Assembly (NCBI GenBank): GCA_031181325.1
Contig: JAPSKX010000008.1
Coordinates: 1 to 56,078, forward strand
Source of the DNA: Paenibacillus sp.
GTDB lineage: Bacteria; Bacillota; Bacilli; Paenibacillales; YIM-B00363
Length of the DNA stretch: 56,078 bases
Direction of reading: 5' to 3'
Of this stretch, positions 1 through 56,078 are shown piece by piece (position 1 is the stretch's first letter; every line of letters starts with the position of its first letter). A model generated the notes under the pieces. That model had not been told where the DNA came from. It did not search any database and saw only the letters and a program-made list of their open reading frames with translations. A program made the translations under genes and the position numbers.

Positions 1-1727
1 TAATCGATGGGGCCGCGGCATCGTTTACTAGAGACATAGGCGGCATCAGCGGCAACAGCAACACCGCCCGTACGGCGGTCGGCTTCGACAAGAGCGGCCG
101 CTATGTCTACATGGTCACGGCCGACCACGCGGCCGGCAGCGTCGGCCCGACGCTGCCGGACTTCCAGAAGCTGCTCATCGAGCTCGGCGTGTGGCGCGCC
201 GTCAACCTGGACGGCGGCGGCTCGACGACGGCCGTCTCCCGGCCGCTCGGCGAGTTCCAAGCGGCGCTCGCGAACGTGCCGAAGGACGGCTCGCAGCGGC
301 GCGTCGTGAACGGTCTAGGCGTGTACTCTACGGCGGCGCCGGCGGCGCTGAAGGACTTCATCGTCGACGGACCGAAGCTGCTTTGGAAAGGCCAGACGGT
401 CGCTTACAACGTGAAGGCGTACGACGTCAACTACAACCCGCTCGACCCGAAGACGCTCGGGGTGCCGGTCCAATTCAAAGCACGCGGCTCGAACCTGCTG
501 GTCGACCCGACGACCGGCGTCTTCACGGCGGCGGTCGGCGGCGCGGATACGGTCGTCGCGTACTCGGGCACGATCGCTGAGGAAGCGGCCGTCGAGATCG
601 TCGACCGCGGGCGCATCGCGAAGCTGGAAGCCGTACCGAGCAAGGCGCCGGCCGACTGGAGGGTCGGCGACGCGATTCAGCTGACGGTGCGCGCGACGCT
701 GGACGACGGGAGCGTCGGCACGATCCCGGCGAACCTGGTCCAGTGGAGTCCGTTCGGGGCGACCGGTCAAATCGCGGGCGACACGTTCACCTTCCTCGGC
801 ACCCAAGAGGGCGTGAAAGACGCGATGCTCGTCGCGCGCTTCGACGGCTTCCCGACGCCGCTCGCCGTACCGGTGCCGCAGCAGCGGAAGCTGACCGACT
901 TCGAAGCGGTCGAATGGCCGATCGCGTCGGAGAGCTACCCGTCGCAAGCGATCGCGGACGCGAAGCTGTCCGGCGAGGAGAACAACAAGTGGCTGAGCCT
1001 CGCCTACGACTTCTCCGCAGGGGACGGCGCGACCGACCTCGCCGCATACGCGACCTTGGGCGGCGACGCCGGCGTCGCGCTCGAGAGCGGCGCAACGTCG
1101 TTCTCGCTGGACGTCTTCGGCGACGGACAAGGCGGACGCCTTCGGGCCGAATTCACGGACGCGTCGGGCGCGCTGCAGCGCAAGACGCTGGCGGAGAGCG
1201 TCGACTGGACCGGGTGGAAAACTGTCTCCGTGGAAATGAAGGATTTCGACCCCGCGACGCTGAAAAGAATATATGTCCTAAGTAAGAAGCAAATCAAAGG
1301 CGAGATCGCGATCGACAACGTATCCCTGCAATATCCGGAAGCGGCGGCAACGAATCCGGTCGCCGTCGCGCTGACGGTCGGCAAGAAGGACGTGCTCGTC
1401 GGCGGGCAGCCGCAGCAGCTGGACGTCGCGCCGGTCGTCGACCAGGAGCGCACGTTCGTGCCGGTGCGGTTCGTGGTGGACGCGCTCGGCGGTCACGTCG
1501 ACTGGGACGCGGCCGCGAAGAAGGTGACGATTCGGAAGGGCGGGCACTACATCGAGCTGTGGGTCGGGCAGCAGGACCTCATCGCCGACGGCGCCCGCGC
1601 CGCCGTAGACGCGCCGCCGATGCTGAAGAGCGGGCGGACGATGCTGCCGCTGCGGTTCGTCTCGGAGCAGCTCGGGCTGAACGTCGCGTACGATCCGGCG
1701 ACGAAAGGGATTACGATACAGGAGTAG
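1..1727 (+). CDS. Phosphodiester glycosidase-family surface protein with C-terminal copper-amine-oxidase-like domain (5' end outside window)
   Basis: The reading frame is already open at base 3, so the N-terminus lies outside the window. The motif VNLDGGGSTT (about bases 205-234) is the hallmark of the NAGPA/phosphodiester glycosidase family, whose members act on sugar phosphodiesters or related cell-wall glycans. A long beta-rich, Ig/carbohydrate-binding-like middle follows. The last ~110 residues contain two copies of the pattern RTFVPVRFV / RTMLPLRFV with WD and KKVTI-like strands, which is the copper amine oxidase N-terminal-like repeat common in secreted Paenibacillus proteins. Secretion is inferred from the family; the signal peptide cannot be seen. 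It ends 42 bases before degS. The family call is strong; the substrate is unknown. Confidence 0.85.
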   Translation, partial: IDGAAASFTRDIGGISGNSNTARTAVGFDKSGRYVYMVTADHAAGSVGPTLPDFQKLLIELGVWRAVNLDGGGSTTAVSRPLGEFQAALANVPKDGSQRRVVNGLGVYSTAAPAALKDFIVDGPKLLWKGQTVAYNVKAYDVNYNPLDPKTLGVPVQFKARGSNLLVDPTTGVFTAAVGGADTVVAYSGTIAEEAAVEIVDRGRIAKLEAVPSKAPADWRVGDAIQLTVRATLDDGSVGTIPANLVQWSPFGATGQIAGDTFTFLGTQEGVKDAMLVARFDGFPTPLAVPVPQQRKLTDFEAVEWPIASESYPSQAIADAKLSGEENNKWLSLAYDFSAGDGATDLAAYATLGGDAGVALESGATSFSLDVFGDGQGGRLRAEFTDASGALQRKTLAESVDWTGWKTVSVEMKDFDPATLKRIYVLSKKQIKGEIAIDNVSLQYPEAAATNPVAVALTVGKKDVLVGGQPQQLDVAPVVDQERTFVPVRFVVDALGGHVDWDAAAKKVTIRKGGHYIELWVGQQDLIADGARAAVDAPPMLKSGRTMLPLRFVSEQLGLNVAYDPATKGITIQE

Positions 1728-1769
1728 CGGCGAATGGAGATCATGTTCCGATAGAAGAGGTGAATTCCA

Positions 1770-2948
1770 TTGAACGTTGAGGTCGATGCGATCGAGCGCG
1801 TCCTGAAGAACGCGACCGAAGCGCTGGAGAGCAGCAAGTTTCATATCTACGAAATCGGCGAGGCGGCGCGGCAGGAGCAGGAGGCGCTCGCGACGGAGCT
1901 TCAGCGGGTGATGGAAGAGCTGGACGACACGATTACCGCGGTGGATAAGCTAGAGGAGCAGTACCGCCGGGCGCGCGTGCGTCTGGTCGAGGTGAGCCGG
2001 GACTTCAAGCGGTACGGCGAGAAGGACATTCGCGAGGCGTACGAGAACGCGACGCAGCTGCAGCTGAGCCTGAGCATGAGCCGGGAGAAGGAATCGAATC
2101 TGAAGGCGAAGCGGGACGAGCTGCAGAAGCGGATCCGGAGCATCGACCGGACGATCGAGCGGGCGGAGGCGTTATTTTCCCAGATGAACGTCGTGCTCGA
2201 ATACTTGTCCGGCGACCTCGGGCAGGTGACGCGCATTCTCGAGTCGGCGAAAAACCGGCAGATGCTGGGACTCAAAATCATTCTTGCGCAAGAGGAAGAA
2301 CGCCGGCGCATCGCGCGGGAAATTCACGACGGACCGGCGCAGTCGATGGCGAACCTGATCCTGCGGACGGATATCGCGGAGCGCATGCTCGCGAAGGGCG
2401 AGCTCGGCGTCGTGAAGGAAGAGCTGGCGGATCTGAAGCGGAACGTGCGGACGGAGCTGGAGGAGGTACGCAAGATTATCTTTAACCTGCGTCCGATGAC
2501 GCTCGACGATCTCGGCCTCGTGCCGACGATTCGCAAGTTCACGCAGGATTACGAGGAGAAAACGAAGATCCGCACGAAGTTCGAGCTGCGCGGCCGGGAG
2601 CGGCGGCTCTCCTCCGGCATGGAGGTGGCGCTGTTCCGTCTCGTGCAGGAGTCGCTGACGAACGTGGCGAAGCACGCGGACGCGACGCACGTGACGGTCG
2701 ATATGGCGTTCCTCTCGGACGCCGCGGTGCGGGTCGTCGTCGCGGACAACGGCGTCGGCTTCGACATCGCGCGATGGGAATCGAAGGTCGCCGCGGGCGG
2801 CGCCAGCTTCGGGCTCGTCGGCATGCGGGAGCGCGTGGAGCTGTTGGAAGGAACTTTCAAGATCGACTCGAATGTGAATGCGGGGACGAAAATTACGATC
2901 GAAGTCCCGATGGGGGACGGAACGAAGGAGGATATGAATCATGCATGA
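1770..2948 (+). CDS. degS: Sensor histidine kinase DegS
   Basis: Cytoplasmic two-component kinase that phosphorylates DegU to switch between motility, competence and exoenzyme production. There is no membrane segment. Residues ~1-165 form a long coiled-coil sensor region (DegS family), followed by a HisKA_3 dimerisation domain with the phospho-acceptor His186 in AREIHDGPAQ, and a C-terminal HATPase with DNGVGFD and GASFGLVGMRERV. At 392 residues it has the usual DegS length. The start is TTG at 1770, chosen because AGAAGAGGTGA lies just upstream (1754-1764). It overlaps degU by 8 bases, indicating translational coupling. Neighbours degU, comF and flagellar genes fit its known regulon. Confidence 0.95.
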   Translation: MNVEVDAIERVLKNATEALESSKFHIYEIGEAARQEQEALATELQRVMEELDDTITAVDKLEEQYRRARVRLVEVSRDFKRYGEKDIREAYENATQLQLSLSMSREKESNLKAKRDELQKRIRSIDRTIERAEALFSQMNVVLEYLSGDLGQVTRILESAKNRQMLGLKIILAQEEERRRIAREIHDGPAQSMANLILRTDIAERMLAKGELGVVKEELADLKRNVRTELEEVRKIIFNLRPMTLDDLGLVPTIRKFTQDYEEKTKIRTKFELRGRERRLSSGMEVALFRLVQESLTNVAKHADATHVTVDMAFLSDAAVRVVVADNGVGFDIARWESKVAAGGASFGLVGMRERVELLEGTFKIDSNVNAGTKITIEVPMGDGTKEDMNHA

Positions 2949-3678
2949 CCGTACGAATCCGATATCCGAGGTAAGAATCGTGTTGGCGGACGACCATTCG
3001 CTGTTTCGCGAAGGGCTGAAGCGGATTTTGAATATGGAGCCGGGTCTTCGAGTCGTCGCGGAATGCGGGGACGGCGAGGCGGTGCTCGAGCTGTGCCGGG
3101 AGCTGCATCCGGACGTGGTGCTGCTCGATATCAACATGCCGATCGCGAGCGGCGTCGAAGCCACGGAAGCGTTATATAAGGAAATGCCGGGCGTGAAAGT
3201 CATTATATTGTCCATTCACGACGACGAAAGTTATGTATTCGAGACGCTGCGCAAGGGCGCTTCGGGTTACCTGCTGAAGGACATGGAGACGGAGACGCTG
3301 ATCGAAGCGATCCGCACGGTGGTCGCGGGCCATGCGTATATTCATCCGCGCGTGACGGGCAAGCTGATCAACCAAATCCGGCGCATGACCGATACGGATG
3401 CGGAGCTGGAGACGGCGGCGACGTCGATGGCGGACATCGGCGGGCAGACGGTCGGCGTGCGGTTCATTCATACCGACGACAACCCGCTCACGAAGCGGGA
3501 GGCGGAGGTGCTGCGGCTCATGTCCGAGGGCAAGAGCAACCGGTCGATCGGCGACTTCCTGTTCATCAGCGAGAAGACGGTGAAGAACCATGTGAGCAGC
3601 ATCCTTCAGAAAATGCACGTCGACGACCGCACGCAAGCGGTCATTATCGCGATCAAGAACGGCTGGGTGACGTTGTAA
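2941..3678 (+). CDS. degU: Response regulator DegU
   Basis: NarL/LuxR-type response regulator, partner of the preceding DegS. The receiver domain (residues ~11-130) has the acidic pair Asp17-Asp18 and the phosphorylation site Asp63 in VLLDINMP. The C-terminal helix-turn-helix (residues ~180-240) shows the family motif LTKREAEVLRLM and ISEKTVKNHVSSILQKM. Length 245 residues, close to Bacillus DegU. Its ATG lies inside the degS end, with AAGGAGG at 2925-2931 serving as ribosome binding site. In B. subtilis unphosphorylated DegU promotes competence through comK and phosphorylated DegU affects flagellar genes; whether that holds here is inference from the neighbourhood. Confidence 0.95.
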   Translation: MHDRTNPISEVRIVLADDHSLFREGLKRILNMEPGLRVVAECGDGEAVLELCRELHPDVVLLDINMPIASGVEATEALYKEMPGVKVIILSIHDDESYVFETLRKGASGYLLKDMETETLIEAIRTVVAGHAYIHPRVTGKLINQIRRMTDTDAELETAATSMADIGGQTVGVRFIHTDDNPLTKREAEVLRLMSEGKSNRSIGDFLFISEKTVKNHVSSILQKMHVDDRTQAVIIAIKNGWVTL

Positions 3679-3697
3679 GCGGCGCCCGCCGTTTTTT
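3679..3697 (+). terminator. Rho-independent terminator after degU
   Basis: Stem CGGC (3680-3683) / GCCG (3688-3691) with loop GCCC, followed by six T (3692-3697). It begins immediately after the degU stop codon. The stem is short, so strength is uncertain. Confidence 0.6.
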
Positions 3698-3780
3698 GTT
3701 TGTTCTTGAAAAGGGTTTCACGCGCCTAGGCACCAGATCCTTCCTGCCCGCATATGATGATGCCAAAGGAGGGAGCAGCG

Positions 3781-4188
3781 ATGGTGGAAGAAGGATTGGC
3801 CATTCTCGCCGCTTACGGCTTAAGCGTCGGCCTCGTGCATCTGCTTCGTTGGCGCTGCCGTTCCGGCCGATCGGCGTCGGAGACGGTCCATGCGGTCATC
3901 GTGACGCGCGACGCGGGCGCGACGGTCGAGTGGCATCTTCGGACGTATGCGTTCGCGCTGTGGCTTCGCGCGCGGGATACGAAGGTGACCTTAATCGACG
4001 AAGGCTCCACGGACGATACGGTGCGGATCGTCGAACGACTGATCGGGCGGTTCCCTGCGCAATGGGAGCTGATCGCCGCGGGGACGCCGGCGGAAGCGCA
4101 GCGGCGGCTGGCGTCGATCGAGGGCGCGAACGAAGTGCTGTTCTTGCGGGGGGCGGTCGCTTGCGGTCCGGCGGGGACAACGATATAA
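3781..4188 (+). CDS. Small hypothetical protein with a glycosyltransferase-2-like motif
   Basis: 135 residues starting at ATG 3781, chosen because AAGGAGGGAGC lies at 3766-3776; an ATG triplet further upstream lacks this. A hydrophobic N-terminal stretch (residues ~7-20) is followed by a Rossmann-like segment HAVIVTRDAGATV and LIDEGSTDDTVRIVERL, which resembles the start of family 2 glycosyltransferases (nucleotide-sugar binding DDGS-type motif). The protein ends before any DXD or acceptor region, so it is either a truncated relative or a stand-alone nucleotide-binding fold. It lies between degU and comFA. Gene reality is well supported by the ribosome binding site and codon use; the function is not known. 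Confidence 0.6.
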   Translation: MVEEGLAILAAYGLSVGLVHLLRWRCRSGRSASETVHAVIVTRDAGATVEWHLRTYAFALWLRARDTKVTLIDEGSTDDTVRIVERLIGRFPAQWELIAAGTPAEAQRRLASIEGANEVLFLRGAVACGPAGTTI

Positions 4189-4189
4189 T
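4161..4189 (+). promoter_or_regulatory. Sigma-A-type promoter for the comFA leader
   Basis: -35 TTGCGG (4161-4166), 17-base spacer, perfect -10 TATAAT (4184-4189) that overlaps the stop codon of the preceding gene. Start of transcription would be near 4197, only a few bases ahead of the hairpin at 4204-4249. Confidence 0.65.
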
Positions 4190-4203
4190 GGGGGACAGTG
4201 AAG

Positions 4204-4249
4204 CACACTTTTTTCGGGCGGCATGCCGCTTGGGGGAGGTGTGTTTTTT
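4204..4249 (+). terminator. Branched intrinsic terminator or attenuator upstream of comFA
   Basis: Outer stem CACACTT (4204-4210) pairs with AGGTGTG (4237-4243), enclosing the palindrome GCGGCATGCCGC (4219-4230), and is followed by six T (4244-4249). It lies downstream of the promoter at 4161-4189 and 94 bases upstream of the comFA start, so it could stop or attenuate comFA transcription. Confidence 0.55.
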
Positions 4250-4342
4250 CGCGTTGTCCGGGGAATTCCGGAATCGACGCGGATAACGGGGATGCCGTAC
4301 GGGAAGACGGGATGTCCTGAATTCTTGGGGAGGGGGCTTGGC

Positions 4343-6154
4343 GTGCGGGCTTATGTGTACGGGGTCGGCGCGCGCGGCGGCGGCTGGCGCTGGTGCGCGA
4401 GCGTGGCGCTCGAATCGGATGCGGCGTGGTGGGCCGCGGCAGGCGCGTCCCGGCTGTACGTGCTGCGCGGCGGCGTGGGCGGACGGCGGTTTTCGTGGGG
4501 ACAAGCGGCGGAACTGCGGGCCTCGCTGGAGGCGTCGCGGGTTCGTTACGGGGCGGTCGGCGCGCCTGCCGGCGATTGGGTCGGCGTCGAGTCGCTTCGC
4601 GCGGAGTGGGCATTGGACCGGGAGGCATACGAGGCGTGGGTGGATCGGTTGGCCGGCAGGCTGCTGCTGCGCGAGGAGCTGGAGGCGATGGAGGGCGTGC
4701 CGGACGATTGGATCCGGTTCGCGCAGTGGGGAGCGCTGGAGGGGCGCTTGCGGCTGCGCCATGGGGCGGAGCGCGGCGTCGAGGCGGCGTACGAGCGGTG
4801 GTTGCGGGCGCTGCGGGACATCGGCGAGGAGATCGCAGTCGTTGGCCGCGGCAGCGTCGGAGGCGGCGGTCGGGGCGCGCGGCGCGGGCGTTGGGAAGGG
4901 TATCGCTGCATTCGGTGCGGGAGCTCCGGTCCGACGCTGCTGCCGACGTCGGCATGCGCCGTCTGCGGCGGTCCGTGCCCGTATTGCGAGGCATGTCTCG
5001 CGATGGGGCGGGTGCGGTACTGCGCGTTGCTGGTGCTGGGGGAGCCGGCGACCGCGGCGGTCGGCTTTACGGTTGGAGCGCTTCGGGAGGGCGTGCGCGC
5101 CCGTTGGGGGCTGAGCGCCGCGCAGGCGGACGCCGCCGAAGAGGCGCTGCGGTTCTTGGAGCGGCCCGGCGGCGGGAAGTTTCTGCTCTGGGCCGTGACG
5201 GGCGCGGGGAAGACGGAGATGATGTTCCCGCTCGTGGAGCGGACGCTGGCGGCCGGCGGACGGGCGCTCGTGGCGACGCCGCGGAAGGACGTCGTGCTGG
5301 AATTGATGCCGCGCGTGAAGGCGGCGTTCCCTTCCGCGCGCGTCGTGACGCTGTACGGGGGCAGCGAGGAGCGCTGGGACGTCGGCGCGATTACGATCGC
5401 GACGACGCACCAGCTGTTCCGCTTCCGCGAAGCGTTCGACCTCGTCGTGCTGGACGAGATCGACGCGTTCCCGTATCACGGCGACCCGCAGCTGGCGTAT
5501 GCCGCCGAAGGGGCGTGCCGCCCGGACGGCAAGTTCGTGCTGTTGTCGGCGACGCCTCCGGCGTCCTTGCGCCGCGCGGCGTCGCGCGGGCGGCTGCCGC
5601 ACGCGAAGGTGTGCGTGCGGTTCCACGGCAAGCCGCTGCCGGTGCCGCGGCGGCTTCGGGTGCCGCCGCTGCGCCGGTGGGCGGGCATCGCGCTTCCCCG
5701 CCCGCTGCGCGAGGCGGTGGACGCTTCGCTGCGCCGGGGCGCGCAGCTGTTCGTCTTCGTGCCGTGGATCGCGGCGATCGACTTGGTGGTGCGCCTGCTG
5801 CGAGGCGCCTTCCCGGACGTGCCGATCGGCGGCACGTCGTCGAAGGACGAGGAACGCGGGGAGAAGGTGCTGTCGTTCCGGGAGCGGGCGCTGCGGATCA
5901 TCGTGACGACGACGATTCTGGAGCGGGGCGTGACGGTGCCGCGAACGGACGTGTTCGTCCTAGACGCGGACAGCAGCTTGTTCGACGGCGCTTCGCTCGT
6001 GCAGATGGCCGGCCGCGCCGGGCGGAAGGCGGAGGACCCGAGCGGCCGGGTCTTGTTTTGCTCCGCGGATTGGACGAAGGGGCAGAAGGAAGCGATTCGG
6101 GATATCCGGTCGATGAACGAGCTGGCGCGGAGGAGGGGGTACTTGTCGCCATGA
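4343..6154 (+). CDS. comFA: Competence DNA helicase/translocase ComFA
   Basis: DEAD-box-like ATPase needed to pull transforming DNA through the membrane; a cytosolic partner of ComEC. 603 residues from GTG 4343, chosen because GGGGAGGGGG (4327-4336) sits seven bases upstream; an in-frame open stretch reaches further up but runs through the leader hairpin. A four-cysteine zinc ribbon begins at Cys189 (CIRCG, then CAVCGGPCPYC). Walker A is TGAGKTE (from about residue 286), the DEAD-type box is LDEID (Asp371), and SATPP and the C-terminal helicase motif QMAGRAGRK are clear. Its stop overlaps the comFC start (ATGA), so the two genes are coupled. The N-terminal ~180 residues are poorly conserved, as usual in the family. 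Confidence 0.92.
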   Translation: MRAYVYGVGARGGGWRWCASVALESDAAWWAAAGASRLYVLRGGVGGRRFSWGQAAELRASLEASRVRYGAVGAPAGDWVGVESLRAEWALDREAYEAWVDRLAGRLLLREELEAMEGVPDDWIRFAQWGALEGRLRLRHGAERGVEAAYERWLRALRDIGEEIAVVGRGSVGGGGRGARRGRWEGYRCIRCGSSGPTLLPTSACAVCGGPCPYCEACLAMGRVRYCALLVLGEPATAAVGFTVGALREGVRARWGLSAAQADAAEEALRFLERPGGGKFLLWAVTGAGKTEMMFPLVERTLAAGGRALVATPRKDVVLELMPRVKAAFPSARVVTLYGGSEERWDVGAITIATTHQLFRFREAFDLVVLDEIDAFPYHGDPQLAYAAEGACRPDGKFVLLSATPPASLRRAASRGRLPHAKVCVRFHGKPLPVPRRLRVPPLRRWAGIALPRPLREAVDASLRRGAQLFVFVPWIAAIDLVVRLLRGAFPDVPIGGTSSKDEERGEKVLSFRERALRIIVTTTILERGVTVPRTDVFVLDADSSLFDGASLVQMAGRAGRKAEDPSGRVLFCSADWTKGQKEAIRDIRSMNELARRRGYLSP

Positions 6155-6930
6155 ACGCGACGGATTGGTGGGGAAGGTTGCGCGGATTGCTCGAAGGGGG
6201 CCTGCGCGCCTCGGACGACGGCTGCTTGTGGTGCGGCGGGGCTCGGCGGGGCGCCGGCGCGCGGCGACTGGCGCCGCTCTGCGGCGCGTGCGCGGCGGAG
6301 GTGCCTTGGATCGAGCAGATCCATTGCAGCGCCTGCGGACGCGGGGAGCCCTGTCCCGATTGCGTTCGCCGGGAGGTCAGCTACGTCGCGGCGAGCCGCA
6401 GCGCGGTGCGCTATACGCCTTTCATGAAGGAGTGGTTGGCTCGCTACAAGTACCGAGGATCTGAACGACTGGCGCCGCTGTTCGGGGACATGGCGGGGTT
6501 CGCGTACGAGCGATTGCGGGAGCTCTGGGAGACGGAGACGGCCTGCCGCACCGTGCTCACGTACGTGCCGCTAAGCGAGCGGCGGCTGGAAGAGCGCGGC
6601 TTCAACCAAGCGGAGGCGATGGCCCGGTCCGTCGGCCGTCGGTACCGCGCGCCGGTCGTGCCGCTGCTCGTACGGACCAGGCACACGGAGAAGCAAAGCT
6701 ACAAGTCCCGGAGGGAGCGGCTGGAGAGTCTCGAGCGGGCGTTCGCGATGCGGAAGGACGGCGTAGATGCGTTGCGCCGTTTCTTGTCGGAAGGACCGCT
6801 GCGCGTCGTCGTCGTCGATGACGTCTACACGACAGGAAGCACGATGCAGCGGTGCGGCGAGGCGATCGCGGGGGCCGTCGACGGACGCTCGAACGCCTTG
6901 CGCGTATACGGGCTGACGTGGGCGAGATAA
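6151..6930 (+). CDS. comFC: ComF family protein (phosphoribosyltransferase-like)
   Basis: 259-residue competence protein of the ComFC/GntX family. The N-terminus carries a zinc-binding cysteine set (CLWCGG, CGAC, CSACGRG, CPDC; residues ~25-75). The C-terminus is a type I phosphoribosyltransferase fold with the PRPP loop VVVDDVYTTGST and the family motif YVPLSERRLEERGFNQAE. In transformable Firmicutes it works with ComFA in DNA uptake; the exact reaction is unknown. The ATG at 6151 overlaps the comFA stop by four bases. The same frame stays open through all of comFA, but that is a GC-bias artefact. Followed by a 99-base gap before yvyF. Confidence 0.92.
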   Translation: MNATDWWGRLRGLLEGGLRASDDGCLWCGGARRGAGARRLAPLCGACAAEVPWIEQIHCSACGRGEPCPDCVRREVSYVAASRSAVRYTPFMKEWLARYKYRGSERLAPLFGDMAGFAYERLRELWETETACRTVLTYVPLSERRLEERGFNQAEAMARSVGRRYRAPVVPLLVRTRHTEKQSYKSRRERLESLERAFAMRKDGVDALRRFLSEGPLRVVVVDDVYTTGSTMQRCGEAIAGAVDGRSNALRVYGLTWAR

Positions 6931-7029
6931 CTTGTCCTTATCATACAAGTCCTTGATATACAAACCCGCCGTTATGCAGTACAATCGATTTATTGAGACA
7001 TTCGCTATGGTTCGAACGGAGGGTACCCG

Positions 7030-7440
7030 ATGACGTTGAATGTGACGAATTGCCCGAAATGCGGTAGACTGATGCAAAAAGGCATTCGTACCGTCTGCCC
7101 AAATTGCCATCAAGAAATCGAGAAACAATATGAGACATGTTTGAAATATTTGCGCGAGAACCGGAAGTGCACGCTGGGCGAGCTTAGCGAAGCGACCGGG
7201 GTTTCCATGTCGCAGATCACGAAGTTCATTCGCGAGGGACGAATTTCGATCGCGGAGCACATCAATATGTCCTACCAGTGCGAGGTGTGCGGCAGTTCGA
7301 TCCGCGAGAGCCACCTGTGCGAGACCTGCCGCAATCGACTGGTGAAGGACGTCAACGGCATGCGCCAGGACGAGCTCCGGCGGGCGCAGCAGCAGGCGAA
7401 CAAATCGATCGGCTACTTTAAGAACCAGGACAATAAGTAA
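7030..7440 (+). CDS. yvyF: Flagellar operon protein, TIGR03826/YvyF family
   Basis: 136-residue small protein found between comF and flgM in Bacillus and Paenibacillus. It begins with a zinc ribbon (CPKCGRLM, CPNCHQE; residues ~8-27), has a helix-turn-helix-like centre (GELSEATGVSMSQITKFIRE, residues ~50-70) and a second cysteine pair set (CEVCGSS, CETCRN; residues ~83-104). This matches YvyF, an accessory flagellar protein of uncertain mechanism. ATG 7030 is preceded by GGAGGGTACCCG. The upstream 99 bases contain AT-rich -10-like tracts but no promoter I can fix with confidence. Confidence 0.88.
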   Translation: MTLNVTNCPKCGRLMQKGIRTVCPNCHQEIEKQYETCLKYLRENRKCTLGELSEATGVSMSQITKFIREGRISIAEHINMSYQCEVCGSSIRESHLCETCRNRLVKDVNGMRQDELRRAQQQANKSIGYFKNQDNK

Positions 7441-7453
7441 TTTCGGGAAACCC

Positions 7454-7481
7454 TAAACTTCAGAACGATCGGAACCGATAC
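7454..7481 (+). promoter_or_regulatory. Sigma-D-like flagellar promoter for flgM
   Basis: TAAA (7454-7457), 16-base spacer, ACCGATAC (7474-7481), compared with the known sigma-D pattern TAAA-N15-GCCGATAT. It precedes flgM by 105 bases. The -10 element overlaps the left arm of the terminator at 7472-7512. Confidence 0.65.
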
Positions 7482-7512
7482 ATGTAGGTAATGGATCGGT
7501 TCTTTTCGTTTT
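7472..7512 (+). terminator. Terminator after yvyF, overlapping the flgM promoter
   Basis: GAACCGAT (7472-7479) pairs perfectly with ATCGGTTC (7495-7502) across a 15-base loop and is followed by TTTTCGTTTT. Transcripts coming from yvyF contain both arms; a transcript started at the overlapping sigma-D-like promoter (start near 7488) would lack the left arm and escape termination. Confidence 0.65.
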
Positions 7513-7585
7513 CCGGATGCGCATTTCCATTCTCGGGAACAACATATAGAGAATCCGATCGCGAACGAACAGGCGGTGGTTAAGG

Positions 7586-7855
7586 ATGAAAGTTAACGAA
7601 CCCGGCAGATTGTCTTCGATTCAGGCGTACCGCGCGGGACAGCAAGCCAAGGACGCGAAGGCGGCGGCGAGCAAGGGCGCGCAGAAGGACAACGTCGTCA
7701 TATCCGCGGAAGCGATGGAGATGCTCGAGGCGCAACGCACCGGCGGCGCGGAGCGGGCGGAGCGCATCGAGGCGTTGAAGCAGTCCGTGCAGACCGGCTC
7801 CTACCATATAAGCGCGGAGCGCTTGGCGGAGAAGCTGTTACCCTACTTGAAATAA
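7586..7855 (+). CDS. flgM: Anti-sigma factor FlgM
   Basis: 89-residue inhibitor that binds sigma-D (SigD/FliA) and is exported once the hook is finished, releasing late flagellar transcription. The C-terminal region with VVISAEAMEML, RIEALKQSVQTGSYHISAERLAEKL is the characteristic sigma-binding part; the conserved order 'Ala-rich linker, helix, I..LK..I..G.Y' is visible. ATG 7586 follows AGGCGGTGGTTAAGG. First gene of the sigma-D-type transcription unit that continues into flgN, flgK and flgL. Confidence 0.92.
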   Translation: MKVNEPGRLSSIQAYRAGQQAKDAKAAASKGAQKDNVVISAEAMEMLEAQRTGGAERAERIEALKQSVQTGSYHISAERLAEKLLPYLK

Positions 7856-7880
7856 TATACTTGGAAAATAGGTGAACTCC

Positions 7881-8381
7881 ATGTCCGTACAGCGGCTGAT
7901 CGCTGCGCTGGAGAAGCTGAAGGAAATCCATGACGAATTGATCGGACTCGCCGATCAGAAGCGGGACGCCCTCGTGAAGAACGTCGTCGACGAGGTGTCT
8001 TCGATCGCGGCCAAGGAGAACAAGCTCGTACGCGCCATCGAGGAGCAGCTGAAGGAGCAGACGGACGCGACGAACGACTTCTTCCGCTCGAAGGGCTTCC
8101 AGCCGACCCGCGCCGTGACGGTGACCGAGCTGTCCCGCCTGGTGACGGAACCGAAGGAGAAGGAAGCGCTGCTGGCGGCGCGCGACCGTCTGTCGGAGAC
8201 GGTGGCCGTCCTGAAGCAGAAGAACGACCTGAATCAGCAGCTTATCGAGCAATCGCTCGCTTTCATAAATTATTCGATCGATCTCGTGATCGGTCCGGAC
8301 GACGAGCCGATGTACCGCAACCCGAACCAACAGCAAGGGTACGGAGCGAAGCGGTCCGGCTATTTCGATTCCAAAGCTTAA
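7881..8381 (+). CDS. flgN: Flagellar export chaperone FlgN
   Basis: 166-residue all-helical cytosolic chaperone for the hook-associated proteins FlgK and FlgL, encoded just downstream. Long amphipathic helices with heptad character cover residues 1-125 (LIAALEKLKEIHDELIGLAD, LVRAIEEQLKEQ), and a low-complexity Asn/Gln/Gly-rich tail ends the protein. ATG 7881 is preferred to the in-frame GTG at 7872 because AGGTG (7870-7874) is then correctly placed. Assigned mainly from position between flgM and flgK together with the FlgN-like helical pattern. Confidence 0.88.
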   Translation: MSVQRLIAALEKLKEIHDELIGLADQKRDALVKNVVDEVSSIAAKENKLVRAIEEQLKEQTDATNDFFRSKGFQPTRAVTVTELSRLVTEPKEKEALLAARDRLSETVAVLKQKNDLNQQLIEQSLAFINYSIDLVIGPDDEPMYRNPNQQQGYGAKRSGYFDSKA

Positions 8382-8420
8382 TTCCGGTTCTATTATTCTA
8401 GTGACTAAGGATGTGTTTCC

Positions 8421-9893
8421 ATGCGTTCCACGTTCGGAGGCCTCGAGATCGCCAAGCGGAGCTTATTCACGCACCAGACGGCGCTGACGACGACCGGGCA
8501 CAACATCGCCAACGCGAACACGAAGGGCTATTCCCGGCAGCTCGTAAACATGGTCGCCGCGAAGCCGCTCGAGAATATCGGCATGATGCGCAGCACGATT
8601 CCAGGGCAGCAAGGGCAGAGCGTCGAGGTGCATTCGGTCACCCGGATTCGGGAATCTTTCTTGGACAAGCAGTTTTACAACGAAAATAAGAGTCTCGGCC
8701 AATGGACGAAGCGCCTGGATACGCTCGAGAAGCTCGAGGCGATCATTAACGAGCCGTCGGAGACGGGAATGCGGCAGGTGCTCGATAACTTCTGGAACTC
8801 TTGGCAAGAGCTCAGCATGGCGCCGGACAATCTGGAAGCGCGGGCGATCGTGAAGGAAAGCTCCTTGGCGCTCGCGGACGCGTTCAACCATGCGGCGAGG
8901 CAGCTGAGCGATCTGAAGCGGGATTTGACCGACAACATCGACGTCAAGGTGACCGAGGTCAACACGCTGCTCGGGCAAGTCGCGACGCTCAACCAAGAGA
9001 TCTACCGGATCGAAGGCTTCGGCAACAACGCGAACGATCTCCGCGATCAGCGAGATAACTTGATCGATCAGCTTTCGGGCGTTATTAACGTAACGGTCGT
9101 GGAGGAAGAGCAGGGGTATACGGTGCGGATGGGCGAGCTTCCGCTTGTCAACGGCTACGAAGCGACGCCGTTCACCTTGGCGACGGCCCAAGGCCATTAT
9201 GCGGAGAACGGCACGGGCAATTTGAATAACGGCGAGCTGTTCGGGCTGTATTACTCTCGCGACAAGCTCGTCACCGAGTACCAAAACCAATTGGACGCGC
9301 TCGTAACGACGCTCGCGACGAACGTGAATGCGGAGCACCAGAAGGGCTATACGTTGAAGCATCCGGTGACGACGGGCGGCGATGTGTTCGTGTTCGCAGC
9401 CGTCGACCCGGACGATCCGAATCCCCCGTCGTTCGCCGAGCGGTTGCGCGTGAGCGCGAGCATTACGGACGATGTGGAAAATATCGCCGCGTCGGCGCGC
9501 ACTTATAACGACAACGGCGTAACCCGCGTCGTGCGCGGCAACAACGAGCAGGCGCTCGCGCTTGCCGGCCTTCGTAACGTGAAATATAGCTTCGACGGCG
9601 GCGGCATCGAGAAAATCATACTGAACGGCGGCACGTTCGACGAGTTCCTTCGCGCCGTCGTCGGCGAGATGGGCGTGCAAACCCAAGAAGCGCAGCGTCA
9701 GGCGATCAATCAGCAAATTCTCGTCGAACAGGTCGATTCGCGCAGAGCGTCCGTCAGCGGCGTGTCGCTCGACGAAGAGATGTCGAACATGATCAAGTTT
9801 CAACACGCCTACAACGCAGCCGCCCGCGCGTTGACGACGTACGACGAGATGTTGGACAAGGTCATTAACGGCATGGGCGTCGTCGGCCGTTAA
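8421..9893 (+). CDS. flgK: Flagellar hook-associated protein 1 FlgK
   Basis: 490-residue protein that forms the hook-filament junction. The N-terminus has the typical rod/hook signature (STFGGLEIAKRSLFTHQTAL then TGHNIANANTKGYSRQ) and the C-terminus the matching coiled-coil partner SGVSLDEEMSNMIKFQHAY...MLDKVINGMG, residues ~450-488. Both ends are needed for export and assembly. Secreted through the flagellar type III system, so there is no signal peptide. ATG 8421 follows TAAGGATG. Lies between its chaperone flgN and its partner flgL. Confidence 0.95.
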   Translation: MRSTFGGLEIAKRSLFTHQTALTTTGHNIANANTKGYSRQLVNMVAAKPLENIGMMRSTIPGQQGQSVEVHSVTRIRESFLDKQFYNENKSLGQWTKRLDTLEKLEAIINEPSETGMRQVLDNFWNSWQELSMAPDNLEARAIVKESSLALADAFNHAARQLSDLKRDLTDNIDVKVTEVNTLLGQVATLNQEIYRIEGFGNNANDLRDQRDNLIDQLSGVINVTVVEEEQGYTVRMGELPLVNGYEATPFTLATAQGHYAENGTGNLNNGELFGLYYSRDKLVTEYQNQLDALVTTLATNVNAEHQKGYTLKHPVTTGGDVFVFAAVDPDDPNPPSFAERLRVSASITDDVENIAASARTYNDNGVTRVVRGNNEQALALAGLRNVKYSFDGGGIEKIILNGGTFDEFLRAVVGEMGVQTQEAQRQAINQQILVEQVDSRRASVSGVSLDEEMSNMIKFQHAYNAAARALTTYDEMLDKVINGMGVVGR

Positions 9894-9923
9894 ATCGGAT
9901 ATTAATTCAGGAGGAACGACCCT

Positions 9924-10820
9924 ATGCCTAGCCGCGTTACGCAAAGTATGTTGAATACGCAATTCATGCGGAATATAAATAACAACTTGACCCGGATGGA
10001 GAAGCTGCAGGACCAGTTGTCCTCGGGGCGGCGCATCAACAAGCCGTCCGACGATCCGGTCGGTATCAGCTTCTCGATGCGATACCGGAGCGAGCTCGAG
10101 ACGAACGACCAGTATCAGCGGAACGTCGACTCGGCGTTGTCCTGGCTGACATATCTTGACGAAACGTTAGGGCAAGCCGGAGACGTCGTTCAGCGGACGC
10201 GCGAATTGGCCGTACAAGGGGCGAACGGAACGAACCCGCAGCAAGCGCTCGATACGATCGCAATGGAAATCGATCAACTTGGAGAACAGATGCTGACGAT
10301 CGCGAACAGCCAGTTTAACGGGAAATACGTATTCAACGGACAGTTGACCGACGTGAAGCCGTACGACGAATCCACGCCTGATTTCGACACTCCGAATGTC
10401 GGTACGATCGAATTCGAAATCGGCGTAGGCGTGAGAATTCCGGTGAATGTCTCCGGGAGGGCCGTCTTCGGGAACGCCTTGGAGGAAAACAACCTGTTCG
10501 TTATTTTTAAGGACCTTAGCAATCACTTGAAGAACGGGGAAATCGACAAGGTCAGCGAAATGATCGGGAAGATCGACGAGCGTATGGACAGCCTGCTTGC
10601 AGTGCGGGCGGAAATCGGAGCGAAGACGAATCGAATCGAGTTGGCCGAGTCCCGCTTGCAGGACATCAATCTCAATCTGTCCAGCTTGAAATCAAAGACG
10701 GAGGATGCCGACATGGCGGCGGTCATTACGAACCTTAAGATGGACGAGAATGTGTACCAAGCGTCGCTGTCCGCCGGTTCGAGACTGATTCAGCCCAGCC
10801 TGCTTGATTTTCTCCGTTAA
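9924..10820 (+). CDS. flgL: Flagellar hook-associated protein 3 FlgL
   Basis: 298-residue junction protein that connects FlgK to the flagellin filament. The flagellin-like N-terminus RVTQSMLNTQFMRNINNNL, MEKLQDQLSSGRRINKPSDDP (residues ~4-50) and the C-terminal helix (SLKSKTEDADMAAVITNLK, residues ~260-280) are diagnostic. AGGAGG at 9910-9915 serves ATG 9924. It is followed without a terminator by the DUF6470 gene, suggesting co-transcription. Confidence 0.95.
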   Translation: MPSRVTQSMLNTQFMRNINNNLTRMEKLQDQLSSGRRINKPSDDPVGISFSMRYRSELETNDQYQRNVDSALSWLTYLDETLGQAGDVVQRTRELAVQGANGTNPQQALDTIAMEIDQLGEQMLTIANSQFNGKYVFNGQLTDVKPYDESTPDFDTPNVGTIEFEIGVGVRIPVNVSGRAVFGNALEENNLFVIFKDLSNHLKNGEIDKVSEMIGKIDERMDSLLAVRAEIGAKTNRIELAESRLQDINLNLSSLKSKTEDADMAAVITNLKMDENVYQASLSAGSRLIQPSLLDFLR

Positions 10821-10852
10821 TATAAGGATTACGATGTAAAAGGGGATTGCCC

Positions 10853-11443
10853 ATGGTCGCGATGGTACCCGCCCAGCTCCCGATTGTCCAAATCCGGCAA
10901 ACGTATGCGAAAATCGGCATTGACGCCGACTTTGGAACACAAAGTCTAGAACAGCCCCGTCCCACAATGGAAATTCAATCAACGAAATCGATACAAGAGA
11001 TGGAGCTTCCCAGAGGGCAGCTCACCATCGATTCGCAGCGGGCTTGGGATGCAATGGGGCGGGGAGGGCATTTGGAGACGATGAAGCGTATTTACGGGCA
11101 AGGTACGCAAATCGCCTTGGAGTATATCGGTAAAACCGCCGAAGAAGGGGATCAGTTGGCCTCGATCGCCAAGGGCGGCGATATGATCGCGGAGCTGGCC
11201 AGGGATATCCGTTTGGAGTTCGGGCAGTACCGTTTCGAAGGGCCGGCCGGGTTCGATAATGTCGATATTACCTACGTCGCCAGCCCGGCCCGGATCCATG
11301 TGAAGGATGGAGACGTAACTGTGAACGCTCGCGTAAATATGCCGATTCATGATTTTCGACGCGGGAAGTTGGATATTTATATGCAACAATACAACCATGT
11401 GGAGTTTACGCCTCCTCCCCCACAGATCGACTTAAAATTATAA
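10853..11443 (+). CDS. DUF6470 family protein of the flagellar cluster
   Basis: 196 residues. I match it to DUF6470 (YviE-like), a family found between flgL and fliW in Bacillus and Paenibacillus; its role is unknown. Visible features: N-terminal PIVQIRQTYAKIGIDADF, a motif common in the family, a central helix-rich part with AMGRGGHLETM and ARDIRLEFGQYRF, and a C-terminal beta-strand region ending in HVEFTPPPPQIDLKL. No signal peptide or membrane segment. ATG 10853 is preferred over TTG 10847 because AAAAGGGG (10838-10845) is better spaced. The gene ends 23 bases before fliW, so it is probably in the same transcript as fliW-csrA. Confidence 0.82.
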   Translation: MVAMVPAQLPIVQIRQTYAKIGIDADFGTQSLEQPRPTMEIQSTKSIQEMELPRGQLTIDSQRAWDAMGRGGHLETMKRIYGQGTQIALEYIGKTAEEGDQLASIAKGGDMIAELARDIRLEFGQYRFEGPAGFDNVDITYVASPARIHVKDGDVTVNARVNMPIHDFRRGKLDIYMQQYNHVEFTPPPPQIDLKL

Positions 11444-11466
11444 CCTTGAAAAAAGGAGTGCTTTGT

Positions 11467-11955
11467 TTGGGCATTACGCTTGAATCGCCTGTACTAGGGC
11501 GCTTGGAGATAAATCAGAGCGAGATTTATGCGTTTCCGAGCGGGATTCCGGGTTTTGAAGACCAAAAGCGCTTTATCGTCGTAAAGCCGGAGGCGGACTC
11601 GCCATTCGCTTATTTACAATCGATGGATCGACCGGAGCTTGTCTTGCTCGTGGCTGATCCGTTTTTGTTTTTTTCGGATTACGACTTCGACATTAGCGAC
11701 CAGACCGTCAGCGAGCTGAAGATCGAACGCCCTGAGCAGGTAGAGGTTTGGTGCGTCGTTACCGTACCCGATTCCTTGGAGGAAGCCACCGCGAATCTGC
11801 TTGCGCCCATCGTTGTAAATGCAGATGCCAAGATCGGAAAGCAGACGGTCTTGGCAACCGGCGAATATCGGACGAAGCATGCCCTCTTCCCTGATCGTTA
11901 TCCAGCCGGGGAAGCGTCACCAGGAGGTGCGAATCATGTTGGTTCTTACCCGTAA
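11467..11955 (+). CDS. fliW: Flagellar assembly factor FliW
   Basis: 162-residue protein that binds either newly made flagellin or CsrA. When flagellin is low, FliW is free and captures CsrA, which relieves repression of hag translation. Family motifs: [14 protein letters not shown] near the N-terminus, [22 protein letters not shown], and [17 protein letters not shown] near the C-terminus. TTG 11467 is chosen as start because AAGGAG lies at 11453-11458; the longer frame from 11446 would place that site inside the coding region. It overlaps csrA by 20 bases. Confidence 0.93.
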
Positions 11956-12175
11956 GAAGGGCGAGACGGTGATGATCGGGGACGATATCGAAATCGTCGT
12001 GCTTGGAAGCGAAGGCGAAGCGGTGAAGATTGGGATACGGGCGCCGAAACACGTCGATATTCACAGGAAGGAAGTTTACTTGGCCATATTGGAATCGAAC
12101 CGGGAGGCGTCGGCGCAGCCAGCGGTATCGCCGGCGAAGCTGAGCGAATTGTTGAAAAAAAGATTGAAGCAGTAG
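11936..12175 (+). CDS. csrA: Carbon storage regulator CsrA
   Basis: 79-residue RNA-binding homodimer that blocks ribosome access to the flagellin mRNA. Begins [20 protein letters not shown] and includes [19 protein letters not shown], both hallmark strands; the C-terminal extension (to residue 79) is of the type that FliW contacts in Gram-positive CsrA. ATG 11936 is inside the end of fliW and follows CAGGAGGTG (11921-11929). Two binding hairpins for it can be seen in the hag leader at 12355-12395. Followed by a terminator before hag. Confidence 0.95.
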
Positions 12176-12183
12176 TATCAATG

Positions 12184-12230
12184 CCGTAAGTGGAACCTAG
12201 TAAGGTTGGTTCTGCTTGCGGTTATTTTTT
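12184..12230 (+). terminator. Terminator between csrA and hag
   Basis: CCGTAAG (12184-12190) plus AACC (12194-12197) pair with GGTT (12208-12211) and GCTTGCGG (12214-12221), followed by TTATTTTTT. It separates the flgM-to-csrA transcript from the strongly expressed flagellin gene. Confidence 0.7.
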
Positions 12231-12277
12231 CGCGAAAAATACGGTCTCGACTCTCAAAAATATTTTTTAAATGCTAT

Positions 12278-12304
12278 TAAAAAAAAGCGACCTGGATTCG
12301 ATAT
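12278..12304 (+). promoter_or_regulatory. Sigma-D-like promoter of the flagellin gene
   Basis: TAAA (12278-12281), exactly 15 bases, TTCGATAT (12297-12304), close to the sigma-D consensus TAAA-N15-GCCGATAT. An A/T-rich stretch lies just upstream (12256-12288), like an UP element. Transcription would start near 12311, giving a leader of about 90 bases. Confidence 0.8.
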
Positions 12305-12354
12305 ATAAAGTATACCGTTTTTCATGGGGCGGCCGACCCATTGATTGCGGAATT

Positions 12355-12395
12355 CCACATGGATGTGGACAACCTTATCTCTTCAAGGAGGAAGA
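12355..12395 (+). promoter_or_regulatory. Two CsrA-binding hairpins in the hag leader
   Basis: Site 1: CCAC (12355-12358), loop ATGGAT, GTGG (12365-12368). Site 2: TCTTC (12380-12384), loop AAGGAG, GAAGA (12391-12395). Both loops present GGA, the CsrA recognition triplet; site 2 is the Shine-Dalgarno sequence itself (AGGAGG 12386-12391). The GGA triplets are 26 bases apart, suitable for one CsrA dimer bridging both, as known for B. subtilis hag. Confidence 0.85.
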
Positions 12396-12400
12396 AATCA

Positions 12401-14326
12401 ATGCGTATTAATCACAACATTCAAGCTTTGAACACGCACCGTCAGTTGTCGGGCAACACCGGTGCGGCCGGCAAATCCCTGGAGAAGCTGTCTTCCGGCT
12501 TCCGGATCAACCGTGCAGGCGACGATGCAGCAGGTCTCGCGATCTCCGAGAAAATGAGAGCGCAGATCCGCGGTTTGGAAACGGCAAGCCGCAACGCGCA
12601 AGACGGCATCTCCCTGATCCAGACGGCGGAAGGTGCGCTCAACGAGACGCACTCGATCCTCCAGCGTATGCGTGAGCTGGCGGTTCAAGCTTCCAACGGT
12701 ACATACAACGACAGCGACCGCGAAGCGCTCCAGAAGGAAATGAACCAGCTGTCCTCCGAGATCAACCGGATCGGCAACACGACGGAGTTCAACAACATGA
12801 AGGTTCTCCGCGGCGACGGTTCCGCGCCGGTAACGAAGGGCGAGCTGAGCCTTGGCGACTCCGGTCTCTTTGTTACCCCGGTAACATTGGCTGGCGGCAA
12901 CATCACCCCTGCAACATCTGCAGCCGTTCAACTCAAGATTGACGATGGCGATGTAAAAAACACGGAATTTACGGTTAAATTCAACGGCCAAGACGTCAAA
13001 GTTAAGTATTTGGAAGACAACGAAAACTTTGATCATGGCGAAATGACGGTTAATGACGCCGGCAACGAAGTTACGGTTTATATCAAAGACGGTACGAAAG
13101 AGGAAACTGTCGCTCGTTTGACAGAAGAAGCGCTTAAAAAGGCAATTGAACAAAATGAGGATATTGACGCTGCTGATTATAATATTTCTCTGAGCGGCGA
13201 TTCTATCAACATTAGCACGGTCGCAACGGGTACGGGTCAAAAACTCGAGGTTACAACGAGCACCAAAGTATTTGCAACTAACCTGAATGTTGCCGCTGGT
13301 TCCGCACCTGCAGCACCTGCGAATGCGGCTACGACCTCGACGGGAACGAACCTCGTTCGAGCCTATGCTACCGGTGAGGTACAATTTAAACTCAATGATC
13401 TGAAGACGGAGGTCTTGTCTTCCGGAGTCGCTTCGACGGATACCGATTACTTTAACGGTGCTGATTTAACAATCGATGGTTTAATTAAGCACCTTACTGG
13501 TAAAGGCCTGACGATCGGAGACGAAACTATCGAGTTCTTTGACGGAGCCGATGGGGAATACAAGGGTACTGCAGACTTTGCTGTCGATTTGAACGAAATT
13601 GCTTGGACGACCGCTACCGGCGCTAACAACGCAGCCGTCGACGGCGATTTGGATAATCTTATTGCCGGTATCGTAGAGCAAGTCGGCAGCAAGATGAAAA
13701 ATGTTCAACTGAGCGAAACTGCGACTGCCAACGATCAGAAGCTTAAGATCGACGCCATCAAAGCTGGTGCCGAGGGCAATGCAATCAAGACCACTGACGG
13801 TGTTGACCGCCCGGCATCCGACGTCGTAGGCAGCACGTTCACGGCTGCGTTCCAAATCGGGGCGAACAACGGACAAAGCATGAGCATCCAAATCGGCGAC
13901 ATGCGTTCCGAGGCGTTGAATGTCGTAGGTAAGGCCGGCGAAGCGCACACGACGGTTGAAGGCGCCAAGTTTACGGCTGTAAACACGGTAACGAACGGTA
14001 CGGACAACAACGAGTACATTGCTGCATTGGATATCAGCTCCTCTGAGTCGGCAACGGCTGCGATCGAGGTTATCAACAACGCGATCGAGAAAGTTTCCGC
14101 AGAGCGTTCCAACATGGGTGCGTTCCAAAACCGTTTGGAGCACACGATCAACAACCTCGGTACGACTGCCGAGAACTTGACGGCTTCCGAGTCCCGCATC
14201 CGCGACGTCGACATGGCGAAAGAAATGATGGAGTTCACGAAGAACAACATCCTCTCCCAAGCGGCGCAGGCGATGTTGGCGCAAGCGAACCAACAGCCGC
14301 AAGGCGTACTCCAGCTTCTCAGATAA
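12401..14326 (+). CDS. hag: Flagellin
   Basis: 641-residue filament subunit. The conserved N-terminal D0/D1 region (MRINHNIQALNTHRQL to about residue 145; SLEKLSSGFRINRAGDDAAGL is the classic motif) and C-terminal D1/D0 (ERSNMGAFQNRLEHTINNL, ENLTASESRIRDVDMAKEM, ending QGVLQLLR) enclose a variable core of about 370 residues, much larger than in B. subtilis Hag (about 304 residues in all). The core is rich in Thr, Asn, Ala and acidic residues and by eye more AT-rich than the ends. ATG 12401 follows AGGAGG inside a CsrA hairpin. Export is by the flagellar secretion system with FliS as chaperone; lysines may be methylated by FliB encoded downstream. Confidence 0.95.
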   Translation: MRINHNIQALNTHRQLSGNTGAAGKSLEKLSSGFRINRAGDDAAGLAISEKMRAQIRGLETASRNAQDGISLIQTAEGALNETHSILQRMRELAVQASNGTYNDSDREALQKEMNQLSSEINRIGNTTEFNNMKVLRGDGSAPVTKGELSLGDSGLFVTPVTLAGGNITPATSAAVQLKIDDGDVKNTEFTVKFNGQDVKVKYLEDNENFDHGEMTVNDAGNEVTVYIKDGTKEETVARLTEEALKKAIEQNEDIDAADYNISLSGDSINISTVATGTGQKLEVTTSTKVFATNLNVAAGSAPAAPANAATTSTGTNLVRAYATGEVQFKLNDLKTEVLSSGVASTDTDYFNGADLTIDGLIKHLTGKGLTIGDETIEFFDGADGEYKGTADFAVDLNEIAWTTATGANNAAVDGDLDNLIAGIVEQVGSKMKNVQLSETATANDQKLKIDAIKAGAEGNAIKTTDGVDRPASDVVGSTFTAAFQIGANNGQSMSIQIGDMRSEALNVVGKAGEAHTTVEGAKFTAVNTVTNGTDNNEYIAALDISSSESATAAIEVINNAIEKVSAERSNMGAFQNRLEHTINNLGTTAENLTASESRIRDVDMAKEMMEFTKNNILSQAAQAMLAQANQQPQGVLQLLR

Positions 14327-14340
14327 TAGGGAATTGACGA

Positions 14341-14375
14341 AAGGAGACTCTGACTCACTAGGGTCTCCTTTTTTT
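14341..14375 (+). terminator. Terminator of the flagellin gene
   Basis: AAGGAGAC (14341-14348) pairs with GTCTCCTT (14363-14370), 14-base loop, followed by a run of T. Placed 14 bases after the hag stop codon. Confidence 0.85.
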
Positions 14376-14415
14376 CTTCATAGCCTCACAGGCGGAAGGG
14401 GATGGGCCAAGTAAA

Positions 14416-14784
14416 TTGGAGAAGTATTGGGATGCAATGAAACGGACGGTCGAATTATCGGACACTTGTTTAGAGGCTATTGAATATATACAAGCTAGTC
14501 TAACAAAAGGATATTTTGAATCTACGATTCCCTTGTTGATGGATCTGGTGCAAGGATTTTATCAGATGGATCTTTCCTGGCGAAATATTGGGGATCGATT
14601 GATCCCTAGCGATATCGAAGAAGTATCAGACCGAGTGTGTCAAGCATTCGATCTTGTCGTCACTTCCTACGAAAATAATCGGAAGGATACCGCACTGCAA
14701 CATCTAAACCGTCATCTGCTTCCAACATATACAGAATGGAAAGCACGAATCGAGAAGGTGTACTCTCCATATCTTGTCTCTTAA
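14416..14784 (+). CDS. Hypothetical helical protein between hag and fliB
   Basis: 122 residues, not recognised. It is predicted to be all-helical and soluble: repeated amphipathic stretches (TVELSDTCLEAIEYIQASL, TIPLLMDLVQGFYQMDLSW, EVSDRVCQAFDLVVTSYE, ALQHLNRHLLPTYTEWKARI), reminiscent of small flagellar chaperone-like bundles, though that is only a resemblance. The start is uncertain: TTG 14416 is the first workable codon, with GGAAGGGG 14394-14401 rather far upstream. Base composition is clearly more AT-rich than hag ends or flgK, like the following fliB. Its stop is 76 bases before fliB. Position suggests a role with flagellin or its modification. Confidence 0.65.
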   Translation: MEKYWDAMKRTVELSDTCLEAIEYIQASLTKGYFESTIPLLMDLVQGFYQMDLSWRNIGDRLIPSDIEEVSDRVCQAFDLVVTSYENNRKDTALQHLNRHLLPTYTEWKARIEKVYSPYLVS

Positions 14785-14860
14785 AGCAGTGCGTGTTCTC
14801 GTTTACAATATAGTCATTGATACTTTTGCAATGAATAAATACGTGGAGGAATAAAACGAG

Positions 14861-16099
14861 ATGGCGAAACGCAGGGCTGCCCTTGTACCGCACTATTTAA
14901 CACAGTTCTCTTGCATTGGCTCCAGTTGCGAAGATAGCTGCTGCAGCGGGTGGGGCGTAACCATTGATGAATTAACTTATAAAAAGTATCAGCGCGTTCG
15001 GGATGTGTCGCTCAAATCGGAACTCGACAAGAAGGTGACAAGAAATCGGTCTAATCCGAGCGAAATGAGTTACGCCAAAATCAAGATGAATAAAGATGCA
15101 AGCTGTCCGTTTCTCTCCACTGAGCGTCTATGCAATATTCAACTTAAGTTAGGCGAGGATCACTTATCCACGACTTGCGCCTCATACCCTCGTACTGCAA
15201 ATGAGGTCAATGGAGTGTTGGAACGGTCGGCGACGGTGTCTTGCCCCGAGGTCGCAAGGCTTGCCTTGCTGGATCCCAAGGGAATCGAGTTCGATGAAAT
15301 TGAGGAATCCGTAGATTCAAGGCTTTACGTATCCAGCTCGTTGGATACGCACGATTTAAAAAATGCGGGACATTCGAGGAGATATTTCTGGGAGCTTCGT
15401 ATTTTCACGATCCAAGTATTGCAATATCGAACATACTCCTTAGCCGATCGTTTAATAATTTTAGGCTTATTTTACCAAAAAGCGGAGGAGTATGTTACTG
15501 ACGGTAAAGTCGGCAAACTCCCTGAATTAATTGCCTTGTATACAGCGATGCTCGAAGACGGTACTTTTAAGGAAGGTTTGGGGGACATCCCCGCTCAGTC
15601 GAACGTACAGTTGGAGCTTATAAAGGCGATGGTTGACAAAAAGTATAGAGAAGGGATTTCAAATCAACGTTTTCTAGATTGTTATATCGAAACGTTGTCC
15701 GGGTTGAAATATGAAGAGGGTTCTTCCTTTGAAGAGTTAGCGAAGGAATACCCTTCCACCTACGAAACGTATTACAAACCGTTCATGGATGAAAAAGAGT
15801 ATATCATGGAGAATTACTTGGTGAACTATGTGTACAAAAATTTGTTCCCATTCAGCGGGTTCCCGACGATGTTCGACTGTTACGTCATGCTGGTCGTGAG
15901 TTACGCAATTTTAAAGCTTCATTTGATCGGTATGGCCGGGTTTCACAAAGGATTGGACGAAGAAAAAGTCGTGAAACTGTTCCAATCCTTCTCTAAGACG
16001 GTGGAACACAATAAGTTCTTCTTAAAGAATCTTTTCGACTTGTTACACAAGCATGGGTTCACTAGCATGGCTTACATGGCGATATTAATAAAAAATTGA
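14861..16099 (+). CDS. fliB: Flagellin lysine-N-methylase FliB
   Basis: 412-residue enzyme that methylates surface lysines of flagellin, known from Salmonella and scattered Gram-positives. The N-terminus has the cysteine-rich signature CIGSSCEDSCCSGW (residues ~18-31), followed by CPFL, LCNIQ, TTCASYPR and SCPEVARL, typical of the YkgJ/FliB metal-cluster domain. The C-terminal ~250 residues are helical. ATG 14861 follows GTGGAGGA (14843-14850). The gene is markedly AT-rich compared with the rest of the window, as is its upstream neighbour, which suggests both were gained together. Terminated at 16109-16145. Confidence 0.88.
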   Translation: MAKRRAALVPHYLTQFSCIGSSCEDSCCSGWGVTIDELTYKKYQRVRDVSLKSELDKKVTRNRSNPSEMSYAKIKMNKDASCPFLSTERLCNIQLKLGEDHLSTTCASYPRTANEVNGVLERSATVSCPEVARLALLDPKGIEFDEIEESVDSRLYVSSSLDTHDLKNAGHSRRYFWELRIFTIQVLQYRTYSLADRLIILGLFYQKAEEYVTDGKVGKLPELIALYTAMLEDGTFKEGLGDIPAQSNVQLELIKAMVDKKYREGISNQRFLDCYIETLSGLKYEEGSSFEELAKEYPSTYETYYKPFMDEKEYIMENYLVNYVYKNLFPFSGFPTMFDCYVMLVVSYAILKLHLIGMAGFHKGLDEEKVVKLFQSFSKTVEHNKFFLKNLFDLLHKHGFTSMAYMAILIKN

Positions 16100-16108
16100 A
16101 GACGAATC

Positions 16109-16145
16109 GGGGACGACTTGGAAGCAGGGAGTCCCCTTTATTTTT
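16109..16145 (+). terminator. Terminator after fliB
   Basis: GGGGAC (16109-16114) pairs with GTCCCC (16131-16136) across a 16-base loop, followed by TTTATTTTTAT. Confidence 0.75.
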
Positions 16146-16164
16146 ATACTATACATAAAAGCAC

Positions 16165-16192
16165 TAAAGTAAGGGACCGAACCTGTCGATAA
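16165..16192 (+). promoter_or_regulatory. Sigma-D-like promoter for flaG-fliD-fliS-fliT
   Basis: TAAA (16165-16168), 16-base spacer, GTCGATAA (16185-16192), six of eight matches to GCCGATAT. It lies between the fliB terminator and flaG, 33 bases before the flaG start. Confidence 0.65.
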
Positions 16193-16225
16193 AAAGGAAT
16201 AAAGGACAGATCGGGAGGGTTAAGG

Positions 16226-16615
16226 ATGAATTCAAACCTGTCAATCGGGGCGTTCTCGACTACTAATGTACCAAGGACCGAGGCTCCCAAGGCAGACAAG
16301 GAAAATTACGATGTACTGTCTGGCATGAGTACGATTACGAACACATTCGAATTGAGAAAGGCCCAATTGTCGGGTGAGCACGTCGAAATCAGCGAAGAAC
16401 AGCTTGTAAAAGCGATAGAGAAAGCCATAAAAAAAGTGGAAGGGAGAACGACGAATTTGCAGTTCTCCATCCATGAGCAGACGAAACGGATTGCGGTGAA
16501 GGTGCTGGACCGGAATACGGGAGAAGTGATTCGCGAAATTCCGCCGGAAAAGACATTGGATTTTGTCGCGAAGTTGTGGGAAATGGCAGGCATCCTAGTC
16601 GACGAGAAGAGATGA
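16226..16615 (+). CDS. flaG: Flagellar protein FlaG
   Basis: 129-residue protein of the FlaG/YvyC family, usually encoded directly before fliD and thought to affect filament length. The C-terminal conserved part is clear: LQFSIHEQTKRIAVKVLDR, TGEVIREIPPEKTLDFVAKLWEMAGILVDEKR. The N-terminal half is variable. ATG 16226 follows GGGAGGG with the nearer AAGG. Ends 22 bases before fliD. Confidence 0.93.
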   Translation: MNSNLSIGAFSTTNVPRTEAPKADKENYDVLSGMSTITNTFELRKAQLSGEHVEISEEQLVKAIEKAIKKVEGRTTNLQFSIHEQTKRIAVKVLDRNTGEVIREIPPEKTLDFVAKLWEMAGILVDEKR

Positions 16616-16637
16616 AGGATAGAGGAGGGAATATCAT

Positions 16638-18491
16638 ATGGTGACACGAATCAGCGGGCTTTCTTCGGGGATGGATATCGACGCTCTGGTCAAGAGTTTA
16701 ATGGATGCGAATCGGATTCCTCTGACGAAGCTACAACAAAAGAAGCAACTGCTGGAATGGCAGCGGGACGATTATCGTGCGATGAATACCAAAATATTAG
16801 AGGTCCGGAACACCGCCTTCGATATGCAGTTGAGCTCCGCTTATTCATCCCGGAAAGCAACATCGAGCGATACGGGGGCATTCAGCGTTAATGCCACATC
16901 GTCGGCGACGGAAGGCGTCTATACCTTCGAAGTCGCAAAGCTGGCGAAGGCGGCTTCGTTAACCTCGACCGGGAAGCTAGGGGTAGCGAACAGTGCGGCG
17001 AAGCTGGGGGCCGTAGATGCGACGGCGTTCGGGGAAACGGATCAAACGACGTTTACGCTTCAAGGGGAAAAAGGCTCTGCTACGTTCATCGTGAAGGGCT
17101 CGCAGACGGTTGACGAATTCGTGAAGATGGTCAACGGCCAGTCTTCTTATACGGGAGTTAAAGCAAGCTACGATCCTGCGCTGGATTCGCTGTTCTTCGT
17201 CTCTTCCAAGACGGGGGATCAATCCGATTTTTCGATCAGTAGCGAAGACAGCGATTTTGTTTCGAAAGTATTAAAGATGGGGACGCCTCCTTCGCCCGCG
17301 CCGACAGGAAGAAAGTACACGGGTTCGGGAGCAACCTTTGCGGACGGAACGAAACTCATTGACGGCACGTTGACCGAAAGTCAAACGTTCCGAATCACGT
17401 ACGATGGCGAAGAATACAATTTCGACATCGACAAAAATACGAGCGTCGGTACGTTGATCAATAAGATAAATAATTCCGAGCTTGGCAGGCTGGGGGTCTC
17501 GGCTCATTTAGACAGCTCAGGAAATTTTACAATTATGGATTCCGGTAACAAGCCGATCGCGTTCACGGATGAAACGGACGGCGGCGTCAATATTGTAAGC
17601 AAACTAGGATTGTCCACAACTGTAGGTGTGGATTACAGTATTAACAAAATCGAAGGCTTCGGTCAGGATGCCAAGGTGCTTTACAATAACATCGAGGCGA
17701 CTTTCTCGACGAACTCCTTCCAATTAAACGGGCTCGACATTACGATTTTGAAAGAGACGACGTCGCAACAAAAAATCACGGTAAATCAGGATACGGATAA
17801 GGTATTTAACAATATCAAGTCGTTCGTAGACAAATATAACGAGATGATTGACCTTGTAAACAAGGAGTTAACGGAGAAGAAGTACCGCGATTTCCAGCCT
17901 CTCACGCCTGAGCAGCGCGAAGGGATGGACGAGAAGGATATCGAGCTATGGGAGGAAAAGGCGAAGAGCGGGATGCTGAACGGCGACCGTCTGCTGACAG
18001 GCACCGTGTCCAATATGAGAAATTGGATGTCTTCCGGGGTGGAGGGCCTCCCGAGCGGCGATCTGAAACAGCTTGCGGAAATCGGCATTACGACCGGAAC
18101 CTGGTCGGAACGGGGCAAGCTGCATATCGACGAGGCGAAGCTGAAGAAGGCGATTGCGGAAAATCCAGATCAAGTCATGGCGATGTTCACTGCGACGGAC
18201 GGGGTAAAAGGGGCATCCGCTAAAGACGGAATCGCCGTACGCATTTATCAGCAGGCCGACACCGTCATCGAGCAACTGAGAACGAAGGCCGGTACGGTAA
18301 CGAGCGGAAATAACACTTTCGATATCGGGAAAGAGCTGGATCGAATCGATAAAGACTTGGATAATTGGAACCGACGGCTACAAATGATGGAAGACCGTTA
18401 CTATAAGCAGTTTACGGCTATGGAGAACGCACTCAATCAAATGAATTCCCAAAGTGCGTATCTAATGCAGCAATTCGGTGCGGGTGCATAA
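16638..18491 (+). CDS. fliD: Flagellar filament cap protein FliD
   Basis: 617-residue HAP2 cap that folds and inserts flagellin at the filament tip. N-terminal FliD_N signature RISGLSSGMDIDALVKSLM and MDANRIPLTKLQQKKQLLEWQ pieces (residues ~4-55); C-terminal FliD_C coiled-coil with DRIDKDLDNWNRRLQMMEDRYYKQFTAME and MNSQSAYLMQQFG at the very end. The middle is beta-rich. AGAGGAGGG precedes ATG 16638. In the same transcript as flaG and fliS. Confidence 0.95.
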   Translation: MVTRISGLSSGMDIDALVKSLMDANRIPLTKLQQKKQLLEWQRDDYRAMNTKILEVRNTAFDMQLSSAYSSRKATSSDTGAFSVNATSSATEGVYTFEVAKLAKAASLTSTGKLGVANSAAKLGAVDATAFGETDQTTFTLQGEKGSATFIVKGSQTVDEFVKMVNGQSSYTGVKASYDPALDSLFFVSSKTGDQSDFSISSEDSDFVSKVLKMGTPPSPAPTGRKYTGSGATFADGTKLIDGTLTESQTFRITYDGEEYNFDIDKNTSVGTLINKINNSELGRLGVSAHLDSSGNFTIMDSGNKPIAFTDETDGGVNIVSKLGLSTTVGVDYSINKIEGFGQDAKVLYNNIEATFSTNSFQLNGLDITILKETTSQQKITVNQDTDKVFNNIKSFVDKYNEMIDLVNKELTEKKYRDFQPLTPEQREGMDEKDIELWEEKAKSGMLNGDRLLTGTVSNMRNWMSSGVEGLPSGDLKQLAEIGITTGTWSERGKLHIDEAKLKKAIAENPDQVMAMFTATDGVKGASAKDGIAVRIYQQADTVIEQLRTKAGTVTSGNNTFDIGKELDRIDKDLDNWNRRLQMMEDRYYKQFTAMENALNQMNSQSAYLMQQFGAGA

Positions 18492-18534
18492 GCCACGGAT
18501 TTGAGGCAGAAGTATTGATGAGGAGGAACGGGAA

Positions 18535-18927
18535 TTGATTTATACACAGCGCAACAAGTACCTGGAGACGTCCGTCCAAACCGCCACCCCTGCCCAATTG
18601 CTGATCATGCTGTGCGACGGCGCCATCCGGTTTTGCAAGCACGCCATCGAAGCGCTGAAAGCCCAGAAGTTCGAGGAAGCCAACGAATATCTCGGCCGCA
18701 CCCAAGATATCGTCAGCGAGTTCGCCATTACGCTCGATCGCAGCGCCGAGATTTCGGAATCGTTGTCGCGGCTGTACGATTATTTCAACCACCAGCTGGT
18801 CCAAGCGAACATCAAGAAGACGCCGGAGCCGGCGGAGGAAGTGCTCGGTTACCTGCTCGACCTGAAAGAGACGTGGGTCCAGGCAGCGCTTCTCGCGAAG
18901 CAGTCCGGCGCGCCGGTCGCGAAGTAA
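18535..18927 (+). CDS. fliS: Flagellar export chaperone FliS
   Basis: 130-residue flagellin chaperone; it binds the disordered flagellin C-terminus before export. Motifs: RNKYLETSVQTATPAQLLIMLCDGAIRF split by conserved positions, then EALKAQKFEEANEYLGRTQDIV and SLSRLYDYFNHQLVQAN, characteristic of the four-helix FliS bundle. The start is TTG 18535 with AGGAGG at 18521-18526. The next gene begins three bases after its stop. Confidence 0.95.
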   Translation: MIYTQRNKYLETSVQTATPAQLLIMLCDGAIRFCKHAIEALKAQKFEEANEYLGRTQDIVSEFAITLDRSAEISESLSRLYDYFNHQLVQANIKKTPEPAEEVLGYLLDLKETWVQAALLAKQSGAPVAK

Positions 18928-18929
18928 AG

Positions 18930-19283
18930 ATGGCGAACACATTAGCGGAAGCGGTCGAGGCGTTGCGCCAAGCGACCGACGGAATCGCGCAGAAGCTGTC
19001 GCAGACGACGGCGGAAGAGCTGGAAGCGTACGTGGAAGAACGCGAGAAGTACATACAGGCGATCCGCGAGGCGATCGGGGCGGCAAGTCCCGCCGAGATC
19101 GAAGCGTTGAAGCCGATCGTAGACGGGGTCCTCGCGAAGGACGGCTTCATCGTTCGCCGGATGGAGAAGCTGCGCGACGAAGCGTCGGACAAGCTCAGTC
19201 AGACGGCGCAAGCGAAGACGCAGCGAATGGCGTATGAATCGTCCCAGCCGGTCGACAGTTACTTTTTCGATAGAAAAAAATGA
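18930..19283 (+). CDS. FliT-like small helical flagellar protein
   Basis: 117 residues beginning at ATG 18930, three bases after the fliS stop codon, so translation is probably coupled. The protein is a predicted helical bundle (TLAEAVEALRQATDGIAQKL, EELEAYVEEREKYIQAI, ALKPIVDGVLAKDGFIVRRM) ending in a flexible Ser/Tyr-rich tail. Size, fold and place directly after fliS fit FliT, the chaperone of FliD; the sequence itself is too degenerate to be sure. Last gene of the flagellar cluster, followed by a strong terminator. Confidence 0.75.
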   Translation: MANTLAEAVEALRQATDGIAQKLSQTTAEELEAYVEEREKYIQAIREAIGAASPAEIEALKPIVDGVLAKDGFIVRRMEKLRDEASDKLSQTAQAKTQRMAYESSQPVDSYFFDRKK

Positions 19284-19289
19284 ATCCCA

Positions 19290-19325
19290 AGCCCCTGCTG
19301 ATATGCACAGCGGGGGCTATTTTTA
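19290..19325 (+). terminator. Terminator ending the flagellar cluster
   Basis: AGCCCCTGCT (19290-19299) pairs with AGCGGGGGCT (19309-19318; one G-U), 9-base loop, then ATTTTTAT. Ten-base-pair stem, likely strong. Confidence 0.85.
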
Positions 19326-19369
19326 TGTCGAGTTTTCCCCGAAATTGTGAGCAACCCTCATCATTGACC

Positions 19370-19399
19370 TGTGGATAATGTGCATAACTCTGTTGATAA
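19370..19399 (+). repeat. Three DnaA-box-like 9-mers in tandem
   Basis: TGTGGATAA (19370-19378) is the exact complement of the DnaA box TTATCCACA. It is followed immediately by TGTGCATAA (19379-19387) and, three bases later, by TGTTGATAA (19391-19399), each one mismatch from consensus and all in the same orientation. They lie in the AT-rich 314-base gap between the flagellar cluster and the cold-shock gene. The rest of that gap (19326-19369 and 19400-19516) holds no convincing gene. Binding by DnaA is inference. Confidence 0.6.
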
Positions 19400-19516
19400 C
19401 CAATGAAAACTTGCTTTCATCGAAGTTGATAGATTCGAATAATGTGTTTGTATTGGAATGTTCAGAAAATACCGCCAAAATTGACCGTCTGTTCATAAAA
19501 ACATCACTTGACAGAA

Positions 19517-19546
19517 TTGACTTCCTCGAGGATAGGATGGTATATT
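19517..19546 (+). promoter_or_regulatory. Promoter of the cold-shock gene
   Basis: -35 TTGACT (19517-19522), 18-base spacer, -10 TATATT (19541-19546). Another TTGACA at 19508-19513 is less well spaced. Predicted start near 19553, giving a ~45-base leader. Confidence 0.7.
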
Positions 19547-19597
19547 CAAGTTGTGGCCTAGCCGCCACGTACTTGATTATGAAGGGATTGTGTCTCA

Positions 19598-19795
19598 ATG
19601 CAAGGTAAAGTGAAATGGTTCAACGCGGAGAAGGGTTACGGCTTCATCGAGACGGAGCAGGGTGGAGACGTATTCGTTCACTTCTCGGCCATCCAAGCGG
19701 AAGGTTTCAAGACATTAGACGAAGGCCAATCCGTTGAATTCGACATCGTCGAAGGCGCGCGCGGTCCGCAAGCAGCGAACGTAGTCAAGTTGTAA
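19598..19795 (+). CDS. Cold-shock protein, CspA/CspD family
   Basis: 65-residue single-stranded nucleic-acid-binding OB-fold protein, an RNA chaperone. The RNP1-like motif KGYGFIE and RNP2-like DVFVHFSAI are intact; it begins [17 protein letters not shown] and ends [12 protein letters not shown], close to Bacillus Csp proteins. Transcribed on its own between a promoter at 19517 and a terminator at 19868. Which numbered Csp paralogue it is cannot be decided. Confidence 0.95.
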
Positions 19796-19867
19796 TTCAT
19801 TCCCATCGAGGCGGGATCGCCTTCGGATAGATGGAAGATTACAAAGAATGACGAACAGGAAACTCAC

Positions 19868-19896
19868 ACACCTCGGGAAACCGGGGTGTTTTTTTG
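19868..19896 (+). terminator. Terminator of the cold-shock gene
   Basis: ACACCTCGG (19868-19876), loop GAAA, CCGGGGTGT (19881-19889), then a run of T. A stable tetraloop hairpin. Confidence 0.85.
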
Positions 19897-19931
19897 CGTT
19901 TACAATGAAAGCGCTGACTTTTCTGAAAATT

Positions 19932-19960
19932 TTGAATTCACCTTGTCCGTATGTTATAAT
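19932..19960 (+). promoter_or_regulatory. Sigma-A-type promoter of hpf
   Basis: -35 TTGAAT (19932-19937), 17-base spacer, consensus -10 TATAAT (19955-19960). Predicted start near 19967, 26 bases before the hpf ATG. Confidence 0.75.
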
Positions 19961-19992
19961 TGACTCAAGCTTAACCAAAGGAGGCATGCAAC

Positions 19993-20550
19993 ATGAAGTT
20001 TCACATTCGTGGAAAGAACGTTGAAGTCACCGATGCCCTGAGGGAATACGCGGAGAAGAAGGTCGGCCGCCTGGAGCGTTATTTCGAGACGCCGCCAACC
20101 TCCGACGTGTACATTACGTTAAGCGTGAATAAGAATAAACATACCGTAGAGGTGACGATTCCGGTGAACGGCGTTACGCTTCGCGCCGAAGAGAAATCCG
20201 AAGACATGTACGCATCGATCGATCTCGTGATCGATAAGCTGGAACGTCAAATTCGTAAACATAAGACGCGAGTGAATCGGAAAGCCCGGCTGGAGGGCAC
20301 GCAGCGAGCGGTCTTCAAGGAAGCGTTCGAACTAGCGCCGCCGGCGCGCGCGCACGAGGACGAGGAGGACGCCTTCGAGGTGGTGCGCAAGAAGCGCTTC
20401 ACGCTGAAGCCGATGGATATGGAGGAAGCGATCCTTCAGATGAACTTGCTCGGCCATAACTTCTACGTATTCGCGAATCCGGAGACGTCTCGCGTCAATG
20501 TAGTGTACAAGCGTGAAGACGGGCGGTACGGGTTGATCGAATCGGCGTAA
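19993..20550 (+). CDS. hpf: Long-form ribosome hibernation-promoting factor
   Basis: 185-residue factor that joins 70S ribosomes into inactive 100S dimers. N-terminal S30AE domain (residues ~1-100: MKFHIRGKNVEVTDALREYA, VTIPVNGVTLRAEEKSEDMYASIDLV), a charged linker, and the C-terminal dimerisation domain (residues ~125-185: VVRKKRFTLKPMDMEEAIL, MNLLGHNFYVFANPET, VNVVYKREDGRYGLIE). ATG 19993 follows AAAGGAGG. It is the usual neighbour of secA in Firmicutes. Confidence 0.95.
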   Translation: MKFHIRGKNVEVTDALREYAEKKVGRLERYFETPPTSDVYITLSVNKNKHTVEVTIPVNGVTLRAEEKSEDMYASIDLVIDKLERQIRKHKTRVNRKARLEGTQRAVFKEAFELAPPARAHEDEEDAFEVVRKKRFTLKPMDMEEAILQMNLLGHNFYVFANPETSRVNVVYKREDGRYGLIESA

Positions 20551-20576
20551 GGCGGAATACGATTCGCGGAAAAATA

Positions 20577-20607
20577 AGCCTCGCTGCAACCCGGCGAGGC
20601 TTTCTTG
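20577..20607 (+). terminator. Terminator between hpf and secA
   Basis: AGCCTCGC (20577-20584) pairs with GCGAGGCT (20594-20601), 9-base loop, then TTCTT. Separates hpf from the secA promoter. Confidence 0.75.
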
Positions 20608-20633
20608 CGTAATAGTGAATAATGGCGACGCAT

Positions 20634-20662
20634 TTGCGACATATATAACCAACTGATACAAT
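20634..20662 (+). promoter_or_regulatory. Promoter of secA
   Basis: -35 TTGCGA (20634-20639), 17-base spacer, -10 TACAAT (20657-20662). The -10 overlaps the ATG at 20661, so that ATG cannot be transcribed from this promoter; this supports GTG 20700 as the secA start. Confidence 0.7.
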
Positions 20663-20699
20663 GGATTTTGATAGTTCAACCTGGAAAGGGGAACGACCC

Positions 20700-23210
<2,511 letters not shown>

Positions 23211-23225
23211 TACGGTAGAGGGACG

Positions 23226-23246
23226 GCCCGGCACTCGCTGCCGGGC
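23226..23246 (+). terminator. Strong hairpin between secA and prfB (weak terminator)
   Basis: GCCCGGCA (23226-23233) pairs perfectly with TGCCGGGC (23239-23246), loop CTCGC. Only TTCC follows, so it may slow or partly stop transcription, or mark an mRNA processing point, instead of fully terminating. Confidence 0.5.
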
Positions 23247-23302
23247 TTCCTGCATGCCGGCGCGAGCGCGTGGAATCATTTTCGACAGGGAGAGATTGAC
23301 AC

Positions 23303-24416
23303 ATGATTGATCCGGACATCCGCCACCGCCTCCGCGAGGCGACGGAAAAACTCGAAGCGCTTAGGGGGTCTCTTTGACTTAGATCTGAAGCTGGAGAGAA
23401 TCGCCGACTTCGAGGTGAAGATGTCGGCCCCGGATTTCTGGGACGACAATGAACGCGCGCAGAAGACGATCGCCGAGATGAACGCCGTCAAGTCGGTCGT
23501 CGAGAAGTACCAGAAGCTGAACGGCGAAGCCGAGGACTTGACGTTGATGCAGGAGCTCATTACCGAGGAAGGCGAAGAAAGTCTTGTACCGGAATGGAGC
23601 GAAGGCGTGCGCAAGCTGACGGAGGCGCTCGAAAACTTCGAACTGACGCTGCTGCTCAGCTCGCCGTACGACAAGTACAACGCGATTCTCGAGCTGCATC
23701 CGGGCGCGGGCGGCACCGAGTCGCAGGACTGGGCGTCGATGCTGTACCGGATGTACACCCGGTGGGCGGAGCACAACGGCTTCAAGGTCGAAGTGCTCGA
23801 TTATTTGCCGGGCGACGAAGCGGGCATTAAGAGCGTGACGATCGGCGTAAGCGGGTATAATGCGTATGGGTACTTGAAGGCGGAGAAGGGCGTGCACCGC
23901 CTCGTCCGCATCTCGCCGTTCGATGCGTCGGGACGACGCCATACGTCGTTCGTCTCGTGCGACGTCGTGCCGGAGATCGAAGACGACAATACGGAGATCG
24001 AGATTCGGCCGGAGGATCTGAAGGTCGACACGTACCGCTCCGGCGGCGCCGGCGGCCAGCACGTCAACAAGACGGAATCGGCCGTCCGGATTACGCATAT
24101 CCCGTCGGGCATTATCGTCGCTTGCCAGACGGAGCGCTCGCAGATTTCCAACCGGGATCGGGCGATGAAGATGCTCCGGTCGAAGCTGTTCGAGCGCCGG
24201 CTCGAGGAGCAGCAGCGCGAGATCGCGTCGATCCGCGGAGAGCAGTCCGACATCGCCTGGGGCAGCCAGATTCGCTCCTATGTCTTCCACCCGTACAGCA
24301 TGGTCAAGGACCATCGCACGGGGGAGGAGACGGGCAACGTGGGCGCCGTCATGGACGGCGAGCTCGATCCGTTCATCAATGCGTATTTGCGAAGCCAAAT
24401 TCAGAAGAGCGAATAA
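23303..24416 (+). CDS. prfB: Peptide chain release factor 2, made by programmed +1 frameshift
   Basis: Release factor for UGA and UAA codons, 370 residues when the frameshift occurs. Codons 1-24 run from ATG 23303 to CTT 23374, where an in-frame TGA (23375-23377) stands; a +1 slip continues at GAC 23376. RF2-specific SPF tripeptide ([12 protein letters not shown]) and the catalytic GGQ ([14 protein letters not shown]) are intact. The ribosome binding site is CAGGGAGAG just upstream. Reading it as two separate genes would be wrong. Terminator at 24430. Confidence 0.96.
23363..23378 (+). promoter_or_regulatory. RF2 autoregulatory frameshift site
   Basis: Internal Shine-Dalgarno-like AGGGGG (23363-23368), three-base spacing TCT, slippery CTT (23372-23374), stop TGA followed by C (23375-23378). 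This is the canonical RF2 signal: low RF2 slows termination at the UGA and lets the ribosome slip +1. Confidence 0.95.
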
Positions 24417-24429
24417 GCGGGACCGGAAG

Positions 24430-24469
24430 GACCATCCTACTCCTAACTGGGTACGATGGTCTTTTTTTC
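24430..24469 (+). terminator. Terminator of prfB
   Basis: GACCATC (24430-24436) pairs with GATGGTC (24455-24461) and is followed by seven T. Confidence 0.8.
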
Positions 24470-24489
24470 TTGAGGGGGGTACGGGTTCG

Positions 24490-25362
24490 ATGAAGGCGAG
24501 AAAGAAGGCGCCGCGTTTCCCGATCGGGAGTCCGACGCATACGATAATGGAGTACGGCCTGCTTCTCATCGGCGCGTTCATCGTCGCGACGGCGTTCAAT
24601 GTGCTGCTGCTGCCGAACGCCATCGCGTCGGGAGGGACGTCCGGCATCTCGGTGCTCGTCAACAAGCTGTTCGGCATTACGCCGGCGATTACGCAATGGG
24701 CGCTGAACGTGCCGTTGTTCGCGATGGGCGTCTGGCTGCTCGGCCGCCGCTTCGGCGTCAAGACCGCCGTGGGCACGGCGTTCATGCCGCTGTTCGTGCT
24801 GCTGACGTCCGGATGGGCGCCGCTCACGGACAATCCGCTGCTCGCGGCGATCTTCGGCGGGCTCGGCGTCGGCGCGGGTCTCGGCATCGTCTTCCGCGGC
24901 CGCGGTTCGACGGGCGGACTCGACGTCGCGGCGCAGATCGTCGCGAAGTACACGGGCCTCAGCCTCGGGCTGTCGGTGGCGACGCTCGACGGGATGGTCA
25001 TCTTGGCCGCGGGCTTCGTCTTCGGCGCGGAGCAAGCGTTGTTCGCGCTCATTACGCTGTTCGTCACGTCGAAGACGATCGACGTCGTGCAGCTCGGCTT
25101 CGCGACGTCGAAGGTCGCCTACATTATTAGCGAGGACGAGGAGAAGATCGCCCGGACGATCTTGCACGACCTGGACCGCGGATTGACGCGCTTGACGGCG
25201 CACGGCGGCTATACCGGCAAGGCGCGGACGGTGCTTATGGTCGTCGTGGCGCAGACCGAGGTGTCGCGGCTGAAGGGACTCGTGCAGGCGGCCGACCCGC
25301 AGGCGTTCGTCATTATTACGGGGGCGACCGAGGTGCTCGGGGAAGGGTTCAAATTGCAATAA
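24490..25362 (+). CDS. YitT family membrane protein
   Basis: 290-residue integral membrane protein of unknown function. About five or six hydrophobic segments (residues ~18-200) form the YitT/DUF161 domain (FNVLLLPNAIASGGTSGISV is the typical first motif; FRGRGSTGGLDVAAQIV another). The C-terminal DUF2179 domain (residues ~205-290, LTRLTAHGGYTGKARTVLM, PQAFVIITGATEVLGEGF) is cytosolic. ATG 24490 follows GAGGGGGG. The family is common as several paralogues in Bacillus and Paenibacillus. Stands alone between prfB and the arg operon. Confidence 0.93.
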   Translation: MKARKKAPRFPIGSPTHTIMEYGLLLIGAFIVATAFNVLLLPNAIASGGTSGISVLVNKLFGITPAITQWALNVPLFAMGVWLLGRRFGVKTAVGTAFMPLFVLLTSGWAPLTDNPLLAAIFGGLGVGAGLGIVFRGRGSTGGLDVAAQIVAKYTGLSLGLSVATLDGMVILAAGFVFGAEQALFALITLFVTSKTIDVVQLGFATSKVAYIISEDEEKIARTILHDLDRGLTRLTAHGGYTGKARTVLMVVVAQTEVSRLKGLVQAADPQAFVIITGATEVLGEGFKLQ

Positions 25363-25381
25363 AATCAGGCGAAAAATAGGG

Positions 25382-25410
25382 TTGTATCAATATTCATACC
25401 TATGTATAAT
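25382..25410 (+). promoter_or_regulatory. Promoter of the arginine operon
   Basis: -35 TTGTAT (25382-25387), 17-base spacer, consensus -10 TATAAT (25405-25410). Both elements lie inside ARG boxes (25383-25416), so repressor binding would block RNA polymerase directly. Confidence 0.8.
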
Positions 25411-25416
25411 AATTCA
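25383..25416 (+). promoter_or_regulatory. Two tandem ARG boxes (ArgR/AhrC operators)
   Basis: Box 1 TGTAT-CAAT-ATTCA (25383-25396) and box 2 TGTAT-AATA-ATTCA (25403-25416) each differ by one base from the known half-site pattern TGAAT-N4-ATTCA. Their centres are 20 bp apart, about two helical turns, the spacing used by ArgR hexamers. The argR gene is not in this window. Confidence 0.8.
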
Positions 25417-25460
25417 TATCTTGATGAGGACCGGATTTCGGTGGAGAGGGGATTCATCCG

Positions 25461-26519
25461 TTGACAGAACACATAAGAGCGGCGATCGTCGGTTCGACCG
25501 GGTATGGCGGGGTCGAGCTGATCCGATTGCTCCTGACGCACCCGAAGGTGACGATATCTTCGGTCATTTCTTCGTCTAACGCGGGGGAGCCGCTGACGGC
25601 GGGTTATCCGCATCTGCAAGGCTTGCTTCCCGTCGACATATTGGACGGCGTCGATCCGGCGCAGATGCGGGAGAAAGCGGACGTCGTGTTCGCGGCGACG
25701 CCGTCGGGCGTCAGCGCGAAGCTGGTGCCGCAGCTGCTCGACGCGGGCCTGCGCGTCATCGATCTGTCGGGCGACTTCCGCTTGAAGGATCGCGCCGCGT
25801 ACGAGACGTGGTATAAGCACGAAGCGGCGCCGCAGGAGGCGATCGATCGGGCGGTGTACGGCCTCGCGGAAATTTACGGCGATCGCGTGCGGGGCGCGAC
25901 GTTCGTATCCAACCCGGGCTGCTACGCGACGACGACGGCGCTGGGCCTCATCCCGGCGACGGAGACGGGGGCGATCGACCATAGGACGATCATCGTAGAC
26001 GCGAAATCGGGCGTATCCGGAGCGGGCCGGGGACTTTCCTTGGGCCATCACTACGCGGAGATGAACGAGAACTTCAAGGCGTACAAGGTCAATAAGCACC
26101 AGCACATTCCCGAAGTGGAGATGGTGCTTGCCGAACGGGCGGGCGAGCCGGTGACGATTACGTTCACGACGCATCTGGTCCCCATGACGAGAGGCATCTT
26201 GTGCACGATGTACGCTTCGGTGGCGGACGAACGATATTTGGATGAGGACGCCTGGATCGAGCTGTATCGGAACTATTACAAGGATAAGAAGTTCGTTCGG
26301 ATTCGCGGCAAGGGTCAATGGCCCGCGACGAAGGAAGTGTCGGGCACGAACTTCTGCGATATCGGCTTCTCCGTCGATCCGCGCACGCGGCGCGTCACGA
26401 TCATCGCGGCGACCGACAATCTGGTGAAGGGCGCGGCGGGGCAAGCGATCCAGAATCTGAATTTGATGATGGGCTGGGAAGAGGACCTGGGGCTGCGATT
26501 GGCTCCGGCGTACCCATAA
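25461..26519 (+). CDS. argC: N-acetyl-gamma-glutamyl-phosphate reductase
   Basis: 352-residue NADPH-dependent enzyme that reduces N-acetylglutamyl phosphate to the semialdehyde, third step of arginine synthesis. N-terminal nucleotide-binding motif VGSTGYGGVEL; catalytic cysteine in FVSNPGCYATT; KSGVSGAGRG also conserved. TTG 25461 is the start, with GGAGAGGGG at 25442-25450. First gene of the seven-gene arginine operon, directly behind the ARG boxes. Confidence 0.96.
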   Translation: MTEHIRAAIVGSTGYGGVELIRLLLTHPKVTISSVISSSNAGEPLTAGYPHLQGLLPVDILDGVDPAQMREKADVVFAATPSGVSAKLVPQLLDAGLRVIDLSGDFRLKDRAAYETWYKHEAAPQEAIDRAVYGLAEIYGDRVRGATFVSNPGCYATTTALGLIPATETGAIDHRTIIVDAKSGVSGAGRGLSLGHHYAEMNENFKAYKVNKHQHIPEVEMVLAERAGEPVTITFTTHLVPMTRGILCTMYASVADERYLDEDAWIELYRNYYKDKKFVRIRGKGQWPATKEVSGTNFCDIGFSVDPRTRRVTIIAATDNLVKGAAGQAIQNLNLMMGWEEDLGLRLAPAYP

Positions 26520-26543
26520 GGGATAGGGGAGGCAGGACAGGAG

Positions 26544-27770
26544 ATGACCGGGCAGAACGGGTTCACGATCGCGACCGAAGGGTCGGTCACGACGCCTAGA
26601 GGGTTCCGAGCGGGCGGCGTCTATTGCGGAATTAAGAAGGTACAGCGGTACGATCTCGGGGCGATCGTGTGCGACGTGCCGGCGGACGTGGCGGGCGTGT
26701 TCACGACGAATGTCGTCGTAGCGGCGCCGCTGACGGTGACGAAGGAGTCGATCGCGAAGGAAGGCAAGCTGCAGGCGATGCTCGTCAACAGCGGCAACGC
26801 GAACGCCTGCACGGGGGAGCAGGGCGACCGCGACGCGCGCGACATGCGGGCGAAGTTCGCCGAGGCGCTCGGCGTGCCGGAGCATTACGTCGGCGTGACG
26901 TCGACGGGCGTCATCGGCGTGCCGATGCCGATGGAGAAGGTGTACCGCGGGATTCCGGAGCTGCGAACGAAGCTGTCGACGGAAGGCGGGGACGACTTCT
27001 GCCAGGCGATCATGACGACGGACCTCGTGCAGAAGTCGATATGCGTCACGCTGACCGTCGACGGCAAGCAAGTCGCGATCGCGGGCGCGGCCAAGGGCTC
27101 GGGCATGATTCATCCGAACATGGCGACGATGCTCGGCTTCATCACGACGGACGCCGCGCTTCAGCCGGGCTGCTTGCAGTCCTTGCTCAGCCATGCGACG
27201 GACGTCACGTTCAATATGATTACGGTCGACGGGGATACGAGCACGAACGATATGGTCGTCGCGATGGCGAGCGGCCTCGCCGGCAACGAGCCGCTTAGTC
27301 CCAACCACCCGGATTGGGAACGCTTCGCGGCGGCGTTCCGCCACGTGGCGGAGACGCTGGCGAAGGAGATCGCGCGGGACGGCGAAGGCGCGACGAAGCT
27401 GATCGAGGTGAACGTCGTCGGCGCGAGCACGGACTACGACGCGCGCGCGATCGCGAAGACGATCGTCGGCTCGAATCTCGTGAAGTCGGCCGTATACGGC
27501 TCCGACGCGAACTGGGGCCGCATCATCGCGGCGGCGGGACGCGCGGGCGTGCCGATGAACCCGAACACGGTCGACATTCGCCTCGGCGATATCGCGGTGT
27601 TGAAGGGATCGGCGCCGGTCGCGTTCGACGAGCCGAAGGCGAAGGAATATCTGGACGGCAATGAAGTAGCGATTCATGTAGACCTGCATGGCGGCGCGGG
27701 CAAGGCGACGGCGTGGGGCTGCGATCTGACATACGATTACGTGAAAATTAACGCGTCTTACCGGACGTAG
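26544..27770 (+). CDS. argJ: Bifunctional ornithine acetyltransferase / N-acetylglutamate synthase
   Basis: 408-residue enzyme that moves the acetyl group from N-acetylornithine to glutamate, making the pathway cyclic, and in many species also forms N-acetylglutamate from acetyl-CoA. It self-cleaves before the nucleophile Thr195 in the motif KGSGMIHPNMATML to give two chains. The C-terminal NRxT-like ending is represented by NASYRT. Whether it also uses acetyl-CoA is not decidable from sequence, but no separate argA is present in the operon. Follows argC by 24 bases. Confidence 0.96.
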   Translation: MTGQNGFTIATEGSVTTPRGFRAGGVYCGIKKVQRYDLGAIVCDVPADVAGVFTTNVVVAAPLTVTKESIAKEGKLQAMLVNSGNANACTGEQGDRDARDMRAKFAEALGVPEHYVGVTSTGVIGVPMPMEKVYRGIPELRTKLSTEGGDDFCQAIMTTDLVQKSICVTLTVDGKQVAIAGAAKGSGMIHPNMATMLGFITTDAALQPGCLQSLLSHATDVTFNMITVDGDTSTNDMVVAMASGLAGNEPLSPNHPDWERFAAAFRHVAETLAKEIARDGEGATKLIEVNVVGASTDYDARAIAKTIVGSNLVKSAVYGSDANWGRIIAAAGRAGVPMNPNTVDIRLGDIAVLKGSAPVAFDEPKAKEYLDGNEVAIHVDLHGGAGKATAWGCDLTYDYVKINASYRT

Positions 27771-27790
27771 TTTCCGGGACGCAAGGGAAG

Positions 27791-27828
27791 ATGCCCGGGC
27801 GGCGGCGAGCATGGCGGCGCCCGGGCAT
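27791..27828 (+). repeat. Perfect 10-bp inverted repeat between argJ and argB
   Basis: ATGCCCGGGC (27791-27800) pairs with GCCCGGGCAT (27819-27828) across an 18-base GC-rich loop. There is no T-run, so it is not a standard terminator. It may stabilise or mark cleavage of the operon mRNA. Confidence 0.6.
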
Positions 27829-27848
27829 GACGGGGGGAGAACGAGCGA

Positions 27849-28670
27849 ATGAGCGAACAAGGGAAGGGCAAGACCTTCGTAATTAAATGCGGCGGCAGTA
27901 CGCTCGCGGCGCTGCCGAACGCGTTTTTCGCGGAGCTGGCGGCATTCCAGAACGCCGGGCAACAGCCGGTCATCGTGCACGGCGGCGGGCCGGCGATCTC
28001 GCAAGCCCTGAATAAGCTGGGCATCCACACGGAGTTCGTCGACGGCTTGCGCCGTACGAGCGCGGAAGTGCTGGACGTGGCGGAGATGGTGCTCGCGGGC
28101 AAGATCAACAAGGAGATCGTGCGCCGGCTGTCGCAGAACGGCGCGAAGGCGGTCGGTCTGTCCGGGACGGACGGACGGCTGCTGACGGCGGAGCCGGTCG
28201 CGAACGCGGACCGTCTCGGCTACGTCGGCGAAGTGACGGAGGTCAACGCGGAGCTGCTGAACGCGATGCTGGCGGCCGGCTATATCCCTGTCGTGGCGCC
28301 GGTCGGCCTCGGCCTCGACAATCAGCGCTACAACATCAACGCGGATACGGCGGCGGGCGCGGTGGCGTCGTCGCTCGGCGCGGGACCGTTCATCGTCGTG
28401 ACCGACGTGGCGGGCATCGCGGGCACGGTCGACGGCGAGAAGCAGGTGCTGCCGAAGGTGACGCCGAGCCAAATCCAAGCGATGATTGACAGCGGCGAAA
28501 TCTACGGCGGCATGATCCCGAAGGTGAAGGCGGCGCTCAAGTGCCTCGGCGGCGGCGTGAACGAGGTCGTCATCGTGAACGGCTCGGAGACGGGCGTGCT
28601 CGGCAAGGTGCTGCGCGGCGAAGCGATCGGCACGACGATCGTGGCGGAACCGACCGCCGCGAACGCATAA
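27849..28670 (+). CDS. argB: Acetylglutamate kinase
   Basis: 273-residue amino acid kinase that phosphorylates N-acetylglutamate. FVIKCGGSTL near the N-terminus and VIVHGGGPAISQAL bind the phosphates and the substrate; GLSGTDGRLLTAE and NINADTAAGAVASSL are family motifs. ATG 27849 follows GGGGGGAGAAC. Often the arginine feedback point in other organisms; this protein lacks the long N-terminal helix typical of arginine-sensitive hexameric forms, so feedback inhibition is uncertain. Confidence 0.95.
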   Translation: MSEQGKGKTFVIKCGGSTLAALPNAFFAELAAFQNAGQQPVIVHGGGPAISQALNKLGIHTEFVDGLRRTSAEVLDVAEMVLAGKINKEIVRRLSQNGAKAVGLSGTDGRLLTAEPVANADRLGYVGEVTEVNAELLNAMLAAGYIPVVAPVGLGLDNQRYNINADTAAGAVASSLGAGPFIVVTDVAGIAGTVDGEKQVLPKVTPSQIQAMIDSGEIYGGMIPKVKAALKCLGGGVNEVVIVNGSETGVLGKVLRGEAIGTTIVAEPTAANA

Positions 28671-28688
28671 CGCGCGGAGGTGGCGGAC

Positions 28689-29876
28689 ATGACGAAAGAG
28701 GCGTTGTTTCCGAACTACGGACGGTTCCCGATCCGGCTCGTGAAGGGCAAGGGCAGCCGGTTGTGGGACGAAGCGGGCAAGGAATATCTCGACTTCATGA
28801 GCGGCATCGCCGTCGCGAATCTCGGCCATGCGCCGGAGTCGGTCGTCGAGGCGCTGAAGAACCAGCTCGACGAGCTGTGGCACGTCTCGAACTTGTTCGA
28901 GATTCCGGGCCAAGAGAAGCTCGCGGGCATCCTCGCGCGTCTCTCGTGCGCGGACCTCGCGTTCTTCTGCAACAGCGGCGCGGAGGCGAACGAGGCGGCG
29001 ATCAAGCTGGCGCGCCGGTACCACCGGAAGGTGCTCGGCAATAGCCGGTACGAAATCATTACGTTCAACAAGTCGTTCCACGGCCGGACGCTCGCGACGC
29101 TGACGGCGACGGGGCAGGAGAAGGTGAAGGACGGCTTCGATCCGCTGCCGACCGGCTTCGTGCACGTCGACTACAACGACGCGGAAGCGCTGAAGGCCGC
29201 CGTAACCGACAAGACGGCCGCGATCATGCTCGAGTTCGTGCAGGGCGAAGGCGGGGTCAACGGCGCGACGCCGGCGTTCGTCGAGGCGGTGCAGGCGCTG
29301 TGCAAGGAGCATGGACTCCTGCTGATCGCCGATGAAATCCAGACCGGCATCGGCCGGACGGGGACGTTCTTCTCTTACGAGCAGTTCGGCGCCGAGCCGG
29401 ACATCATTACGCTGGCGAAGGGGCTCGCGAGCGGCTTCCCGATGGGCGCGATGCTCGGCAAGGCGTTCCTTCGCGACGGACTGTCCGCAGGCTCCCACGG
29501 CTCGACGTTCGGCGGCACGCCGATCGCGTGCGCGGCGGCGATCGCGACGCTCGAGACGATGGAGCGGGACGGCATCCCGGCGCGGGCGAAGCGGCTCGGC
29601 GAGCAAGGCGTCGCGCGGCTGCGCGAGAAGCTGAGCGGCTTCGACGGCCTCGTCGAGGTGCGCGGGCTGGGGCTGCTCATCGGCATCGAGCTGAAGAACG
29701 CGGTCGGCGACATCGTCAAGAAGGCGCAGGATGCGGGACTGCTCGTCATTACGGCGGGCCCGAACGTGCTCCGTCTGCTGCCGGCGCTCACGATTCCGGA
29801 GGAGGATTGGAACCGCGGCCTTGACTTGCTCGCGGGCCTCATTACGGCGGACGCGAAAGACGGCATTCACGCCTGA
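28689..29876 (+). CDS. argD: Acetylornithine aminotransferase
   Basis: 395-residue class III PLP enzyme converting N-acetylglutamate semialdehyde to N-acetylornithine. Motifs: FCNSGAEANEAAIKLAR, SFHGRTLATL, LLIADEIQTGIGRTG and the PLP lysine in ITLAKGLASGFPMGAM. ATG 28689 is preferred to GTG 28680, since GGAGG (28676-28680) would overlap the latter. It starts 18 bases after argB and is translated in series with it. Confidence 0.95.
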   Translation: MTKEALFPNYGRFPIRLVKGKGSRLWDEAGKEYLDFMSGIAVANLGHAPESVVEALKNQLDELWHVSNLFEIPGQEKLAGILARLSCADLAFFCNSGAEANEAAIKLARRYHRKVLGNSRYEIITFNKSFHGRTLATLTATGQEKVKDGFDPLPTGFVHVDYNDAEALKAAVTDKTAAIMLEFVQGEGGVNGATPAFVEAVQALCKEHGLLLIADEIQTGIGRTGTFFSYEQFGAEPDIITLAKGLASGFPMGAMLGKAFLRDGLSAGSHGSTFGGTPIACAAAIATLETMERDGIPARAKRLGEQGVARLREKLSGFDGLVEVRGLGLLIGIELKNAVGDIVKKAQDAGLLVITAGPNVLRLLPALTIPEEDWNRGLDLLAGLITADAKDGIHA

Positions 29877-29930
29877 CGGCATGTTCAAGAAAAAGCAAGC
29901 ATTCATGAATAGAGGGGAGAGGGTCGAAAC

Positions 29931-30923
29931 GTGGAAACCGCGGTAGGATCCACGGCGGCGTCGGCCGCCGGCGAGGCGAATTCCAAGGGGTCTAACCCTT
30001 ACAAAGGCCGCGACTTCTTGGCGCTGGCCGACTATACGCCGGAGGACATCCGGTACCTGATCGATCTGGGCATCGAGCTGAAGCGCAAGCAGAAGGCCGG
30101 CGAGGTATACCACCCGCTGGCCGGCAAGACGCTTGCCATGATCTTCGAGAAGTCGTCTACGCGGACGCGCGTCTCCTTCGAGGTCGGCATGACGCAGCTC
30201 GGAGGCAACGCGATCTTCCTGTCGAAGAACGATATCCAGCTCGGCCGGGGCGAGACGATCGCCGACACGGCGCGCACGCTGTCCCGGTACGTGGACGGCA
30301 TTATGATCCGCACGTTCGCGCATCAGAACGTCGTCGAGCTGGCGAGGGGCGCGACGGTGCCGGTCATCAACGGCCTCACCGACCTGTCCCATCCGTGCCA
30401 AGCGCTTACTGACTACATGACGGTGCTCGAGCACAAGGGAACGCTCGAAGGGCTCAAGATCGCGTACATCGGCGACGGCAACAACATGGTGCATTCGCTC
30501 ATGGTCGGCGCGGCGAAGCTCGGGCTGCACATCGCGGTCGCGAGCCCGGCCGGCTACGAGCCGGATGCGGAGGTCGTCGGCATTACGCGCGAAACGGCAG
30601 CGAAGACCGGCGGCAAGTATACGTTCCACTACGACCCGAAGGAAGCGATCGAAAACGCGGACGTCGTCTACACGGACGTATGGGCGAGCATGGGCATGGA
30701 AGCGGAGCAGCAGGAGCGGGAGCAGGCGTTCAAGTCGTTCCAGGTGAACGCGGAGCTGACGCAGTACGCGAAGCACGACTACATCTTCCTGCACTGCCTC
30801 CCGGCGCATCGCGGCGAAGAGGTGTCGGCGGAAGTGATCGACGGGCAGCATTCCGTCGTGTTCGACCAAGCCGAGAACCGACTGCACGCGCAGAAGGCGA
30901 TTCTTGCGGCGCTGATGGGTTAA
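29931..30923 (+). CDS. argF: Ornithine carbamoyltransferase
   Basis: 330-residue enzyme joining ornithine and carbamoyl phosphate to citrulline. Carbamoyl-phosphate site [22 protein letters not shown], and ornithine site [12 protein letters not shown] are intact. GTG 29931 with AGAGGGGAGAGGG upstream. The N-terminus carries about 20 extra Ala/Ser/Gly-rich residues before the conserved [12 protein letters not shown], unlike most OTCs; a later start was not visible with a better ribosome binding site. In B. subtilis carAB lies before argF; here argF follows argD directly. Confidence 0.95.
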
Positions 30924-30972
30924 CGGTACGATAGAGGGAAACCGAGGAAACAGAAGGGTGGATTTGCGGCAC

Positions 30973-32217
<1,245 letters not shown>

Positions 32218-32241
32218 TCGAATAGAGCCAATTCGGAAAAT

Positions 32242-32276
32242 GGAGTCGACCGACGGGCGCGTCGTCGGCTCCTTTC
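32242..32276 (+). terminator. Imperfect hairpin between argG and argH
   Basis: GGAG (32242-32245) and CCGACG (32250-32255) pair with CGTCGG (32263-32268) and CTCC (32269-32272), leaving a four-base bulge; TTTCC follows. It may attenuate or protect the transcript; full termination is doubtful. Confidence 0.4.
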
Positions 32277-32308
32277 CTTGTGCTTGCATAGAGGAGGAAG
32301 CGGAAATC

Positions 32309-33739
32309 ATGTCGAAGCTGTGGGGCGGCCGCTTTACGAAAGCGACGGACGCGTTGGTGGAGGAGTATACGGCGTCGATCTTTTTCGATAAAGAGCTGTA
32401 TGAAGAAGACATTCAAGGCAGCATCGCGCATGTGACGATGCTGGGCAAACAAGGCATTCTGCCGGCCGAGGACGTGCAGACGATCATCGGCGGGCTCGGG
32501 CGGGTGCTCGAGAAGCTGCGCAGCGGCGAAGTGGAGTTCAAGGCGTCGGAAGAAGACATTCATATGACGGTCGAAAAGCATCTGATCGCGGACATCGGCC
32601 CGGTCGGGGGCAAGCTGCACACGGGGCGGAGCCGGAACGATCAGGTGGCGACGGACATGCACCTGTACCTGCGCAAGCGGGTCGTCGAGTTCGTCGAGCT
32701 GCTGGGGGCGCTGCAAGAGGCGCTGATCGCGCAGGCGAAGGCGCATGTAGAGACGATTCTGCCGGGGTATACGCATCTGCAGCGGGCGCAGCCGATTTCG
32801 TTCGGACATCACTTGCTGGCTTATGTTTCTATGTTCGGCCGCGACGCGGAGCGCTTGATGGACTCGTATAAGCGCGTCGACATGCTGCCGCTCGGCGCGG
32901 GCGCGCTGGCGGGGACGACGTTCCCGATCGACCGGCATTTCGTGGCGGAGCAGCTCGGCTTCTCGCGCGTGTACGATAACTCGCTGGACGCGGTCAGCGA
33001 TCGGGACTTCATCGTCGAGTTCTTGTCGACGTGCTCGCTGCTCATGACGCATATGTCGCGGCTGTGCGAGGAGCTGGTGCTCTGGTCGAGCACGGAGTTC
33101 GGGTTCGTGGAATTGGACGACGCGTTCTGCACGGGCAGCTCGATCATGCCGCAGAAGAAAAATCCGGACGTCGCGGAATTGGTGCGGGGGAAGACCGGGC
33201 GCGTGTACGGGAATTTGGTTGGGCTGTTGACCGTGCTGAAGTCGCTGCCGCTCGCATACAACAAGGACATGCAAGAGGACAAGGAAGGCATGTTCGATAC
33301 GGTGAAGCATGTCGGCGGCGCGCTGCGGCTCATGGCGCCGATGATCGCGACGATGCAGGTGCGGACGGATCGGATGCGCGGCGCGGTGGATCGGGATTTC
33401 TCGAACGCGACGGACATCGCCGATTACTTGGTCAACAAGGGCATTCCGTTCCGGCAGGCGCACGAGATTATCGGCAAGCTCGTGCTGCACTGCATCGAGC
33501 GCGGCATCGTGCTGCTCGAGCTGTCGCTCGAGGAGTATAAGGGGTTTGCGCCGGAGTTCGAGGGCGACATCTTCGACGTGCTCCAGCCGGAGCACGTGGT
33601 GAATGCGCGCGCCGTATACGGCGGCACGGCGTTCCCGCAGGTGCGCGAGGCGATCGCGCGGGCGGAGGCGTCGTTGGCGGCGACTTTAGGCTGGACGGCC
33701 GAGTACGCGAAGAAGTCGGGGTTGGCGGCGAAAGCATAA
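32309..33739 (+). CDS. argH: Argininosuccinate lyase
   Basis: 476-residue fumarase/aspartase-superfamily enzyme releasing arginine and fumarate, the last step of the pathway. The signature [12 protein letters not shown] is present, as are [13 protein letters not shown] and [22 protein letters not shown] 32309 follows GAGGAGG (32291-32297). The in-frame open stretch upstream to 32240 overlaps the intergenic hairpin and is not coding. Last gene of the arginine operon; strong terminator follows. Confidence 0.96.
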
Positions 33740-33754
33740 TATGGTTTTTGGCAG

Positions 33755-33782
33755 GGCCTCGCGGTTGGCGGGGCCTTTTTTG
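33755..33782 (+). terminator. Terminator of the arginine operon
   Basis: GGCCTCGC (33755-33762) pairs with GCGGGGCC (33768-33775; one G-U), then a run of T. Confidence 0.85.
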
Positions 33783-33811
33783 TTGACTGAAAAGTTTACT
33801 TGAGTTAATAT
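33783..33811 (+). promoter_or_regulatory. Promoter of the 2TM-tetR-DUF4188 unit
   Basis: -35 TTGACT (33783-33788), 17-base spacer, -10 TAATAT (33806-33811), immediately after the arg terminator. Predicted start near 33818; a TetR operator could lie close by, and the AT-rich TAGTTACAACAGTACATA follows. Confidence 0.7.
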
Positions 33812-33851
33812 AGTTACAACAGTACATATTTGGTTTGGCGAGGTGTCGGAA

Positions 33852-34067
33852 ATGCATTCGTATGGCGAACGTCGGAGCAGAGCTCAGATGGAAAATGAAT
33901 TCTACAAGCATGCCGTGATCTTCGGCTTGGTGAACACCGGGCTCGCGGTGCATAATCTGGTGACGACGCCGGGCGACATCTGGTTCGTGTATCCGCTGTT
34001 CGGCTGGGGGATCGGACTCGTGTCGCATGCCGCGAAGGTGATGTTCGCGCCGAAGGACGCGCGATGA
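33852..34067 (+). CDS. Small 2TM-domain protein
   Basis: 71-residue membrane protein with two hydrophobic segments (AVIFGLVNTGLAVHNLV, residues ~21-37; WFVYPLFGWGIGLVSHAA, residues ~44-61) joined by a short turn. This matches the 2TM domain family often found near histidine kinases and TetR regulators in Firmicutes. ATG 33852 is taken because GCGAGGTG (33837-33844) is then well spaced; GTG 33843 overlaps it. Its stop overlaps the tetR start (ATGA). The role is unknown. Confidence 0.78.
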   Translation: MHSYGERRSRAQMENEFYKHAVIFGLVNTGLAVHNLVTTPGDIWFVYPLFGWGIGLVSHAAKVMFAPKDAR

Positions 34068-34780
34068 GCGGGCCGGGCGAGCGGACGGAGGGAATGGCGG
34101 GAGCATCGTTATCGGTGACCGCGCGATCGGATGCGGCGTCGGAGGCCCCCGCCCTGTCCCTGCGGGAGATCAAGAAGGCGCGAGCGAAGATCGCGTTGTA
34201 CGAGGCGAGCCTCGACCTGATCGGCGGCTCCTCGTTCCGGGCGGTAAAGCTGGAGGACATCTGCGCGAGGGCGGAAGTGTCGAAGGTGACGTTCTTTAAG
34301 TTTTTCCCGCAGAAGGAAGATGTGTTGATCTACTTCATGTACGTTTGGCTGTTGGAGCGGCTGCTCGAGATCGAAGAAGACGGGCTGCGCGGCGCGGCGG
34401 CGATTCGGCACGTGCTCGGCAGCGTAGCCGAAGCGTCGCGGACGCGGCCCGGGCTCATGCTCAGCTTGATCGGCTTCTTGGCAGAGTCGCAGATGCACCC
34501 GTGCATGCCGGCGCTGTCGGACGCCGAGCTGCACCTGCTGTTCCCGGGGCGCGAATCGCGGGCGCGTTCGACGCCGGTCGATCTGTTCGCGTTCTTCCGG
34601 CGAGCGATCGACGAAGCGAAGGCGGACGGCGGCTGCGTTCGGCCGGAGCCGACTGCGGCGCTAAGCCAAGGGCTGATTACCGTGTTCTACGGCGCGTACC
34701 TTACGGCGCATATGTGTCGGCAGGATATTCTGGCGACGTACGAGTTGCATTTAGCGTTCCTATTCAAGACGGAGGAGTGA
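34064..34780 (+). CDS. TetR/AcrR family transcriptional regulator
   Basis: 238 residues. The DNA-binding domain (residues ~32-95) reads LREIKKARAKIALYEASLDL, EDICARAEVSKVTFFKFFPQKEDVL: a TetR helix-turn-helix in which FFKFF replaces the usual YYHF, as in several Firmicute relatives. It is preceded by an unusual Ser/Ala-rich extension of about 30 residues. The C-terminal ligand domain is unlike any I can name. Translationally coupled to the 2TM gene and 9 bases before the DUF4188 gene, so it probably controls its own operon. Confidence 0.88.
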   Translation: MSGPGERTEGMAGASLSVTARSDAASEAPALSLREIKKARAKIALYEASLDLIGGSSFRAVKLEDICARAEVSKVTFFKFFPQKEDVLIYFMYVWLLERLLEIEEDGLRGAAAIRHVLGSVAEASRTRPGLMLSLIGFLAESQMHPCMPALSDAELHLLFPGRESRARSTPVDLFAFFRRAIDEAKADGGCVRPEPTAALSQGLITVFYGAYLTAHMCRQDILATYELHLAFLFKTEE

Positions 34781-34789
34781 CGGGCGGCG

Positions 34790-35287
34790 ATGGCGAAGGT
34801 TCAGGCGGGACGGTATACGGCGGCACACGAGGGCGGGTTGGTCGTGTTCGTGATCGGGATGCGGATTAACAGTTGGTGGGCGATTCATCGGTGGTGGCCT
34901 GTTGCGATGGCGATGGGGCCGATGATTTCGGAGCTGTACCGGAACAAGGAGCTCGGCTTCTTGGATGCGCAGTTCGCGTTGACGCCGGGCGGGCCGGTCA
35001 CGATCCAGTATTGGCGCTCGTATGAGCACTTGGAGCATTACGCGCGGCACGGGGCGAAGCACCTCAAGGCGTGGAAGGACTATAACCGTAAGGCAGCGGC
35101 GGGCTCGAAGCATGTCGGCATTTTCCATGAGACGTATATCGTGGAAGACGGGAAATACGAATCGGTCTACGTCAACATGCCGAAGTACGGCCTCGGCCGC
35201 GCGAGCGGGTTGGTTCCGGCGGCCGGCCGCCGCGAAACCGCGCGCCGCCGCCGCGGCGGCGACAACGAGCCGGCCGTTGCGGAGTGA
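34790..35287 (+). CDS. DUF4188 (monooxygenase-like) family protein
   Basis: 165 residues matching DUF4188: GLVVFVIGMRINSWWAIHRWWPV split by its conserved Trp residues, MISELYRNKELGFLDAQFAL, TIQYWRSYEHLEHYAR and HVGIFHETYIV. The fold is thought to be a dimeric alpha/beta barrel like small haem or flavin-independent monooxygenases, but the reaction is unknown. The tail (from about residue 145) is Arg/Ala-rich and probably disordered. Third gene of the 2TM-TetR unit; likely the regulated function. Confidence 0.85.
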   Translation: MAKVQAGRYTAAHEGGLVVFVIGMRINSWWAIHRWWPVAMAMGPMISELYRNKELGFLDAQFALTPGGPVTIQYWRSYEHLEHYARHGAKHLKAWKDYNRKAAAGSKHVGIFHETYIVEDGKYESVYVNMPKYGLGRASGLVPAAGRRETARRRRGGDNEPAVAE

Positions 35288-35348
35288 GCGAGGACCGGGT
35301 ACAGTGGGAGCAAAAGGCAGCGGAAGCACATTTTCAGCGTGAAGCACA

Positions 35349-35386
35349 CGCCGTTCGACCCTTCATCGGGTTGGGCGGCGCTTTTT
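35349..35386 (+). terminator. Terminator after the DUF4188 gene
   Basis: CGCCG (35349-35353) pairs with CGGCG (35376-35380), and TTCGACCC (35354-35361) with GGGTTGGG (35368-35375) using G-U pairs; loop TTCATC; then CTTTTTC. Thirteen-base-pair stem. Confidence 0.8.
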
Positions 35387-35453
35387 CATGTTCGGGAGGG
35401 ATTCGGATTGGTTTGGCGGATCGTCGTCGCCGGGGGCAAACACAGCGTGACGG

Positions 35454-35551
35454 GGCCGAATAGGGAAATACATGTTCCTTATTCGGCCATTTAGGGGTTC
35501 GAGTGAGAGTCGGGAACATTCATGTTCTCTATTCGGGTTGCACCGAATGGG
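35454..35551. repeat. Iterated short palindromes between DUF4188 gene and vanW-type gene
   Basis: Two near-identical 24-25-base units, GGGAAATACATGTTCC... (35463-35486) and GGGAACATTCATGTTC... (35512-35536), both end TATTCGG. The first is extended by GGCCGAATA (35454-35462) into a 14-bp hairpin. The second contains the palindrome GAACATTCATGTTC and is followed by CCGAAT (35543-35548), complementary to its ATTCGG. The array sits between two converging genes, so it could terminate transcription both ways, or be a dispersed intergenic repeat. Confidence 0.65.
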
Positions 35552-35557
35552 GAGGGT

Positions 35558-37120
35558 TCACAGTTCCTCCGCCGGGACGTCGAATACCGGGGCGAGCACG
35601 CCGTCTTCGACGATCATCTCGTCGCGGGACTCGCGCTTGCGGTCGTCGTCTGCGGAGGAGCGGCCGCCGGCGTTCGAGGCATACAGCGCCGGCTGCGGCT
35701 TGTACGTGTCCTTCGAGATGCGCTCCTTGTCGACGACCCGGCCGTTCACCTTCTTGTAGCGGTACGTCTCCACGACATAGCCTGGCTTACCGCGCTGCAG
35801 CAGCTTGACGGAGCCCTTCGGGAGCGACGTGTTCTTCACGTACTTCGTCGGCGGGTCGATCTCCTGCAGCGTAACCGACTTGATGTCGTACGACACGCCC
35901 GCGTCGAGCGAGCCGAACAGCTTGACGGTGAGCCGCCCGCCCTCCGAGCTCGTGCGGATCAGAATATATTTGTCGGTCGAATTGCGGAACTTGAAGTTGA
36001 TGTACCCCTCCGCGAACGTGGCGTCCTGCCCGAGCGGGGCGTAGCTGACCGGCAGCGAATGGTTGCGGCGCTCGACGATCTCGAGGCCGGCGCGAAGCAC
36101 GGCGTTGTACAGCGTCGTCGACACCTGGCAGATGCCTCCGCCGATGCCCGGGACCATCTTCCCGTTCAAGATGACGGGCGCCTCCCGAAAGCCGAACTTC
36201 TCCTCGGTTTCCTTAATAATCGTCGCGTAGTCGAACACGTCGCCCGGCGCGAGCAGCCGGTCGTGCACGACGGCGGCCGTCTTCGAGACGTTATACTTTC
36301 GGCCGGCCTTGCTCGTGGCGAACGAGGTCGAATACGATGCGATGACGCGTTCGATGCCCTGCGCCTTCAGCGAGGCGACCGTCACTTTCGGCAACACCTG
36401 TACGACGGGTATCGCCACCGCGAGCGGCGCGCCGGACAACAAGGGGCCGTCCGGCTTCAGCGCCGAAGGCAGCGGCAACAGTCCGCCCGCCCCCGCAACA
36501 TCGCCGCCGCCCGTCCCCGGCGTCGCCCCGCCGGCCCCTGCGGCCGCGCCGCCGAGCGCCGCAAGCGCCGCCGCATGCAGCTTCGCCTCGTCCGGCCGCG
36601 TCGCCGGCACCTCCGGCGTGTACGCGATCCGGTCGCCGGCCAGAATCGTGCGCTTCGCGTTGACCGGCTGCGTCGCATAGAGTTCCGGCCACAGCTTCTT
36701 CGCGGCGGCCGACAGCGCCTTCGCCTCCACCCCCGCCTCCAGCGTCAGCGCCCGGTCCCGCCACTGCCAACGCAGCAGCGCGCGCTGCCAAGCCGACCCG
36801 GCGAACAGCCGCTCCACCTCGGCCGCCACCGCGTCGGCGTTCGTGACGAAGCCGAGCTCCCCGAGCTTGGCCGACCGCGTCGTCGAGCCGCCGACTTTCG
36901 GGAGCGGAGCCGTCATGGCGACGTCCTTATTCCGCAGCAAGCCGACCTGCTCTTCAAGCCGCTGCTCGAACTGCCCCGCCTCCAGCCCGCCGACGCTCCA
37001 CCCGGACACCGTCATGCCCGCCGGCAGCGTGCGCTGCAGCCCATACCACGTTATCCCCGCCGCCAGCGCGATACCGATGCCGCCGCCGACGATTAACGAA
37101 CGCAGGATCCATGCTTTCAT
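35558..37120 (-). CDS. VanW family protein with membrane anchor
   Basis: 520 residues. One N-terminal membrane segment (ILRSLIVGGGIGIALAAGIT, residues ~4-24), then a PG_binding_4-type region, and a VanW domain in the C-terminal half (FDYATIIKETEEKFGFREAP, VPGIGGGICQVSTTLYNAVL, GLEIVERRNHSLPVSYAPLG). VanW proteins are linked to cell-wall and glycopeptide-resistance contexts, but their activity is unknown. An internal Gly/Ala/Pro-rich linker (about residues 200-240) interrupts the middle. ATG at 37120 is taken, with GGGGTG upstream; a TTG 27 codons earlier would add a polar stretch before the anchor. Transcribed against the surrounding genes. Confidence 0.88.
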   Translation of the reverse strand: MKAWILRSLIVGGGIGIALAAGITWYGLQRTLPAGMTVSGWSVGGLEAGQFEQRLEEQVGLLRNKDVAMTAPLPKVGGSTTRSAKLGELGFVTNADAVAAEVERLFAGSAWQRALLRWQWRDRALTLEAGVEAKALSAAAKKLWPELYATQPVNAKRTILAGDRIAYTPEVPATRPDEAKLHAAALAALGGAAAGAGGATPGTGGGDVAGAGGLLPLPSALKPDGPLLSGAPLAVAIPVVQVLPKVTVASLKAQGIERVIASYSTSFATSKAGRKYNVSKTAAVVHDRLLAPGDVFDYATIIKETEEKFGFREAPVILNGKMVPGIGGGICQVSTTLYNAVLRAGLEIVERRNHSLPVSYAPLGQDATFAEGYINFKFRNSTDKYILIRTSSEGGRLTVKLFGSLDAGVSYDIKSVTLQEIDPPTKYVKNTSLPKGSVKLLQRGKPGYVVETYRYKKVNGRVVDKERISKDTYKPQPALYASNAGGRSSADDDRKRESRDEMIVEDGVLAPVFDVPAEEL

Positions 37121-37231
37121 ATCAGGCGCACCCCGTGTACAAGGATTGATTTCGTACAAGTATATGAGCGTGTCCGGAGAATTCTTCCTGCGAATTTCCA
37201 AGAAGATTCACCCTTTTTCGCAAAATTCCAA

Positions 37232-37240
37232 TGCTATAAT
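37232..37240 (+). promoter_or_regulatory. Extended -10 promoter for ftsEX
   Basis: TGCTATAAT: consensus -10 (37235-37240) with the upstream TG of extended -10 promoters; no clear -35. It gives a leader of roughly 80 bases before ftsE in the 209-base gap between the diverging vanW-type gene and ftsE. Confidence 0.5.
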
Positions 37241-37329
37241 GTTACATAGTGTTGAATTACGCGAATCGCTAGAGGAATTTCTCTATTTCTGTCGAAATAC
37301 AACATATGCGCATACAGGAGTGATCCTTC

Positions 37330-38016
37330 TTGATCGAGATGCAGGATATCTACAAGACGTATCCGGACGGCGGGCAGGCGCTTCGTGGCGTGTCCGTTCG
37401 CGTCGAACGGAATGAATTCGTATATATCGTCGGGCCTTCGGGCGCCGGCAAATCTACGTTTATGAAGTTGATCTACCGCGAGGAGCGGCCGACGAAGGGC
37501 ACGATCTTCGTGAACGGATTTAACTTGGAGAAGTTAAAACAGCGCAAAATCCCGTTCGTACGGCGCAATATCGGGGTCATTTTCCAAGATTTCAGACTTC
37601 TCCCCAAGATGACCGCCTACGAAAACATCGCCTTCGCGATGGAGGTCATCGAGGCGCCGACCCGCATCATTAAGAAGCGGACGCAGGAGGTGCTCGAGCT
37701 CGTCAGGCTGAAGGACAAGGGCAACGCCTATCCGAATCAGCTGTCGGGCGGCGAGCAGCAGCGCGTGGCGATCGCCCGCGCGATCGTGAACAACCCGACC
37801 GTCATCGTGGCGGACGAGCCGACGGGCAATCTCGACCCCGAGACGTCCTGGGGCATTATGAGGCTGCTCGAGGAGATCAACTTCCGCGGCGCGACGATCA
37901 TCATGGCGACGCACAACAAGGACATCGTCAACACGATGCGCAAGCGCGTCATCGCGATCGAGAACGGCCTGATCGCGCGCGACGAGCAAAGAGGGGAGTA
38001 CGGCTATGAGGATTAG
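37330..38016 (+). CDS. ftsE: Cell division ATP-binding protein FtsE
   Basis: 228-residue ABC ATPase that with FtsX transmits a signal to cell-wall hydrolases outside. Walker [10 protein letters not shown] (residues 35-43), signature [14 protein letters not shown], Walker [13 protein letters not shown], and the H-loop MATHN. The start is TTG 37330, giving [14 protein letters not shown], the usual FtsE opening, with AGGAG at 37316-37320. Overlaps ftsX by 11 bases. Confidence 0.96.
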
Positions 38017-38923
38017 CACCATCCGCCGCCACTTCCGCGAAGGGTTCCGCAGCATCTGGCGCAACGGGTGGATGTCGTTCGCTTCCATCAGCGCCATCGC
38101 CATATCGCTGTTCATATTAGGCGTCTTCATGGTGCTCGCCATGAACGTCAACAAGCTGGCCGAAGATATCGAAAACGAAGTCGAAATCCGCGTCTACCTC
38201 GACGTGAGCGTGGACCGAAGCCGGGTCCCGGACATCCAAAACGCCATCGGCAAGCTGGAGGGCGTGAAGCGGATCGAATTCGTCTCCAAAGAGGACGGAC
38301 TCGAGTTGCTGAAGGAGCGCCTCGGCGAGGAAGGCCGGGCGCTGCTGGAAGGGCAGGAAGGCGACAACAATCCGCTGCCGGACGGTTTCACCGTCGAGGT
38401 GCAGGACCCCCGAACGATCGATCTCGTGGCGCAGCGCATCCTGGCGCTGAACGCGGGCAAGGACCCGGCGCCGATCTGGGAGATCAACTACGGCGCGGAT
38501 ACGGTGCGGACGATGTTCCAAGTGACCGCCATCGTGCGCAACGTAGGCCTCGTGCTCGTCGCGGGCCTCGCGCTCATGTCGATGTTCCTGATCTCGAACA
38601 CGATTAAGATCACCATCGTCGCCCGACGCCGGGAGATTTCGATTATGAAGCTCGTCGGCGCGACGAACGGGTTCATACGCTGGCCGTTCTTCATCGAGGG
38701 CGCGCTGCTCGGCATTATCGGCTCGGTCATACCGGCCTTAGTCATTTATTTCGGTTACGGCCAGCTCGTCTCGACTACCGAGATGGAGCTCGGGCTGCTG
38801 CAGATCGCCCTATTGCCGCTCAGCGAAGTGGCGTTCGTCACGTTCGTCTTGCTGATCGGCATCGGGTTCGTCATCGGCGTGTGGGGGAGCACGCTGTCGG
38901 TTCGTAAATTCTTGAAGGTGTAA
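38006..38923 (+). CDS. ftsX: Cell division membrane protein FtsX
   Basis: 305-residue partner of FtsE. One membrane segment near the N-terminus (SFASISAIAISLFILGVFMV, residues ~26-50), a large extracellular loop (to ~residue 165) that contacts the hydrolase, then three further segments including the conserved RREISIMKLVGATNGFI cytosolic loop typical of FtsX permeases. ATG 38006 lies within the end of ftsE and uses GAGGGGAG. In B. subtilis FtsEX activates the hydrolase CwlO; here the next gene encodes a likely extracellular partner. Confidence 0.95.
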   Translation: MRISTIRRHFREGFRSIWRNGWMSFASISAIAISLFILGVFMVLAMNVNKLAEDIENEVEIRVYLDVSVDRSRVPDIQNAIGKLEGVKRIEFVSKEDGLELLKERLGEEGRALLEGQEGDNNPLPDGFTVEVQDPRTIDLVAQRILALNAGKDPAPIWEINYGADTVRTMFQVTAIVRNVGLVLVAGLALMSMFLISNTIKITIVARRREISIMKLVGATNGFIRWPFFIEGALLGIIGSVIPALVIYFGYGQLVSTTEMELGLLQIALLPLSEVAFVTFVLLIGIGFVIGVWGSTLSVRKFLKV

Positions 38924-38937
38924 CGGGGAGGAAGTCG

Positions 38938-40152
38938 ATGGTGAAACGGTTTCTGTTGCCGGCGGTGCTGGCGGTCAGTCTCGTAGCGACGTCGGTCGTC
39001 GCGGTTCCGCAGGTCGGCGTTACGGCCAGCTCGGAGCTGGACAAGGTCAACGCGCAGTTAAAGAAGCTGAAAGAGCAGATGAAGGCGGCCGAAGAATCCC
39101 AGAAGCAGGCGGAGAAGGAAATCGAACGGATCCGCGGCTTCCAGGAAGCCGGCAAGACGGAGATCGCGCGCCTCGAGAACGAAATCGCCGTAACCAGCAA
39201 GAAGATCGACGCGATCAACGAGCAGATGTACGAGGTCGAAGAGAGCTTGCAGATGACGGTCGACGAGCTCGTCAAGGCGGAGGAACGCGTCGCGACGCGC
39301 GACGCGCTCCTGAAGTCTCGGCTGCGTCTGATGTACATGCACGGCTTCGTCAGCTACATGGACGTGCTGCTCAGCTCGACGAGCTTCGTGGATTTCCTCG
39401 ACCGGATCGATGCGCTGCAATCCATCGTTTCGCAGGATAAAGAAATTCTCCATCTGAACATACAAGACAAGCAGACGGTCGAACGGAAGAAGGCGGAAGT
39501 GGAGAATCAGCTGGAATACGTCGGACAGCTGTTCGCGGAGACGCAGGAGCTGAAGTCGCAGCTGCTGCAGAAGAAGGAAGCGAAGGAAGTCGCCGTCGCC
39601 TCCCTCCAGGAAGAAGAGCATGAGCTGCTCGAGATGACCGAAGAGCAAGAGCAGGAGCTGATGGCATACGCGGACGAGCAAGCGAAGCTGGTGAAGAAAC
39701 AAAAGGAATTGACGGCCAAAAAGAACAACAAGAAGAAGGTCGTCAAGTACACGGGCGGTCAACTCACATGGCCGGTGCCGGACAGCCAGCGGGTGACGTC
39801 GCCGTTCGCGACGCGCATTCATCCGATCACGGGCAAGAAGCACACCCACACCGGGATGGACATCGGCGCGCCGGGCGGCACGACGATCGTCGCGGCGGCT
39901 TCGGGCGAGGTCGTGCTGGCGCAATGGTACGGCGGCTACGGCAACTGCATTATCATCGAGCATAAGGACGGGTTCCGGACGCTGTACGGCCACATTCGCA
40001 ACGGCGGCATCAAGGTGAAGGTCGGAGACACCGTCGACGCCGGACAGAAGATCGCCGAGGTCGGCTCGACGGGCAGCTCCACCGGGAACCATCTCCACTT
40101 CGGCGTGTACGTGGACAACGTCGCCGTCGATCCGGATCCGTATTTGAGATGA
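38938..40152 (+). CDS. M23 (LytM) family peptidoglycan hydrolase/activator with coiled coil
   Basis: 404 residues. Signal peptide at residues ~1-30 (KRFLLPAVLAVSLVATSVV), then a long EnvC-like coiled coil rich in Glu/Lys/Gln (residues ~33-260), and a C-terminal LytM domain. The zinc motifs are complete: HTHTGMD (His304, Asp308) and HLH (His385, His387), so it may be an active endopeptidase, unlike EnvC, which has lost its zinc ligands. ATG 38938 follows GGGGAGGAAG. Placed 14 bases after ftsX, it is the obvious candidate for the extracellular effector of FtsEX. Confidence 0.92.
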   Translation: MVKRFLLPAVLAVSLVATSVVAVPQVGVTASSELDKVNAQLKKLKEQMKAAEESQKQAEKEIERIRGFQEAGKTEIARLENEIAVTSKKIDAINEQMYEVEESLQMTVDELVKAEERVATRDALLKSRLRLMYMHGFVSYMDVLLSSTSFVDFLDRIDALQSIVSQDKEILHLNIQDKQTVERKKAEVENQLEYVGQLFAETQELKSQLLQKKEAKEVAVASLQEEEHELLEMTEEQEQELMAYADEQAKLVKKQKELTAKKNNKKKVVKYTGGQLTWPVPDSQRVTSPFATRIHPITGKKHTHTGMDIGAPGGTTIVAAASGEVVLAQWYGGYGNCIIIEHKDGFRTLYGHIRNGGIKVKVGDTVDAGQKIAEVGSTGSSTGNHLHFGVYVDNVAVDPDPYLR

Positions 40153-40194
40153 GCATGCGTTTCTAAATTCGTTAAATAACAGGTACAGGCCCTG

Positions 40195-40217
40195 CATATA
40201 CTAACATAGAGTATATG
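40195..40217 (+). promoter_or_regulatory. Perfect inverted repeat over a -10-like site before ctpB
   Basis: CATATACT (40195-40202) and AGTATATG (40210-40217), spacer AACATAG. The left arm contains TATACT (40197-40202), a fair -10, with TTAAAT at 40172-40177 as a possible -35 (19-base spacer). The symmetry is operator-like. Confidence 0.5.
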
Positions 40218-40266
40218 GGCGGCGGCACAATGCATGCGTCCGTTAGAACAAAGGTGGTGTGAACGC

Positions 40267-41736
40267 ATGATGTTTAAAGGCCGTACGGTGCTTGCGTTCG
40301 TGCTGCTGGCGATCTTCGCCAGCAGCATTGTTACGCTTACGGTCGCAGGGCCGCTCGATCATCGGGTCGTCGCCAGCTTGTCGCAGGCGATTGCGGTTTC
40401 CGAAGAGGCGAACCCGGAGGAGCGGGAAGGCGGCCTGACCGAGGACGAGCTGTCGAAGCTGTCGGCCGTGTATAAGCTGCTCGAGCAGCGGTATGTGGAA
40501 GCGGTCGACCGCGACGCGCTGACGGAAGGCGCCTTGGACGGATTGGTGCAGGCGCTGGAGGATCCTTACTCGGAATATTTGAATGCCGAGGAGGTGTCGT
40601 CCTTCTCCGAGCATATCAATTCGACGTTCACGGGGATCGGCGCCGAAGTGGCGCTGCAGGACGGACAGGTCGTCGTCGTGTCGCCGATCAAGAATTCTCC
40701 AGCGGAGCGCGCGGGACTGATGGCCGGCGACGTGATTTTGTCCGTGAACGGGGAGTCGCTGCAAGGGCTGGACCTGACGAAGGCGGTCGAGAAAATCCGC
40801 GGCCCGAAGGGCACCCAAGCGAAGCTGCAAATTCAGCGGAAGGGCTCTGCGTCGACCATGGACATTATCGTCGTGCGGGACGATATCAGCCTCGAGACGG
40901 TGGAAGCTTCCATGCTGGAGGACGGCATCGGCCTCATCGGCATCCGACAATTCGCCGTCAATACGGGCGAGCGGTTCGCCGAAGAGCTGCAGTTGCTCGA
41001 AAAACAAGGCATGAAGGGGCTCGTCATCGACGTGCGCAACAATCCGGGCGGCGTCGTGCAGGCGGTGCAGGCGATTGCGGAATCGTTCGTGCCGGAGGGC
41101 AAGACGATCATGCATCTCGAATACCGCGACGGGAAGCGAGAGAAGACGACGTCGAAGGGCAAGGGCAAGAACTACCCTATCGTCGTGCTGATCAACGAAG
41201 GCTCGGCGAGCGCGTCGGAAATTCTCGGCGCCGCTATTCAGGAATCCGCCGGCGGCAAGCTGATCGGCAAGACGACGTTCGGCAAGGGGCTCGTGCAGAG
41301 CACGGTCAAGCTGAGCGACGGAAGCGGCGTGAAGCTGACGATCGCGAAGTGGCTGACGCCGGACGGCGACACGATCCACGAGACGGGCATCGAGCCGGAC
41401 ATCGTCGTGGACCAGCCGAAGCTGTTCGAGGCGGTCGCGATCCCGAAGGATAAGTCGTTAACGTTCGACATGGCCGGCGACGAGGTGAAGAACGTCCAGC
41501 TCATCTTGGAGGGACTCGGCTACGCGCCGGGCCGGACGGACGGGTATTTCAGCGAGTCGACGAAGGCCGCGGTCGCGGCGTTCCAGAAGGAGAACGATTT
41601 GCCGACGAACGGGGCCGTCGACGAAGCGACGGCGCTTAAGCTGGAAGAACGCGTCATTCAGCGCTACCTCGACCCGGAGAACGACGCGCAGATGCATGCG
41701 GCGCTGGAGCAAATCCAGAAGATGTTAAAGAAGTAG
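40267..41736 (+). CDS. ctpB: C-terminal processing serine protease, S41 family (CtpB-like)
   Basis: 489 residues. Signal anchor at residues ~8-27 (VLAFVLLAIFASSIVTL), PDZ domain (~115-190, TGIGAEVALQDGQVVVV), S41 protease core with catalytic Ser315 in NEGSASASE, Lys340 in FGKG and Gln344, then a C-terminal peptidoglycan-binding domain (about residues 408-460, QLILEGLGYAPGRTDGYFSE). B. subtilis CtpB cleaves SpoIVFA during sporulation and lies next to ftsEX and minJ, the same order as here. ATG 40267 is used since AAGGTGGTG (40251-40259) is well spaced. Confidence 0.9.
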   Translation: MMFKGRTVLAFVLLAIFASSIVTLTVAGPLDHRVVASLSQAIAVSEEANPEEREGGLTEDELSKLSAVYKLLEQRYVEAVDRDALTEGALDGLVQALEDPYSEYLNAEEVSSFSEHINSTFTGIGAEVALQDGQVVVVSPIKNSPAERAGLMAGDVILSVNGESLQGLDLTKAVEKIRGPKGTQAKLQIQRKGSASTMDIIVVRDDISLETVEASMLEDGIGLIGIRQFAVNTGERFAEELQLLEKQGMKGLVIDVRNNPGGVVQAVQAIAESFVPEGKTIMHLEYRDGKREKTTSKGKGKNYPIVVLINEGSASASEILGAAIQESAGGKLIGKTTFGKGLVQSTVKLSDGSGVKLTIAKWLTPDGDTIHETGIEPDIVVDQPKLFEAVAIPKDKSLTFDMAGDEVKNVQLILEGLGYAPGRTDGYFSESTKAAVAAFQKENDLPTNGAVDEATALKLEERVIQRYLDPENDAQMHAALEQIQKMLKK

Positions 41737-41771
41737 GCAGGAGAACCGAGCGAAATTGTCGAAAAGGAATG

Positions 41772-41800
41772 GGAAGGTCGTCACGCGGCCTTCCTTTTTT
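41772..41800 (+). terminator. Terminator of ctpB
   Basis: GGAAGGTCG (41772-41780), loop TCACG, CGGCCTTCC (41786-41794; one G-U), then six T. The open frame upstream of the next gene passes through it, which argues for the ATG at 41840 as that gene's start. Confidence 0.85.
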
Positions 41801-41839
41801 CTGTTATATACGACGAATCCTAATAGGAGATACGAATCC

Positions 41840-43180
41840 ATGGACGTGTTATATGAATGGCTGCGGGCGTTCGGAACGCTGTGGACGTCGCCGTTTTATT
41901 ATGCGGCGCTGCTGTATGTCGCTTTGCAAGCGCGGAAGCAGACCGCCATCGAACGGAAGCTGTTTTCCGTGAAGCTGCATTCCTGGTGGGGAGAATGGAT
42001 CCGGCTGCTGCTCTGGGGCGCGGTCGTCGGCGTAAGCGTCTCCATCGTTTTCCTCTTCTTCGGAGCGACGCTGACGGTGCCGACGCTTTTAATCTTGTGG
42101 GTGCTGGCGGCGCTGCTGTCGATCGCGCGCGTCCGATATTTCTGCTTCGCGTATGCGGCGGGCGTGCTCGGACTGCTGCAGGTCGCGGTCCGTTGGGTGA
42201 ACGGCCACGCGCTGCCGGAGGGGATCGCGATGCTGGCGGGCGAGATTCAGGCCGTGCACCTGCCTTCGGTGCTGGCGCTCGTCGGCGTGCTGCACCTTGC
42301 GGAAGCCGCGCTCGTGTACAAGTCGGCCGGACGCCTCGCGACGCCGCTCTTCTTCGAGGGCAAGCGGGGCAAGACGGTCGGCGGCTACCAGCTGCAAGGC
42401 TTCTGGCCGGTGCCGATGCTGCTGCTGACGCCGATGGCGGCGGGCGCCGGCCTCGACGGCGCGCTGCCTTGGCCGACGTTGTTCGGCGGGGATAGCGCGG
42501 CAGCCGGGTGGGGCGCGCTCGCGTTCCCGGTGCTGGTCGGGTTTCACTCGCTTTCATTGACGCGGCTGCCGGAGAGCAAGGCGCGCATCAGCGCGTTCCG
42601 GCTCGCGGGCTACGGACTTGCGGTGACGGGGCTCGCTCTATGCGTACACATCGTGCCGACGTGGTGGGCGGCGGGGCTCGCCGCGCTGCTGTGCTTCGGG
42701 CTGCATGAGATCATCGTCGCGCTCGATCGGCGCGGCGAGGCGCTTGCCGCGCCGTACTTCGTGCACGACGGGCGCGGCTTGAAGGTGCTCGCGGTCGTGC
42801 CGGGCTCGCCCGCGGCGGAGCTCGGCATCGAGCCGGGTCATGTGCTGCGCAAGGTGAACGGCATTCCGGTGCGCGACCGGGCGGGGCTGCACGCCGCGAT
42901 GCGCATGAACGCCGCGTTCATGAAGCTCGAGGTGCTGAACCATGCCGGCGAGAGCCGGTTCCTGCAGCGCGCGGTGTACGCGAACGAGCATCACCAGCTC
43001 GGCATCGTGCTGTGTCCGGACGAGCATGCGCTGTACGTCGTCGCCTTCGAAGAAGGCGGGCTGTTCTCGTTCCTGCGGTCGCGGCGTTCGTCGTCCGGCG
43101 GAATGACCGGAAGCGACGGAGGGGAGCGGCTGGCGCTGCCGGCCCCGTCATCGTCCTCCGAGACGACGATTCGGATGTAG
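41840..43180 (+). CDS. minJ: MinJ-like multi-spanning membrane protein with C-terminal PDZ domain
   Basis: 446 residues. About seven or eight membrane segments fill residues ~12-295; a PDZ domain follows (about residues 305-375, LKVLAVVPGSPAAELGIEPG, VLRKVNGIPVRDRAGLHAAM), then a Ser/Gly-rich tail. In B. subtilis MinJ links DivIVA to MinCD at division sites and is encoded beside ctpB, as here. ATG 41840 uses TAGGAGA (41824-41830). The symbol rests on architecture and neighbourhood; membrane PDZ proteins of other roles exist. Confidence 0.82.
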   Translation: MDVLYEWLRAFGTLWTSPFYYAALLYVALQARKQTAIERKLFSVKLHSWWGEWIRLLLWGAVVGVSVSIVFLFFGATLTVPTLLILWVLAALLSIARVRYFCFAYAAGVLGLLQVAVRWVNGHALPEGIAMLAGEIQAVHLPSVLALVGVLHLAEAALVYKSAGRLATPLFFEGKRGKTVGGYQLQGFWPVPMLLLTPMAAGAGLDGALPWPTLFGGDSAAAGWGALAFPVLVGFHSLSLTRLPESKARISAFRLAGYGLAVTGLALCVHIVPTWWAAGLAALLCFGLHEIIVALDRRGEALAAPYFVHDGRGLKVLAVVPGSPAAELGIEPGHVLRKVNGIPVRDRAGLHAAMRMNAAFMKLEVLNHAGESRFLQRAVYANEHHQLGIVLCPDEHALYVVAFEEGGLFSFLRSRRSSSGGMTGSDGGERLALPAPSSSSETTIRM

Positions 43181-43223
43181 GCGCGGCGGGAGACGGCGGC
43201 GGGGTTCCTTTTCATAGAGGGGA

Positions 43224-43252
43224 TTGTCTAGTCGGTCGGACTGTGATATATT
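43224..43252 (+). promoter_or_regulatory. Promoter upstream of a terminator-bearing leader
   Basis: -35 TTGTCT (43224-43229), 17-base spacer, -10 TATATT (43247-43252). Predicted start near 43259, only about 30 bases ahead of the hairpin at 43290-43326. Confidence 0.65.
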
Positions 43253-43289
43253 GGAAAACAACAAAATCATTGATGCGATGGCAAAGCAT

Positions 43290-43326
43290 GCCTCGACGGC
43301 CGAGTTCGGCTGTTCGGGGCTTTTTT
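43290..43326 (+). terminator. Terminator/attenuator in the leader of the gene at 43365
   Basis: GCCTCGA (43290-43296) pairs with TCGGGGC (43314-43320; one G-U) and encloses GCCGA/TCGGC, followed by six T. It ends either a ~68-base small RNA or an attenuated leader of the next gene; it could also end minJ transcription. Confidence 0.7.
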
Positions 43327-43364
43327 GCGTGTTGCCCGTTCGCGCGGAGAGGAGCGGTTGGTTC

Positions 43365-43835
43365 ATGGAGGAGTTGGAAGCGGGAAAGGCGAGGAAGCTG
43401 GAGAAGTACGTGAAGAAATGTCAGGCTATGCTGGAGAGCAAAGGATACGAGCATTGTCTCTCCTACGCGTCGGAGACGTTCCTTGAGTCGGTGTGGGGGC
43501 CGATGTTCGATTACAATTTCCGCTATTTGCACTTCGGATGTCCGATGGAGGGGAGAGGGGAGGTCGGATATGTCCAGTATTTCTCCTATCTTCGCCGGGG
43601 CCGGAAGCCGGTTGTTTTCGAGGTGTTGAATCATTATGCCGCGAAGCTGCAGCTTACCGTGGAAGAGTACGAAGCGTTCGCGGAGCAAAGCGAAGCGCTC
43701 GACTCGTTAGGGTACATTACGGTGCGAATCACGGATGTGGAGCTGGACTACGCGCGGAGGTACGTCGGCGAGAGAGTATCCGGCGCGTTGGAGTTCAGCG
43801 AACGATGGGGTCCGGAACGCGATTGGGCGATGTAG
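43365..43835 (+). CDS. Hypothetical protein
   Basis: 156 residues, not recognised. Mixed alpha/beta and soluble: an acidic/basic N-terminal helix (EELEAGKARKLEKYVKKC), then LESKGYEHCLSYASETFLESVWGPMFDYNFRYLHFGCPMEG read in parts as a beta-rich core with conserved-looking aromatic residues, and a C-terminal helix LTVEEYEAFAEQSEALDSL. No signal peptide. ATG 43365 is chosen because GGAGAGGAGCGG lies upstream; the open frame back to 43224 crosses the terminator. It has its own leader promoter. Confidence 0.7.
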   Translation: MEELEAGKARKLEKYVKKCQAMLESKGYEHCLSYASETFLESVWGPMFDYNFRYLHFGCPMEGRGEVGYVQYFSYLRRGRKPVVFEVLNHYAAKLQLTVEEYEAFAEQSEALDSLGYITVRITDVELDYARRYVGERVSGALEFSERWGPERDWAM

Positions 43836-43885
43836 CGAAACGGTGCATGTGATATACTAGGCTTACGAGATTCGGGGGTGCCGTT

Positions 43886-44149
43886 ATGGATGAGACGAAG
43901 CAAATCCTGAGCGTCATCTTGGGCAGAATGGATGAGATGGGCGCGGACATTCGCGGCATTATGAGCGACGTAGCCGTGCTGAAGCAGGACGTAGCTGAAT
44001 TGAAGAGGGACGTAGCTGTATTGAAACAGGACGTTGCCGAGATCAAAGAAACGCAGACCCGGCATGAAAGGATTTTGGAGCTGCTGTCGATCAAGTCGAT
44101 CGATCATGAAGCTTCGATTCGGGACATTCGGAAGACGCAGGAAAATTAA
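43886..44149 (+). CDS. Small coiled-coil protein with heptad repeats
   Basis: 87 residues, not recognised. The centre is four tandem seven-residue repeats of type DVAVLKQ / DVAELKR / DVAVLKQ / DVAEIKE (residues ~28-55), a near-perfect coiled coil that should form a dimer or trimer. It is preceded by ILSVILGRMDEMGADIRGIM and followed by another helix. No enzyme motif. ATG 43886 follows GGGGGTG; an extended -10 (TGATATACT, 43850-43858) may drive it. Similar 'LKxDV' repeat proteins are frequent in Paenibacillus and Bacillus, without assigned function. Confidence 0.72.
   Translation: MDETKQILSVILGRMDEMGADIRGIMSDVAVLKQDVAELKRDVAVLKQDVAEIKETQTRHERILELLSIKSIDHEASIRDIRKTQEN
43967..44050 (+). repeat. 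Four 21-bp tandem repeats encoding the heptads
   Basis: Units begin GACGTAGC/GACGTTGC at 43967, 43988, 44009 and 44030. The copies differ by a few bases each, mostly at third positions, while the seven-residue pattern is kept, which suggests duplication followed by selection on the protein. Confidence 0.8.
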
Positions 44150-44156
44150 TAGATGC

Positions 44157-44188
44157 GGCCGCGCTCGCTCGACGAGGCGGCCTTCTTT
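44157..44188. terminator. Terminator between converging genes
   Basis: GGCCGC (44157-44162) pairs with GCGGCC (44177-44182), with inner CTCG/CGAG, then TTCTTT on the plus strand. It lies between the plus-strand coiled-coil gene and the minus-strand glycosyltransferase and may serve the former mainly. Confidence 0.65.
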
Positions 44189-44218
44189 GTTGGGCGGGGG
44201 CGCACGTCTCTTGAACCT

Positions 44219-45379
44219 TCAGGGGGAGAGACGCGCCTTCGGCGTCGCCGACGCATCGCCCGGCGCGGGAGCGCCTACGCGGCCGGCGCCGCCGAACCGC
44301 CGGCCGCGGGGCGCCGGCGCGCCGGCGGGCGGCAAGAGCGCCGCGCGCTTGTACGCGGCCGCCATGCGCTCCGCGGTCAGCGGCGCCGCATGCGACCTTG
44401 CGCGGGCGAGCGCGTCCCGCGCTTCGTCGACGGAAGCGGCCTGGAAGCGGCGGATGCCGCCTGCGATCGCCTCCGGCCGGTACGGCTCGAAGGCGAACGG
44501 ATAGTCTGCGCCGACGATCTCGAGCAGGCCCCCTTGCCGACCGACGAGGGGCTGTACGCCGGCGCGCAGCGCCTCGAGCGCGACGTACCCGAACGGCTCC
44601 CAGCGGGACGGGACGACGAGCGCGTCGAGCCGTTCGAAGAACGCGAGCTTGTCCGCGGCGGAGACCCGGCCGACGAGAGAGACGCGATCTCCGAGCCCGA
44701 GCCGCTCGATGTCCTCGCGGACGGCGCGGATGACGTCCGGGTCTTCTTCGCCGCAAGCGACGCGTAAGGTCCCGTCGACATCGGCGAAGGCGCGAACGAG
44801 CTCGCGGAGTCCTTTGCGCTCGTCGGCCCGGCCGAGGAAGCCGAACGCGCGGCGCTCCGGCGAGACGCGGAGCGGGAGGTCGCCGAACGCGGAGAAGCCG
44901 TTGGAGATAAGGAACGTTTTCCGACGGAGGTCGGGGTAGATCGTCAGCAGTTTGCCGCGTTCCGCTTCGGAGACGCAGGCGATGCGATCCGCGGCGTCGC
45001 ACAACCGTTCGAAGGCGCGGGCGACGGCGTCGTTGCCCCCGAACGGGTCGAGCAGGCTCCACGGTTCGGTCGTCGGGACGGAATGGACGACGAAGACGAG
45101 GCGGCGACCTCGCAGGAACGAATCGTCGGCGAGATAGGCGAGGCCGTAATAGTGGAAGACGGCGACTTCGAAATCGAGGGCGTTCAGCACGTCCATATCA
45201 TAAAAATCTGCATAGACGACGCCAGGCTCCCGGCACGCTGCGGGCGGGGGTTGCCCGCCCAGCCGAACGAAGCCGACGCCCGGGTCCGACACGCGCCGGA
45301 GCTCGTTCAGGCAGGTGCCGACGCCGCCGTTCGACGGTTCGCCGAGCTCCGTGGAAAAATGGAGTATAGTACCACGCAA
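44219..45379 (-). CDS. GT4-family glycosyltransferase
   Basis: 386 residues of GT-B fold. N-terminal TILHFSTELGEPSNGGVGT is the usual opening, with VFVVHSVPTTEPW in the acceptor domain; the C-terminal nucleotide-sugar domain has LGRADERKGLRELVRAF, VSLVGRVSAADKLAFF and the retaining-enzyme motif VPSRWEPFGYVALEALRAG. The tail is Ala/Pro/Gly-rich. TTG at 45379 is preferred because GGTGGGGGTG precedes it; GTG at 45403 would give eight more residues without a ribosome binding site. It diverges from uvrB. Substrate unknown; an exopolysaccharide or glycogen-like role is only guesswork. Confidence 0.85.
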   Translation of the reverse strand: MRGTILHFSTELGEPSNGGVGTCLNELRRVSDPGVGFVRLGGQPPPAACREPGVVYADFYDMDVLNALDFEVAVFHYYGLAYLADDSFLRGRRLVFVVHSVPTTEPWSLLDPFGGNDAVARAFERLCDAADRIACVSEAERGKLLTIYPDLRRKTFLISNGFSAFGDLPLRVSPERRAFGFLGRADERKGLRELVRAFADVDGTLRVACGEEDPDVIRAVREDIERLGLGDRVSLVGRVSAADKLAFFERLDALVVPSRWEPFGYVALEALRAGVQPLVGRQGGLLEIVGADYPFAFEPYRPEAIAGGIRRFQAASVDEARDALARARSHAAPLTAERMAAAYKRAALLPPAGAPAPRGRRFGGAGRVGAPAPGDASATPKARLSP

Positions 45380-45385
45380 AACGGT

Positions 45386-45414
45386 TTGCACCCCCACCGA
45401 CACAATGGTATAAT
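45386..45414 (+). promoter_or_regulatory. Promoter of uvrBA
   Basis: -35 TTGCAC (45386-45391), 17-base spacer, consensus -10 TATAAT (45409-45414). Start of transcription near 45421. It overlaps the 5' end of the diverging glycosyltransferase gene. Confidence 0.8.
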
Positions 45415-45424
45415 GGCAAAAATG

Positions 45425-45438
45425 GGAACAAATATTCT
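45425..45438 (+). promoter_or_regulatory. Candidate LexA (SOS) box of uvrBA
   Basis: GGAAC-AAAT-ATTCT compared with the Gram-positive LexA box CGAAC-N4-GTTCG: the core GAAC-N4-NTTC is kept, with mismatches at three positions. It lies just after the predicted transcription start, where a repressor would act. Weak by sequence, supported by the known SOS control of uvrBA. Confidence 0.4.
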
Positions 45439-45458
45439 CTTACTGGTCTGGTGATCGA

Positions 45459-47456
<1,998 letters not shown>

Positions 47457-47493
47457 CGCCCGCGCGGGATCCGAGGAGGAGAGCAAGAAGAAG

Positions 47494-50391
47494 ATGGCTA
47501 TCGAAAATATCGTAATCAAAGGCGCGAGAGCGCACAATTTGAAAAATATCGACGTGACGATCCCGCGCGACAAGTTCGTCGTACTGACGGGCCTGAGCGG
47601 CTCCGGCAAGTCGTCGCTCGCGTTCGATACGATCTACGCGGAAGGGCAGCGGCGGTACGTGGAGTCGCTGTCCGCCTACGCGCGGCAGTTCCTCGGCAAC
47701 ATGGACAAGCCGGACGTCGATTCGATCGAGGGCTTGTCCCCGGCGATCTCCATCGATCAGAAGACGACGAGCCGCAACCCGCGTTCGACGGTCGGCACCG
47801 TTACGGAAATCTACGACTATTTGCGTCTGATGTTCGCGCGGATCGGCCGGCCGCATTGCCCGACGCACGGCATCGAGATTTCGTCGCAGACGGTAGAGCA
47901 GATGGTCGACCGCATCATGGAATATCCGGAGCGGACGAAGCTTCAAATCCTGGCGCCGATCGTAAGCGGCAAGAAGGGCGAACATGCGAAGGTGTTCGAG
48001 GATATTCGCAAGCAAGGCTTCGTACGCGTGCGCGTGAACGGCGAGATGCGCGAGGTGACGGATGAGTTCGCGCTCGAGAAGACGAAGAAGCATACGATCG
48101 AGGTCGTCGTCGACCGGATCGTCGTGAAGGACGACGTGCAGGCGCGCCTTGCGGATTCGCTCGAGACGGCGCTGAAGCTGTCGGAGGGCAAGGTGCTCGT
48201 CGACGTGCTCGACACGAAGGAAGAGCTGCTGTTCTCCTCGAACCTCGCTTGTCCGGAATGCGGCTTCAGCATGGACGAGCTGGCTCCGCGGATGTTTTCC
48301 TTCAACAGCCCGTTCGGGGCGTGCCCCGAGTGCGACGGTCTCGGCGCGAAGATGATCGTGGACCCGGATTTGTTGTGCCCGGATCAGAGCCGGACGATCG
48401 TCGACGGCGCCTTCGAGGCGTGGGCGGGCAGCACGTCGAACTATTATCCGCAATTTCTTGCGGCGGTGTGCGAGCATTATGGGATTCCGGCGGACGTGCC
48501 GGTCTGCGAGTTAAGCAAAGAGCAAATGAAGATCCTGATGTACGGCACCGGCGGCGAGCGAGTTCGCTTCCGGTACGATAACGACTTCGGCGTCACCCGC
48601 GAGGCGTACGTGCCGTTCGAGGGCATCGTGCCGAACCTGGAGCGGCGCTATCGGGAGACGGCGTCGGACGGCATCCGCGAGTACATCGAACAATATATGA
48701 GCGCGAAGCCGTGCGGCTCCTGCCATGGATTGCGCCTCAAGCCGGAAATTCTCGCGGTGACGGTCGGCGACCGCAATATCGCTCACGTGACGAACTTGTC
48801 GATCAACGAAGCGATCGTCTACGTCGACGGACTGAACTTGTCGGAGAAGGAACGGACGATCGCGCAGCTGGTGCTGAAGGAAATCCGCGAGCGGCTGGGC
48901 TTCCTGAATAACGTAGGCCTCGATTACTTGACGCTGAGCCGTTCCGCGGGCACGCTGTCCGGGGGCGAAGCGCAGCGCATCCGATTGGCGACGCAGATCG
49001 GCTCGAGCCTCATGGGCGTGTTGTACATTCTCGACGAGCCGAGCATCGGGCTGCATCAGCGCGACAACGACCGCCTCATCCGGACGCTCGAGCATATGCG
49101 CGATCTCGGAAATACGCTGATCGTCGTCGAACACGACGAGGACACGATGCTCGCGGCCGATTACATTATCGATATCGGACCGGGCGCAGGCATTCACGGC
49201 GGGCAAGTCGTCGCCGAGGGCACGCCGCAGGAAATCATGAAGGACGACAACTCGCTGACCGGGCAGTACCTCAGCGGCAAGAAGTTTATCCCCGTTCCCG
49301 AGAAGCGCCGAGCGCCGAACGGGAAATGGCTCGAAATCCGGGGCGCGAAGGAGAACAATCTGAAGGGCGTAAACGTGAAAATTCCGCTCGGCGTATTCAC
49401 GGCCGTCACGGGCGTGTCCGGCAGCGGCAAGAGTACGCTCGTGAACGAGATTCTCTACAAGACGCTCGCGCGGGATTTGAACGGCGCGCGCACTCGGCCC
49501 GGCGCCTACAAGGAGTTCAAGGGTCTCGAGCACGTGGATAAGGTCGTCGATATCGACCAGTCGCCGATCGGGCGTACGCCGCGCTCGAACCCTGCGACGT
49601 ACACGGGCGTCTTCGACGACATCCGCGACGTGTTCGCCGTGACGAACGAAGCGAAGATCCGCGGCTACAAGAAGGGGCGCTTCAGCTTTAATATTAAGGG
49701 CGGGCGCTGCGAGGCGTGCAAGGGCGACGGCATTATCAAGATCGAGATGCACTTCTTGCCCGATGTGTACGTCCCTTGCGAAATTTGCAAGGGCCAACGC
49801 TATAACCGGGAGACGCTCGAGATCAAGTGGAAAGGCAAATCGATCGCGGACATTCTGGATATGACGATCGAGGATAGCTGCGCGTTCTTCGAGAACGTGC
49901 CGAAGATTCACCGCAAGCTGCAGACGCTGCTCGACGTCGGTCTCGGCTATATGAAGCTCGGCCAGCCGGCGACGACGCTGTCCGGCGGCGAGGCGCAGCG
50001 CGTGAAGCTGGCGTCGGAGCTGCATCGCCGCAGCACGGGCCGGACGATGTACATTCTCGACGAGCCGACGACGGGGCTGCACATCCACGATATCGCCCGA
50101 TTGCTCGAGGTGCTGCATCGCCTCGTCGATTCCGGCGAGTCGGTGCTCGTCATCGAGCATAACCTCGATGTCATTAAGACGGCCGACTGGCTCATCGACC
50201 TCGGACCGGAGGGAGGCAGCGGCGGCGGGACGATCGTCGGCACCGGCACCCCGGAGGAGCTGTGCCAAGTGCCGGCCTCGTACACGGGCAAGTATTTGAA
50301 GCCGGTGCTCGAGCGCGATCGCGCCCGAACCGAGGCGTTGTCCGAGCCGAAAGGCGAAAAGAAGAAACGAAAGACGGCGAACGCCGTGTAA
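47494..50391 (+). CDS. uvrA: UvrABC excinuclease subunit A
   Basis: 965-residue damage-recognition ATPase with two ABC modules. First Walker [11 protein letters not shown] (residues ~30-39) and second [10 protein letters not shown] (about residue 635-644), each with its LSGGEAQR signature. Two zinc modules: [11 protein letters not shown] to CPECDG, and CEACKGDG to [11 protein letters not shown] lysine-rich tail ([10 protein letters not shown]) ends the protein. ATG 47494 follows GAGGAGGAGAG. Followed by a terminator at 50402. Confidence 0.97.
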
Positions 50392-50401
50392 GTGCAACGA
50401 T

Positions 50402-50452
50402 AACTCCCGACGCCAGGGTGCTATGCCCCCTAGGTGGCGGGAGTTTGTTATT
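50402..50452 (+). terminator. Terminator of uvrBA
   Basis: AACTCCCG (50402-50409) pairs with CGGGAGTT (50438-50445), with a partly paired GC-rich interior, then TTGTTATT. Ten bases after the uvrA stop. The following stretch 50453-50600 holds no gene or clear promoter that I can support. Confidence 0.75.
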
Positions 50453-50607
50453 CTAATTTCCCTTCGGACGGTCGGTAAGGAAACAATGGTGTTGTTATAG
50501 CACGATAGGTGAACAGGCGTGGGTCATACCGGAGCGCAAGCAGAGCAGCGACGTTTCGGAGTTGTGTTGTTACAATTACTATCTTCAATCAAACAATACA
50601 ACTACGA

Positions 50608-50684
50608 GGAGCAAGCGGAGCGTATGACACATGCCACCCCTTCTCGTATGTCGCGCCTGCTCCAACACGCTGTTGGGAGTTTTT
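50608..50684 (+). ncRNA. Riboswitch-like leader with alternative pairing and intrinsic terminator
   Basis: Terminator: CTCCAACA (50660-50667), loop CGC, TGTTGGGAG (50671-50679), then five T (50680-50684). Alternative helix: GGAGCA (50608-50613) and GCG (50615-50617) pair with CGC (50654-50656) and TGCTCC (50658-50663), which uses four bases of the terminator's left arm. The two structures exclude each other, as in attenuators and riboswitches. It precedes the gene at 50753 by 68 bases. No known class was recognised. Confidence 0.5.
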
Positions 50685-50752
50685 GCTTTGCACAAAACTT
50701 CCGATTCGGGGGAATTCTAGCCGTACATCATTCGGTATGGAGGTTCCCTCTC

Positions 50753-51091
50753 ATGGAGAAGCGGAAATATTACGTGTCGGTGCAAGCGCAGACGATTATG
50801 GAGCATCGGGGCGACGCCGCATACGAGTTCGAGATCGAGGCGACGCCGGAAGAAGTACATCAGCTGCACGAGCTGTTCGAATCGACGACGGAGCCCGATC
50901 TGAACAATTGGATTCGGATGCACTCGCCGAAGATTCTCGAGGAAGAGCTGGTGTCGCATGCGTTCGTGGACCAACATCTAACAGAAACCTATCGGTTCCT
51001 CTATCGACTCGGCACGCCGGAGACGAAGTCGCATATCCAATCGATGAACGTGCTGCAAGGGCTGCAGAACGGATATCGAGACGACTTCTAG
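50753..51091 (+). CDS. Hypothetical protein behind a structured leader
   Basis: 112 residues, not recognised. Starts with a strand pair (KYYVSVQAQTIMEHRG, AAYEFEIEATPEEVHQLHEL) and ends in helices (ILEEELVSHAFVDQHL, ETYRFLYRLGTPETKSHI). Soluble, with no membrane segment. ATG 50753 follows GGAGG (50740-50744). The frame stays open upstream to 50519 but that part crosses the leader terminator and does not look like protein. Terminated at 51107. Possibly a small regulatory or hydrolase-accessory protein; I cannot say which. Confidence 0.75.
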   Translation: MEKRKYYVSVQAQTIMEHRGDAAYEFEIEATPEEVHQLHELFESTTEPDLNNWIRMHSPKILEEELVSHAFVDQHLTETYRFLYRLGTPETKSHIQSMNVLQGLQNGYRDDF

Positions 51092-51106
51092 ATATAAACG
51101 AAAAAG

Positions 51107-51147
51107 CACGCTCGAGGCGGGGGAGCCGCCTGAAGCGTGTTTTTTTC
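51107..51147 (+). terminator. Terminator of the gene at 50753
   Basis: CACGCT (51107-51112) pairs with AGCGTG (51134-51139), with inner GGCGG/CCGCC, followed by seven T. Confidence 0.85.
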
Positions 51148-51327
51148 ATGCAGGAAATCCGGTCGTCGTCGTCGCCGTCACAAAGGCGCATGAACGTCGA
51201 ATCGCTCGGGCATTGTCAATGACGCAAGGCCGGTTCAAGACGGTCAAACGTGACAAATTCGTTACAGTCGACGGCTCCGACTTGCGTTCCGGGTCATCCG
51301 CTAGTAACATAGGGATGATAAGCATGA

Positions 51328-51356
51328 TTGTAGGCGAAAATGGAAACGTGTAAAAG
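51328..51356 (+). promoter_or_regulatory. Possible promoter of the DUF2759 gene
   Basis: -35 TTGTAG (51328-51333), 17-base spacer, -10 TAAAAG (51351-51356). Modest match. It is the only promoter-like signal in the 312-base gap 51092-51403, whose middle part (51148-51320) contains nothing else I can support. Confidence 0.4.
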
Positions 51357-51403
51357 AAAGAAACGGCGGAAACGACCGTCTTACTATTCAAGGAGGGTCC
51401 GGC

Positions 51404-51649
51404 ATGTTCTTGGCATTAGCGGGCGAAGCGGCGCAAAGCGGCTTTAATTTCGATCCATTCGATATCTTTATGATTTTGTTTACCGTGTTGTCGGCATTCG
51501 CGCTCATTCGCGCGTTGCAGCACAAGAACAAATTCGCTGCAGGCTTCAGTACGGTCTGCTTGCTTGTGTTCTTGTTCACCGACTTGGTGATGGTGTTGAA
51601 TTGGTTCAACGCGTTGGACGACGTCATGTCGGCGATCGGCTTGGCGTAA
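51404..51649 (+). CDS. DUF2759 family small membrane protein
   Basis: 81 residues with two hydrophobic segments (FDIFMILFTVLSAFALI, residues ~20-36; AAGFSTVCLLVFLFTDLVMV, residues ~45-65), like B. subtilis YqgW. The motif ALQHKNKFAAGF between them is typical of the family. ATG 51404 follows CAAGGAGGG. Function unknown. Confidence 0.82.
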   Translation: MFLALAGEAAQSGFNFDPFDIFMILFTVLSAFALIRALQHKNKFAAGFSTVCLLVFLFTDLVMVLNWFNALDDVMSAIGLA

Positions 51650-51665
51650 TCGCATAGGCGGCGGG

Positions 51666-51689
51666 GCGGCTGTTGCCGCTCTTTTTTTG
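51666..51689 (+). terminator. Terminator of the DUF2759 gene
   Basis: GCGGC (51666-51670), loop TGTT, GCCGC (51675-51679), then TC and seven T. Confidence 0.8.
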
Positions 51690-51700
51690 TTTCTAGAAAG

Positions 51701-51731
51701 AAAAAAAGCCCCCGACGCAATCGTCGGAGGC
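51701..51731 (-). terminator. Terminator of the minus-strand isomerase gene
   Basis: Read on the minus strand: GCCTCCGACG, loop ATTG, CGTCGGGGGC, then seven T (plus-strand A-run 51701-51707). Ten-base-pair stem. Confidence 0.85.
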
Positions 51732-51749
51732 GCAGTCACAACGAAAAAC

Positions 51750-52718
51750 TTACACCCACCACATCTCGCCGAGCGGCTCGCGGATGAGAATCGACTGCAG
51801 GTTGCCCACGGCTTTCGTGAAGCCCTCTTCGACCGACATCAAGCCGTCCTCGTGCTCGATCGAGACGACGTAGTCGTAGCCGACGAGACGAAGCGCGGAG
51901 ATGATGTCCGCCCACTCCTTCATGCTGTGGCCGTATCCGACCGTGCGGAACTGCCATGCGCGATCGAACATCTGCGTATACGACTGCATGTCGGTCACGC
52001 CGTATTTGTTGACGTTGCTCTGCTCCAGCGACGTATCCTTCGCGTGGAAGTGATGGATCGCTCCCGCTTGGCCGAGATAACGAATCGCCGCGACCGGATC
52101 GATGCCCTGCCACCACAGATGAGACGGATCGAGGTTCGCGCCGATCGCTTCGCTCGTCGCTTCGCGCAGCTTCATCATCGTCGCCGGCGTATGGACGGAG
52201 AAGCCGCCGTGCAGCTCGAGGCCGATCTTCACGCCGCGCGCGGCCGCGAAGTCGCCGGTTTGCTTCCAGTAAGGGATAAGCTTCTCTTCCCATTGCCACT
52301 TCAGAATGTCCTGGTAATCGTTCGGCCACGGCGCGACCGGCCAGTTCGGGTACTTCGCGTCTTCGTGATCCCCCGGGCAGCCGGAGAACGTGTTGACGAC
52401 GGGCACCTCGAGGCGCTGCGCGAGCTCGATCGTCTGGATCAAGTCGTCGTGGAATTCCTTCGCGATCTCCTTCTGCGGATGCAACGGGTTGCCGTGTACG
52501 CTAAGCGCGCTAATGATCAGGCCGCGGGATTCGACCGCTTGTTTGAACGCTTTCAGCTTGCCTTCGTCGGCGAGGAGGACGGCCGGGTCGGCATGCGCCT
52601 TGCCGGGATAGCCGCCGGTACCGATCTCGACCGCGCCGAGACCGCTGGCCGCGATATAATCGAGCGCTTCCTCGAGAGACTTCTGCGCGAACAATACGCT
52701 AAATACGCCTAATTTCAA
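51750..52718 (-). CDS. Sugar phosphate isomerase/epimerase (xylose isomerase-like TIM barrel)
   Basis: 322 residues. TIM-barrel family with LKLGVFSVLFAQKSLEEALD at the start, GLGAVEIGTGGYPG, VVNTFSGCPGD, VKIGLELHGGFSVHTP, ANLDPSHLWWQGID, IHHFHAKDTSL and YDYVVSIEHEDGLMS: the Glu, Asp, His and Glu metal ligands of the family are all visible. Paenibacillus carries many copies, often for inositol or rare-sugar use; the substrate here is unknown. TTG at 52718 is taken because GGAGGTG precedes it by seven bases; the longer frame to 52874 crosses the promoter. Diverges from the U32 gene. Confidence 0.9.
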   Translation of the reverse strand: MKLGVFSVLFAQKSLEEALDYIAASGLGAVEIGTGGYPGKAHADPAVLLADEGKLKAFKQAVESRGLIISALSVHGNPLHPQKEIAKEFHDDLIQTIELAQRLEVPVVNTFSGCPGDHEDAKYPNWPVAPWPNDYQDILKWQWEEKLIPYWKQTGDFAAARGVKIGLELHGGFSVHTPATMMKLREATSEAIGANLDPSHLWWQGIDPVAAIRYLGQAGAIHHFHAKDTSLEQSNVNKYGVTDMQSYTQMFDRAWQFRTVGYGHSMKEWADIISALRLVGYDYVVSIEHEDGLMSVEEGFTKAVGNLQSILIREPLGEMWWV

Positions 52719-52761
52719 TTGAGTACACCTCCGACAAAAATGGGTCGTACAACCATCACAA

Positions 52762-52767
52762 ATTATA
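52762..52767 (-). promoter_or_regulatory. Extended -10 promoter of the isomerase gene
   Basis: On the minus strand TGGTATAAT: a consensus -10 with TG upstream. No good -35. It is 44 bases before the TTG start. Confidence 0.55.
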
Positions 52768-52780
52768 CCACTAAAGATAG

Positions 52781-52808
52781 ACAGGAGAAACCTGTACAAT
52801 GACGTCAT
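52781..52808. promoter_or_regulatory. Two palindromes in the divergent promoter region
   Basis: ACAGG-AGAAA-CCTGT (52781-52795) and ATGACGTCAT (52799-52808). The first covers the place where the -35 of the minus-strand promoter would be; both lie upstream of the plus-strand promoter at 52821. Candidate operators for a dimeric regulator. Confidence 0.45.
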
Positions 52809-52820
52809 CGCACCCGAACA

Positions 52821-52849
52821 TTGTGTCCGAATGACGCGATTGTTATCAT
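52821..52849 (+). promoter_or_regulatory. Promoter of the U32 gene
   Basis: -35 TTGTGT (52821-52826), 17-base spacer, -10 TATCAT (52844-52849); start near 52856. Confidence 0.65.
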
Positions 52850-52897
52850 AAGTAGAAAGACGTCGCCGCGGCAAGCGGCCAGGAGGACCTCGAACGA

Positions 52898-55408
52898 ATG
52901 AATAACCGCGAATTGCGAAGAGAAGATATAGAATTGTTGGCCCCGGCGGGCCATTGGGACGCCATGCGCGCGGCCGTCGCGAACGGAGCGAACGCCGTGT
53001 TCTTCGGCGTCGAGAAGTTTAACGCCCGGGCGCGGGCGCATAATTTTCAAACCGACGAGCTGCCCGACATCATGTCGTTCCTGCACGCATACGGCGTGAA
53101 GGGGTTCCTTACGTTCAATATCCTCGTGTTCGAAGACGAGATGGAGGACGCGAAGCAGCTGATCGAGGCCTGTATCGACGCCGGCGTGGACGCGGTCATC
53201 GTGCAAGACCTAGGACTTGTGAAAATGATCCGGGAACTCTCCCCCGACTTCCCGATCCACGGCTCCACGCAAATGACGATTACGTCGCCGGAAGCGGTCG
53301 AGTTCACGAAGCCGTACGGGCTCGAGCGCGTCGTGCTCGGCCGAGAAAACAACTTGAAACAAATCAAGCAAATCGGCGACCAGGCGCGCCTGCCGATGGA
53401 AGTGTTCGTGCACGGCGCGCTCTGCGTATCGTACAGCGGACAGTGCCTCACCTCCGAGATGTGGGGCGGCCGCTCCGCCAACCGGGGCGAGTGCGCGCAG
53501 GCGTGCCGTCTGCCGTACGACATGATGGTGAACGGCGAGCACAAGCCGATGGGCGACATTACGTATTTGCTGTCGCCGAAGGATCTGGCGGCTGTAGAAC
53601 TGGTTCCCGAACTGATCGAAGCGGGCGTCACGTCGTTCAAGATCGAAGGACGGCTGAAGTCGCCGGAGTACGTCGCGAACGTCGTTTCGAAATATCGCGC
53701 GGCGATCGATAAGTATTTCGACGGCGTCGATGCGAAGCCGTCGAAGGAAGAGCTGCTCGAGCTGCAGCAGAGCTTCTCGCGCGGCTTCACCTACGGCTTC
53801 TTGCAAGGCACGAACAACAAGCAGCTCGTGGAAGGCACGTTCCCGAAGAGCCGCGGCGTGTTCCTCGGCAGGGTCAAAGAAATAACCCGCGAGGGCGTTA
53901 TGGTCGAGCTGGAAGCGCCGCTGAAGCGCGGCGACGGCCTCGTATTCGACGCGGGCGATCCGACGAAGAAGGAAGAAGGCGGCCGCGTGTACGACCTGAA
54001 GCAGCGCGGCGCGAAGGCGGAAGGGGAAGTGCCCGGCGGCCTCGTCGAGATCGTCATGGGCCGCAACGACGTCGACCTCAAGCGCGTGCGCGTCGGCGAC
54101 CGCGTCTGGCGGACGAGCGACCCGGCGCTCGACAAGCGGCTGCGCGCGACGTTCGAGACGGATAAGCCGTACCGGACGTTCCCGGTCGACGTCAGCGTGT
54201 ACGGCGAGGCGGGGCAGCCGCTCGTATCGATCTGGACGGACAAGTCGATCGGCGCGACGGTGACGATGTCGTCCGATCTGCCGCTCGCGGTAGCGGAGAA
54301 GCGGCCGATCGACGAGACGCTGTTGCGCGACCAGTTCGGCCGGCTCGGCGGCACGCTGTTCGAGCTGAGCGCAATCGACGCGCAGCTGTCCGGCCCGGTC
54401 ATCGTGCCGATGAGCGAGCTGAACCGGATGCGGCGCAAAGCCGTCGAGCTGCTCGAGGCGGAGCGCCGCCGTCCGCCGGCGTACGTCAAGCGGCCGGCGA
54501 GCGCCGACAGCGATGCCGCGAAGCCCGCGCCGCGCCCGGCGAAGCCGCGGCTCACGGCGCTGTGCCGCAACCTGGAGCAGGTGCAGGCGGTCGCGTCCCG
54601 CACGGACGTCGACTTCATCTACGCCGACTTCGAGTTCATCAAGCAGTTCCCGGCGGCGGTGGAGGCGGTGCGCGCGGCGGGCAAAAGGATCGCGCTCGCT
54701 ACGCCTCGGATTCATATGCCGGGAGAGACGGGTTATTTTCAAAATATATTGCGACTCAAGCCCGATGCGGTGCTCGTGCGCAACACGGGAGCGGTGTACT
54801 GGTTCGCGCGCTACTTTACGATGAACCCGTCGGCGGATCATCCGGAGCTGATCGGCGACTTCTCGCTCAACATCGCGAACCATAAGACGGCGAACCTGTT
54901 CTTGAACGATGCGGGCTTATCTCGCGTGACGCCGTCGTACGACCTGAACATCCAGCAGATGATCGACCTGCTCGGCAAGAGCCCGACGGACCGCATGGAG
55001 ATCGTGCTGCACCAGCATCTGCCGATGTTCCATACGGAGCATTGCGTGTACTGCACGTTCCTGTCCGAGGGGACCGACTACACGAACTGCGGCCGTCCGT
55101 GCGAGGAGCAGCGCGTGTCGCTGCGCGACCGGATCGGCATGTCGCACCCGGTGCGCGTCGACGAGGGCTGCCGGAACACGGTGTACAACGCGATCGAGCA
55201 ATCGGGCGCGGAGTATCTCGACGAATTCCTGAACCTCGGCGTGCCGTCGTACCGGATCGAGTTCCTCGAAGAGACGCCGGAGAAGGTCGTCGATGTGCTG
55301 AACCTGTACGGCAAAGCGCTGCGCGGCGAAGTGAACGGCACGCAGGTGTGGCGCTCGCTGAAAGCGACGAACCAGCTCGGCGTGACGCGCGGGCAGCTGG
55401 TGAAGTAG
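52898..55408 (+). CDS. Long U32-family protein (peptidase U32-like, RNA-hydroxylation-type)
   Basis: 836 residues with two related parts. The N-terminal U32 domain (to ~residue 290) opens DIELLAPAGHWDAMRAAVAN and carries the U32 signature EVFVHGALCVSYSGQC (from residue 168) with further cysteines in NRGECAQACRLPY. A linker and a C-terminal U32-like part follow, ending in a second cysteine group CVYCTFLSEG, NCGRPCEE. Although named peptidases, well-studied U32 members (RlhA, TrhP/YrrO, UbiU/UbiV) hydroxylate RNA or ubiquinone precursors, often with iron-sulfur cysteines, so that role is likelier. Length resembles RlhA-type proteins, but is longer. ATG 52898 follows CAGGAGGAC. Confidence 0.9.
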   Translation: MNNRELRREDIELLAPAGHWDAMRAAVANGANAVFFGVEKFNARARAHNFQTDELPDIMSFLHAYGVKGFLTFNILVFEDEMEDAKQLIEACIDAGVDAVIVQDLGLVKMIRELSPDFPIHGSTQMTITSPEAVEFTKPYGLERVVLGRENNLKQIKQIGDQARLPMEVFVHGALCVSYSGQCLTSEMWGGRSANRGECAQACRLPYDMMVNGEHKPMGDITYLLSPKDLAAVELVPELIEAGVTSFKIEGRLKSPEYVANVVSKYRAAIDKYFDGVDAKPSKEELLELQQSFSRGFTYGFLQGTNNKQLVEGTFPKSRGVFLGRVKEITREGVMVELEAPLKRGDGLVFDAGDPTKKEEGGRVYDLKQRGAKAEGEVPGGLVEIVMGRNDVDLKRVRVGDRVWRTSDPALDKRLRATFETDKPYRTFPVDVSVYGEAGQPLVSIWTDKSIGATVTMSSDLPLAVAEKRPIDETLLRDQFGRLGGTLFELSAIDAQLSGPVIVPMSELNRMRRKAVELLEAERRRPPAYVKRPASADSDAAKPAPRPAKPRLTALCRNLEQVQAVASRTDVDFIYADFEFIKQFPAAVEAVRAAGKRIALATPRIHMPGETGYFQNILRLKPDAVLVRNTGAVYWFARYFTMNPSADHPELIGDFSLNIANHKTANLFLNDAGLSRVTPSYDLNIQQMIDLLGKSPTDRMEIVLHQHLPMFHTEHCVYCTFLSEGTDYTNCGRPCEEQRVSLRDRIGMSHPVRVDEGCRNTVYNAIEQSGAEYLDEFLNLGVPSYRIEFLEETPEKVVDVLNLYGKALRGEVNGTQVWRSLKATNQLGVTRGQLVK

Positions 55409-55432
55409 GCGTCGGGCGGGGGGCATTTTTCA

Positions 55433-55441
55433 TGATATAAT
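55433..55441 (+). promoter_or_regulatory. Extended -10 promoter for the Uma2-family gene
   Basis: TGATATAAT: consensus -10 (55436-55441) with TG one base upstream; no clear -35 in the G-rich sequence before it. Confidence 0.55.
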
Positions 55442-55472
55442 TGTGGCAAATGTCCTCCGGAGGTGGTTCGCC

Positions 55473-56048
55473 ATGCAACGAGGAAAATCGAACAAGCCGG
55501 CGACGGGCGCGAAAGAGCAGCAGCAAGGGTATATGGAGCCGATCGAGCGGTATGAGATCATCGGCGGCGTGCGGTATGACTTCTTGGCTTCGCCGAAGTA
55601 TGAGCACCAGAAGATTTTGCTAAATTTCTCCCTCGCCTTTCACGGCGCATGCGCGCGCGAGGGCGAGATCATGATCGCGCCGCTCGATGTGCATTTCGAC
55701 GAGGATAACATCCTGCAGCCGGATGTTATCTACATTCGGAACGATCGCTTGTCGATGATCCGCGACGGGTACATCTATGGCGTGCCGGACCTCGTCGTGG
55801 AAGTGCTGTCGCGCAGTACGGGGCGACGCGATAAGACGATCAAGAAGGCGACGTACGAGCGGTTCGGCGTGAAGGAATATTGGCTCGCGGATCCGGAGTA
55901 CCGAGTCGTAGACCAATATGCGTTGGACGACGGCGGCAAATACGCGCATGCGGCGACGCTGACGGAGGACGACATATTGCGATCCCCGACGGTGCCTTGC
56001 CTCGAGATCGATCTAGGAACCATCTTCCCTCCGGAACAGGATACGTAA
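55473..56048 (+). CDS. Uma2 family (DUF820) nuclease-like protein
   Basis: 191 residues of the PD-(D/E)XK-type Uma2/DUF820 family. The core motif is complete: LQPDVIYI, then DLVVEVLSRSTGRRDKTIKK with the Glu and Lys of the nuclease fold, and YERFGVKEYWLADPE. A polar N-terminal stretch precedes the domain. ATG 55473 follows GGAGGTGG (55459-55466). Such genes are abundant in cyanobacteria and present in Paenibacillus; biological role unknown. It stands alone; the last 30 bases of the window contain part of a hairpin (CGCC/GGCG) that may be its terminator. Confidence 0.85.
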   Translation: MQRGKSNKPATGAKEQQQGYMEPIERYEIIGGVRYDFLASPKYEHQKILLNFSLAFHGACAREGEIMIAPLDVHFDEDNILQPDVIYIRNDRLSMIRDGYIYGVPDLVVEVLSRSTGRRDKTIKKATYERFGVKEYWLADPEYRVVDQYALDDGGKYAHAATLTEDDILRSPTVPCLEIDLGTIFPPEQDT

Positions 56049-56078
56049 CCGACGCGCTCTTCGCCATTGCGGCGAGGG

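Follow-up and report, generated by a model that had tools for sequence, protein, structure and literature searches.

A predicted extra-oriC DnaA-box cluster in the csp-hpf region of Paenibacillales

Why do three DnaA boxes stand side by side between a flagellar operon and a cold-shock gene? We addressed this question in a Paenibacillus sp. contig of 56,078 nucleotides, analysed as a whole (hereafter the window) and belonging to an assembly that is 81% complete (Paenibacillales). The gene order is fliD-fliS-fliT, a terminator, an AT-rich gap, csp, hpf, secA and prfB; FliS, FliT, csp and hpf were identified by Pfam, and fliD, secA and prfB were recognised among the open reading frames. Within the gap, box 1 (TGTGGATAA, 19370–19378) and box 2 (TGTGCATAA, 19379–19387) abut and match TGTGNATAA exactly, and box 3 (TGTTGATAA, 19391–19399) carries one mismatch and follows the 3-bp spacer CTC. 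All lie on the plus strand, in the 5' to 3' order TGTGGATAA, TGTGCATAA, CTC, TGTTGATAA (19370–19399). The offsets of 0, 9 and 21 are those of the first-pass annotation of this DNA; its count of one exact and two one-mismatch boxes has to be corrected to two exact boxes and one with a single mismatch. On the other strand TGTGNATAA reads TTATNCACA, the B. subtilis DnaA-box consensus (PMC4447404). A degenerate fourth box (TTGTGAGCAA, 19345–19354) lies about 23–27 bp upstream of the triple, and this position is closer to a DnaA box in several relatives (G005, TTATCCACA; G002, TGTGAACAA). A single exact box, TGTGTATAA, is also found within the start of fliS (18540–18548, minus strand), where it forms no cluster.

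Could the boxes be accidents of base composition? The gap between fliT stop and csp start (19284–19597, 314 bp) has a GC content of 41% versus 60% in the window, in line with the AT-rich gap in a GC-rich setting described at first pass; drift in such DNA might generate DnaA-like 9-mers. In a first-order Markov model, a same-strand triple within 30 bp appeared in 2 of 20,000 simulated gaps, and a triple including two exact boxes in none of 20,000. We then aligned five congeners, picked by hpf homology to avoid selection for boxes. Mean column identity was 0.93, 0.84 and 0.80 for boxes 1, 2 and 3, 0.53 for the CTC spacer, 0.92 for a palindrome downstream of the triple (see below) and 0.42–0.59 for the flanking sequence on either side. 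In one congener, G004, the triple is degenerate, with three mismatches. Variable 9-mers in conserved surroundings, the pattern named beforehand as counting against a DnaA-box cluster, are thus the reverse of what was seen. Together with the recurrence of the same geometry at one locus across families, this conservation refutes chance or AT-rich drift, to which we assign next to no probability.

That recurrence was established with pattern searches, on which all genome-wide counts rest; families are named by their sample labels (f1–f68). With the order-level pattern TGTGNATAATGTGNATAANNNTGTKNATAA (spacing 0/9/21, at most one mismatch), the exact geometry was present in 171 of 246 Paenibacillales genomes, and a class-level pattern whose third box had G instead of K detected it in 85 of 398 Bacilli genomes. 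The reversed-pattern control gave 0 in both samples. When the listed triple matches were combined with the hpf coordinates of that order-level sample, a same-strand triple fell within 10 kb upstream of hpf in at least 81 of the 101 genomes outside family f10, and the distance was 163–823 bp in at least 79 of these 81. None of the ten f10 genomes checked had a triple closer than 20 kb to hpf, and those triples that were retrieved from f10 adjoin an ABC-F gene. As a further sample, 80 named loci were retrieved through hpf similarity. Here the triple was present in Paenibacillus alkalitolerans and Chengkuizengella axinellae, and Lihuaxuella and Marininema carried it 2.0–2.2 kb ahead of hpf; it was absent from the Cohnella loci and from most Paenibacillus loci of this sample. 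In three g27 genomes we also noted another DnaA-box cluster (G113:C1:142544-142605, G175:C1:872578-872639 and G125:C1:7497917-7497936), about 6–7 kb beyond the hpf cluster and probably past secA/prfB.

The element keeps its place relative to hpf, not relative to the origin. In the complete f6 relatives the csp-hpf boxes are about 110–160 kb from dnaA, as compared to 360–700 kb in f32 and 977 kb in G008, and a fixed oriC distance was therefore discarded as a conserved property. In f10, hpf lies 436–713 kb from dnaA; because f32 has similar distances yet keeps the cluster, distance alone fails to explain the loss in f10. An element held at one spot with exact spacing very likely has a job, as judged from sequence conservation, and this job is probably to hold DnaA.

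Several lines of evidence bear on the identity of the cluster. At least three boxes (TTATNCACA, at most one mismatch) fall within tens of base pairs, the array is evolutionarily retained, and it is intergenic (fliT-csp gap) and away from dnaA/dnaN, at 110–977 kb in complete relatives. The claim that replication genes are absent nearby held for the open reading frames listed for 15–24 kb; the genome's own dnaA is on contig C229. The csp-hpf triple is thus well supported, at the sequence level, as a DnaA-box cluster outside oriC (DBC), as had been proposed at first pass.

Where else do such clusters occur? Such box pairs were found at three places only in the genome's own assembly (csp-hpf, C43 and C68; 0 in the reversed control) and at about 3–7 loci in each complete relative. 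An ABC-F gene on C43 is followed after 37 bp by a second copy of the 18-bp TGTGGATAATGTGCATAA (L001, G000:C43:2282-2299, minus strand); an inverted box stands about 26 bp from that copy, and this cluster is likely of the gcp/ydiF type. On C68 (L007, G000:C68:8328-8413), a DnaA-box cluster directly precedes tadA, next to ychF; it may correspond to a cluster that recurs some 27–44 kb from dnaA in complete relatives. In many relatives a triple stands between tsaD (gcp) and ABC-F, some with inserted genes. Adjoining one such cluster is a 972-aa open reading frame (L164:3083-5998) with no Pfam match at 1e-5.

The tsaD/ABC-F position matters for the question of which protein reads the boxes. In B. 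subtilis the gcp/ydiF gap is one of eight regions bound by DnaA with high affinity in vitro (region 4; 10 sites, Kd 0.15 uM with ATP, 16-fold ATP preference; PMC4447404). No hpf/yvyD or secA site is named among the top 20 rows shown of the in vitro table in that source. The same triple is thus found at the orthologue of a site where DnaA binding was measured, and the genome's own dnaA-dnaN gap (C229) shares the box consensus, with TGTGCATAA and, at one mismatch each, TGTGTATAG, TGTGGATAG and TGTGGACAA. On these grounds DnaA very likely binds the csp-hpf triple. Assignment to DnaA goes by sequence and analogy, and a different protein sharing TGTGNATAA might occupy the sites instead; the same two observations argue against such a reader, which we consider very unlikely.

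Does the cluster then act on the cold-shock gene downstream? An intrinsic terminator (19290–19318, plus strand) follows the flagellar operon after fliT. The csp promoter is of sigma-A type (TTGACT-N18-TATATT with an extended -10, 19517–19546, plus strand) and is well conserved in congeners (identity 0.93 at -35 and 1.0 at -10). The gene itself (19598–19795, plus strand) encodes a 65-aa cold-shock protein (Pfam CSD, 9e-32). No family was matched in an Rfam search of the box gap, and over csp (19503–19825) a cspA thermoregulator match reached 47 bits, below the gathering score of 78. The distance from the triple to the csp start is 167–308 bp in most genomes and 491 bp in L111, that is, the boxes have no constant, overlapping or phased position at the csp promoter. 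Moreover, the cluster survives where csp is missing: in f8 and Chengkuizengella it lies 163–169 bp upstream of hpf with no csp between. Other families have it 1–8 kb away from hpf, one of them ahead of a different operon. DnaA-dependent control of csp specifically, as suggested at first pass, is therefore disfavoured and was dropped.

What accompanies the triple is more constant than the distance to csp. An imperfect palindrome, ATGAAAAC-TT-GCTTTCAT (19403–19420), starts at +33 from box 1. Most csp-bearing relatives carry it as ATGAAAACNNGCTTTCAT (31 of 49 triple-bearing loci), nearly always at exactly +33. Across 20 relatives it occurs about once per genome, mostly at the csp-hpf site, which excludes an operator serving a regulon; a cre site is likewise excluded, given that frequency and a length 2 bp greater than cre. 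The palindrome is followed by a degenerate box (TGTKAATAC) and then by the block AATTTTCNRAAWATT, present in the window as AATGTTCAGAAAATA (19457–19471, +87 from box 1, column identity 0.74). This AATTTTC block resembles a CodY box, with two mismatches to the consensus in the window. Counted from the triple, the block begins at 86–87 bp in most lineages with the palindrome, at about 76 bp in another group and at 109–112 bp where the palindrome is missing. Between groups the block shifts by about 11 or 23 bp, close to one or two turns of the helix, and such a spacing suggests that the partner proteins sit on the same side of the DNA. Neither f32 nor the lineages with the 110-bp spacing have the palindrome. 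In five loci that do not carry it (L130, L156, L158, L217 and L218), a Spo0A-box-like TGTCGAA stands about 12–15 bp after the triple.

The most serious competitor to DnaA storage concerns hpf, which encodes a ribosome hibernation-promoting factor of 185 aa (19993–20550, plus strand; Pfam Ribosomal_S30AE and S30AE_C). DnaA-ATP on the triple, together with factors on the palindrome and the CodY-like box, would control hpf directly or through the csp-hpf region, possibly csp and hpf together, and replication status would be coupled to ribosome hibernation. Linkage to hpf and orientation are conserved in most cluster-bearing lineages, the csp-free arrangement of f8 and Chengkuizengella puts the boxes just upstream of hpf, and partner motifs at fixed spacing with shifts of near-whole helical turns are typical of regulatory regions. 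DnaA is also a transcription factor at several B. subtilis clusters (PMC4447404). However, the distance to the csp promoter is unphased, a terminator closes csp and a separate promoter-like site precedes hpf. Furthermore, the cluster lies about 1.2–7.8 kb from hpf in f32, f40/f41, f28 and f17; its two neighbours are a motB-like and a glnH-like gene in the f32 genus, and in Lihuaxuella and Marininema the cluster separates a glnH-like gene from the ABC permease that belongs to it. A link between DnaA and hpf was not found in the literature, which was covered in part. We regard control of hpf as a real possibility, and as the main rival, yet would not bet on it.

The rigid arrangement also invites a comparison with the E. 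coli loci that act on the nucleotide state of DnaA. In such a reading, triple, palindrome and AATTTTC block would assemble into one nucleoprotein complex that alters this state, with the palindrome taking the role that IHF has in E. coli. An intergenic, order-wide element in which boxes and a locus-specific palindrome are rigidly spaced, about one per genome, would suit this function. Against it, B. subtilis has no known regulator that changes the nucleotide state of DnaA (PMC5295017), and the palindrome is not part of the element in f32 or in the 110-bp lineages; we judge a DARS/datA-like locus to be decidedly improbable. Only a little less doubtful is a broader proposal, namely a Paenibacillales-specific composite DnaA element in which the rigid triple, the near-unique palindrome and the helically stepped CodY-like box form one complex near hpf. 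If true, it would tie the activity of DnaA, and with it the initiation of replication, to ribosome hibernation and the nutrient state, and would represent a Gram-positive counterpart of datA/DARS.

Our best guess, held with slightly less than even confidence, is that the cluster serves as a DnaA-sequestering platform. In B. subtilis, clusters sequester DnaA, and deletion of six of them leads to early initiation (Okumura 2012, as reviewed in PMC5295017 and PMC13220808; PMC11019786); by this analogy, titration of DnaA by the csp-hpf cluster is plausible. The downstream neighbour differs by lineage (csp, hpf, a glnH-like gene or an ABC permease) while the cluster stays, and a varying neighbour and an unfixed csp distance suit an element that is not aimed at a single promoter. 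On the other hand, hpf linkage and orientation are kept at 977 kb (G008) and 360–700 kb (f32) from dnaA. A pure titration site would not need this linkage, so its persistence at distant loci counts against sequestration alone. The fixed-spaced palindrome and CodY-like block look like the architecture upstream of a promoter, and f10, the Cohnella loci and other relatives manage without the hpf copy. Sequestration and hpf control are compatible, because several B. subtilis clusters do both. For Paenibacillales, the literature yielded binding or initiation data on no member and, as far as it was covered, nothing on DnaA boxes outside oriC in Paenibacillus or Brevibacillus.

For the sequestering platform, we envisage the following mechanism. 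An extra-oriC cluster of ancient standing in Bacilli would have the csp-hpf boxes as its core. ATP-DnaA would most likely assemble cooperatively into a short oligomer on these three boxes, which run head-to-tail at 0/9/21 bp. The adjacent palindrome is probably occupied, in Paenibacillales, by a second protein, with the CodY-like site then following at a fixed distance. The main effect would probably be to keep DnaA from oriC, the role played by the six clusters of B. subtilis, where a single native cluster partly restores initiation timing in a strain without the six. Initiation of replication would probably be delayed or buffered as a result. Transcription of hpf or csp may be affected locally as well.

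Most work on extra-oriC DnaA-box clusters concerns B. subtilis and E. coli, and little is known of how these clusters evolved. In the present case, position and geometry allow a single cluster to be followed through several Bacilli families. One family, f10, had no such cluster at hpf in the genomes checked, and the contrast amounts to a natural experiment on the function of these elements. A palindrome that is nearly unique in each genome and keeps its spacing suggests a partner protein, and the position near hpf opens up a testable connection of replication control to ribosome hibernation.

How does the locus compare with known systems? It has the box consensus in common with oriC (the dnaA-dnaN region), but neither dnaA nor dnaN lies beside it, and it has no CTACTACTATGACTAC-like repeat as in the genome's own dnaA-dnaN gap. 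A second replication origin was discarded on the same grounds, with no dnaA or dnaN in the listed 15–24 kb and no origin-like repeat. As at the DnaA-regulated promoters of B. subtilis (sda, ywlC, yyzF-yydD and ywcI), the boxes stand upstream of genes; here, however, they lie about 150 bp upstream of the csp -35, unphased, and the neighbouring gene varies by lineage. E. coli datA, DARS1 and DARS2 are likewise non-coding DnaA-box loci outside oriC with sites for extra proteins, whereas the csp-hpf boxes run head-to-tail with 0- and 3-bp gaps and no IHF site is known. Like the DBCs of B. subtilis, the csp-hpf cluster packs several TTATNCACA boxes into an intergenic gap outside oriC, and the identical 0/9/21 triple recurs in these orders at tsaD(gcp)/ABC-F(ydiF). 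In contrast to the B. subtilis DBCs, the csp-hpf cluster combines a fixed triple with a palindrome and a CodY-like block; it is this locus, with its partner motifs at fixed spacing, that is new.
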